33,698 bases of DNA. It comes from a virus. This document shows, in pieces, positions 1 to 33,698 of the stretch. A program made the translations under genes and the position numbers. Numbering within the stretch: position 1 is the stretch's first letter; the number at the start of each line of letters is the position of its first letter. Location: IMG/VR virus record IMGVR_UViG_3300038424_000156, positions 1 through 33,698 of that record; one strand, written 5' to 3'. The notes beneath the pieces were generated by a model that was not told where the DNA came from, did not search any database, and saw only the letters and a list, made by a program, of their open reading frames with translations.

Positions 1-276
1 AGCCTCCGGGCCAGACTCTGGGCCAGCCTCGGGGCCAGCCTCGGGGCCAGCCTCGGGGCCAGCCTCTGGGCCAGCCTCGGGGCCAGCCTCGGGGACAGCC
101 TCCGGGCCAGCCTCTGGGACAGCCTCCGGGACAGCCTCGGGGACAGCCTCGGGGCCAGCCTCGGGGCCAGCCTCCGGGCCAGCCTCCGGGCCAGCCTCTG
201 GGACAGCCTCCGGGCCAGCCTCGGGGCCAGCCTCCGGGCCAGCCTCTGGGCCAGCCTCCGGGCCAGCCTCGGATCG
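1..276 (+). repeat. 12-bp coding minisatellite, 23 copies
   Basis: Twenty-three tandem 12-bp units with consensus AGCCTCNGGGMC run from the window edge to 276. Apart from copy 2 (AGACTC) and the degenerate last copy, units differ only at base 7 (C, T or G; never A) and base 11 (C or A). In frame this gives Ser-Leu-(Arg/Trp/Gly)-(Ala/Asp). The array continues off the left end. Confidence 0.95.
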
Positions 277-708
277 GAATGGTGGGGGCAGCACGAAGCA
301 TACTGGATCGCTTTCTACCTATTCTTCCGCGACGTTCTCGGTGTGAAATTCGACGAGAATCGGTCGCGCCAATTGGACATGTGGCGAGATATCGCCCAGT
401 CGTGTTCTTGGTGGTGGTGCTACGAGAACTACGTGGTGGTCAGCGAGCGACCGACGGTGTGTGAGATGACAGAGGCTGAAGGGAAACTACACTCCGAGGA
501 CGGTCCCGCGCTGGCGTTTGCCGACGGGTACGCCGTACACGCGGTCCACGGCGTGCGAGTGCCATCGCTGGTGGTGGAGCGCCCAGAGAGCATCACTGCC
601 GAGATGATCGCAGCGGAGAAGGACGAAGCTGTTGCGCGTGTGATGCTCGACCGCTGCCCGGCGGCAGAGCATTCCATCTGCATCATTCGAGCGCAGGCGA
701 CAGGGTAA
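1..708 (+). CDS. DUF6745-like protein, 3' part, with N-terminal tetrapeptide repeats
   Basis: The reading frame is open from base 1 to the TAA at 706-708 (235 residues seen), so the start lies outside the window. Residues 1-92 are 23 tetrapeptides of the form S-L-[R/W/G]-[A/D]. The frame then runs without a break into GSEWWGQHEAYWIAFYLFFR and a C-terminal part with the motifs VVSERP, LHSEDGPA, FADGYAVHAVHGVRVP and a late MLDR. From memory these resemble DUF6745 proteins, which often carry low-complexity S-[V/L]-x-[A/D] repeats before this domain and have no known biochemical role. An ATG at 343 could start a shorter product, but it lies inside conserved-looking sequence, so I prefer the long frame. 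The terminase gene follows after 5 bases. Function unknown; family assignment moderately sure. Confidence 0.7.
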   Translation, partial: SLRARLWASLGASLGASLGASLWASLGASLGDSLRASLWDSLRDSLGDSLGASLGASLRASLRASLWDSLRASLGASLRASLWASLRASLGSEWWGQHEAYWIAFYLFFRDVLGVKFDENRSRQLDMWRDIAQSCSWWWCYENYVVVSERPTVCEMTEAEGKLHSEDGPALAFADGYAVHAVHGVRVPSLVVERPESITAEMIAAEKDEAVARVMLDRCPAAEHSICIIRAQATG

Positions 709-713
709 GCACA

Positions 714-1499
714 ATGGTCACCACCGAAGTCTTCCGCCGCGCGCGCGCACTTAACGAGGCCAGGATCATGCTGGCTCGCACCGGACTGGCGACCTTCGTC
801 GAGCAGTGCGTGAAGGACGACCACGGTGAGAGACTCGTCCTGGCACCGATGCACTTGGCGTGGCTGCGGCACATCGACTACTGCTGGGCCAACGGCTACC
901 GGGCAATGATCCTCGCGCCGTTCGGGAGTGGCAAGTCGTCCTGTCTCGCGGTGCCCCTGCTGGCGCATTCCATCGGACGAGACCGCAACGTGCGGATCAA
1001 GATCGTCACCAACGACGACGACAGCGCCAGCAAGCGTCTCGGCGCCGTCCGAAAGATCGTCGAGTCGGCCGTCTATCGAAGGGTTTTCCCCGAGGTCAAA
1101 ATCGGAGGCGCGTGGACCGGGCACGAGCTCTACGTCGAGCGGCTCGGGCATTCCATCGACCCGACCGTCCACGCCCGCGGCGTCCTGACCACCGGCATTG
1201 GTGGCCGCTGCGACCTGATGCTCTTCGACGACGTGGTGGACCAGAAGAACTCGATGGACCAGTCCCAGCGGCGGCGCGTGCTGTCGCTGATCGAGCAGAC
1301 GTGGCTCTCGCGGCTGGAGCCCGACGGCCGCGCGCTGATGATCGGGACCTGCTGGCACCAGGACGACGCCATGCACCACCTGATGCAGAAGCCACGCTGG
1401 TGCACGCTCAAGCAGGCAGTGACCGAGGACTGCACGGAGATCGCCCAGGAGGTCATCGGGGGCGGTGCTGATTACCCCGGCGCGAGGGTCGGCGCGTGA
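714..1499 (+). CDS. Terminase large subunit, ATPase part
   Basis: This 261-residue protein is the ATP-driven motor half of the DNA-packaging terminase, which pumps DNA through the portal. Walker A is APFGSGKS at residues 68-75. Walker B is CDLMLFDD at 166-173. A coupling-type motif, LMIGTCWHQDD, lies near 208-218, as in the Terminase_6 family. A normal large subunit also has a C-terminal RNase H-like nuclease, but here the frame stops at TGA 1497-1499, right after the ATPase part. The nuclease part is the next ORF, overlapping by 4 bases (GTGA) and in the -1 frame. The start ATG at 714 is 5 bases after the previous stop; no strong Shine-Dalgarno is visible, so coupling with the upstream gene is likely. 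Confidence 0.88.
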   Translation: MVTTEVFRRARALNEARIMLARTGLATFVEQCVKDDHGERLVLAPMHLAWLRHIDYCWANGYRAMILAPFGSGKSSCLAVPLLAHSIGRDRNVRIKIVTNDDDSASKRLGAVRKIVESAVYRRVFPEVKIGGAWTGHELYVERLGHSIDPTVHARGVLTTGIGGRCDLMLFDDVVDQKNSMDQSQRRRVLSLIEQTWLSRLEPDGRALMIGTCWHQDDAMHHLMQKPRWCTLKQAVTEDCTEIAQEVIGGGADYPGARVGA

Positions 1500-2281
1500 A
1501 CCTGGTGCGCAGGCTGGCGGCCGTTCCACCGTGGTCGCACTGGCCGACCGAGCGACTACGCCAAGAGCAATCGGACAACCCGCGCGCGTTTCAGCGCGGC
1601 TTTCAGATGCGAGCGTTCTCGGACGAAGAGCGCATGTTCCCGAGCTTCGAGACTTGCTTCACGCCCGGCATCGTTGTGGGCGAGATCATTCGGCGGGGCT
1701 GGCCGACCTTCGTCGGCGTGGATCTGGCGGGCGACAAGCGGCCCGGCAACGTGATCTTCGTGGTGGCAATCGACCCGCAGAACCAGCGGCGCTATCCGGT
1801 GGAGATCCTCGTTGGCGCCTGGAAGAGCCCAGAGGTCGCGGCGCAGCTCGCCGGCGTTCGCGCCCGTCACGCCAACCTTCGGGTCATCATGGTCGAGAAC
1901 AACGGCTACCAGCAGAGCCTGGTGGACTGGATCAAGCAGACCCCGGGCGCCGCAGGTTCCCCGGCCTACTGGTTCATGGTCGAGAGCTACACTACGGGCT
2001 TCGCCAGCAAGGTGAACCCGATCTACGGACTCCCCGGCATGGAGATCGAATTCAAGAACAAGGCGTGGGTCATCCCGTCCTCTGAGTTCGAGGGCCACCC
2101 ACCGCACTGCCGGTGCGGCTGGTGCGTCTGGCGGACGGAGATGCACGACTACCCGATGGGCGCTTCGACCGACTGCTGCATGGCCATGCACTTCTGCCGC
2201 GAGGCGATCAGCAAGTGGGGCACCGGCGCGAACCTGGGAGTCGGCGGGACTGGCGGCCTCGGCGGGCTGAACGACCGCTGA
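1496..2281 (+). CDS. Terminase large subunit, nuclease part
   Basis: This 261-residue ORF starts at GTG 1496, inside the stop of the ATPase ORF. It begins with the linker that normally joins the two terminase domains (PPWSHWPTERL, then NPRAF...F). The RNase H-like nuclease fold follows: GVDLAG with Asp76, VENNGYQQ with Glu134, and a late STDCCMAMHF segment carrying the third likely acidic residue. This nuclease cuts concatemeric phage DNA at initiation and headful termination. ATPase and nuclease together give about 520 residues, a usual full-length size. The split sits at the domain linker, so it could be a true two-protein terminase, a -1 frameshift product, or a sequencing indel. In this frame there is a stop at 1469-1471, so any shift must occur after 1471. 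Confidence 0.85.
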   Translation: MNLVRRLAAVPPWSHWPTERLRQEQSDNPRAFQRGFQMRAFSDEERMFPSFETCFTPGIVVGEIIRRGWPTFVGVDLAGDKRPGNVIFVVAIDPQNQRRYPVEILVGAWKSPEVAAQLAGVRARHANLRVIMVENNGYQQSLVDWIKQTPGAAGSPAYWFMVESYTTGFASKVNPIYGLPGMEIEFKNKAWVIPSSEFEGHPPHCRCGWCVWRTEMHDYPMGASTDCCMAMHFCREAISKWGTGANLGVGGTGGLGGLNDR

Positions 2282-2336
2282 GACGCACCTGGCACGTGGA
2301 ACCTTCCCGCGCAACTACCGCAACCACCGAGACTAC

Positions 2337-2367
2337 TTGACGCGAACCCGGCACGGTGTCATATATG
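2337..2367 (+). promoter_or_regulatory. Possible promoter before the 70-aa ORF
   Basis: TTGACG at 2337-2342 is followed 17-19 bases later by the AT-rich run CATATATG, in an otherwise GC-rich gap between terminase and the next ORF. The same arrangement (TTGAC, then TATATGG and a nearby ATG) occurs at 9467. The -10 match is poor, so this is a weak call. Confidence 0.35.
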
Positions 2368-2385
2368 GCCATGTGAGGTCAGATC

Positions 2386-2598
2386 ATGGCAACCGCGGGG
2401 AAAGAGCAAAGATGGAGCGTCGTCCGGGATAGGGTCTGCGTGTGCGGCCAGCCGGCCTGCCAGCAGGCGCTGGAGGAGCAGCGCGCGCGGCGGGAGGCCA
2501 TCATCGCGGCACAGGAACGCGCGTTCGACGACACCGCTCGCATCACCGGCCCGGAGCGCCCGCTCGCACGCGACTTGACCGAGGACAGCTCCGCGTAG
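2386..2598 (+). CDS. Small protein of unknown function, 70 aa
   Basis: Not recognised. The 70-residue product has a CVCGQPAC segment at about 18-25, and the following helix is rich in Ala, Gln, Glu and Arg (QQALEEQRARREAIIAAQER), which may form a short coiled coil. A GAGG at 2375-2378 precedes the ATG at a usable distance. It sits alone between the terminase genes and an intrinsic terminator. A protein of this size beside the large subunit could be a small terminase partner, but no DNA-binding fold is evident, so that is only a guess from position. Confidence 0.55.
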   Translation: MATAGKEQRWSVVRDRVCVCGQPACQQALEEQRARREAIIAAQERAFDDTARITGPERPLARDLTEDSSA

Positions 2599-2631
2599 TA
2601 CCGTAGGGCCTGCATGTTCGTGGCTCCCCTG

Positions 2632-2680
2632 GGCCTCCCGTCGCGAATTGGTCCTCCGGCGGGAGGCCACTCCTTTTTCT
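2632..2680 (+). terminator. Intrinsic terminator
   Basis: A perfect 9-bp stem, GGCCTCCCG (2632-2640) with CGGGAGGCC (2660-2668), closes a 19-base loop and is followed by CTTTTT at 2673-2678. It lies 33 bases after the 70-aa ORF and before the regulator gene, so it probably ends the terminase transcript. Confidence 0.75.
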
Positions 2681-2734
2681 GGCGCCCGAGCGGAACTTGA
2701 CGGGAGCCCACGACTCTGACACGTTTCGGACAGC

Positions 2735-2941
2735 GTGTACGTCCTAAAGCTCCTCCGCGTTCTTCTCGGCATCGGCCAGGCCCAACTGGCGGCGCGCGCC
2801 GGTATCAGCGTGCGGGAGCTGGCGCGCATCGAGCGGGGCGACGTGCGGCCGAGCGCGCCCTCGATGGCGGCGTACGACAGGGCCATCGAAGAGATCGTCG
2901 AGGCCCGCGCGGCGGAGACGACCACCAAGGAGATCGCATGA
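2735..2941 (+). CDS. Xre/Cro-type helix-turn-helix protein
   Basis: A 68-residue protein starting at GTG 2735 and made almost entirely of an HTH_3 (Xre/Cro) DNA-binding domain: LKLLRVLLGIGQAQLAARAG, then ISVRELARIERGDVRPS, with residues 4-53 covering the five-helix fold. Proteins of this size act as dimeric repressors or antirepressors on short operators. It is the first gene after an intrinsic terminator, with TTGACG at 2697-2702 just upstream, so it may open a new transcript. No clear Shine-Dalgarno precedes the GTG. Its stop overlaps the next start (ATGA). The target operator is not identifiable. Confidence 0.75.
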   Translation: MYVLKLLRVLLGIGQAQLAARAGISVRELARIERGDVRPSAPSMAAYDRAIEEIVEARAAETTTKEIA

Positions 2942-3108
2942 GCAAGCCAGCGCATCCTGCGGCGAGGCGTCCCTCGGAGATAACCCCGGAAGACCGGGCC
3001 GACATCGCGGTGGCGAGGAAGCGGCTTCGTGAGATCGCGAAGCACCCGGAGCGGCTGCTCGCCGGCGCGGAGTTGAAGCGCAAGCTGAAAGAATGGGAGA
3101 TCGCATGA
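2938..3108 (+). CDS. Small basic protein of unknown function, 56 aa
   Basis: The ATG at 2938 overlaps the stop of the Xre-type gene (ATGA) and has a strong AAGGAG before it. The 56 residues are rich in Arg, Lys, Ala and Glu ([33 protein letters not shown]) and look fully helical. Its stop again overlaps an ATG at 3105, the probable start of the methyltransferase. Its first codons are near-identical to those of the next gene (MSKPA). Function unknown; the coupling on both sides and the good ribosome binding site support a real gene. Confidence 0.6.
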
Positions 3109-4490
3109 GCAAGCCTGCCGACGCGAAGCTCCGCATCGAGCACATGGCGCTGGGCGAGCTGACCTCGGCTCCGCGCAACCCGCGCCGGCACGAGCTGGAG
3201 CAGATCAAGGCGTCGATGCGCCGCTTCGGCTTCGTGGCGCTCCCGGCGATCAACGAGACCACGGGCCGCCTCGTCGCGGGCCACGGCCGCCGCGACGCCC
3301 TCCTGGAGATGGAGGCCGCGGGCGAGCCACCGCCAGCGCGGGTGAAGGTGGTCCGGGGCGTCTGGCAGATCCCCGTCCTGCGCGGGGTGGCGTTCGCAAC
3401 CGATGCGGAGGCAGAGGCGTACCTGCTGGCGGACAACCGGCTCACCGAGATTGGCGGCTACGACGAAGAACTGCTGGCCAAGATGCTCGGCGAGATGAAG
3501 GAAGTCCTCGGAGGGCTGGAAGGGGTCGGGTACGACGACAAGGAAATCGCGCGGATGCTTGCGGACACTGAAGAGACTGCGGCAGGCAACTGCGATCCCG
3601 ATGATGTCACCGAGCCTCCCGCCGAGCCCATCTCGAAGCGCGGCGACCTGTGGCTGCTCGGCGAGCACCGGCTACTGTGCGGCGACTCGACGAGCGCGGA
3701 GGACGTGGCGAGGCTGATGAATGGGGAGCGGGCCGGGCTGATGAACACAGACCCGCCCTATGGCGTGGCCTACGCGAATGACGACCGACCAAATCCTGGG
3801 GTGGCGAAGCCACGGGTGGCGAATGACGATCTCAGTGACGAGGTTCTCCAAGAATTTCTGGAGGCAGCATTCAAGCCTGCGGTGGCTGTGGCGCTGAAGG
3901 AAGACGCCGCTTGGTACCTCTGGCATGCGCATCTAACCCAGGGATACTTTGCTGCTGCTGCTGCTGCTGCAAATGTCGTGCTACACCGACAAATCATCTG
4001 GGTGAAGCCGGTGCTTCTACTCGGGCGCGGGCAATACCACTGGAAGCACGAGCCCGCCTTCATGGGCTGGGTCAAAGGCCACCAGCCTCCCGACTACGGC
4101 GAGGGCAACGGCGAGCGCACGCAGACCACGGTGTGGGAGATCGGAAGCGTCACCCAAGCCGAGCGCAAAGAATTCAATCACTCCTCGCCCAAGCCGGTGG
4201 GTCTCTTTGAAATCCCCGTAATCAAGCACCTGAAGCACGGCGAGATTTGCTACGAGCCGTTCAGTGGGAGCGCCCCGCAGATCATCGCCGCCGAGATGCA
4301 TGGACGCCGCTGCTTCGCCATGGAGTTGGAGCCTCGCTACGTGGACGTGGCCGTCGCGCGCTGGGAAAAGTTCACGGGGAAGAAGGCCGTGAGAGCGGAC
4401 CCCATCGCGAAGCCCAAGACGGCGCGGGTGAAGCCTGCCAAAGCAGCGAAGCCGCCAGAGCCAGAAGCCAAGACGGATCTACCATTCTGA
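3105..4490 (+). CDS. ParB-domain / DNA methyltransferase fusion
   Basis: The product is 461 residues from ATG 3105. ATG 3093 is in frame, but GGGAG precedes 3105 and 3105 gives the ATGA overlap used elsewhere here. Residues about 10-110 are a ParB-like nuclease/partition fold ([40 protein letters not shown]). From about 170 on it is a DNA adenine/cytosine-N4 methyltransferase of the beta order: [16 protein letters not shown], catalytic DPPY at 216-219, and the SAM-binding motif EPFSGSAP at 384-391. The usual GSG is GSA here. Such fusions are common in phages and modify phage DNA, probably against host restriction. The C-terminus is a Lys/Ala/Pro-rich tail. A poly-Ala run lies near residue 283-289. 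Confidence 0.88.
3951..3970 (+). repeat. GCT trinucleotide run in the methyltransferase
   Basis: Six GCT units plus GC encode a run of seven alanines between the catalytic DPPY motif and the SAM-binding motif. Unit number changes would keep the frame, so this would alter loop length and not switch the gene off. Confidence 0.9.
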
Positions 4491-4501
4491 GGAGCCCACC
4501 C

Positions 4502-4852
4502 ATGACCATCTCCACCGATCCCAATTACCAGAAGCCCGCCACCCACCCCTTCGAGGTCGTGATGCTCAAGCGCACGGCGAGCGAGTTCACGGCGACGAAG
4601 GCCGACATCCTGCGCGTCCCAGTCGATGCGCCAGACCCCATCACGGCGAAGTGGTCGCCCGAGGTGGTGAAGCGCGAGAAGGAATACCGGGTGGTGGACG
4701 CGTGCCCGCCCGGATACCTGACCGAGGTGGAGATGCTGGCGCAGCAGAGGGAGTACGCGGGCAACGTGACCGACCGAGCGAACATCGGGCTGACCGGGGC
4801 TGACCACGTGCCGACCATGAAGCCCTTCGCGGACCCCAACGCCAAGAAGTAG
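4502..4852 (+). CDS. Conserved-looking small protein, 116 aa
   Basis: Not recognised. The ATG at 4502 follows a strong GAGGAG in the region of the methyltransferase stop. The 116-residue product is hydrophilic, without membrane segments or obvious metal motifs. Features are PFEVVMLKRTASEFTATKAD near the start, a central WSPEVVKREKEYRVVDACPP, and a C-terminal MKPFADPNAKK. An in-frame extension upstream (ATG 4247) would overlap the methyltransferase for more than 200 bases and is unlikely. Probably co-transcribed with the methyltransferase. Confidence 0.6.
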   Translation: MTISTDPNYQKPATHPFEVVMLKRTASEFTATKADILRVPVDAPDPITAKWSPEVVKREKEYRVVDACPPGYLTEVEMLAQQREYAGNVTDRANIGLTGADHVPTMKPFADPNAKK

Positions 4853-4893
4853 AACGCACTACGGTTGTGGTAGGCTTGCCCCTGGAGGTTCCC

Positions 4894-5046
4894 ATGGTTG
4901 ACACCAAGCAACATCCCTGCGACGAAGACTGCGGCCACGAGCACTCGCCCAAGTTCGCGCCGCACCCGCCGCTCGATGCGGGCGAGAAGGCGGAACCGAA
5001 ACACACCGAGAGTGGGCTCACCCCGCTCATCCCCACGGGGGCGTGA
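4894..5046 (+). CDS. Cys/His-rich peptide, 50 aa
   Basis: A 50-residue ORF with a good GGAGG seven bases before its ATG at 4894. The N-terminal segment HPCDEDCGHEHSP carries two Cys and several His, which could bind a metal ion, but no known zinc fold can be named. Its stop overlaps the next start (TGATG at 5044-5048), so the next protein is probably translated by reinitiation. Function unknown. Confidence 0.55.
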   Translation: MVDTKQHPCDEDCGHEHSPKFAPHPPLDAGEKAEPKHTESGLTPLIPTGA

Positions 5047-5498
5047 TGTCAGACGGCACCCGCTTCGACCCGGAGGAATTTGAGCGCACGATGAAGGCGC
5101 TCAAGGACGGCACCTCGTGCGCGGACGTTCCCGCCCGCCCGCTGTTCGACCCTGCCCAGTACCGGAATGTCGTGGAGGACGCGGTCCACGGCCGCCGGGT
5201 CGAGGACTTCAAGGTGGCGCTGGAGCGGGGCGGGTTCACGTTCTTTCCCAAGGGGAGCATCCCGCCGGGCTGCGAGGCGACGAGCCCGCTGGAGCCCGCG
5301 CGCCCGCTCCTGGAGGGCCAGTGGCGGCGGCCGCCCAGCCGACTCGTGCAGGGCCTGGCATTCACCGACGCCCAGGTCACGGCCTGGTTTTCGACACCGG
5401 AGGAGTTCTGGCAATGGATGCAGACCATGAAGACCAAGAACCAGGTGCAGGCGGAGCGGCAGTCGAGGCGCCCCCTGCGGCTGACGATGCCCCGGTAG
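5046..5498 (+). CDS. Protein of unknown function, 150 aa
   Basis: Starts at ATG 5046 (GTG 5043 is one codon upstream in the same frame) in a TGATG overlap with the previous stop. The 150 residues are soluble and mixed in composition (DPEEFERTMKALKDG; YRNVVEDAVHGRRVEDFKVALERGG; EEFWQWMQTMKTK). No family recognised. Its last 85 bases overlap another ORF in a different frame, at 5414. Its place just ahead of the portal suggests a packaging or head-related accessory role, but this rests on position only. Confidence 0.55.
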   Translation: MSDGTRFDPEEFERTMKALKDGTSCADVPARPLFDPAQYRNVVEDAVHGRRVEDFKVALERGGFTFFPKGSIPPGCEATSPLEPARPLLEGQWRRPPSRLVQGLAFTDAQVTAWFSTPEEFWQWMQTMKTKNQVQAERQSRRPLRLTMPR

Positions 5499-5659
5499 CG
5501 GTCTTCGCCGATACCCTGCCGGCGCCGGTCGTCTCGGTGGCCGACGGGCACCCGGTGGATCTGGACGCGCCTCGGCCCATTCGCCCGCCCTGGTGGGCGC
5601 GGCTCTTGGGTCGCGCGGTTGGCGCCATGAACGGTGACAGTGATAGGATGCCCCCATGA
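5414..5659 (+). CDS. Overlapping small acidic/proline-rich protein, 81 aa
   Basis: This ORF begins inside the previous gene in another frame. Support comes from a perfect GGAGGAG at 5399-5405, about 8 bases before the ATG, and from its stop overlapping the portal start (ATGA, 5656-5659). The product has an acidic, Ala/Pro-rich first half and a basic-aromatic tail, PIRPPWWARLLGRAVGAM, that could form an amphipathic helix contacting membrane or protein. No family recognised. It probably couples translation to the portal. Confidence 0.55.
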   Translation: MDADHEDQEPGAGGAAVEAPPAADDAPVAVFADTLPAPVVSVADGHPVDLDAPRPIRPPWWARLLGRAVGAMNGDSDRMPP

Positions 5660-7344
5660 GCGACAGCGCCGTCACCGCGAACCTCGATGTCCGCATCCCG
5701 CTCGCAGCGGATCTGAAGCAGTACTTCTTTGACAACGCGGTCGTGGGAGAGACTGAGCGTTTCCGTCGGCTCGACCGTTTCGAGGCGCACTACCTCACGA
5801 CTCAATACCAGCACCAGCCCTATGACTGGTGGGGGCTTCCGGCGGACGCGGCAGAAACCGTCAGCCCGTCTGTCCAAGTGCCGCTCGGCTTCACTCAGCC
5901 CGTACTCACCCTGCTGGCCCGCCAGAAGCGCCCGACGGCACCCTATCACCTCGCGAAAGCGATCGTCGACCGCTTCACCGGTCTGCTGTTCAGCGAGGCG
6001 CGCAAGCCCGACGTCGAGGTCGAGGGAGACCCGGACACCGACGACTTCCTGCACGCCGCCATGGAGCAGTCGCGCTTCTGGGCGAGGTGGCGCGAGGCCC
6101 GCGCGGTCGGCGGTGCTACGGGCTCAGTCCTGGTCACCGCGCATCTGCGCAAGGGCCGCTTCGTGATCCAATGCCACAACCCGAAGAACGTGCAGGTGAT
6201 GTGGAAAGACCGGCGCGCGCTGGAGCCCCTGGCCGTGCTCATCATCTACCGCTATCCGCAAGAGGAGATCGTCTCCGACCCGAAGACGGGCGAGACGCGC
6301 ACGCGCATCGTCGACTACCTCTACCGGCGGATCATCACCGACCAGGACGACACGGTTTACAAGCCGGTGAAGCTGGAGCCCGGCGCGAACCTCGCGTGGG
6401 ACGTGGAGTCCGCGGCCGAGCACGGGCTCGGCGTCTTCCCCGGCGTCTGGGTCCAGAACAAGCCGGTGGTCGAGCAGGAGGACGGCGATCCCGACTGCCA
6501 GGGCGCCTGGCAGAGCTTCGACACCATCGACCGCCTGCTCGCGCAGATGAACAAGGCCCTGCTGCTCAACCTGGACCCGACGCTCGTACTCAAGATCGAC
6601 CCGAAGGAGTTGCTGGCCCTGGGCGGGGCCGTGCGCAAAGGCAGCGACAACGCTCTCAACGTCGGCACCGGTGACGCGAAGTACTTGGAGATGGTCGCCT
6701 CGGGCGTCGAGGCCGGGCACAAGCTGTGCGACCGGCTCAAGCAGAACGTCCTCGATGTCACCCGCTGCGTGCTGGTGGATCCGGAGAAGCTGTCGGGCTC
6801 GGCGCAGTCCGCGAAGGCGATGGAGTACGTCTACGCGCCCATGCTGGAGCAGGCTGACGAGTTCCGCAGCCAGTGGGGCGACAACGGAGTCATTCCGATG
6901 CTGCGCCTTATGGAACTCATGGCCCGCAAGTTCCACGGCGTGAAGGCCGTCCAGAACGGCAAAGCCGTCATCCTGCAGCTCGACCTGCCAAAGAAGGCCG
7001 ACGGCACGGTTCGCAAGCTGGGGCCCGGGGGATGGATACGGCTCAAGTGGGGACCGTACTTTGCCGCCACCGAGAACGACAAGCAGATGCAGGTTGCCAA
7101 CATCGTCGCGGCGAAGACGGGCGAGATCATCGACGAGGAGACGGCCGTGAACGCGGGCGCGCCCATCTTCGGGGTGCAGGACGCAGCGGCCATGCTGGCG
7201 AAGATCCAAGACGCGCACCAGAAGCAACTCGCGATGGGCATGGGGCCGGAGTACGGCGGGGAGAACGAACCGCCGCCGCCACCGCCCGCGCCAGACGCAA
7301 ACGAGCCGCCGGGACCGCCGGCGGGACAAGGGGGTAAGCCGTGA
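5656..7344 (+). CDS. Portal protein
   Basis: A 562-residue portal, the dodecameric ring at one capsid vertex through which terminase pumps DNA and to which the neck attaches. Portal-type signals include an N-terminal YWxxxY-like segment (FEAHYLTTQYQHQPYDWWGLP), LAKAIVDRFTGLLFSEA near 95-115, the central VQVMWKDRRALEPLAVLIIYRY, GVFPGVWVQNKPVVEQEDG, the long helix region DTIDRLLAQMNKALLLNLDP, and EKLSGSAQSAKAMEYVYAPM. The last 40 residues are Pro-rich (a run of six Pro, then PPGPPAGQGG) and probably disordered. Length fits SPP1-gp6-like and related portals. The start overlaps the preceding ORF and the stop overlaps a tiny ORF at 7341. Assignment from residue patterns and position after terminase. 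Confidence 0.85.
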   Translation: MSDSAVTANLDVRIPLAADLKQYFFDNAVVGETERFRRLDRFEAHYLTTQYQHQPYDWWGLPADAAETVSPSVQVPLGFTQPVLTLLARQKRPTAPYHLAKAIVDRFTGLLFSEARKPDVEVEGDPDTDDFLHAAMEQSRFWARWREARAVGGATGSVLVTAHLRKGRFVIQCHNPKNVQVMWKDRRALEPLAVLIIYRYPQEEIVSDPKTGETRTRIVDYLYRRIITDQDDTVYKPVKLEPGANLAWDVESAAEHGLGVFPGVWVQNKPVVEQEDGDPDCQGAWQSFDTIDRLLAQMNKALLLNLDPTLVLKIDPKELLALGGAVRKGSDNALNVGTGDAKYLEMVASGVEAGHKLCDRLKQNVLDVTRCVLVDPEKLSGSAQSAKAMEYVYAPMLEQADEFRSQWGDNGVIPMLRLMELMARKFHGVKAVQNGKAVILQLDLPKKADGTVRKLGPGGWIRLKWGPYFAATENDKQMQVANIVAAKTGEIIDEETAVNAGAPIFGVQDAAAMLAKIQDAHQKQLAMGMGPEYGGENEPPPPPPAPDANEPPGPPAGQGGKP

Positions 7345-7373
7345 CGGACTTTCTCGACTGGGCAAAACAGTAG
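7341..7373 (+). other. Ten-codon ORF resembling the start of neighbouring genes
   Basis: GTG at 7341 (overlapping the portal stop) opens MTDFLDWAKQ and then stops at TAG 7371-7373. The peptide matches the N-termini of the proteins at 7771 (MVDFSQWAARR) and 8331 (MLRFQEWAQR). It could be a leader peptide or the remnant of a gene cut off by the HAD-like insertion that begins 4 bases later. Whether it is translated is not known. Confidence 0.4.
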
Positions 7374-7377
7374 TCAC

Positions 7378-7761
7378 ATGCTCAAGCTCGGCATCGACTT
7401 CGACAAGACCCTGGCCGACGGCCCGACGCTCCACCTGCGTCCCGGCGCCGCCGAGGCCATCCGGGCGTTCAAGGCGGCCGGCCACCACCTGACCCTTCAC
7501 TCGGCGCGCTCGACGCCCGACGGGGCCGCGCCGGTGCTGGAGGACGAGGCCAGCCGCTTCTGGCAGTACGGGGAGATCCCGGCACGCACCCGCTACCAGT
7601 GGGACCTACTCGACGAGATGCGGACGTTCCTCAAGGCGGTCGGGCTCTGGGAGCTATTCGACGACGTCTGGGCGAGTCCGGGGAAACCGTTGGTGGACTA
7701 CTTTGTCGAGGACCTAGCGTTGCTGCCAGACTGGGTGACGCTACGAAAGCAGTTTGCATAG
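7378..7761 (+). CDS. HAD-fold phosphatase-like protein
   Basis: A 127-residue protein with haloacid dehalogenase superfamily motifs: motif I DFDKT (Asp7, Asp9, Thr11), motif II LHSAR (Ser42), a motif III lysine (GKP, Lys103) and acidic motif IV residues in DYFVED (Asp107, Asp112). Members transfer phosphate through an aspartyl intermediate. Short phage forms resemble 5'-nucleotidases or polynucleotide phosphatases, but the substrate cannot be read here. The cap domain is minimal at this length. No good ribosome binding site is visible before the ATG, and the gene sits between a truncated WA-motif peptide and a full WA-motif gene, suggesting a late insertion. Its stop TAG overlaps the next Shine-Dalgarno (TAGGAGG). 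Confidence 0.75.
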   Translation: MLKLGIDFDKTLADGPTLHLRPGAAEAIRAFKAAGHHLTLHSARSTPDGAAPVLEDEASRFWQYGEIPARTRYQWDLLDEMRTFLKAVGLWELFDDVWASPGKPLVDYFVEDLALLPDWVTLRKQFA

Positions 7762-7770
7762 GAGGACCAG

Positions 7771-8331
7771 ATGGTCGACTTCTCACAGTGGGCAGCACGC
7801 CGGGCAGGGCGCGGGAACCGCGCGCCAGTGGGCGAACCGTCCGGGCCGCAGGTGCCCGTCGCAACCCCGCCGGTCGCGCAGGCACTGCCGCTCCCGCCGC
7901 CGGGCTACGGCTGGACCATCGACGCCCGCGGGCAGTACATGTGCGTGCCGCTCGCGCCGCCGGTCGCGCCCACCACCGGGCCGGTCTTCGTGCCGCCACC
8001 CCGCCAGCCCAGCGGCCTGCGCCCCTTCGTGCCCCAGCCGCTTACGAGCCCGTTCCCCGCGGGCCACGCGACCCCGCGGGTCGAGACCTGCGTCTTGGTC
8101 AAGCCGGGCGACAAGGACACGTACAGCGACCTGCTCGCGCAGCTCCCCGACCTCGTGCCGGACAATGGGGGCTACGACGCCATGGCAGGCAGGCCCTCAC
8201 CAGAGACTGTTCGCGAGATAGGCGGCCTGCCCGAGTTCGCCACTTCGCAGGACGGGCAGGCCATGCGAGCATTCCCCGAGGGCGCAGTGCTGGCGCGCGG
8301 CTCGACGCCGCTCGGGAAGGGAGCGGCATAA
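7771..8331 (+). CDS. Proline-rich protein with N-terminal WA motif, 186 aa
   Basis: Has the strong ribosome binding site TAGGAGGACC. The first residues, MVDFSQWAARRAGRG, carry the [F/Y]xxWA motif found on other short proteins here. Residues about 22-100 are Pro/Val/Ala-rich and probably disordered (LPLPPPGYGW; VPPPRQPSG). The C-terminal part, from about 105, is more regular (ETCVLVKPGDKDTYSDLLAQ; LPEFATSQDGQAMRAFPEG). No enzyme motif is visible. Between portal and minor head protein it may be a capsid-associated or internal protein, but that is inference from position. Its stop overlaps the next start (TAATG). Confidence 0.6.
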   Translation: MVDFSQWAARRAGRGNRAPVGEPSGPQVPVATPPVAQALPLPPPGYGWTIDARGQYMCVPLAPPVAPTTGPVFVPPPRQPSGLRPFVPQPLTSPFPAGHATPRVETCVLVKPGDKDTYSDLLAQLPDLVPDNGGYDAMAGRPSPETVREIGGLPEFATSQDGQAMRAFPEGAVLARGSTPLGKGAA

Positions 8332-8423
8332 TGCTGAGGTTTCAAGAATGGGCGCAGCGAAACAAGCAGATCGCTCGTGGGCAGGACGCCTACGGCGCCA
8401 GTGTTCCCAAGGGGACCAACTGA
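8331..8423 (+). CDS. 30-aa WA-motif peptide
   Basis: A short ORF in a TAATG overlap with the gene before and a TGATG overlap with the gene after, with GGGAG 6-10 bases before its start. The whole product is MLRFQEWAQRNKQIARGQDA followed by a ten-residue tail. It shares the FxxWA start with the proteins at 7341, 7771 and (more distantly) 16636. Coupling on both sides supports translation. Function unknown. Confidence 0.5.
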   Translation: MLRFQEWAQRNKQIARGQDAYGASVPKGTN

Positions 8424-8695
8424 TGAGCAAGCGTCGGACCATCCTCCCCTGCGCCGTCGCGTTCATGGACGCGTTCGCCGACCTGGATCCAGACGAGCGC
8501 AGGCAGACGGCCGGCGACGTGGCGGCGTTCCTGATCGCCCACCGGGAGGGCGTCGAATGCCTCTGGGGAGAGCTGCTGAACCTGGTCGGCATCGAACCGA
8601 CCGCGCTGACCGAGAGCACGGCGGCCACGCTCGTGAACCTGCTCAACAGCCACCACGTGCGCCCCAACACCAGCAAGACCGCGGTGCAAGCATGA
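8423..8695 (+). CDS. Small helical protein of unknown function, 90 aa
   Basis: The ATG at 8423 lies in TGATG with the previous stop, and AAGGGG is just upstream. The 90-residue product looks mostly helical (AVAFMDAFADLDPDERRQTA; DVAAFLIAHREGVECLWGEL; TAATLVNLLNSHHV). No family recognised. A frame extension to 8348 would cover the 30-aa ORF and is not needed. The stop overlaps the next start (ATGA). Confidence 0.55.
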   Translation: MSKRRTILPCAVAFMDAFADLDPDERRQTAGDVAAFLIAHREGVECLWGELLNLVGIEPTALTESTAATLVNLLNSHHVRPNTSKTAVQA

Positions 8696-8877
8696 CGTTC
8701 TGGCTCTACAAACTGGAACAGGAAAAGCTGCCTGGGAATGGCGTTCGCAACATTCGTCTCTTCATCGGCGTCGAGGATATTCATCTACCGACAGCAGAAA
8801 CGCGGCAGTGTATGGCCGGCCCAGCGACACGCCAAGAATGGGACGACTACCGCGCCAAGTTTGTGAGGGCGGCATGA
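8692..8877 (+). CDS. Small protein of unknown function, 61 aa
   Basis: A 61-residue ORF joined by ATGA overlaps to genes on both sides. It begins MTFWLYKLEQEKLPGNG and contains IRLFIGVEDIHLP and EWDDYRAKFV. No signal peptide or metal motif. Bases around 8700-8790 are less GC-rich than the flanking small genes. Function unknown. Confidence 0.5.
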   Translation: MTFWLYKLEQEKLPGNGVRNIRLFIGVEDIHLPTAETRQCMAGPATRQEWDDYRAKFVRAA

Positions 8878-9470
8878 TCAAGCAACAGGGCTCGCGCTTT
8901 CGCCTCTACACCGCCGACGGCAGCCGGCCGCTCGGCCCGTGGACCACGCAGGAGAAGGCACAGGCCCAGGATGCCGCCATCAAGGCCAGCCAAGCCGGGC
9001 GCCACGCCGAAAGGAAAGAACCGATGCCACGAAAACTCGCAGGCTGGGCTCGTCGCAAGGTCCGCAACGCCCGGCGCGCCACCGGCAAGGCGATAAGCGA
9101 TGCCGAGGTCGTGGCCACCATCCAGAAAGAGGCCAAGGCCGCGGGGGCGACGCTGCAACATGATGGCAAGGGAGGGGTCGACCCGCGCATCACCTTGGCT
9201 GTGTTCAGGCGCGACGGCTGGGAATGTTCGAACGAGAACTGTCCCACACCGAAGAAGGATTTGACACTTGATCATATTTCGGGACATGCTAAGGAAATAG
9301 AGCATGACTCGGAAGCGAAGAAACGCGGCGACCTCAAGCAGGGGATCAAGCTTGGGCACATTGACAATGTTGCGGCGCTCCACACTCTTTGCGCTGCATG
9401 TCACAATGAAGTTCATGACCGCGAGCGAGCCCTGGAGAACGGCAAGAAGCCACCACCTATGCGGGGTTGA
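8874..9470 (+). CDS. HNH endonuclease with an N-terminal KQQG-type domain
   Basis: The product is 198 residues from ATG 8874 (ATGA overlap). Residues 1-40 (MIKQQGSRFRLYTADGSRPL, then GPWTTQEKAQAQ) resemble a stand-alone short phage protein of the form KxxGxxxxLYSxDGxxxLG that I recall near portal genes. From about 107 on is an HNH nuclease: RRDGWECSNENC, then DHISGH with the first catalytic His, then DNVAALHTLCAACHNEVH with Asn, His and a second Cys pair for zinc. HNH proteins cut DNA as homing nucleases or packaging partners. An ATG at 9024 with AAAGGAAAG before it could give the nuclease part alone. From about 9230 the DNA becomes visibly less GC-rich, pointing to a separate origin for the nuclease part. 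Confidence 0.8.
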   Translation: MIKQQGSRFRLYTADGSRPLGPWTTQEKAQAQDAAIKASQAGRHAERKEPMPRKLAGWARRKVRNARRATGKAISDAEVVATIQKEAKAAGATLQHDGKGGVDPRITLAVFRRDGWECSNENCPTPKKDLTLDHISGHAKEIEHDSEAKKRGDLKQGIKLGHIDNVAALHTLCAACHNEVHDRERALENGKKPPPMRG

Positions 9471-9495
9471 CAACTGTCGCCCGAAAAGGTAATAT
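9467..9495 (+). promoter_or_regulatory. Strong sigma70-type promoter of the IS607-like operon
   Basis: TTGACA (9467-9472), a 17-base spacer and TAATAT (9490-9495) give a consensus -35 and a near-consensus -10. Transcription would begin about 9501-9503, at or next to the ATG at 9502, so the recombinase message may be leaderless. The -35 box overlaps the last codons of the HNH gene. Confidence 0.7.
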
Positions 9496-9501
9496 ATGGT
9501 C

Positions 9502-10089
9502 ATGAGTTTGAAGAAGCTGTCAACCTGGGCCAAGGAAAATGGGGTTCATTATCGCACTGCGATGATCTGGATGCACGAAGGAAAGCTTCCTGTGCAGGTT
9601 GTACAAACACCTGGCGGACACTACCGAGTGGTTGAGAAGTCAGTCGAGTCGCCAACGTCTGGTAAATCCGTGCTGTACGGCCGAGTGTCATCCCATGACC
9701 AGAAAGAGGATCTCGTGAGGCAGACGGCGAGGCTTCGATCATTCGCCGGCGGTCTTGGTTTGAAAGATGTCGAGATCGTGGAAGAGCTGGGCTCGGGCTT
9801 GAACGGCAAACGACCGAAGCTTCTCAAGCTGCTGGCCGATCCTACCGTTAAGAAGATTGTGGTGGAGCATCGGGATCGTCTCGCTCGCTTCGGAGTCGAG
9901 TACATCGAAGCGGCGTTGCAAGCCCAAGGACGCTTACTGGTTGTCGCCGAAGCGGGCGAGCAGAAGCTTGACTTGGTTCAAGACTTCATCGACGTGGTCA
10001 CGAGCATGTGTGCTCGCATCTACGGGCGACGAGCTGCTAGCAACAGAGCGAAGAGAGCGCTGGCAGCGGCGGCGGAGGAAACATCATGA
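9502..10089 (+). CDS. tnpA: IS607-family serine recombinase
   Basis: The product is 195 residues from ATG 9502 (ATG 9496 is two codons upstream but lies directly against the -10 box). Residues 3-45 form a MerR-like winged helix (LSTWAKENGVHYRTAMIW, HEGKLPVQVVQTPGGHYRV). The serine recombinase catalytic domain follows: LYGRVSSHDQKEDLVRQ with nucleophile Ser63, then GSGLNGKRPKL and the arginine-rich VVEHRDRLARFG. The C-terminus ends in a basic helix (GRRAASNRAKRAL). This head-to-tail order, DNA binding before catalysis, defines the IS607 type, whose enzymes move DNA through a double-strand serine-linked intermediate with little target preference. All catalytic parts look intact. The stop overlaps the next ORF (ATGA). 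Confidence 0.92.
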   Translation: MSLKKLSTWAKENGVHYRTAMIWMHEGKLPVQVVQTPGGHYRVVEKSVESPTSGKSVLYGRVSSHDQKEDLVRQTARLRSFAGGLGLKDVEIVEELGSGLNGKRPKLLKLLADPTVKKIVVEHRDRLARFGVEYIEAALQAQGRLLVVAEAGEQKLDLVQDFIDVVTSMCARIYGRRAASNRAKRALAAAAEETS

Positions 10090-10652
10090 GGTGCCTGGGA
10101 TTGTCACCACTTGGAAATCAGTGTCAAAACATAGCGGGCGGAGATGGTGTGTGTCGTAGACACCGAGGACCTGGAAAGTCGCGTCTTCCTGTTCCCACGA
10201 ATCTCGCAGCAGAGCAGGAGCGGCAGGCAACCGAGCAACAGTCAAAAAGGAAAACCAAACGGTTGCGTGTCGGGGCAAGTAGAGCAGCTTATGAGGCCGA
10301 ACAACAGCGAGCCTTGATCGAACTGACGACTAAGCTCTCCGACACGTCGTACAAGTCGATTGTAGAGGCTCGTCGAAATGGATTTGTCGAGTGGAAACGT
10401 TGGCTATATGGAGGCGAGCGGGTTGACATAAAAGGTCATACTCTTGTGCGGGGAAGTCTCGAAGCTCAATCGGTAACGGCGTGGAAGCGAGTTGGCAAGG
10501 TTGTGCTTCCCGACGTGGTTCCTCATGCAAAGCGAAGCTTCTTGATTCGAGGTGCCAAGCAAGTCACATTTCCCGTTTACCGGGAAGACCAAGTGGTCAC
10601 GATTGCCGAATGGCACGCTATCCGAGGTCGCATGGGAGCTTTTTCAGCGTGA
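10086..10652 (+). CDS. Zinc-finger protein between tnpA and tnpB, unknown role
   Basis: 188 residues, starting in the ATGA overlap with tnpA and ending in a GTGA overlap with tnpB, so the three are one translation unit. Residues 3-26 form a small treble-clef-type motif, Cys3-x9-Cys13-x9-Cys23-x2-His26 (RCLGLSPLGNQC, then GGDGVCRRH), as in short C-x-G-x-T-x-x-G-x-x-C zinc modules. After a charged linker the rest (about 75-188) is mixed alpha/beta, with VEWKRWLYGGERVDIKGHTL and VVLPDVVPHAKRSFLIRG. I do not recognise this second part. Ordinary IS607 elements contain only tnpA and tnpB. The base composition matches tnpA and tnpB, so it probably travels with them; it could be a DNA-binding accessory. 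Confidence 0.7.
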   Translation: MRCLGLSPLGNQCQNIAGGDGVCRRHRGPGKSRLPVPTNLAAEQERQATEQQSKRKTKRLRVGASRAAYEAEQQRALIELTTKLSDTSYKSIVEARRNGFVEWKRWLYGGERVDIKGHTLVRGSLEAQSVTAWKRVGKVVLPDVVPHAKRSFLIRGAKQVTFPVYREDQVVTIAEWHAIRGRMGAFSA

Positions 10653-12088
10653 AAAAGAGTCGCTTTCTCTACCTACATCCCGAGACGAATTCGGGCAAGG
10701 TAGCGTCTTTGGAAGCTCTCCAGACTGAGTACACTTCTTACCTGACGATCTGTGTTTCAACGATGCTCCAGGCTCGTCGATTCAGTCTCCCCAAGGGAGA
10801 GAGGCAGGCTTTCTTCCCTCGCTGCTCTGCACTGTCTTCTCAGATCGTCAAGAATGTGAGAGCCCACGCGGTTGCCATCGTGTCGGGCTGGGCGGCCAGC
10901 AAGTACACAGTGAAGCTCAGATCGGTTATCAGGGAAAGATTCAAGGGAGGCGAGTTTGACGAGGCGACTCGTTCGGCCCTCTGTATCCTTGGAAAGCGTC
11001 TGATCGACGTCCCGTCTGGAAAGGTCACCCAAGAGGCTCTCAATCTTTACTGGAGCTGGCTACTCGACGAAGGTGTAGTTGGAAAGTCTCCGAGGATATC
11101 CGACCGGGTGGGAATGCGATTGAGTGAGATGACCTCGATCTTCGGTAAGAGTGAGAACAGCAGGCTCGCTGTTTGGTGGATTGGGTTCAGCCATCTCGAA
11201 GCTGGGAAGTCGAGGATTCAACTCCCTCTCGTCGCCAACCCCTACGTGAAGGAAGCATCAGATGTTGCGAAGGGAGTGCTCGCTCGAAAGACCAGGCAAG
11301 GACGCTGGCGTTTCGAGGTTGTTGAACGCAAGAAATGGGAAGTGGCAGAGCTTCCCGAGAGCGCTCCCCGTCTGGGAGTGGACGTCGGACTGAACGTGAT
11401 GGCGGCCACCTCGGATGGAAGGCTTCTGGAAGCTGGGTTGAAGCCGAAATTCAATGCCTTGTATTACACAGTTCGCGATGTTCGAGCAAACCGCCAGCGA
11501 CAAGGTTTGACGGATGACTCTCCCAGGCTCAACGCTCTTGAAAGCCGGCTCACGGGACTCGTGAAGACGCTGGCGGGTACTTGCGCCAACAAGCTGATCG
11601 CCGCCCACCCCGAACATGTCTTTGTTGTTGAGGATCTCGATCTTCGCGGCTGTCGAGGTCAGAAGAGGTTCGCTTATCGAGCCTTGCATCACAGTCTTGA
11701 GTCAAAAGCTCCAACCGAAGTTGTCAACCCGGCTTACACTAGCCAGACGTGTCCTAACTGCGGTTTCGTGTCCCGCCGCAATCGAAACGGAATTAAATTT
11801 CAATGCTGCTACTGCGGCAAGATCTCCCACGCGGACGTGGTAGGAGGGTCCGGTTTGCTCAGACGTTCTGAGGACAAACAAATCGGTCTCGATGACTACC
11901 CCGCTGTGGTGAAGCCGATCCTGGAAGCACGACACGAGGAGTGGAAGAAATTCCAAGCCTCTCTCTGTGCCCTGGGACGGAAGAAAAACGCGCTCGGACC
12001 GTCGAGCCGGAGGCTTACTACCGAAGCATCGGGATTTTCCCGAGATCGGCACAGCTTCAAACTGAAGTCGGTTGGAGGTGGTCGATGA
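10649..12088 (+). CDS. tnpB: TnpB RNA-guided nuclease
   Basis: The product is 479 residues from GTG 10649, which overlaps the previous stop. ATG 10481 is in frame but would overlap the zinc-finger gene by 170 bases. The C-terminal half carries the RuvC-like nuclease: GVDVGLN with Asp245, FVVEDLDLRG with Glu328, and HADVVGG with Asp396. A four-cysteine zinc finger is inserted between the second and third motifs (C368-P-N-C371 and C386-C-Y-C389). The N-terminal half is helical and basic. TnpB proteins cut DNA guided by a short RNA transcribed from the element's right end. The usual DxNAAxN third motif reads DVVGGSGLLRR here, a variant of the DVVGAxNLL form. The catalytic residues are present, so it may be active. 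Confidence 0.9.
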   Translation: MKKSRFLYLHPETNSGKVASLEALQTEYTSYLTICVSTMLQARRFSLPKGERQAFFPRCSALSSQIVKNVRAHAVAIVSGWAASKYTVKLRSVIRERFKGGEFDEATRSALCILGKRLIDVPSGKVTQEALNLYWSWLLDEGVVGKSPRISDRVGMRLSEMTSIFGKSENSRLAVWWIGFSHLEAGKSRIQLPLVANPYVKEASDVAKGVLARKTRQGRWRFEVVERKKWEVAELPESAPRLGVDVGLNVMAATSDGRLLEAGLKPKFNALYYTVRDVRANRQRQGLTDDSPRLNALESRLTGLVKTLAGTCANKLIAAHPEHVFVVEDLDLRGCRGQKRFAYRALHHSLESKAPTEVVNPAYTSQTCPNCGFVSRRNRNGIKFQCCYCGKISHADVVGGSGLLRRSEDKQIGLDDYPAVVKPILEARHEEWKKFQASLCALGRKKNALGPSSRRLTTEASGFSRDRHSFKLKSVGGGR

Positions 12089-12122
12089 CCAATTCTTACC
12101 AATTTGGAGAACGGTGACGTGA

Positions 12123-12893
12123 ATGCCTCTCGGGGTAAACACCAGCCCTGAACTGGCCAGCGAAATCTCGCGTCTCTACCGCGCCAAGCTCACGACCCGC
12201 CAGGTCGCTGCGCAAGTAGGGTTGAGTAAATCTGGCGTGTTGCTTGTGCTGCGTCGGCGGGGAGAAATCATCTCCAGCGGGCAGAGCCGCATGCGATCGC
12301 TGCATGATTATGACCTGACGCCGGTCATGGAAGTGCTCGACGGGGAATTGCTTGGTGACGGAGCGTATGCCTGGTCATCGAGTAAGAACAGCGCGCGCTT
12401 CGATATGACGGTGGCCAAGACCAACGAGGCTCACGTGGAATTGTTGCACGGGATCTTGTCCAAGCAGATGCCACTGAAGCTGGCTCCATCGACGGGATGG
12501 TATCTTTGGAAGGGACAGAAGATCATCTCGGATCGGATGCGGATGACCTCCCTGTTCTCAAGCTCTCTGGCGAACCAAAAGCTGCGCTGGTACCCGGACG
12601 GAAAGAAAAAGCAGGCACCTGATGATCTGGTGCTGACTCCAACGGTTCTCCGACACTGGTACTACGGAGACGGATCGATGTGCAGCGGCATCATGCTGTG
12701 CTCAGAACGGTACACAGATGATGTCCTTGAGGGGCTTCGGGCAAAGCTGCGAGCCCTAGGATTTGAGACCAAGAGGTACCTGGCACACGGTAGGAGAGGC
12801 CGCCTGCACATGGGAATGAAGGATTCTCGACGGTTTCTGGAGTTCATTGGCCCGTGCGAATTGGACTGCTACCGGCACAAGTGGATCATATGA
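12123..12893 (+). CDS. LAGLIDADG homing endonuclease
   Basis: A 256-residue protein. Residues about 8-50 are a helix-turn-helix (LTTRQVAAQVGLSKSGVLLV). Two LAGLIDADG-type helices follow: LDGELLGDG at 72-80 (Asp79) and VLRHWYYGDG at 175-184 (Asp183), each ending in the catalytic acid. Two motifs make a one-chain enzyme with a pseudo-twofold active site that cuts long DNA sites, usually an allele lacking the gene. A GGAGAA lies about 12 bases before the ATG. It stops at 12891-12893, one base before the start of the minor head gene. It is free-standing: the head gene is not split in frame by it, so it is not an intein. The DNA is less GC-rich than the head genes. Confidence 0.85.
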   Translation: MPLGVNTSPELASEISRLYRAKLTTRQVAAQVGLSKSGVLLVLRRRGEIISSGQSRMRSLHDYDLTPVMEVLDGELLGDGAYAWSSSKNSARFDMTVAKTNEAHVELLHGILSKQMPLKLAPSTGWYLWKGQKIISDRMRMTSLFSSSLANQKLRWYPDGKKKQAPDDLVLTPTVLRHWYYGDGSMCSGIMLCSERYTDDVLEGLRAKLRALGFETKRYLAHGRRGRLHMGMKDSRRFLEFIGPCELDCYRHKWII

Positions 12894-12894
12894 A

Positions 12895-13815
12895 ATGCCA
12901 GCTTCAGTCGTCAACGCCATCGTGAACCTCCACCGCGCCCAATTGCGCGGCGTGATCGAACTTGGCGGCGTCCGCAAGATCCAGAAGCTCTACGAGGACA
13001 TCCGCGCCGAGCTGGAGGCCGACCTCGCCAGCATGGTCCGCGCGGGCACGGGCCAGACATTCACCGCGTTCCACCTGCGGGCCGTGCTCATGCAGGTGCG
13101 GGACGGGCTCCGCGCCTTCCAGAAGGGCCTCGCGCCCGAGCTCGCCAACAGCGGCGAGGCGACTGCCCTGCTGGCCCAGCGGCACGTGGTCGGCGCCATC
13201 AAGGCGTTCGAGAAGCGCTTCGCCGGGACCGAGCCCGTGCTTGGGCTGGAGGAGGCCGCCGTCTTTCGCCGGGTCTACCGAGGCGTCGAGCCGAGCCTGC
13301 TCATGCGCTACCACAAGCTGGTGGGCAACTACCCGCTGCCCACCGTCCAGCGCGTCCAGAACCAGCTCGCCCTCTCGCTGATCAAGCACGAAGGCGTGGA
13401 CCAGGCCGTGCGGCGCATCGCCTCGAAGGGCGGCATCTTCGACCGGGAGCGGTGGCGGGCGGAACGCATCGTCAGGACCGAGGGATCGTACAGCTACGGC
13501 GTGACGTCCCAGCGAAGCATGGAAGAGGTCGCGCACGAGGTGCCCGGCTTGATGAAGCGGCTGGTGACCACATTCGACGCCCGCACGGGGAAGGACTCGA
13601 AGCAGCTCAACGGCCAGACCGTGCCTTACGACCAGCCGTTTGTCTGGATGAAAACGACCAAGCACGGCGTCGAGCGGGTAGAATTTCAACACCCGCCGAA
13701 CAGAAGCAACGATCGCGAGGTCGTCGTCCCCTGGCGCGCCGACTACCCGGCCCCCGCCGCGCACCCCGGCCCTGTGGACCCCAGGATGCCGGCCAGCATG
13801 CGGGTCTTCTTCTAG
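12895..13815 (+). CDS. Minor head protein, Mu F / SPP1 gp7-like
   Basis: The product is 306 residues from ATG 12895. An upstream extension to 12847 would lie inside the endonuclease gene in another frame. The C-terminal third shows the MuF domain: RIVRTEGSYSYGVTSQRSME, then TTFDARTGKDSKQLNGQTVP and PFVWMK. The usual final PPxxxxxCRC reads as HPPNRSNDREVVVPW, so the cysteines are lost. Proteins of this family are minor capsid components that bind the portal and enter procapsids in few copies. The N-terminal two thirds are helical. No Shine-Dalgarno precedes the ATG; the endonuclease stop is one base upstream (TGAAATG), so translation probably depends on coupling to that gene. Confidence 0.8.
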   Translation: MPASVVNAIVNLHRAQLRGVIELGGVRKIQKLYEDIRAELEADLASMVRAGTGQTFTAFHLRAVLMQVRDGLRAFQKGLAPELANSGEATALLAQRHVVGAIKAFEKRFAGTEPVLGLEEAAVFRRVYRGVEPSLLMRYHKLVGNYPLPTVQRVQNQLALSLIKHEGVDQAVRRIASKGGIFDRERWRAERIVRTEGSYSYGVTSQRSMEEVAHEVPGLMKRLVTTFDARTGKDSKQLNGQTVPYDQPFVWMKTTKHGVERVEFQHPPNRSNDREVVVPWRADYPAPAAHPGPVDPRMPASMRVFF

Positions 13816-13872
13816 GCCGCCCGGGCGCCCCGAAACTTTTTTCAGTTTCTCGGGCTAAAACCGGGCGAGCGG

Positions 13873-13888
13873 CCCAATAGTAGGGGCG
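13873..13888 (+). promoter_or_regulatory. Element CCCAATAGTAGGGGCG, copy 1
   Basis: A 16-base sequence found exactly twice in the window, each time 30-65 bases before a well-initiated structural-region gene (here 13952; also 19075 before the capsid gene). It is in a 136-base gap after the minor head gene that also holds the short hairpin GAAAC-TTTTTTCA-GTTTC at 13832-13849. It may be a phage promoter core, an operator or an mRNA element. No good -35 box is seen. Confidence 0.5.
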
Positions 13889-13951
13889 AGCCAATAACAA
13901 AGCTCCATCCATTCCGGACGAGCAGCACCCGGCTCACCTCAAGGAGACACC

Positions 13952-14839
13952 ATGCCATTCGGACCACCGCCCCCCAAAGACGCCAACGCAGGCGCACCCC
14001 TTCTCGGCATCAAGGTAACCGAGAAACAGAAGATCACCGGGGACTACCGCATCCCCGGACAGACGTATCTCTGGCGAGAAATCGAGCTGATCGGGATTCA
14101 CCCCGGCCTGCTCATGGCGAACCTCGAAACGACGGCGCTACCGCTGCCCGGCGACGTGAAACCAAGCGGTGGCTTCGGCGTGCGGGCTCCCAAAGGGAGC
14201 AAGAAGTCCGACAACGCTATCGGTGGCGGGGCGGTAGACCAAGAGCTCGCAGAGGAGCCACCGACCGATGCGCGCGACCGCAAGATCATCAAGGCATCGA
14301 TGACCAGCGCCTACTTGTCACCGACCGACAGGATCACGCTGGTCTGTCCAGCGGAGAACTTGCAGTCGATGTTCATCGACGCTGGCAAGAACCAGCCTCG
14401 AACGGGCCTCGCCAGGGCTTGCGGCTCTGCCATCATGATCGAGCCGGACTTCGTTCCGTTCCTCGACCCCGAGACCAACAAGCCGCTGAAATTCGGACGG
14501 AACATCCGCGTGGTCGAGCATCCCGTCTCGTCGAGGACTCCCCCCCAGTCCGACGTGCTGGTGCTGCTCTACAAGGCCAAGTCATCGACGGGCAAGCGCA
14601 TCGCGACGGCGAGACCCTATCTGCCGGCGTGGAAGCTGCGCTTCCGCGTGGGGCTCGACGCGTTCATCTGGGCCATGGGGGCAGCCAACGAGGCGAAGGC
14701 CGACGAGATATTCAGTGAGAACGTCCTGGCCTATGCCAGCGGATACGTCGGGCTCATGGCTTGGCGGCCGGGCGCCCCGAAGGGGCCGGGCCGCTTCGGG
14801 CGCTACCAGATCGTCAAGTACGAGAAGGTCAAGGCGTAG
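13952..14839 (+). CDS. Protein of unknown function, 295 aa, probably well expressed
   Basis: Not recognised. The ATG at 13952 has the strong site AAGGAG. The gene sits alone between the 16-base element at 13873 and a strong terminator at 14848, so it looks like its own transcript. The product begins MPFGPPPPKDANAGAPLLGI. A low-complexity stretch around 70-105 (SGGFGVRAPKGSKKSD; AVDQELAEEPPTDARD) divides two folded-looking parts. The second half has ITLVCPAENLQSMF, GSAIMIEPDFVPFLDP, RNIRVVEHPVSS and an Ala/Gly-rich C-terminus ending in basic residues. No membrane segment, protease triad or nuclease motif could be identified. Position suggests a virion or procapsid part; this is inference. Confidence 0.7.
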   Translation: MPFGPPPPKDANAGAPLLGIKVTEKQKITGDYRIPGQTYLWREIELIGIHPGLLMANLETTALPLPGDVKPSGGFGVRAPKGSKKSDNAIGGGAVDQELAEEPPTDARDRKIIKASMTSAYLSPTDRITLVCPAENLQSMFIDAGKNQPRTGLARACGSAIMIEPDFVPFLDPETNKPLKFGRNIRVVEHPVSSRTPPQSDVLVLLYKAKSSTGKRIATARPYLPAWKLRFRVGLDAFIWAMGAANEAKADEIFSENVLAYASGYVGLMAWRPGAPKGPGRFGRYQIVKYEKVKA

Positions 14840-14847
14840 ATGATTTT

Positions 14848-14932
14848 CCCCGCTGGCAGACTGCCGTCACCGCCGCTGTGTTGTCCGGCGATGAACGGGG
14901 CTACCTTTCTGCCAGCGGGGGTTTGTTTTTTC
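14848..14932 (+). terminator. Strong intrinsic terminator
   Basis: A perfect 13-bp stem, CCCCGCTGGCAGA (14848-14860) with TCTGCCAGCGGGG (14908-14920), encloses a 47-base loop and is followed by GTTTGTTTTTTCT. It starts 8 bases after the stop of the 295-aa gene and separates it from the repeat array. Confidence 0.8.
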
Positions 14933-14954
14933 TGGGCTGTGCGCCGCGAAGAGT

Positions 14955-15304
14955 GGCCCCGCACGGCGAAGCCAAGCACAGTTCAACTTTTCTCCGTCAT
15001 CACCTGGCGCGGCCCCGCATCGCCTCGCGAAGCGCCGCAAAGCACAGTTCACGGTTTCTCCACCAATGCCCGGCAGCGCGGTGCCAAGCTCGGCGTGGCA
15101 AAGCACAGTTCAACTTTTCACTACGCCACGGCCAAGCCTCGCGGAGCAGCGCTGTGCTCGGCCAAGCACAGTTCACTATTTCAACACTTCTCCGCTCCGC
15201 GCAGCGAGGCCCCGCACGGCGAAGCCAAGCACAGTTCAACTTTTCCCCCATGACCAGGCCCAGCCACGCCAAGCTTCGCCACGCCCCGCTAAGCACAGTT
15301 CAAC
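14955..15304 (+). repeat. Direct-repeat array upstream of the ParB-like gene, six copies
   Basis: The box AAGCACAGTTCAACTTTTC, or a close form, begins at 14974, 15040, 15101, 15164, 15227 and 15291. All copies are on the + strand, with steps of 66, 61, 63, 63 and 64 bases, close to six helical turns. AGCACAGTTCA is common to all six; the tail varies (copy 2 CGGTTTCTC, copy 4 CTATTTC, copy 6 ends after CAAC). The 40-odd bases between boxes are GC-rich, with small dyads such as TGCC/GGCA. Copies 1 and 5 share 38 identical bases (14955-14992 and 15208-15245). The stretch from 14932 to 15323 holds no gene I can support. Confidence 0.9.
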
Positions 15305-15323
15305 CACCAACCAAGGACACAAC

Positions 15324-16022
15324 ATGCGAGTGAAACTTTCCGATCTCATCTTCGACAAGAAACTCTATCCACGCGTCGAGGTCAACTGGGTGACCGTCGT
15401 CAGCTACACCGACGCCATGCGGGCTGGCGAGAAATTCCCGCATATCGAAGTCGTCCAGCAGGGCGACAAGTGGCTCGTCGTGGATGGCTGGCATCGGTCG
15501 CACGCGGCCAAGGCGGCGCATCTCGAAACTATCGAGGCGGTCGTCATCGAGGCCCCATCCGATCGTGACCAGTTCCTCCGCGCCGTCGAGACCAACCTTC
15601 GCCACGGGCGCCATCTGAGCCCCTACGAGCGGGCCTGCATCGCGCAGCGGCTCTGCTCGGCCGAGTTCAAGTGGAGCCAGTCCAAGATCGCCGGCTTCCT
15701 CCACATGACCAAGGACAGCCTCAAGCGCATGCTCCGCAAGCGCGCGACCACCCCGGCGGCAGGCGCATGGCTCGGCAAAATCCACAAGGCCCCGCTGCAA
15801 CACCTCGTCGCGCAGGGCGAGGTCTCCTCGGAAGCGGAAGAAGCGGAGAGCATCCTTGCGGTCAAGAACCAGCAGCACCTCTTCAGCCAGGCGCTCGTCG
15901 TCTTGGAGAGCGGGATCGTCGACTTGGGCGACCCGAAGCTCTGCGCCATCCTGGACCAGCTCGCCGGCTGGTTCCGGGAGAACCGCCCGCGGGTTCGCGC
16001 TGGAATGGAGAAGGCGGCGTAA
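15324..16022 (+). CDS. ParB-like DNA-binding protein
   Basis: The product is 232 residues from ATG 15324, with AAGGA 9 bases before it. Residues about 35-80 are a ParB/Srx-type domain (FPHIEVVQQGDKWLVVDGWH, RSHAAKAA; key box VDGWHRSHAA at 53-62). In CTP-dependent ParB the arginine-rich GERRxRA box fills this place. Residues 99-140 form a ParB/KorB-like helix-turn-helix (SPYERACIAQRL, WSQSKIAGFLHMTKDSLKRM). The rest is a helical C-terminal part that may mediate dimerisation. There is no ParA partner in the window. The gene lies inside an array of eight direct repeats, six before and two after it, which suggests it binds them: as an autoregulator, as a segregation complex, or to organise phage DNA. 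That link is inference. Confidence 0.8.
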   Translation: MRVKLSDLIFDKKLYPRVEVNWVTVVSYTDAMRAGEKFPHIEVVQQGDKWLVVDGWHRSHAAKAAHLETIEAVVIEAPSDRDQFLRAVETNLRHGRHLSPYERACIAQRLCSAEFKWSQSKIAGFLHMTKDSLKRMLRKRATTPAAGAWLGKIHKAPLQHLVAQGEVSSEAEEAESILAVKNQQHLFSQALVVLESGIVDLGDPKLCAILDQLAGWFRENRPRVRAGMEKAA

Positions 16023-16071
16023 AGAGTTTTTCCGGCGCGGGGCCATGGCGAGGCGCCGCCGGGCAAAGCAC

Positions 16072-16142
16072 AGCACAGTTCAACTTTTCTTCCATCGCTG
16101 CGCCATGCCCGGCGCGGCTCGGCACAGCACAGCACAGTTCAA
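16072..16142 (+). repeat. Two further copies of the direct repeat downstream of the ParB-like gene
   Basis: AGCACAGTTCAACTTTTC at 16072-16089 and the shorter AGCACAGTTCAA at 16131-16142, 59 bases apart and in the same orientation as the six upstream copies. Each is preceded by extra CAGCA units and a GC-rich stretch. They start 50 bases after the ParB-like stop. Confidence 0.88.
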
Positions 16143-16183
16143 GCACGGCCCGCCCTCGCAAGGGGTGCGGGCTGTGGTGATAT

Positions 16184-16213
16184 TTGACATGCGCCTTTTG
16201 CTCGTGACAGACT
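16184..16213 (+). promoter_or_regulatory. Possible promoter after the repeat array
   Basis: A consensus TTGACA at 16184-16189 stands in an AT-rich patch, followed at 18 bases by a poor -10 (CAGACT). A GCCCGC/GCGGGC dyad (16148-16153, 16167-16172) lies just upstream. It would drive the small-gene run that starts at 16232. Weak call. Confidence 0.3.
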
Positions 16214-16231
16214 TGGCCTGCAAGAGGGTCA

Positions 16232-16444
16232 ATGTCGGCCAGCAAGAGCGAGCCAGGGCGTCTCCAACCGTCGATCAACGCTGAAATTCCAGCCGAGATC
16301 GAGCGAGAGGTGCGCCAGCCGCACCAGGACCGCTACCTGACGGAGGAGCGCCGCGAGAGCGGCGGCCTGTCCGACGACCCGACGGAGAGCGGCGAGCCGG
16401 TGAAGAACCGCCGCAGCTACGCGAACCTGACGGGAGGTCGTTGA
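16232..16444 (+). CDS. Small hydrophilic protein, 70 aa
   Basis: The ATG at 16232 follows AAGAGGG. The 70 residues are very hydrophilic (INAEIPAEIEREVRQPHQDR; TEERRESGGLSDDPTESGEP) and probably disordered. The stop overlaps the next start (TGATG at 16442). No family recognised. It is the first gene after the second repeat group and may open the head-gene operon. Confidence 0.55.
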   Translation: MSASKSEPGRLQPSINAEIPAEIEREVRQPHQDRYLTEERRESGGLSDDPTESGEPVKNRRSYANLTGGR

Positions 16445-16632
16445 TGCCAAGCCCACGAGACATCGCGCTCAAGGTGAACGACAAGTCCCTCTTCGCCGAC
16501 GGCGAGGCTGGCTACGACGCGAACGCGGGCTGCCCCAGCGCCGTCGCGGGCACGCGCCCGGCCACCGATTACGCTGCGAACCCCGTCAACCCGGCGGAGC
16601 CAGCGCCGCCCTGCAAGAACATGAAGAGGTGA
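16444..16632 (+). CDS. Small protein of unknown function, 62 aa
   Basis: A good GGGAGG lies 7-8 bases before the ATG at 16444, which overlaps the previous stop. The product begins MPSPRDIALKVNDKSLFADG and has a Pro/Ala-rich tail ending CKNMKR. No fold or family recognised. Three bases separate it from the next gene. Confidence 0.55.
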   Translation: MPSPRDIALKVNDKSLFADGEAGYDANAGCPSAVAGTRPATDYAANPVNPAEPAPPCKNMKR

Positions 16633-16635
16633 CCC

Positions 16636-17013
16636 ATGGCCGAGCTCCAGCACGAATACCAGGACTGGGCCGCCCGCAAGGCAGGCCAGGGCGCGACCCC
16701 CGATGGCGCGATGCCGGCGGGTGACAGCTCCAGCGAGCACCAGACCGACGCGGGAGAGCCCCCGCCGCCCGCGCCCGAGTGCGTGAGCCACGCCGCGGAG
16801 GAGGTCACCGAGGCCATCGACATGCTCGAAAAGGCCAAGGGCCAGGTCGAGGAGCCCGACGACATCCAGGCCGTCATCGACGCGCTCACGGAGCAGCAGC
16901 AGGCGCTGACCGAGAAGGCGAAGGAGCTGGAAGAGGCGGCGGCCGAGAACGCGGACGAGGACGAGGACGACGACGAGACACCGGAGCCCACGCCGGCGCC
17001 AGCGGGCGCCTAA
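16636..17013 (+). CDS. Acidic coiled-coil protein with WA motif, 125 aa
   Basis: The N-terminus MAELQHEYQDWAARKAGQG carries the YxxWAxRxAGxG form of the motif seen at 7771 (FSQWAARRAGRG). A Pro/Glu-rich linker follows, then a long helix of about 50-100 residues (AAEEVTEAIDMLEKAKGQVE; LTEQQQALTEKAKELEEAAA) predicted as coiled coil, then a strongly acidic EDEDDDE tail with a Pro/Ala end. Such composition is seen in scaffold-like and internal head proteins; the exact role is unknown. The next gene starts after a GGAGG at 17037-17041. Confidence 0.6.
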   Translation: MAELQHEYQDWAARKAGQGATPDGAMPAGDSSSEHQTDAGEPPPPAPECVSHAAEEVTEAIDMLEKAKGQVEEPDDIQAVIDALTEQQQALTEKAKELEEAAAENADEDEDDDETPEPTPAPAGA

Positions 17014-17045
17014 CGGACGACTCCGCTCATCATTTTGGAGGCACC

Positions 17046-17231
17046 ATGGCCAGCGAAGAAACAGGACACGGCGAACCGAAGGATCCCCTGGACGACTACG
17101 ACCGCGCCCACGGCAAGCCCGACAACGGCCCGCCGAAGATCAGCGAAGAAGATGCGTGGGGGGGCAAGCTTAACCCCGTGATCGAGACACCGCTCGCCGC
17201 GAGCGGGCTCAAGGCGGTCGGCGGGAAGTAA
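17046..17231 (+). CDS. Small acidic protein of unknown function, 61 aa
   Basis: Starts at ATG 17046 with a strong TTGGAGG. The 61 residues are hydrophilic and Asp/Pro/Gly-rich (DPLDDYDRAHGKPDNGPPKI) with NPVIETPLAASGLKAVGGK at the end. The frame extends upstream through the previous gene, but the ribosome binding site fixes this start. No family recognised. Confidence 0.55.
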   Translation: MASEETGHGEPKDPLDDYDRAHGKPDNGPPKISEEDAWGGKLNPVIETPLAASGLKAVGGK

Positions 17232-17621
17232 ATGCCCCAGGCCGTCTTCATCTGGCACAGCGGCGCGCTGACGGTTCAGTCGGTAGCGTCGCTGTGTGAC
17301 GCGTCGGCGGACGCCATCGCGACGAGCTTCCAGGGCACGTACACGGCGTCCCAGGACTTGCGGCTGACCGTGGTCGGCGCGACCTCTGGCTCGCCGTTCG
17401 TGGTCCCGATGGGGTCGGTGGCCACGGCGCGCGCGGTGCTCATTCGCGTCGTCAATGGCGCATCCATCACGGCAGTTATCACCAGCGCAGCGGGCACGAG
17501 CAAGATCAACGTCAGCTCGCTGTTTCTCTGGAGTTCACCAAACCCGGGAGACGAGATCACGGCGATCAGCCTCGTCGGAACCGCGGACGTTAGAGTCCTG
17601 ATCGCCGGTGACGTTTCCTGA
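17232..17621 (+). CDS. Probable beta-structured virion protein, 129 aa
   Basis: The ATG directly follows the previous stop (TAAATG), with GGGAAG upstream. The 129 residues are rich in Ser, Thr, Val and Ala, with alternating hydrophobic strands (LRLTVVGATSGSPFVVPMG; ARAVLIRVVNGASITAVIT; ADVRVLIAGDVS) typical of small beta-sandwich head or decoration proteins. No family can be named. It lies in the run leading to scaffold and capsid, which fits a head-surface role. Confidence 0.55.
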   Translation: MPQAVFIWHSGALTVQSVASLCDASADAIATSFQGTYTASQDLRLTVVGATSGSPFVVPMGSVATARAVLIRVVNGASITAVITSAAGTSKINVSSLFLWSSPNPGDEITAISLVGTADVRVLIAGDVS

Positions 17622-17636
17622 CCCTGGAGGTCTTCC

Positions 17637-18053
17637 ATGTCCATTCAAGCAGTCCTCGATTCCGGCAACCTCAACCAACTGGCGGACGCGGCCGGCGCTC
17701 TCGGGCTCGGCACCCTCCTCGGCTACATCACCGAGAATCTGAGCTACACCGAGACGGGCATCCCGGTCACGTCCAACGTCGCCACCCTGGCGAACGCACC
17801 GGTGGCCAACGGCCTCTTCCAGTGCAAGGCCACGGCCGGCACGACCCAGGGCGTGAATAAGCTGCGCCAGGGTCCGATCACGGGCGCGAACGCCATCGTA
17901 CCCGCCACGGGCGAGTGCGTCTGGGACGGCAACGTGAGCGTGCTCTTCGCGGCCGTCGACGCGGTCAGCGCCGCGAGCTTCACCTACGCGGTCGCGGCCG
18001 ACCTGTCCTCGCGACTGCTGTCCGATCTCACCCACGGCGTATCGACGCTGTAG
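17637..18053 (+). CDS. Probable head or decoration protein, 138 aa
   Basis: Strong CTGGAGG before the ATG at 17637. After a helical start (AVLDSGNLNQLADAAGALGL) the product is Ser/Thr/Ala/Val-rich with strand-like segments (GIPVTSNVATLANAPVANGL; SAASFTYAVAADLSSRLL). No membrane segment and no enzyme motif. Its place directly before the probable scaffold and capsid genes and its composition suggest a capsid accessory, without a recognisable family. Confidence 0.55.
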   Translation: MSIQAVLDSGNLNQLADAAGALGLGTLLGYITENLSYTETGIPVTSNVATLANAPVANGLFQCKATAGTTQGVNKLRQGPITGANAIVPATGECVWDGNVSVLFAAVDAVSAASFTYAVAADLSSRLLSDLTHGVSTL

Positions 18054-18142
18054 TTTTCTCTCCGTTCCCCCTCGACAACTGAACCCCGCAGACTCTCCAC
18101 ACGCCACCACCGGGCGGTAAACCGGCGAGTACAGGAGACGCC

Positions 18143-18997
18143 ATGGCTGACCAACTCCCCCTCACACCCGATCCAAATGCGGCCGCTCCGGCGGCTGCTG
18201 CCACGCCTGCGGCCTCAGCGGCTGCGGCTACTCCGGCGCCACAACAGAGGGGCACCAACCGCACCCCCCCCAAGGTGCGGACTCAGCAGCAACAGCCGAG
18301 CGGTCTGCGCAAGGGCTGGATGGACGTCGAGGGCGTGCCGATGCCGGAGTCGGCGTACCGAATCCGCATTCGGAGAGATGCCGCCTCACTGATCAGAAAG
18401 CAGACCGGCATGAGCCTGGAGGACGCAGTGGCCTTCATCAAGTCGAAGGGCATCTCGGCACCGGCCGGCGGCGGGCAGTCGGCAGCAGCCAACACGGCGA
18501 CGCAGGCGCTGCAGCAGATCCGGGCAGAGAACGAGAAGCTGCGCAAGCAGAATGAGCGAGTCGCGCGCGAGAGCGGCCAGAAGATCAAGCACCTCGAAAA
18601 GCGGCTGCGCAACGCCCAGGACGCCCGCGTCGAAGCGGAGGTCTTGGCAGAGGCTCGGCTGGCCGGGATCACCGAGCCAGATTACGCCGAGACGGCCATG
18701 AACCTCTTCGCCAAGGCCGCGCTCAAGACGCCGGAGCTAACGCCCCAGGCGTTCTTCGCGCAGCTTCTCACGCGGTCCCCGGCGCTCTTCACGCGAGCGG
18801 CGCCCCCGCCGCCAGCACCGCCGCCGGCCACCGTCGCGCCAGACACGGCGCCACCGGAGTCGGCCGCAGCCGGAGAAGTGCGGCCCGTGCCCGCGCCGGC
18901 GGGCACCCCGCCGAAGGAAGTCAATGCGGAGGAAATGTCCACGCAAGAGTTCGCCGCCCACCAACGGAGGTATGGCTTTGTCTCCGGGCAGGCGTGA
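18143..18997 (+). CDS. Probable scaffolding protein
   Basis: A 284-residue protein directly upstream of the major capsid gene, the normal place for a scaffold. Residues 1-55 are Ala/Pro/Gln-rich and disordered. A small folded part follows (60-105, GWMDVEGVPMPESAYRIRIR). Residues about 121-175 form a strong coiled coil (ALQQIRAENEKLRKQNERVA; QKIKHLEKRLRNAQDARVEA). A Pro/Ala-rich linker (215-260) leads to a C-terminal helix, NAEEMSTQEFAAHQRRYGF, of the kind that contacts coat protein. Scaffolds guide procapsid assembly and then leave. No protease motif is seen here or in the neighbours, so how it would be removed is open. Confidence 0.7.
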   Translation: MADQLPLTPDPNAAAPAAAATPAASAAAATPAPQQRGTNRTPPKVRTQQQQPSGLRKGWMDVEGVPMPESAYRIRIRRDAASLIRKQTGMSLEDAVAFIKSKGISAPAGGGQSAAANTATQALQQIRAENEKLRKQNERVARESGQKIKHLEKRLRNAQDARVEAEVLAEARLAGITEPDYAETAMNLFAKAALKTPELTPQAFFAQLLTRSPALFTRAAPPPPAPPPATVAPDTAPPESAAAGEVRPVPAPAGTPPKEVNAEEMSTQEFAAHQRRYGFVSGQA

Positions 18998-19014
18998 AAG
19001 GTTCTGCATTTGAT

Positions 19015-19068
19015 CCCCTCGTTGGCACGAGCGTTCGCGAGGGGCAATTTGACGTGGATGTCAAATTG
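19015..19068 (+). promoter_or_regulatory. Two adjacent inverted repeats before the capsid gene
   Basis: CCCCTCG (19015-19021) pairs with CGAGGGG (19038-19044). Directly after it, CAATTTGAC (19045-19053) pairs with GTCAAATTG (19060-19068) around a 6-base spacer, a perfect 9-bp dyad in an AT-rich patch. The first could be a terminator stem without a T-run. The second looks like an operator or an mRNA hairpin. The CCCAATAGTAGGGGCG element follows 6 bases later. Confidence 0.6.
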
Positions 19069-19074
19069 TGAGAT

Positions 19075-19090
19075 CCCAATAGTAGGGGCG
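19075..19090 (+). promoter_or_regulatory. Element CCCAATAGTAGGGGCG, copy 2
   Basis: Second exact copy of the 16-base element first seen at 13873. It lies 30 bases before the capsid ATG and 6 bases after the AT-rich dyad. No clear -35 box. Both copies stand between a hairpin and a gene with a good ribosome binding site. Confidence 0.5.
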
Positions 19091-19120
19091 CGAGCGCTCA
19101 TCCAACACAGGAGCTAACCC

Positions 19121-20488
19121 ATGGCCGATTACCCCAATGGTTCGATCGTCAACACAAGCTTCAACGCCGGCGTGGTTTCGGCAGTCCAGGACCGTACGCT
19201 CCAGCGCACGTTCCGTGACCCGCTGTTCCCGAGGCTGCTGTACCGCCTCGAAGCGGTGGCGGAGCTCTGGCCGGTCAACTTGGGCGCGAACCAGACCTTC
19301 ACGCGGGCCGGGCTCATGCAGCCCACCACGCGCCCGCTGAGCCCGAACGCGGAGGTGCCGACGGCACAGTACCCGATCGAGCAGTGGGAGGCCACGGCGC
19401 AGCAGTTCGGCACCGGGATCGACACCCACATGCCGACCAGCTACGTGACGCTGGCGAGCCAGTACCTGCGCAACATGCACCAGCTCGGGGTGCACGCGGG
19501 CCAGAGCCTGAACCGCACCGTGCGCGACAAGCTCTACAACTGCTACGTCGCCGGCAACACCGTGGTCGTCGCGGCCGGCTACGGCGGCGGCTCCGCGCTC
19601 CCGGTGCAGAACCTCTGCGGGTTCACGACCCAACTCTTCAACGGCCGGCAGACGGTCGTCAGCGCGACGAACCCGCTGCCCATCACGATCGGCGGCGTCG
19701 CCAACACCGTGGTCGGCTTCACCTCGAACATCGCGGGCGACAGCATCCACTCGGGAACGCTGACCCTGGGCACCGCGGTCGGCGCGATCGCGGGCCGCGT
19801 GGTGGTTCTGGCCTCGAACGCCTCGCTGATCCTCTACTCCGGCGGTGGAGCCCGCGTCGACGACGTGACCGCGTCCGACCAGTTCCGCATGGCGGACATC
19901 CGCGCGTCCGTCGCGCAGCTCCAGTTCAACAACGTGCCCACCCACGAGGACGGCACGTACCACTATCACCTGGACCCGATCTCGCAGTCGGAGATCTTCG
20001 GCGACAACGAGTTCCAGCGCCTGAACCAGTCGATGCCGGACTACATCCACTACCGGAAGTTCGCCATCGCGTTCATGCTCGGGTGCACCTTCTACCGGAA
20101 CACCGAGGCGCCGAACGTCGCGACGGACAACCCCGATCCGACGGTCGGGTACACCACGGCCTTCGAGGAGACCAACCCGGCGGGCATCAACCTGCACCGG
20201 CCCATCGTGACCGGCCAGGGCGCCATCGAGGAGAAGTACCTCGACGAGTCGAAGTACATCTCCGAGGCGGGCGTGCAGGGCAAGATCGGCGAGTTCGCCG
20301 TGGTGAACGGCGGCATGCAGATCATGACCGAGCGGATCCGGCTCATCCTCCGTGCGCCGCTGGACCGCCTCCAGCAGACCACGTCGGCCGCCTGGTCCTT
20401 CTCGGGCGACTGGGCCATCCCGACCGACGCCACCGCGACCTCGAGCAACGCGCAGTTCAAGCGGGCCGTCGTCACCGTCCACGGCTAA
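19121..20488 (+). CDS. Major capsid protein
   Basis: 455 residues, starting at ATG 19121 with AGGAG before it. Capsid signs are the position after a scaffold, the size and the patterns: a short N-arm (TSFNAGVVSAVQDRTLQRTF), FPRLLYRLEAVAELWPVNLG, TRAGLMQPTTRPLSP, a spine-like helix (QYLRNMHQLGVHAGQSLNRT), a Gly/Ser/Val-rich beta insertion (about 195-250), MADIRASVAQLQFNNVPTHE, then YHYHLDPISQSEIFGDNEFQ and a C-terminal RIRLILRAPLDRLQQTTSAA. This order fits the HK97 fold, in which hundreds of copies build the icosahedral shell. Assignment is by context and pattern, not by an exact family match. A 370-base hairpin-rich gap follows the stop. Confidence 0.8.
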   Translation: MADYPNGSIVNTSFNAGVVSAVQDRTLQRTFRDPLFPRLLYRLEAVAELWPVNLGANQTFTRAGLMQPTTRPLSPNAEVPTAQYPIEQWEATAQQFGTGIDTHMPTSYVTLASQYLRNMHQLGVHAGQSLNRTVRDKLYNCYVAGNTVVVAAGYGGGSALPVQNLCGFTTQLFNGRQTVVSATNPLPITIGGVANTVVGFTSNIAGDSIHSGTLTLGTAVGAIAGRVVVLASNASLILYSGGGARVDDVTASDQFRMADIRASVAQLQFNNVPTHEDGTYHYHLDPISQSEIFGDNEFQRLNQSMPDYIHYRKFAIAFMLGCTFYRNTEAPNVATDNPDPTVGYTTAFEETNPAGINLHRPIVTGQGAIEEKYLDESKYISEAGVQGKIGEFAVVNGGMQIMTERIRLILRAPLDRLQQTTSAAWSFSGDWAIPTDATATSSNAQFKRAVVTVHG

Positions 20489-20512
20489 CCGTCGTGAGGC
20501 CATCGTGCAGGC

Positions 20513-20841
20513 GCGCACCAGACATCCGGCCGTCCATTCGACGGCCGTGGTGCGCCCGCGCAAGTTCACGCCAGCTTCGGCTGGCATGAAGTCGTCGCAT
20601 TTCGGTGCTTCGACTTTCGGTCGGACTCGTTCCGACCTTGCGGTGGACTTCGGTCCACCATTTCCGTCGACGTTGACGAAGGGCTTCGGCCCTACCCGCT
20701 CATGTCAACGGAGTCCAGCAGGTGGTCTTGTGGTGTTCGCCCCTGGCCGCGTTAGTGCCAGTGTAAGGGCGTCGGCTTCGGCCGTTCACCCTGACCCACT
20801 CTGACCCCTGCTGGATCTACTTTTCCGCATCTCGTGGAAAA
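20513..20841 (+). ncRNA. Structured RNA region with UUCG-tetraloop hairpins
   Basis: No gene is supported between 20489 and 20855, but the strand folds into a row of hairpins. (1) GCGCACCA/TGGTGCGC (20513-20520, 20548-20555) encloses GGCCGTC/GACGGCC. (2) GCCAGC-TTCG-GCTGGC, 20570-20585. (3) AAGTCG/CGACTT (20589, 20611) encloses GCAT-TTCG-GTGC. (4) GGTCGGA/TCCGACC, 20619-20637. (5) GGTGGAC-TTCG-GTCCACC, 20642-20659. (6) CGTTGAC/GTCAACG (20671, 20704) encloses GGGC-TTCG-GCCC. (7) TCCAGCAGG/CCTGCTGGA (20714-20722, 20807-20815) encloses AGGG/CCCT and CGGC-TTCG-GCCG. (8) TTTTCC/GGAAAA (20821, 20836) sits just before the next ribosome binding site. It may be a 3' leader-like mRNA domain, a processed RNA or an attenuator; the function is unknown. 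Confidence 0.7.
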
Positions 20842-20855
20842 AGGAGACCCGGACA

Positions 20856-21098
20856 ATGGCACAGCAGAACCAGAACCCCAGCCAGCAACAGCAGACCGAG
20901 CAGAGGCCCGTCGAGCCGAAGCTCCACACGTCGCCCAAGGAGCGCAAGTTCCTGGTCACGGAGTCCGCTGAGATTCCCCGCGGTGGTTCGTCCTATCTGC
21001 TGCGCAAGGGCAAGACGATCTCCAGCCACGGGTACGACATCGAGGCGCTCAAGCGCCAGGGCGTCAAGCTCACGGAGGTTCCCGAACCGGGGAACTAG
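20856..21098 (+). CDS. Small head-region protein, 80 aa
   Basis: AAGGAG precedes the ATG. Residues 1-30 are Gln/Pro-rich and disordered (MAQQNQNPSQQQQTEQRPVE). The rest (KFLVTESAEIPRGGSSYLLR; KGKTISSHGYDIEALKRQGV) looks like a small beta-beta-alpha fold. No family recognised. As the first gene after the structured RNA region, its translation may be affected by the last hairpin, whose 3' arm ends against the ribosome binding site. Confidence 0.6.
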   Translation: MAQQNQNPSQQQQTEQRPVEPKLHTSPKERKFLVTESAEIPRGGSSYLLRKGKTISSHGYDIEALKRQGVKLTEVPEPGN

Positions 21099-21103
21099 AG
21101 TTC

Positions 21104-21526
21104 ATGCCGGCAAGTCCACTCGCCACGCTGACAGAGGAAGAGAAGTCGCGGGTCCGATACCATCTCGGAGTTCCGCAGACCGATCCTGTGGCATCTGTGC
21201 AGCTTGGCTTTCCGGCTTCCGCGCAGCCCGCGTTTCTGGTCGAGCACGCGATGGAGTTGATCCCCGCCACGGCCATCGCGACGATCCGAAACGTGATCGC
21301 GAGGTGCGACGCGACCGACTGCGGGATCTTCGAGTCGCAAGATCGGCTCGTCGCCAAGTCGGTGGACGAGGTCGATCTGAACCCCGACGAGGCGGTTCTG
21401 CGCCGCCGCGAGTACCGCTTCTGGGTGCAGAAGCTGGCCGACAACCTCGGCGTGCCGTACAACGCCTACGCAGCAGCTTTCCAGTCCGGCGGCCCCATGC
21501 CGCTGAACGTCCCCGTTTTCAACTGA
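21104..21526 (+). CDS. Probable head-tail connector protein, 140 aa
   Basis: A helical 140-residue protein: TEEEKSRVRYHLGVP near the start, AFLVEHAMELIPATAIATIR, DEAVLRRREYRFWVQKLADN and a C-terminal Pro/Asn tail. A start of the type LTxxEKxxVRYHLG, with helices after it, is what I recall from small connector or adaptor proteins in the first tail-proximal gene after the capsid. The position fits a ring under the portal. No close family is certain. Only a weak Shine-Dalgarno (GGGGA) is seen. Confidence 0.55.
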   Translation: MPASPLATLTEEEKSRVRYHLGVPQTDPVASVQLGFPASAQPAFLVEHAMELIPATAIATIRNVIARCDATDCGIFESQDRLVAKSVDEVDLNPDEAVLRRREYRFWVQKLADNLGVPYNAYAAAFQSGGPMPLNVPVFN

Positions 21527-21536
21527 GGAGATCACC

Positions 21537-22388
21537 ATGGCGCTCATCGTTTGCAACCTCACATCTTCCGCCGTCACGCTCGCGCGTGGCGCTCGCACCA
21601 TCGTCGTCCCGCCCAAGGTCGGCAGCCTCACCTACGGGCCGCCGGTCGATGTGACGAGCACCCTCCAGGGGCTCGCGGCCGGGGACTACACGGCGCTCGA
21701 AAGCCAGCGAGCGGGGACCGTGGCGTACTACTGGACGACTGGCGTTCCCGAGTTCGCGGTCGGCACCCTCACGGTGGCAGCGAACGTGAACGGCGTCGCT
21801 GTGCTGAATACGACCACCACGGTGACGGGCGTCGTCGAGACGCGGAAGGTGGGCTTCCCCTCCACGACCAAGGCGGCTGACTACGTTTCCGTGGTGAACG
21901 CGGTTCAGCCAGCCTCGGGCGCACAGGCGATCGCTCTCCAGCCCGACCAGCCCCGCAAGCTGCAGGTCAACATCGTGACCGGGTCTACGACCGGCACGAT
22001 CACTCTCGTCGGCGTCGGCGCCAACGGACAGGCCGTGACGGACGCCATCGACATCTCGGTGGGCGTCGGCACCCGGACGACCGTGACCGCGAACGCCTAC
22101 GCCACGCTCACCAGCGCGACCATCTCGTCGCTGACCGGCGCCGCCGGCACGGTGGGCATCGGCCTTGCGGACTCGCTTGCTCTGCCGACGAACACGACGC
22201 CGGCGGCGACCTCGCTCGTCGTCTTCAAGGAGCAGTGCAACGGTCTCGATGAGACGATCGGAACGGTCGACACCACGGCGATGACCGTGGCGCCCACCAC
22301 GCCAGCGGACGGGGCCCACTCGTTCGACTTCTGGTACACCATCACCATCACGCCGGTGAGCCCGGCGCACAACCACACCCTCGCGTAG
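21537..22388 (+). CDS. Beta-rich structural protein, 283 aa
   Basis: GAGGAG before the ATG. The 283 residues are dominated by Thr, Val, Ala and Gly, with repeated strand patterns (ITLVGVGANGQAVTDAIDIS; TTVTANAYATLTSATISSLT; MTVAPTTPADGAHSFDFWYT). An opening domain (about 1-75) contains YGPPVDVTSTLQGLAAGDY. No collagen-like or enzyme motif. Composition and place suggest a head-surface, fibre or neck decoration. The ORF has no family I can name. Confidence 0.55.
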   Translation: MALIVCNLTSSAVTLARGARTIVVPPKVGSLTYGPPVDVTSTLQGLAAGDYTALESQRAGTVAYYWTTGVPEFAVGTLTVAANVNGVAVLNTTTTVTGVVETRKVGFPSTTKAADYVSVVNAVQPASGAQAIALQPDQPRKLQVNIVTGSTTGTITLVGVGANGQAVTDAIDISVGVGTRTTVTANAYATLTSATISSLTGAAGTVGIGLADSLALPTNTTPAATSLVVFKEQCNGLDETIGTVDTTAMTVAPTTPADGAHSFDFWYTITITPVSPAHNHTLA

Positions 22389-22397
22389 GAGGCTCCC

Positions 22398-22631
22398 ATG
22401 GCCGCCGTCACTTCGAAGAACATCATGACCGAGGACCTGGGGGAAGGAAACTTCCGCCAGACGGAGATGACCGGCATGCCGGCCGTCGACGCTCGCCAGT
22501 CTTGCACCGACGCCACCCGCCCTGCCGCGAGCACATTCCTGCCCGGCACCGGCATCTGGAACAGCAGCGCGGCGCAGTGGCAGTACAGCGACGGGACCAA
22601 CTGGTACACCGCCGGCGGCGTGCTGGTCTGA
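22398..22631 (+). CDS. Small protein of unknown function, 77 aa
   Basis: TAGGAGG, overlapping the previous stop, precedes the ATG. The product has a Trp/Tyr/Asn-rich C-terminus (GIWNSSAAQWQYSDGTNWYT, then AGGVLV). The pattern WxxxxxxWxYSDGTNWY resembles short beta modules of tail or head fibres, in which a surface strand pair is repeated. No catalytic motif. Function unknown; probably structural. Confidence 0.55.
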   Translation: MAAVTSKNIMTEDLGEGNFRQTEMTGMPAVDARQSCTDATRPAASTFLPGTGIWNSSAAQWQYSDGTNWYTAGGVLV

Positions 22632-22644
22632 TCGGGAGGCCTCG

Positions 22645-23256
22645 ATGGCCGGAGATCGGACGCAACAGAACGACCCCGCTGCGGAGCTACCAGAGCTCTC
22701 CGGGGCCGTTCACCCGCTCCGGCCCGACGAGGTGAAGGCGAGCCTGATGAGCAGGCTCGTCCCGAGCATCGACAAGATCCGCCAAGTCGCGAGTGACTTG
22801 GGTCTTCGCCCATATCGGGTCTTCATGGTCCACGTGCTGTGGACCGGGGACCGCCCCGGGGACGGCCAGCCGGTAGAGATCAGCCGCAGGGAGATCTTGC
22901 CTACCCCGCGCATCCGCGACATGAGCGCCACCACCGAGGTGCTTTCGTCCTTCGGGCGCGTCGAGGAAGGCGGCATCGTCGTCGACCGCATCAGCGCCAA
23001 GCTGAGCGAGGACGACCTGCTGGGTGTGACGCCAGACCTGCTCGATCCGGCCATCGCGCGCACCGGGAAGCGCAACGGCGAGTTCTTCTGGGAGGTCCAG
23101 GAGAACCGGCCCGGCTTCCCGCGGACGATCCCCCGTCGCTACGTGCCCTCTGGCACGCCGACCCTGATGCGCGGCGGGCTTCATTGGCGGCTCCCGCTGG
23201 CCAAGCAGATGGTGAACCGCAGCCGGAACCAGACATTCGACCGGAGGGTGCAGTAG
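22645..23256 (+). CDS. Probable neck protein, 203 aa
   Basis: GGGAGG precedes the ATG. The product has a helical N-terminal part (DEVKASLMSRLVPSIDKIRQ), then a mixed part with YRVFMVHVLWTGDRPGDGQP, REILPTPRIRDM and a basic C-terminus with RTIPRRYVPSGTPTLMRGGL. In the gene order it falls between connector and HK97 gp10-like genes, where neck or stopper proteins normally lie. No family recognised with confidence. Its stop overlaps the next GTG start (TAGTG). Confidence 0.5.
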   Translation: MAGDRTQQNDPAAELPELSGAVHPLRPDEVKASLMSRLVPSIDKIRQVASDLGLRPYRVFMVHVLWTGDRPGDGQPVEISRREILPTPRIRDMSATTEVLSSFGRVEEGGIVVDRISAKLSEDDLLGVTPDLLDPAIARTGKRNGEFFWEVQENRPGFPRTIPRRYVPSGTPTLMRGGLHWRLPLAKQMVNRSRNQTFDRRVQ

Positions 23257-23846
23257 TGGCGGCCACGGTCAACATCCGCGATCTCGTCAAGTGGCCGAAG
23301 GCCACGGTCGATCGCTACGTCGGCGCGATGACGAAGGAGATCCAGACGTCGCTCAGGGTGCACGGTCCAGCGATCATCCAGACCATCATCGACAACCAGC
23401 GCCCCTACAAGCCCGTGAACACCGGCGAGTACCGGCGCAACTGGAAGGTTCGCAATATCTCGGGCGGCGCGCTGCTGTTCAACCCGACCTTGCAGGCTGG
23501 CATCATCGAGCGCGGCCGCCGGCCTGGCGTCGGCGTCTCGCGCGAGGGCCAGGAGGCGCTGGCCCGCTGGGTCCACCTGCACGGGATGGACAAGGCCGAC
23601 GCGCTCACGAAGCGGCAGCGGGCCATTCGGCGCCGGCTCCGAGCGGGCGGGATCGCGAAAGAAGGCATGCGGGCACGCACGCGTTGGTCACAGGAGAACC
23701 GTGCGCGCGGCATCGCGTTCCTGATCGCCCGGGCCATCAAACGGCGTGGCCTGCCGGCCAAGCACATCCTCGGCCAGGCGAAGCCGATCATACTCATGCA
23801 GGTCGTGCGCGACGTCGAGGGCGTGCTGGTGCGAGGCGTGGCATGA
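23256..23846 (+). CDS. HK97 gp10-like neck/tail completion protein
   Basis: The product is 196 residues from GTG 23256, overlapping the previous stop, with GGAGGG upstream. The pattern fits the gp10-like family: an N-terminal helix (TVDRYVGAMTKEIQTSLRVH), then RPYKPVNTGEYRRNWKV, a strand pair (ISGGALLFNPTLQAGIIERG) and RRPGVGV. An unusually long basic helical tail follows (GMDKADALTKRQRAIRRRLR to VEGVLVRGVA). Proteins of this family sit at the top of the tail and link it to the head. Its stop overlaps the next start (ATGA). Confidence 0.65.
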   Translation: MAATVNIRDLVKWPKATVDRYVGAMTKEIQTSLRVHGPAIIQTIIDNQRPYKPVNTGEYRRNWKVRNISGGALLFNPTLQAGIIERGRRPGVGVSREGQEALARWVHLHGMDKADALTKRQRAIRRRLRAGGIAKEGMRARTRWSQENRARGIAFLIARAIKRRGLPAKHILGQAKPIILMQVVRDVEGVLVRGVA

Positions 23847-24535
23847 ACGCCGTGAACCTGAACTCCATGCCCCAGCAGATGCCGCTGGCGCAGTTCAGCC
23901 GGAAGGCGAGCATCGGCGTGCGCAATGCCCTGGCGGTGGCGCTGGGGCGGCTCGTGCAGGGGATGACCTTCCCGGGCAGCCAGGCGCAGAACTTCGCGGC
24001 CGTCTACGACGAGTGGCCGGACTTCAACGACGCCGGCGTCTTCCCTGCGGCGTGCATTCTCCCCGGAGAATTTCGTTACGCCGACTCGCAGATGACCCCG
24101 AGGCTGCTCGAAGACACCTGGGAGCCCAAGGGCATGCCGGGCTGGGGCCTCGAAAAGACGGCCGAGCTGCAGACGGAGTTCCAGCTCGTCGTGCGCACGA
24201 ACCTGCCTGCCGAACGCGCGCAGCTCATGCAGGCGATCGAGGATCTGTTCGAGCCGGAGAGCAACTTCATGGACCTGCGAGGCCCTCGCTACGGTCTGGT
24301 GGTGCCACTCCCGGAGTACTACGGCCTCCATGGCAGGTTTGCCCTGCTGTCAGGCGCCGTGATAGATTCCGAGGACACGGCCATGCGCGAGAAGCGAGAT
24401 GCAGCGTTCACGGTTTCGGCAAGCGCCCCCAAGGTGCAGGTCGCGCCCGTCTGGCCCATGGCCATCTCGGTCACGAGGCAGATGGTCGACGGCGCAGGCA
24501 ACGTCATCGACATGTCAACTTTCGTAGCTCCTTGA
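23843..24535 (+). CDS. Probable tail completion (terminator) protein, 230 aa
   Basis: The product is 230 residues from ATG 23843 (ATGA overlap). It lies immediately before the tail sheath gene, the usual place of the tail terminator that caps the tube and joins it to the neck. Sequence features: YDEWPDFNDAGVFPAACILP, a central strand-rich part (TAELQTEFQLVVRTNLPAER), then AQLMQAIEDLFEP and GPRYGLVVPLPEYYGLHGRF. The pattern of strands around AQLMQAIEDLF resembles tail terminator folds. The assignment is by order and general pattern. Confidence 0.5.
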   Translation: MNAVNLNSMPQQMPLAQFSRKASIGVRNALAVALGRLVQGMTFPGSQAQNFAAVYDEWPDFNDAGVFPAACILPGEFRYADSQMTPRLLEDTWEPKGMPGWGLEKTAELQTEFQLVVRTNLPAERAQLMQAIEDLFEPESNFMDLRGPRYGLVVPLPEYYGLHGRFALLSGAVIDSEDTAMREKRDAAFTVSASAPKVQVAPVWPMAISVTRQMVDGAGNVIDMSTFVAP

Positions 24536-24545
24536 AGGAGGCCCC

Positions 24546-26351
24546 ATGTTCTTTTTTCGCACGACCCTGATGCCGAGTCTCCAGCAGCTCCTGCAACTGG
24601 AGCAGATCGTCGTCGTCGACAACGCCGGCCCGAACCAAGTGGTCGGCCAGGCGACCGTGCGCGCGGTGTGCGTGGGCGAGTTCGTCGCTGGGCCGTTCGT
24701 GCCGACGGTCGTCCAGACGCCGGGCGACATCCAGAACCTCTTCATGCCCGACCCGACCAAGATCGCGCTCATCAGCCAGAGCGGGTTCGATCCGACGACC
24801 GCGGCGCAGGACGGCTCGGGCGTCGCGTTCGACGGCAACGGCTGGGCCGAGCTCAAGGGCAAGACCTTCTCGGGCCTCGTCATCCAGCGCGTCGACTGCG
24901 ACATGGTGGTGGCGAACAGCAGCATCGCCAAGGCGTTCGTGGCATTCACGGTCACGGTCAACGCCGCCGAGATCACGAACGGCGTGACGAACAAGGACAT
25001 CATCATCCCGGCGGGCACGCGCTTCGCCGACAACACCATCGGACTCGCGACTGGCGTGGTGGCGCTCTCGCAGAACCTCCGGATCCCCCAGGGCACGACC
25101 TGCGGCGGCTCGTTCTCGATGGCGATCAGCTTCACCCAGGACTCCACGGGACTTTTGACGTACGTCACCTCGGGCGCTACGACCGGCGCCACGGCGTTCT
25201 TCGTCAAGGGCCAAACCCTGGGGTCGGCGGCACTCAATACGCCTATCGACACGGCCCTCCCGGGCGTCAACGCCGGGACCGTCATCGCGGCCTCGGGCGT
25301 CTCCTCGATCAACGCCAGCGACGCGGCGACCGCCATCTTCGCTCCGGCTGCCGGCGGAGCCCAGCCGACCGGAATGTCGCTCTGCATCGCCCTCAATTAC
25401 CCCGCCGCGATCAACAAGACGCTGCCGGGGGTGGATGCGACCAACGATATCGTGGCGATCTGGTCGGCGCGCAACTACCAGGGCCTGTCGGCCGACGCCG
25501 GGAAGGCGATGCGGGCGAACCTCTGGAACAACGCCGTCAACTCCAGCGCGGGCGCGCGCGGGCGCGTTGCCATGGTCACGGCGGCCCCGGCGACCAGCGC
25601 CACGCCTGCCGAGCAGACGACCGCGAAGGGCGTCTACACGGGCCTCATCTCCTCCGACAGCATCACCGGCGACAACGCCGACCGCTTCTGGACCAACGGC
25701 CCCTACGTCGAGGTGTTCTCGACCGAGCTGAACGCCGACATCCAGGTGAGCTCGTGCGGCGCGCGCGCGGCCATGAAGGTCAACCTGGCGAACGCCGGCC
25801 AGAGCCAGTACCTGACGTCCTGTGGCGCTCCCTACAACGCCGGCATTCAGGCGATCGATGCCCAGGAGCCATGCTTCGCGTCCAACCCGCTCCTGGAGGC
25901 GGACTACATCGCGATGAAGGCCGCGGGCGTGGCGTGGCTTTGCAAGGACCGCAGCGCCGGCTGGTGGTTCTACTCTGGGGTGACCGGCGTCAACCCGGTC
26001 ACCAACAGCAGCCGCATCGACGACAACCGCCGGAGCTTCGCCGACGAGATCCAGGACACCGTCTTCGCGCTCGCCACGAAGTACAGCAAGCTGCCGGGCA
26101 CCCAGGAGCGGCAGGATGCCTTCGCCAGCGACATGACCCTCTACCTGGAGGGCCTGGTCAACCCCGGCATCGGCGAGAGCCGCGCCCTGGCCTACTACGT
26201 GGCGGATGGAGCCGCCGCGGGCAACACGGCCGCCCTGAACGGCAAGGGGGTCTTCCTCTACCAACTCCAGGTTCAGATGTACGGCTCGGAGAAGACCATC
26301 GTCATCAACAGCATGATCGGCCCGAACGTCGTGATCTCGCAGGCCGCGTAA
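24546..26351 (+). CDS. Contractile tail sheath protein
   Basis: 601 residues, with a strong GGAGG. The sheath surrounds the tail tube and contracts to drive it through the cell envelope. The C-terminal domain carries the recognisable part: AGVAWLCKDRSAGWWFYSGV, TGVNPVTNSSRIDDNRRSF, DEIQDTVFALATKYSKLPGT and MTLYLEGLVNPGIGE. It matches sheath C-terminal patterns, in which RRxxxxIQD helices and a late GG/GE loop form the conserved core. The N-terminal 120 residues are strand-rich. The middle is a Thr/Ala/Gly-rich insertion domain (about 140-260). With the tube gene next, this makes the virus a myovirus-type phage. A +1-frame shadow of about 700 codons here is not a gene. Confidence 0.82.
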   Translation: MFFFRTTLMPSLQQLLQLEQIVVVDNAGPNQVVGQATVRAVCVGEFVAGPFVPTVVQTPGDIQNLFMPDPTKIALISQSGFDPTTAAQDGSGVAFDGNGWAELKGKTFSGLVIQRVDCDMVVANSSIAKAFVAFTVTVNAAEITNGVTNKDIIIPAGTRFADNTIGLATGVVALSQNLRIPQGTTCGGSFSMAISFTQDSTGLLTYVTSGATTGATAFFVKGQTLGSAALNTPIDTALPGVNAGTVIAASGVSSINASDAATAIFAPAAGGAQPTGMSLCIALNYPAAINKTLPGVDATNDIVAIWSARNYQGLSADAGKAMRANLWNNAVNSSAGARGRVAMVTAAPATSATPAEQTTAKGVYTGLISSDSITGDNADRFWTNGPYVEVFSTELNADIQVSSCGARAAMKVNLANAGQSQYLTSCGAPYNAGIQAIDAQEPCFASNPLLEADYIAMKAAGVAWLCKDRSAGWWFYSGVTGVNPVTNSSRIDDNRRSFADEIQDTVFALATKYSKLPGTQERQDAFASDMTLYLEGLVNPGIGESRALAYYVADGAAAGNTAALNGKGVFLYQLQVQMYGSEKTIVINSMIGPNVVISQAA

Positions 26352-26372
26352 GGCGCGTAAAGGAGCAGTCCC

Positions 26373-26813
26373 ATGGCAAACGACTTCCGAATTCTTGGCC
26401 GAGACACCACCCTCCGGCTGACCTCGAATGGGGTGCTCCAGAGCGAGACGACCGCGATCAAGGTATCGCACTTCAAGCCGGTCGTGACCTTGCTCTCCGA
26501 GGGCTTCCTCGGCGAGGCGGCCAAGCGGCAGCGGGAGATCTTCGACGAGATCGACGTCGGCTTCACGGTCGAGCCCGAGGGCGAGCAGATCTTCCAGGTG
26601 CAGTACGCGCTCTACCAGCGCGCCCGCACCGGCCAGAACACCACGCAGCTCAACCTGAGCTTCCGCCTGGCGTTCCCGTCGGGCGTGATCTTCAAGATCA
26701 GCATTCCGGACCTGAAGTTCAGCGACATCGGCGGGCTGGACGCCGCCGGGCGCGAGTCGTTTGACACGATGTCGTTCGCGGCGAAGTCCGACCGTTACGT
26801 TCCACTCTTCTAG
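26373..26813 (+). CDS. Tail tube protein
   Basis: 146 residues, with AAAGGAG before the ATG. It follows the sheath, as in most myovirus tail operons. The small beta-barrel pattern of tube proteins is visible: TTLRLTSNGVLQSETTAIKV, then a helix-containing loop FLGEAAKRQREIFDEIDVGF, then strands (TVEPEGEQIFQVQYALYQRA; LNLSFRLAFPSGVIFKISIP). Rings of six copies form the inner tube inside the sheath. The stop is part of TAGGAGGACC, the ribosome binding site of the next gene. Confidence 0.78.
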   Translation: MANDFRILGRDTTLRLTSNGVLQSETTAIKVSHFKPVVTLLSEGFLGEAAKRQREIFDEIDVGFTVEPEGEQIFQVQYALYQRARTGQNTTQLNLSFRLAFPSGVIFKISIPDLKFSDIGGLDAAGRESFDTMSFAAKSDRYVPLF

Positions 26814-26823
26814 GAGGACCACA

Positions 26824-27030
26824 ATGATCAAGTGTGAGAAGTGCGCAGCAACGGGTGCAATAGCTTACGTTCCTACGGGGACACCAAATGGGCCACAGGC
26901 AGAGACGTTTCCTATCACTGTCTGCCCGGAGTGCGGTGGACACGGGACCAAGCTGAGCTACGAGGAAGTGCGCCAGTTGCGCAATGAAGAAAATGCGGCC
27001 GAATACAAACGCACGCACCCGACAGTCTAG
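26824..27030 (+). CDS. Small zinc-ribbon protein, 68 aa
   Basis: GGAGG before ATG 26824. Two CxxC knuckles, Cys4-Cys7 (CEKCAATG) and Cys34-Cys37 (CPECGGHG), form a DnaJ-type zinc ribbon; the C-terminus is a basic-acidic helix (SYEEVRQLRNEENAAEYK). Placement between tube and tail assembly chaperone is unusual. The DNA is less GC-rich than both neighbours, suggesting recent acquisition. It might bind RNA or protein; no partner is known. Its stop is again in TAGGAGGACC. Confidence 0.7.
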   Translation: MIKCEKCAATGAIAYVPTGTPNGPQAETFPITVCPECGGHGTKLSYEEVRQLRNEENAAEYKRTHPTV

Positions 27031-27039
27031 GAGGACCCC

Positions 27040-27480
27040 ATGGCCGAGACCCCGAACCTGCAAGCGGCCGCGTCCGCGCTGACCGCTCGCCTGCCCCGCC
27101 ACACGTTCACGTTCCCCCCGGACAAGTTTGTCGTGGGGAAAGATGGTCAGCAGATTCTGATCTACAAGAGCCCGCGTGAACTCGACACCGACCCGACCAC
27201 CGTAACGATCCGCCAGCTCACCGTCGAGGAAGAGATGGCGACGATGGCCGCCAGCCGGGTCAAGAACGTGGACTTTTCCTACGAGGCGACGATGCGCGCG
27301 GTCGTGGCAGCAGACGGCAAGCCCATCACATGGGAGAACGACCAAAAGGAGTCATTCTACCGCGGGCTGTCGTCCATGGTGCGCGATCTCGTCATCCAGA
27401 GCTTTCAGAAAATCTCGCTCCCATCGAAGGCACTCTCTGACGATTTTTTAGCCAGCGAGAAGGTCGAGATCGCAGCCTAG
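27040..27480 (+). CDS. Tail assembly chaperone, short form (gpG-like)
   Basis: A 146-residue protein in the place of the tail assembly chaperone, between tube and tape measure. Body pattern: a strand-rich start (DGQQILIYKSPRELDTDPTT, VTIRQLTVEEEMA), helices, and the C-terminal SMVRDLVIQSFQKISLPSKA. It ends at TAG 27478-27480. A T TTT TTA heptamer lies 10 codons before the stop in the right phase, so part of the ribosomes should shift by -1 and make the longer GT-like product with the next feature. Both forms bind the tape measure and guide tube assembly. Confidence 0.8.
   Translation: MAETPNLQAAASALTARLPRHTFTFPPDKFVVGKDGQQILIYKSPRELDTDPTTVTIRQLTVEEEMATMAASRVKNVDFSYEATMRAVVAADGKPITWENDQKESFYRGLSSMVRDLVIQSFQKISLPSKALSDDFLASEKVEIAA
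27444..27450 (+). other. -1 ribosomal frameshift site T TTT TTA
   Basis: In the chaperone frame the codons read GAT TTT TTA, so bases 27444-27450 are a perfect X XXY YYZ slippery heptamer. After the slip, the -1 frame is open from 27450 to 27650. This is the standard layout for making the G and G-T chaperone pair in long-tailed phages. Confidence 0.85.
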
Positions 27481-27650
27481 CGAAACTCGAACAGAAGCTG
27501 TGGGACGACATCGCTTACATCGCCCGGTACGGACACCAACCACTTTCTGAGATACTTCGCCTCACGAGGGCAGAGCTGGGGGCCTTTCGCGAGGCCATTT
27601 CGCGGATCGTCGAAAAGGAAAACACCCCCAGCAAACCCACCGCCCCGTGA
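27450..27650 (+). CDS. Tail assembly chaperone, T-like extension made by frameshift
   Basis: This part has no start codon of its own and is read only after the -1 slip, giving a fusion of about 203 residues (137 from the short form, then 66). The extension includes LAKLEQKLWDDIAYIARYGH and PLSEILRLTRAELGAFREAI, a pattern typical for T-type chaperone domains: a Trp-containing helix followed by an L-x-x-x-E-L segment. It ends at TGA 27648-27650, five bases before the tape measure ATG. The T part of the fusion contacts the tape measure protein while tube subunits are added. Confidence 0.78.
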   Translation, partial: SQREGRDRSLAKLEQKLWDDIAYIARYGHQPLSEILRLTRAELGAFREAISRIVEKENTPSKPTAP

Positions 27651-27655
27651 ACTGA

Positions 27656-29371
27656 ATGGCCGAAGCAGAACGCACCACCGCCGTCGAGGGCTTGGCCCTC
27701 ACGCTGAAAGACCAGGCGAGCGCACCCGCCGAGAAGGTGGCCAGCGCGTTCGAGCGCGTGCACCACGCTTCCGAGCGGGCGCGGGAGAAGGTCGGCGAGT
27801 TCGCGCGCAGCGCCGCCATGGGCGCCCTGGGGGCCGTCGGGCTGGGCCTGGGGTTCAGGGAGATCTGGGAGAAGGCCAAGGACGCGAACCTCGAACTTGA
27901 GAACGCGGCCAAGCACGTCGCGGGCGTGCACTTCGCGTTCGGCGGCTGGCGCAGCGACGTCTCGGCCACCGAGCGGTGGAACTACTCTCTCTCCGAGGGC
28001 ACGGAGATCGTCGAGAAGCTGGAGGGTGCCGAGAGCCGCCTGCACAAGACGCGAGGCGAGCTGGCCAACGTCTACAAGTCGGCCTACGCGATCGGGACGC
28101 GCCACAACCTGAACCAGCAGCAGATGCTCGACCTGACCGAGAAGCTGGCGTCCAGCGAGATCGTTCTCGGAACCAGCGCCGAGATGGCGGCCTTGAGCAT
28201 CAGCCGGGCCGTGATGACCGGCAACATCCGCGGCTTCGACGAGTTTAACAAGCATCTCAAGTTCTCCGTCGGGAACATGAAGGAGTTCCACAAGATGTCG
28301 GAGGGCGCTCGCTTCGCCCGCATCCAGAAGGCGCTGGGGGATCTGCGCCCGGCGGCCGAGGGGATGGGCCAGGGCATCGCCGGCGCCATGGCCGACATTC
28401 GGATCGCCGTGGACAATATCACGCGGGATCTGAGCGGGCCGGTCTTCCAGGACGTCGCCAAGAGCCTCAAGAGCTGGGCGCATGAGATCAGCCACGTTCG
28501 CGAGGACGGCAAGAGCATCGCGTCCGAGTACGGCAGGGACTTGGTCAGCGCATTCCACACGCTGAAGGACGTGACAGCGTTCCTGTACGACCACTGGAAG
28601 GAGATCGCCGCGATCTGGGGGTCGATGAAGTTCGCGAGTTGGATGGGGCCAGGTGCTTTTGATGGCGGTGCGGCGGGCGGCGCAGGTACTGTGGTGACTA
28701 CCGTCACGGGAAGGCTCAGTGAGTTTGCGAGAAAGCTCGCAGCCGCAACGGGCGCATTGACGGCCTGGTACTTACTGCTGGAAGCTGGGGCATCGAAGCT
28801 TGACAAGTGGCAGACCGGGCATATCCAGACTCAAGCGCGCTGGGGCGCCGGGAGTGTGCTGGAAGGCTCGACTGGCAAGACCGCAGCTCGGCACATGGAA
28901 GCATTCCGTGGAATGCTAGGTGAAGAAGGCTTCCAAACCGACTACAAAGATGCGATGGCGAAGGCCAAGGAAGCCTTCATTTCCTACCAGGCCGCGTACG
29001 GAGCGGATGTAATTAGTCGCGCAGGAGTGAACAAGGGGCAGGCATCGGCGGCGTGGGGAGCGATGTCCGAAGATGCCAGAGCGAAGCAGGCAACCGCATT
29101 GGGGCTGGCATCGTCTGCGACCGGACAAGAGTTCGTGAACAAGCTCGACGAGATGGTCAAGCTCCTGTCAGGTTTGCTGCCCACGGTCGCGACGGCGACC
29201 GACCCGCACCTGAACAAGAAAGGCCCGCCGGTCATCAACATCGGGCACGTCGCCTTCACCCAGGAATTCAAGGAGGCCGACCCCGACCGCGTCTTCCACA
29301 AGGCCATCAACGAGATCGACCACATGGTCAACGCGCCTCGGGGCGCGACCACGAACGCGCTGGGGGCGTGA
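27656..29371 (+). CDS. Tape measure protein
   Basis: A 571-residue, mainly helical protein directly after the chaperone pair, the standard place for the tape measure, which sets tail length. Features: helical segments (PAEKVASAFERVHHASERAR), a Gly/Ala-rich hydrophobic stretch at about 51-66 (AAMGALGAVGLGLGF), long helices with KLEGAESRLHKTRGELANVY, a second hydrophobic stretch around 365-385 (ALTAWYLLLEAGA) and a C-terminal tail. With 0.15 nm per residue the tail would be about 85 nm long. No lytic domain is seen. No ribosome binding site is visible, so coupling with the frameshifted chaperone stop is likely. The region 28620-29160 is somewhat less GC-rich. Confidence 0.8.
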   Translation: MAEAERTTAVEGLALTLKDQASAPAEKVASAFERVHHASERAREKVGEFARSAAMGALGAVGLGLGFREIWEKAKDANLELENAAKHVAGVHFAFGGWRSDVSATERWNYSLSEGTEIVEKLEGAESRLHKTRGELANVYKSAYAIGTRHNLNQQQMLDLTEKLASSEIVLGTSAEMAALSISRAVMTGNIRGFDEFNKHLKFSVGNMKEFHKMSEGARFARIQKALGDLRPAAEGMGQGIAGAMADIRIAVDNITRDLSGPVFQDVAKSLKSWAHEISHVREDGKSIASEYGRDLVSAFHTLKDVTAFLYDHWKEIAAIWGSMKFASWMGPGAFDGGAAGGAGTVVTTVTGRLSEFARKLAAATGALTAWYLLLEAGASKLDKWQTGHIQTQARWGAGSVLEGSTGKTAARHMEAFRGMLGEEGFQTDYKDAMAKAKEAFISYQAAYGADVISRAGVNKGQASAAWGAMSEDARAKQATALGLASSATGQEFVNKLDEMVKLLSGLLPTVATATDPHLNKKGPPVINIGHVAFTQEFKEADPDRVFHKAINEIDHMVNAPRGATTNALGA

Positions 29372-30636
29372 TGGCGGACGCGTCGGCACAAGGGCTCATC
29401 GAGATCGTCCCCTTGGAGGGAGACTACCCGACGATCAGCCTTACCGGCGGCGGGCTCCCGTACAAGGGCGTCACGTTCCCGCGCGAGCAGCGGGGCAAGA
29501 CGACCTGGTATCCGGGCAACCCCGTGGCCACGCAGACCGTGACCGGTCCGATCCGCCCGCCGACCACCATGACCGGCCGGTGGATGGACTTCGACCTCGG
29601 CGAGGGCGGCGCGCGCGCCCTGGTCCTGCAATTCGACGAGTTGATCGACAGGGCCATCCCGGTCGAGGTGCGGTGGGGCGGGCGATCGCTCAGCACGGGC
29701 GAAGACCCGGCCATCACGCAGCGCGGGTACATCAAGAAGTTCGAGCCGAAGTACCAGCGCTCCCAGGACATCGAGTGGTCCATCACGTTCGAGTGGCGAG
29801 GCGACGTGCTGCAGACCCAGCCGCCCTCGTTCGCCCTCGGCGGCATCGTCAAGCAGGATAGCTTCTCCGAACTGGCCGACCAACTCGCCACCACCCAGGA
29901 GGCCACCCAGAGTTGGATCGACATCGCGTGGTCGGCGATCGCCACCGGCACGAACGAGATGCTGGCGGTGTCGGACGCGCTCGACGAGGTGCAGAACGCG
30001 ATCTTCCAGGCGACCTACGTGGCGAACGGCGCATCCGACATGCTCCAGACGGCGGCACAACTCCCGAGCGCCGTCGCCGACCGGATCCGAGGCATGTGCG
30101 ATCTCGTGATCATGGCGTGCGCGAACGCCCGCGCGGCTCTCCAGGCAGCGTGCGGGCTGTTCTCCGGAGTGATCGCCGCCCAGCAGAGCGGGCAGGTGGA
30201 CCAGGCAGTGGCGCAGGCGTTCCAGGTCCAAGCGGCGCGCGCGAAGCTCGCAATCTTCCCGACCGACGACCCGATGGTCAGGTTGGACGGCCAGACCACG
30301 CAGTTCGACCTGATCTCCACCTGGGACGCGATGGCGGCGCAGGCATCACAAACGGCAGCGGCCATCGCGGCGCAGCAGGTGCCGGACATCATCGCGGTCG
30401 TGCGCCCGCCCGCGGGTAGCGACCTGCGCGACTTGGCGATCACCTACTACGGCAATCCCGATCTCTGGATCTTGATCGCCGACTTCAACGACCTCGACTC
30501 CAGCGAAGTGCCCGCTACGTCTACGGGTCCAAGCGACATGGGCGCGCCGCCCATCTACATCCCCGCTCAGGCAGACTACGCCACGATGCTGAGCGAGGTC
30601 TGGGGCGACACCCCAACCGCGGGAGCGACGCAGTGA
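29371..30636 (+). CDS. Baseplate protein with C-terminal LysM-like domain
   Basis: The product is 421 residues from ATG 29371, overlapping the previous stop (TGATG). The N-terminal 150 residues are strand-rich (GLPYKGVTFPREQRGKTTWY; TMTGRWMDFDLGEGGARALV). The middle is helical and Ala-rich. The C-terminal 55 residues or so match a LysM-like module (GSDLRDLAITYYGNPDLWIL, IADFND, then PPIYIPA). In phages of this type the protein after the tape measure with a late LysM joins tube and hub (XkdP/gp53-like). The LysM part may touch peptidoglycan or be purely structural. Its stop overlaps the next GTG (GTGA). Confidence 0.7.
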   Translation: MADASAQGLIEIVPLEGDYPTISLTGGGLPYKGVTFPREQRGKTTWYPGNPVATQTVTGPIRPPTTMTGRWMDFDLGEGGARALVLQFDELIDRAIPVEVRWGGRSLSTGEDPAITQRGYIKKFEPKYQRSQDIEWSITFEWRGDVLQTQPPSFALGGIVKQDSFSELADQLATTQEATQSWIDIAWSAIATGTNEMLAVSDALDEVQNAIFQATYVANGASDMLQTAAQLPSAVADRIRGMCDLVIMACANARAALQAACGLFSGVIAAQQSGQVDQAVAQAFQVQAARAKLAIFPTDDPMVRLDGQTTQFDLISTWDAMAAQASQTAAAIAAQQVPDIIAVVRPPAGSDLRDLAITYYGNPDLWILIADFNDLDSSEVPATSTGPSDMGAPPIYIPAQADYATMLSEVWGDTPTAGATQ

Positions 30637-32810
30637 GCGAGCCACGTTTTTACCGCCCCGCGTGGTTTCTCCGCTTCTTCGTGCGGCTGGAGGACTTCGG
30701 GCGGGCCAACGAGGACAGCACGCAGGACGGCCAGAAGCCCTACCAGGACGCGAAGGCGACCCTGGCAAGCCAACAGCAAGCCGTCGAAGCGCAAATCGCA
30801 CAGGAGGCAGCAGGGGGCGCCACAGGGGCAAGCCGTACGCGGTCCACGCTCATCGGGCTGACCGGCTCGTCCGCCAGGCTTCAGCGGCAGGCGGCAACGA
30901 CCAGCCAGGACCCGGGGGCGGGCCCCAAGGGCAAGGGCGATGCCTTTTCGTTGCGCTACGTCACCGTGCCGAACGAGCTGGACCTGGAGGACAAGGGGTT
31001 CCGCACCGCGAACGAGTTGACCGCCAGCTTCCCCTATCAGGACCTGCCGCTGGACCCGCGCATCATGCGGGAGTGCGGGGTGGAGGCATGGGTCGGCACG
31101 GTCACGGTGGACGAGTTCGCGACCCCGGCCGGCTGGCACCTCAAGCCAGAGCTGAGCAAGACCAGCATCCTGCGGTTCAAGGGCTATGTCGATCTTCCCG
31201 AGATGGAGCACGACGAGAACGAGGGGACCGTCCACATCAAGGCGCGCAGCTACGAGAGCGTTCTGATCGACGGCAAGATCGCCGCCACCGCGAAGGCGTA
31301 CCGCATCCACGGCGCCGGCGGGCGCGAGCCGATCACGACCTACGTCAACCGCATCCTCTCGCTCTATCCACCGACATCCGGGAACACCGGCGGCGACGCC
31401 TTCCGCGCGTACTGGTACGCTGCCGACCCCACGAAGGAGCCCTACCTCGACCGGAAGACGCTCGTGCGCTCCCTCCAGACGGCCGCGAGCCGGAACGCCG
31501 GGAACCCGGGCGGCGGCACGGGCGGCGAAGGCCAGCAGAAGGCGGACGACCCCAACGCGGCTCCGGACGCCGGGGGGACGGGAGATAGCGCAGATGCCGG
31601 CTACCCGGCGATGCCTCCGAAGGCGGTCGATGCCGACGGCATGAGCATCTGGGATCTCATCACGCAGGCATGCGAGCTGTGCGGCTGCATCCCGATGTAC
31701 TCCCCGTCGCTGCCTCCGTTCACGCCGAGCGGCGCTGGGATCTCGACGGCCCCGACGATCAACCCGGCCAACTGCCTGCTCATCACCCCACCCCAAGCCT
31801 TCCTCGACGACATCGACAGCGCGGTCAGGATCCAGGGCGGCGCGCGCGACGGGTTCCAGCGGGCCTTCGTCCAGAACGGGGCGCAGATCCAGAGCGACGT
31901 GCGCTTCATGGTGTGGGGCCACAACGTCGCGAAGATGAAGCTCTCGCGCAAGATGGGCAAGGTCCGCGTGAGCGCCGTCGAGGTTCGTTCCTACAACCCG
32001 GACGCAGATCCCAACAAGCGAGTCTTGTCCGCTCGCTACCCGGCCAAGCCAGTCGCCAGAAGGAAGGGCAAGAAGTCCAACAAGATGCACGAGAAGGGAG
32101 GCGGCAAGATCGACGTGATCCGCACCTTCGTGCTCAAAGGGATCCGCGATCAGGGCATGCTCGACCAGGCCGCGGTCAGCATCTACCACCAGCTCACCCG
32201 AAACGAGCTGACCATCGAGCTGGAGACCGACGAGCTGGCCAGCTACATCGACCCGGTGGCGAGCCAGCAGGCGGGCGCCCTCGTCGAGAACCACAACGAC
32301 AACCCGGACATTCTGCGGCTCTGCGCCGGCAGCCCCGTGCACATCACGGTCGCGCAGAAGAACACCACCACCGGGAGCCTCGTCATCAACACGCTCTCGG
32401 ACTTCTACGATCTGAAGGCCAACGGCATCTACGATCTCCTGGTCAAGCAGAACGACCGCTGGGGCGCGTGGAACACCGACGGGAGCCTGAACCAGGCCCA
32501 GCTCGAAGAGACCGCCCAGAAGATCCAAGCGGCCTACCGGGCGGCGAAGCTCCCCGACGTCTACTACTGCCGATCGGTGCACCTGCATTTCTCGTCGGCG
32601 GATGACGACCCCTTCCACGTCCACATGGAGTTGTGCAACTACATGCCGGACAACGACCCGAAGACATTCGCGAGCGACGACCAGGAGAAGAACGATGCGC
32701 TTCGGAGGAAGAAGACCAGCCCGGCCGCGAAAGCGACCGCGGCCGCAGCCCAGACCACGCAGGCGGTGGTGAACAAGGTCGGGCTGCAGGTCAGCAAGGC
32801 GGTGCAGTAA
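30633..32810 (+). CDS. Baseplate hub protein (gpD/XkdQ-like)
   Basis: 725 residues, starting at GTG 30633. GGGAG precedes it. The general pattern fits a hub protein (gp27/gpD-like): an N-terminal strand-rich part with FSLRYVTVPNELDLEDKGFR, TANELTASFPYQDLPLDPRI, ILRFKGYVDLPEMEHDENEG and VHIKARSYESVLIDGKI; the middle has a Gly/Asp-rich insertion (about 290-320). The DGMSIWDLITQACELCGCIP segment is typical of hubs, where it opens a second barrel domain. The C-terminal half has VRVSAVEVRSYNPDADPNKR and HITVAQKNTTTGSLVINTLS. Trimeric hubs bind the tube's end and the spike. The stop overlaps the next start (TAATG). Confidence 0.72.
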   Translation: MSEPRFYRPAWFLRFFVRLEDFGRANEDSTQDGQKPYQDAKATLASQQQAVEAQIAQEAAGGATGASRTRSTLIGLTGSSARLQRQAATTSQDPGAGPKGKGDAFSLRYVTVPNELDLEDKGFRTANELTASFPYQDLPLDPRIMRECGVEAWVGTVTVDEFATPAGWHLKPELSKTSILRFKGYVDLPEMEHDENEGTVHIKARSYESVLIDGKIAATAKAYRIHGAGGREPITTYVNRILSLYPPTSGNTGGDAFRAYWYAADPTKEPYLDRKTLVRSLQTAASRNAGNPGGGTGGEGQQKADDPNAAPDAGGTGDSADAGYPAMPPKAVDADGMSIWDLITQACELCGCIPMYSPSLPPFTPSGAGISTAPTINPANCLLITPPQAFLDDIDSAVRIQGGARDGFQRAFVQNGAQIQSDVRFMVWGHNVAKMKLSRKMGKVRVSAVEVRSYNPDADPNKRVLSARYPAKPVARRKGKKSNKMHEKGGGKIDVIRTFVLKGIRDQGMLDQAAVSIYHQLTRNELTIELETDELASYIDPVASQQAGALVENHNDNPDILRLCAGSPVHITVAQKNTTTGSLVINTLSDFYDLKANGIYDLLVKQNDRWGAWNTDGSLNQAQLEETAQKIQAAYRAAKLPDVYYCRSVHLHFSSADDDPFHVHMELCNYMPDNDPKTFASDDQEKNDALRRKKTSPAAKATAAAAQTTQAVVNKVGLQVSKAVQ

Positions 32811-33550
32811 TGCCGGCCCGCGCGCACAACTTCGGCACGAACATCCGCGGCAGCATTGACGCGGAGAACTTTCGCAAGGCGGCCCGCAGCGTGGGGGCCG
32901 ACCTACGCTACTGGGTCAGCATGGGGACCGTCGCGACGGTCGACACCGAGACGGGCGAGTGGGATCCGACGAACGGCGCGGCCATCTGGAACGCGAGCGA
33001 CGGCATCGACGTGGACGTGCGGCTGGAGCCCCTGGACATCCCGGTGACCTGCCGGTACGCGGGCATCTCGGCGGGCGACGTCACGATCTTCACCCCAATC
33101 CGGCCGGGCTACCTGGTCAAGGTCGAGTTCCCTGACGGCGACCTCACGGGCGGCGTCATCAGCGCGATCATCCAGTCGCGGTCGAACCGGCAGCCGACCG
33201 ACGGGGGCAAGCCGATCTTCGGCAACGACCGGGTGCTCATCCACGCGGCGAGCGTGCCAGTGGACATCCGGACGGCCGGCGGCGCGCAGGTGCTGCTCGA
33301 CCAGCAGGGCAACGCGACGGTCACGGCGAAGACGGTCAAGCTAGGGGACTCGCAGGCGAGCCAGCACGTGATGCACGCGGAACTATTCACCGCCGATCTC
33401 ACCAGCGCACTCTCGGACATCCTGTCCGACCTGACCACTGTCTTTTCCGCCGTAGGGCTCGGGCCACCGCAGTCAACAGACTCGATCGGGACCGTGGTCG
33501 CGGGCATCACCGCCGGCATCTACCGCTCGACGAAAGTGAGCGCCACATGA
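32810..33550 (+). CDS. Baseplate spike protein (gpV/gp45-like)
   Basis: The product is 246 residues from ATG 32810. Layout: an N-terminal part, an OB-like strand domain (DIPVTCRYAGISAGDVTIFT; GYLVKVEFPDGDLTGGVISA), then a stretch typical for spike stalks (VDIRTAGGAQVLLDQQGNAT, VTAKTVKLGD), where beta-strands wrap into a trimeric prism. The C-terminus is helical. Such proteins form the membrane-piercing tip under the hub. No iron-binding HxH tip motif is visible. Its stop overlaps the start of the last ORF (ATGA). Confidence 0.68.
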   Translation: MPARAHNFGTNIRGSIDAENFRKAARSVGADLRYWVSMGTVATVDTETGEWDPTNGAAIWNASDGIDVDVRLEPLDIPVTCRYAGISAGDVTIFTPIRPGYLVKVEFPDGDLTGGVISAIIQSRSNRQPTDGGKPIFGNDRVLIHAASVPVDIRTAGGAQVLLDQQGNATVTAKTVKLGDSQASQHVMHAELFTADLTSALSDILSDLTTVFSAVGLGPPQSTDSIGTVVAGITAGIYRSTKVSAT

Positions 33551-33698
33551 GTGCCGCCGGCGTCGCGATGGGGAACGCGATCTTGACCTACATCCAGCAG
33601 GCCAGCGGACGAGTGGGACGGCCTATCTGTACGCGGGGAACGGCGGCTGTGGCATTTTCGGCGGCGCCGGTGGCATCGGGGCGGTCAACAGCGCGACG
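33547..33698 (+). CDS. Next baseplate gene, 5' part (cut by the window edge)
   Basis: Begins in an ATGA overlap with the spike gene: MSAAGVAMGNAILTYIQQAS, then 30 further codons to the edge. After the first 20 residues this frame reads Arg/Pro/Ala-rich and implausible, whereas the +1 frame from about 33610 reads TSGTAYLYAGNGGCGIFGGA and is more protein-like. A frame error near 33600-33612 or at the contig edge is possible. No family can be named from this length. Confidence 0.5.
   Translation, partial: MSAAGVAMGNAILTYIQQASGRVGRPICTRGTAAVAFSAAPVASGRSTAR

Follow-up and report, generated by a model that had tools for sequence, protein, structure and literature searches.

Eight direct repeats surround a ParB-like gene in this phage contig, and the question they raise is whether they are DNA sites bound by the ParB-like protein or parts of something else. 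The window, meaning the whole stretch of 33,698 bases that was analysed, is an entire IMG/VR record (IMGVR_UViG_3300038424_000156) and contains the box AGCACAGTTCA eight times and nowhere else, always on the plus strand and at steps of 66, 61, 63, 63, 64, 780 and 59 bp. The copy number, orientation, positions and steps given in a preliminary description of the locus were all confirmed. That description had read the boxes as a centromere-like or stoperator-like array, or as an aid to DNA condensation, in a layout for which it knew of no described system. The present analysis indicates that this is very probably a tailed-phage VIPR locus, made up of vipr, six vrRNA genes, a ParB-like accessory gene and two further vrRNA genes, and therefore neither a centromere nor a stoperator. 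As such it does have a precedent, since the VIPR layout has been described since April 2026 (PMC13142463). According to the main text of that preprint, VIPR pairs a RAMP protein carried by phages with vrRNAs in which GGY and NN alternate; the NN bases read double-stranded DNA with skips of one base, and competing elements are thereby repressed. RNA binding, DNA recognition and repression are reported there for other VIPRs, and VIPR is presented as a CRISPR relative proposed to predate CRISPR (PMC13142463). No description of these pentamers earlier than the 2026 preprint was found in the literature, and the PADLOC 2023 library holds no model for these proteins.

Each box proved to be no more than the invariant 3' end of a longer unit, of which there are eight (Table 1), and the GC-rich gaps between the boxes consist of phased pentamers, about eight GCNNN in a row with the GC fixed and the NNN free, ending in GCACA-GTTCA. 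When each unit was read back from GTTCA by fives, GC was found in phase at 7, 8, 8, 8, 8, 8, 6 and 8 of the eight places in units 1 to 8, so that six of the eight units had the full eight, and the other four phases held 0-2. Runs of eight did not occur in any of 200 dinucleotide-preserving shuffles of the contig. Across 56 pentamers, with the fixed last one left out, GC was kept at 108 of 112 positions and the entropies of the three free positions (1.93, 1.83 and 1.80 bits) were near maximal, while the GCACA-GTTCA tail was identical in all eight units. The step of 61-66 bp is made up of 45 nt of pentamers and a linker of 14-21 nt, and the argument from helical turns, by which the boxes were placed on one face of the DNA, consequently falls away; the small dyads seen in the gaps likewise follow from the GCNNN pentamers and carry no signal of their own.

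The variable bases differed among the units, except that units 1 and 5 had 18 of 21 free bases in common. The last four variable pentamers are common to these two guides and the 5' part differs, as if a duplication had been followed by divergence of the 5' end. Each eight-unit block is preceded, at a distance of 11-19 nt, by a run of T that ends in C; no such run follows the last unit of either group, which assigns it to the 5' side of the next unit. The T-run of unit 1 may be the tail of a terminator-like hairpin, and the inverted repeat just before the first unit is a possible terminator after vipr. No promoter was recognised for the window array and no obvious hairpin was seen in its tail. 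Searches of the array against Rfam and, by blastn, against phage genomes gave no match, nor did a search of IMG/VR with the combined box and pentamer pattern.

Table 1. Coordinates of the features of the putative VIPR locus in the window.
Feature	Position	Strand	Basis
vipr, divergent Vipr of predicted RAMP fold, 295 aa, N-terminal extension, degenerate G-loop	13952..14839	+	HMM, AF2 model
Inverted repeat (possible terminator), 13 bp perfect, CCCCGCTGGCAGA/TCTGCCAGCGGGG, 47-nt loop, then GTTTGTTTTTT	14848..14920	+	sequence
Putative vrRNA unit 1: GCNNN pentamers (one break, GAGTG) + GCACA + GTTCA	14936..14985	+	
Putative vrRNA unit 2: 8 x GCNNN + GTTCA	15007..15051	+	
Putative vrRNA unit 3: 8 x GCNNN + GTTCA	15068..15112	+	
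Putative vrRNA unit 4: 8 x GCNNN + GTTCA	15131..15175	+	
Putative vrRNA unit 5: 8 x GCNNN + GTTCA	15194..15238	+	
Putative vrRNA unit 6: 8 x GCNNN + GTTCA; no T-run after	15258..15302	+	
ParB-like accessory gene (vap-like), 232 aa, predicted ParB/CTPase-type N-terminal domain, HTH-like middle	15324..16022	+	PHROG 1033
Putative vrRNA unit 7: 6 strict GCNNN + GTTCA; pentamers further upstream out of phase	16048..16082	+	
Putative vrRNA unit 8: 8 x GCNNN + GTTCA; no T-run after	16097..16141	+	

A search of IMG/VR with ten consecutive GCNNN pentamers returned at least 120 stretches. The arrays listed were mostly GGCNN, often with several per locus and with locus-specific tails, and included examples from phages of low GC content as well as examples immediately ahead of a ribosome-binding site. 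Among the matches listed, the array strand agreed with the local gene strand, by rough ORF calls, in 72 cases and disagreed in 19, which points to RNA. Among the ORFs located between two arrays in the matches listed, phrog_4652 was found in 20 of 38 and the ParB-like PHROG 1033 in 5 of 38, so that phrog_4652 far outnumbered any other family. Matches to phrog_4652 were present in 41 of 50 array records (among the matches listed) and in none of 50 records that served as controls and had been selected with an unrelated pattern of period seven. The family HMM constructed for this analysis detected vipr in 88 of 120 array loci compared to none of 120 control loci, and in 71 of 79 loci with two or more arrays, in both cases among the loci listed. 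The family was identified by its profile, which matched the PDB entry 36pp_D "SUSP1 Vipr protein" (E 4.4e-45). As a positive control the family HMM recovered Vipr in Felixounavirus heid (E 2.5e-48), where GGY/NN arrays lie on both sides of the gene, and a representative family model (pLDDT 95.9) matched the RAMPs of type III CRISPR.

A homologue of vipr annotated as hypothetical (P21_9; HMM E 1e-55) was also seen in LESphi2 (L387, OQ594955.1), a prophage of Pseudomonas aeruginosa LESB58, just downstream of the CI/Cro region and with GGY/NN arrays upstream. Other accounts of the arrays were considered. Arrays as marks of tRNA ends, suggested by the T-arm-like GTTC, were rejected as tRNAs occur near few arrays only, and a single regulated gene downstream was rejected as the downstream genes are diverse. 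DGR-type A-mutagenesis as a source of the NN diversity was set aside after the link to Vipr. In three loci (L029, L035 and L108) pentamer arrays are located beside or between tRNA-like T-arm sequences (GGTTCGA...), and ARAGORN placed a tRNA gene near the array in L035 and none in L029; these sequences are possibly tRNA-based tails or related to vrRNA processing.

The gene just upstream of the array in the window belongs to this family, with E-values of 4.3e-8 by a six-seed HMM and 4.3e-12 by a family HMM built without the window member. The closest functional link of the array is to vipr, a gene left unnamed when the array was tied foremost to the ParB-like gene. With a best identity of 25% the window Vipr is highly divergent; it fell below the PHROG threshold for phrog_4652 and gave no match in a single-sequence PDB search, and single-sequence searches of viral-contig and phage databases returned no close relatives of either this protein or the ParB-like protein. 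It keeps the conserved IxGxxP, W and GxxR columns and has GLMAWRP in place of the G-loop GxGDxRP. Its AF2 model (pLDDT 77, pTM 0.73) matched Csm3 chains (Foldseek E 3.4e-5; VIA Z 12.9 over 174 residues) and predicts a RAMP fold with RRM core, G-loop and thumb, of which the G-loop part of the match is weak due to the degenerate G-loop. This degeneracy together with a long branch (3.08) leaves the exact place of the window Vipr in the tree unsure.

The published systems of Escherichia phage SUSP1 and of the P. fulva prophage types (PDB 36pp) have in common with the window a phage-borne gene for a RAMP-fold Vipr; guides of tandem pentanucleotides, in which some positions are fixed and others hypervariable, with a constant 3' end; the placement of guides on both sides of the protein genes; and one accessory gene, with no CRISPR array or Cas genes seen beside the locus. 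The minimal layout of a phage VIPR locus is present as vipr, arrays, the ParB-like gene and again arrays, and phage terminase and portal genes are located in the same record. The preprint's main text gives the consensus as GGY/NN or "a related consensus" with 9-16 repeats per vrRNA (PMC13142463). The window corresponds to the related consensus only and not to strict GGY/NN, as it has GC with three free positions where the SUSP1 type has GGY with two, and, in six of eight copies, eight strict units per guide where 9-16 are given; an NCNNN half-unit further upstream may be a ninth. In its length, N-terminal extension and G-loop (Table 1), Vipr also differs between the window and these published systems. 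A pseudoknot is ascribed to the SUSP1 tail, and types II, VI and VII are described as having DNA-binding accessory proteins (PMC13142463). The accessory in the window is ParB-like, whereas the accessory genes next to vipr in the SUSP1-like heid (vap1), LESphi2 and Medea1 had no match to the ParB-like profile. ParB is not mentioned in the main text of the preprint (PMC13142463), in comparison to which the GC/NNN scaffold and the ParB-like accessory are new, although either may already be listed in parts of the preprint beyond the main text.

The likeness of the window Vipr to the Csm3/Cmr RAMP subunits of type III CRISPR would extend from the fold to the arrangement in which repeated subunits coat a guide and pairing is interrupted. 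The window differs from type III CRISPR in lacking a repeat-spacer array, with the guide information held in interrupted bases inside the repeat. Repeats of period five read by repeated protein subunits are also found in the (G/U)AGNN leaders of Bacillus RNAs bound by TRAP, which binds the fixed triplets and ignores the spacers; no TRAP homologue was found here.

Scaffold classes were assigned for 82 vipr-bearing loci with enough units among the matches listed, giving GGC/NN in 62, CGC/NN in 9, GCA/NN in 6, GCC/NN in 1 and GC/NNN in 4. The three-free-base scaffold is thus uncommon and not unique to the window, being shared with L125, L048 and the mixed case L039; L125 also has the ParB-like gene, which is absent from L048. 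GCA/NN was seen in L013, L028, L054, L081, L113 and L117, CGC/NN in L019, L042, L085 and L118, and further Vipr-linked scaffolds were GGA/NN in L385 and GTC/NN in L383. Scaffolds other than GGC/NN were partly clustered on the Vipr tree. A code of Vipr-scaffold specificity may be readable from the variant scaffolds. Pentamers with three free bases also prompt one to ask whether skipping one base is intrinsic to Vipr or can vary.

The gene between the two groups of boxes, already called ParB-like in the preliminary description, matched PHROG 1033 "ParB-like" (E 8.7e-16), and the family profile matched the PDB ParB 7o0n (E 4.5e-4); a Pfam search of the protein gave no ParB match. By these profile matches it is predicted to be a ParB-type DNA/CTP-binding protein, and like ParB, KorB and Noc it has a ParB/CTPase-type N-terminal domain and an HTH-like middle. 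When IMG/VR was searched with aligned ParB-like proteins as the only query, 17 loci were returned, four of them known array loci and two pairs sharing sequence. In the stretches fetched, vipr was located within about 1 kb of the ParB-like gene in 16 of the 17; the one without it (L377) begins at a contig end and has a match in L378, where vipr is present. Period-5 arrays were present in 15 of the 17 (12 GC-type and 3 with other scaffolds, such as the GGA/NN of L385), and only L370 and L371 had none. The proposal that gene and array belong together was thereby upheld. The Vipr tree requires at least two origins of the ParB-bearing systems, so the ParB-like gene was joined to vipr repeatedly or swapped between lineages. 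Gene neighbourhoods thus mark it as a recurrent VIPR partner, and the near-constant proximity of its homologues to vipr suggests that the ParB fold is repeatedly put to RNA-guided use with no ParA involved. The same contig encodes another ParB-type protein, unrelated to this one, at 3093-4490, where a DNA methyltransferase is fused to an N-terminal ParB-like domain (phrog_498 E 7e-118, phrog_620 E 8e-31).

A ParB/parS-like centromere for phage-plasmid maintenance, in which the AGCACAGTTCA boxes would be DNA sites occupied by the ParB-like protein, is hardly credible. The ParB-like fold and the adjacency of the gene to the boxes speak for it, but ParA, whose absence had been noted earlier, was not found by an AAA_31 search of the window record or of ten further records with the gene, which may be fragments, and the same search was positive in 14 of 14 control genomes. 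Sites of parS type are palindromic and the AGCACAGTTCA box is not, and its fixed bases are continued for 40 nt by a GC scaffold of period five, interspersed with free bases. No conserved parS-type sites were found beside the homologues of the ParB-like gene, which adjoin vipr and have as neighbours scaffolds of several kinds, GGC/NN and GGA/NN among them, whose tails are unrelated; the period of five is all that these arrays share, so that there is no common DNA box. The window thus departs from ParB, KorB and Noc systems in having neither ParA nor palindromic parS-like sites and in its link to vipr and vrRNAs. Of the self-contained system first proposed, the union of gene and array has therefore stood, and the boxes as sites bound by the ParB-like protein, whether for segregation, silencing or condensation, have given way to boxes as the constant ends of guide-RNA units.

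The boxes would likewise act as DNA if they were operators through which the operon is repressed by one of its own products, the ParB-like protein or Vipr. Such an operator array would fit the location directly upstream of the ParB-like start codon and the frequent use of multiple sites by dimeric regulators, yet it is very improbable given the strand agreement of 72 to 19 among the matches listed, the hypervariable free positions between units and, according to the preprint's main text, the co-purification of relatives' arrays with Vipr as RNA (PMC13142463). The locus could instead be a decayed, non-functional VIPR remnant with no live targets, as the divergent Vipr with its broken G-loop and long branch, the reduction of GG to NG that leaves a relaxed GC-only scaffold, one broken unit and one short unit might suggest. 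Such decay is improbable, since the fixed GC and the invariant tail need selection, both protein genes are intact open frames and an unrelated contig with the ParB-like gene (L125/L375) has the same GC/NNN scaffold.

As a VIPR locus, the array would be transcribed and cut into short vrRNAs, and Vipr subunits, one per pentamer, would coat each vrRNA, gripping its fixed GC and leaving the free bases exposed. The resulting particle would pair with the double-stranded DNA of a rival phage or plasmid, whose transcription it would block. The same target is probably also where the ParB-like protein acts: it might, for instance, load onto the DNA or spread along it and thereby reinforce repression, a role that would replace its usual one with ParA and parS. 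A more specific proposal is that three free bases are read per Vipr subunit, with the guide pairing to a continuous target of about 21-24 nt without skipping every third base, and that the guide complex is an RNA-programmed loading site for a spreading ParB-like clamp. This combination is rather unlikely; if true, it would be a ParB whose centromere is chosen by RNA.

Targets were sought with seven reading rules in the window and in 1.9 Mb of loci, where no excess over shuffled guides was found. Guides 4 and 6, read over eight NN units, matched 7 and 93 stretches of IMG/VR, respectively, which was chance-like, and a second guide converged on these sites no more often than shuffled guides did. 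Guide 4 had its best site in an unrelated portal gene, where the codon register was wrong. Since this is an orphan environmental phage, failure to find targets is weak evidence either way. VIPR is a months-old class of RNA-guided DNA recognition, and the locus may reveal how competing DNA is located and shut down by a phage. Such arrays are very common in uncultivated phages and easily mistaken for protein-binding repeats.

Elsewhere in the contig (region 1-2281), matches to the terminase large subunit (phrog_38) extend over two ORFs in different frames, 714-1499 and 1496-2281, and may reflect a frameshift, a sequencing error or a split gene. An IS607-like element with a serine resolvase (9496-10089) and a TnpB/Cas12f-like gene (10481-12088), followed by a LAGLIDADG_2 endonuclease gene (12123-12893), occupies 9496-12893 between the portal and head-morphogenesis genes.

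Follow-up and report, generated by a model that had tools for sequence, protein, structure and literature searches.

The Mu-gpT-DE RNA takes its name from its place downstream of gpT, a Mu-like head gene. Its entry is RF03012 (PMC7657543), and it has a similar place to the phage element analyzed here but is 53 positions long. The GOLLD and ROOL RNAs of phages and prophages are large and highly structured, contain pseudoknots and have an unknown function, and GOLLD joins a conserved 3' region to a variable 5' region (PMC12286853). The element is likewise highly structured with a pseudoknot and, as in GOLLD, has a conserved 3' and a variable 5' domain (PMC12286853), but it spans 265–550 nt, has no sequence or covariance match to them, does not lie beside tRNAs, and is fixed between the capsid gene and a small head gene with a U-run end before the start codon. 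A GC-rich helix with a U-run directly behind it, close to the ribosome site of the following gene, is also found in intrinsic terminators and leaders of the terminator type (attenuators, riboswitch expression platforms); unlike theirs, the loop of the element is a folded domain of 80–100 nt that contains a conserved pseudoknot, and a hairpin array precedes it. The phi29 packaging RNA (pRNA) is likewise a structured RNA of a tailed phage, but no homology was found and the gene context differs; the likeness is a functional possibility only. Rfam 15 contained no matching family, either at the gathering threshold or at E values up to 5. The GOLLD and ROOL covariance models did not match, and Mu-gpT-DE had no match over the cut-off in any of 14 records. 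A search of open literature, Weinberg 2017 aside, returned no paper describing the element. The element is placed in none of GOLLD, ROOL or Mu-gpT-DE; the first two are nearest in kind and the third by place. Strong covariation, presented below, supports it as a family of structured RNAs, one that Rfam lacks.

The window is the whole 33,698-nt stretch of viral DNA (IMG/VR record IMGVR_UViG_3300038424_000156), and coordinates refer to it unless a relative is named. The element occupies a 367-nt gap between the major capsid protein gene (19121–20488, plus strand; PHROG 1357 major head protein, E = 1.2e-9; 35% identity to the capsid protein of Streptomyces phage Kromp) and a small plus-strand gene of 80 aa (20856–21098), whose ribosome binding site, AAGGAG, is at 20841–20846. 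The next plus-strand gene (21104–21526, ~140 aa) was compared by alignment, holds the neck position and has no match in Pfam or PHROG. No tRNA genes were found in the window. Other features of this DNA include an IS607-like pair in the head-gene region (9496–10089 and 10481–12088) that encodes a serine resolvase (PF00239) and a TnpB-like protein with a Cas12f1-like TNB domain. It is followed by a 256-aa reading frame (12123–12893) with the appearance of a putative homing endonuclease. At least seven copies of a ~55-nt repeat ending in AAGCACAGTTCAACTTTTC are spaced 59–66 nt apart at 14941–15302 and 16038–16151, flanking both sides of a gene (15066–16022) whose product looks ParB-like by eye; the repeats could be binding sites.

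An earlier note on this DNA described the gap as a field of hairpins with five UUCG loops and a 9-bp stem closing 84 bases near the 3' end. Both descriptions are exact. The UUCG loops at 20576, 20601, 20649, 20685 and 20777 cap stems of 6, 4, 7, 5 and 4 bp, respectively, and the 9-bp stem TCCAGCAGG/CCTGCTGGA pairs 20714–20722 with 20807–20815 around 84 nt. TTCG occurs 165 times on the plus strand of the window; a stem of at least 5 bp lies under only four of these, three of them in the element. The plus strand of the gap folds at −187.3 kcal/mol (z = −7.5), an energy reached by 0 of 100 shuffles. Folding energy alone does not decide the strand because the minus strand scores similarly (z = −7.1). 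The plus strand is indicated by two invariant G-U pairs, which become C-A mismatches on the opposite strand, and by the U-run.

Sequence comparison defined the conserved unit. A capsid-protein scan yielded a close group of four phage contigs at 82–85% identity, two of them identical across the element. The evolutionarily kept unit is a 265-nt core (20562–20826) that aligns without gaps in these four relatives at 78–95% identity. Of 82 pairs counted, 21 had changed on both sides, and 97.9% of the alignment cells were paired. Shuffled alignments gave 6.4 double-changed pairs, with none of 500 reaching the observed count, and sliding the partners by 1–3 columns left 0–2. The sequence upstream of the core (20489–20561) is more variable; it carries a predicted but poorly conserved hairpin region (GTGCAGGCGCGCACCA...TGGTGCGCCCGCGC, 20505–20561) that is replaced in relative L003.

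The core opens with the AAGU 5' strand of a terminal helix, P1 (20562–20565, partner 20819–20822), identified by RNAalifold and pair counts. Several relatives show a CAAG.TTC-like motif. Hairpins a (20566–20589), b (20590–20615) and d (20642–20659) have UUCG loops and contain two, three and two compensatory pairs, respectively. Hairpin c (20619–20637) also has a compensatory pair and a CUCGU pentaloop that recurs in L025 and L115 on different stems. Hairpin e (20663–20712), with the motif ACG..GGC-UUCG-GCC-UACC, covaries in helices 1–3 across 12 sequences. The closing helix of the 3' domain follows, with its 5' strand at 20713–20726 and its 3' strand at 20804–20816; compensatory changes affect 7 of its 13 pairs in the close group and all 13 over the 12 sequences. 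Pair counts in the same two sets support hairpin f2 (20767–20791, UUCG loop) and the 3' strand of the helix.

A capsid-protein profile gathered 80 loci, a set that was later extended, and inspection of the post-capsid gaps revealed similar hairpin fields in L016–L021, L023, L025, L027 and L029. Covariance model R1 was trained only on the four close members (20660–20826) and matched the same gap in L101 (1e-13), L103 (2e-11), L099 (6e-8), L097 (5e-7), L096 (7e-7), L111 (1e-5) and L098, over a full E range of 1e-13 to 0.004; labels from L101 onward denote the same contigs as those from L021 onward. Among 12 divergent members, 37 of 41 pairs are double-changed, a count reached by none of 500 shuffles, in an alignment that was fitted to the model and hence is biased towards its pairs. 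A second model, R2, finds L115, which was outside its training set, at 2e-17, and L116 and L118 weakly. Whole-record searches located one convincing copy of the element per phage; no convincing second copy was found in the same genomes, where G002 gave one weak partial match. Helix-preserving compensatory changes beyond the controls, the mark of a functional structured RNA, are present in both the close group and the 12 divergent phages. The proposal of a real RNA domain, which the earlier note would have abandoned had the stems not been kept by compensatory changes in relatives, is sustained. These results strongly support the element as a conserved structured RNA with one plus-strand fold. 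The hairpin field first described is a genuine plus-strand RNA with its core at 20562–20826, and the description understated it.

A hidden protein-coding gene, or the remnant of a self-splicing or mobile element, is an exceedingly improbable account of the same conservation. One reading frame is open in all four close relatives, and in L003 and L019 the RNA has an HNH gene or remnant as a neighbor. Substitutions are uniform over codon phase (e.g. 41/43/45), gaps shift the frame, and stop codons are not depleted relative to shuffles. The codon-phase and gap tests ruled out the shared open frame as a gene, and the absence of codon phase agrees with the prior view that no supported gene lies in the gap. 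The element matches neither group I introns nor HEARO nor any other Rfam family, and most carriers have no HNH gene.

The 3' part of the element, overlooked in the first reading, is its core and consists of the closing helix, an H-type pseudoknot and a hairpin. Comparison shows that the long, GC-rich closing helix encloses the pseudoknot and the hairpin and is followed by the U-run. In the window, pseudoknot stem S1 pairs 20738–20740 with 20749–20751 and S2 pairs 20743–20747 with 20757–20761. S1 is supported by crossing-helix comparison, covariation and a descriptor, and S2 by pseudoknot scans and descriptors. RNAalifold independently proposes S2 on the 12-sequence alignment, with many pair types. 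The pattern is an S1 of about CCC/GGG, an S2 of 4–6 bp and an A/U-rich loop. The crossing reads CGC-CC-CUGGC-C-GCG-UUAGU-GCCAG in the window, CCC-UACC-GGCUU-GGG-UUA-AAGCC in L098, CCC-U-CGUGCU-GGG-UUA-AGCACG in L154 and CCCA-U-CGUCG-UGGG-UUAAA-CGACG in L158. When each domain was scanned blindly for its best pseudoknot, the combined p was about 1e-6. A descriptor of closing helix, pseudoknot and T4 had 16 plus-strand and 3 minus-strand matches in 349 kb, with 12 of the 16 exactly before the small gene, and a relaxed version scored at least 24 in 30 of 74 post-capsid regions versus 0.9% of shuffles; the descriptor was partly shaped on these sequences, which include near-copies.

The window has UUUU at 20821–20824, within CUACUUUUCC and four bases beyond the helix, and relatives have up to nine U. 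The last 50 nt before the small gene contain a run of at least four T in 15 of 17 members and at least five in 9 of 17, compared with 3.9% and 1.0% of background 50-mers; L116 and L107 have only UUU. The run lies a few bases past the closing helix however far off the start codon is, a distance that ranges from 2 to 38. Across the family, a GC-rich helix is directly followed by a U-run, the arrangement of an intrinsic terminator. A strict terminator scan of the window, defined by loops of 3–8 nt, found none because the loop of the element is too large for that definition. The earlier statement that there is no T-run agrees with the strict scan and conflicts with the UUUU and its conservation in relatives. 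The accompanying statement that the domain is not a single terminator is correct only in part: the 3' domain resembles a terminator with a folded loop, and its U-run is conserved. It is quite unlikely that the element is merely an ordinary terminator beside a chance pile of hairpins. A U-run and a GC-rich helix fit such a terminator, and ordinary terminators occupy the post-capsid gap of relatives without the RNA, but a terminator needs neither 21 to 37 compensatory pairs nor a hairpin array, nor a pseudoknot and loops conserved over deep divergence. As a complete account, this explanation is already refuted.

Gene order distinguishes the two neighbors of the RNA. In the window, the RNA comes immediately after the capsid stop codon. 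Capsid gene and RNA are separated in L003 by a terminator plus an HNH gene, in L111 by a terminator plus a gene of 163 aa, and in L115 by three genes over 2 kb. L019 has an HNH-like remnant, and the weaker member L116 an opposing reading frame, on the capsid side of the RNA. All five inserts are on the capsid side, and the small-gene side is never interrupted. Mainly because the inserts never split the RNA from the small gene, we treat it as a 5' leader rather than the 3' end of the capsid mRNA. The first reading had offered protection of the 3' end of the abundant capsid mRNA as one function. UUCG hairpins resist exonucleases, and the position in the window after the capsid stop codon would suit a stabilizer, but the capsid genes of L003, L111 and L115 are followed by their own terminator, by other genes or by both, and the RNA stays with the small gene. 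These arrangements contradict a role as capsid mRNA stabilizer and make it very improbable. HNH endonuclease genes or remnants are found near the RNA in separate phages (L003, 7421–8299; L019, about 2190–2370; L177, downstream of the small gene), and a homing hot spot is possible.

The small gene is the constant partner of the RNA. Structure prediction gave its product a disordered N-terminus and a confident C-terminal β-β-β-β-α-β domain. Fold searches returned weak matches only, to a GINS domain and the C-terminal domain of lambda gpFI, and did not identify the protein. The gene lies between the capsid and neck genes, which is the place of FI in lambda. The predicted likeness to gpFI is a lead only.

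On the capsid tree, the 17 carriers fall inside one clade of 24 (support 100/100) and require only four changes. Clade members without the element are L104, L106, L110, L112 and L119; for some non-carriers, the contig stops too soon to judge (L102, L109). Forms of 400–550 nt are found in numerous further phages with this type of capsid, beyond that clade, between the capsid and small genes (L154, L158, L170, L205, L212, L216, L222 and others), in phages down to 35% capsid identity. Altogether, pseudoknot-bearing relatives of 265–550 nt are present in dozens of uncultured phages. The large forms have the pseudoknot domain and the U-run and, upstream in ~25 sequences, an almost invariant internal loop, GC-AAACCC...GGAACC-GC, on variable, covarying stems. 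Examples of this loop within L162–L229 are at 5138 in L216, 1655 in L222 and 5151 in L205, and it looks like a tertiary or protein contact. The window, a compact member, lacks it. R2 matches the large forms only weakly, and homology between compact and large forms rests on their common position, pseudoknot and U-run. Further conserved hairpins (GTTGTGTGGCATTCG, TCGTGTCGCTGT) between the capsid and small genes of L147 and L158 suggest that large forms have more domains than described here. An unrelated hairpin-rich stretch in L137 (3420–3830) has the repeated unit CCGCCCGCGAAGC.ACCTTGGGCTAACGCCCA.CGCGGGCTTT.

Searches for a host or an isolate returned no further member. No relative emerged when bacterial genomes were scanned with the capsid profile. 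In the same host search, the AAACCC/GGAACC motif gave 21 matches, all judged to be chance, with no capsid gene near and the outer stem mostly missing. Phage isolates contained only distant capsid relatives, and a similar RNA was not found in them. The DNA pattern TCCCNACC..GGGTTA..CTTCGG recovered five stretches, of which only those in the already known contigs L133 and L134 were real.

Attenuation is the best supported of the functions first guessed for this RNA. We tentatively favor, at somewhat below an even chance, a structured 5' leader that contains its own regulatable terminator, ahead of the small head gene and the neck genes on the late transcript. The closing helix and U-run would act as an intrinsic terminator whose efficiency is set by folding, or by protein or ligand binding, of the pseudoknot domain and perhaps also of the upstream array. 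Polymerase would either stop and release a transcript with a compactly folded end or continue through the small gene to the neck and tail genes. The result would be a set ratio of capsid to downstream head proteins, perhaps through autoregulation. The covariation, pseudoknot, U-run, plus-strand orientation and linkage to the small gene argue for a leader of this type, as do the ordinary terminators in the post-capsid gap of relatives without the RNA. It accounts for the helix with its U-run, for a stretch between that run and the start codon too small for a promoter, and for the linkage to the downstream gene. Terminator loops of ~80–100 nt are unusual, however, the U-run of the window is short and offset from the helix, two members have only UUU, no competing antiterminator fold emerged, and several clade members lack the element. 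In the close group, the AAGU 5' end is paired to some of the U-run, an arrangement that would fit a discrete, closed-ended RNA as well.

Such a discrete RNA is possible, though less probable: an abundant, ornate phage RNA of 265–550 nt resembling GOLLD and ROOL that acts in trans, e.g. in head assembly, DNA packaging or takeover of the host machinery. The U-run would be its own 3' terminator, and its 5' end would arise by processing or from a promoter. This reading explains the elaborate multi-helix fold with its 5'–3' closing helix P1 and the conserved loops, including invariant, unpaired-looking stretches and the almost invariant AAACCC/GGAACC loop on covarying stems in the 400–550-nt forms. 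The conserved 3' and variable 5' domains, as in GOLLD (PMC12286853), also point this way. The small gene in the lambda FI place, with its weak fold match to the gpFI C-terminal domain, is consistent with it. Against it, the RNA is always immediately 5' of one gene, which suggests action in cis, no promoter-like site was found in the gap of the window, there are no tRNA neighbors, and Rfam gives no match to GOLLD or ROOL. Regulated termination and a discrete RNA are compatible, and both can be true.

The RNA and its pseudoknot are conserved in dozens of phages even though capsid identity is as low as 35%, and it sits where head-gene expression must split between the capsid and the minor head proteins. 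A bolder proposal, which we consider unlikely, is a new class of ornate RNA (265–550 nt), common across a large group of tailed, uncultured phages, that is freed by its own pseudoknot-bearing terminator and serves as a discrete molecule in head assembly or DNA packaging. If true, the phi29 pRNA would be joined by a second kind of phage head RNA. The element gives direct access to the way in which phages balance capsid against minor head proteins, or to the roles of RNA in head building.
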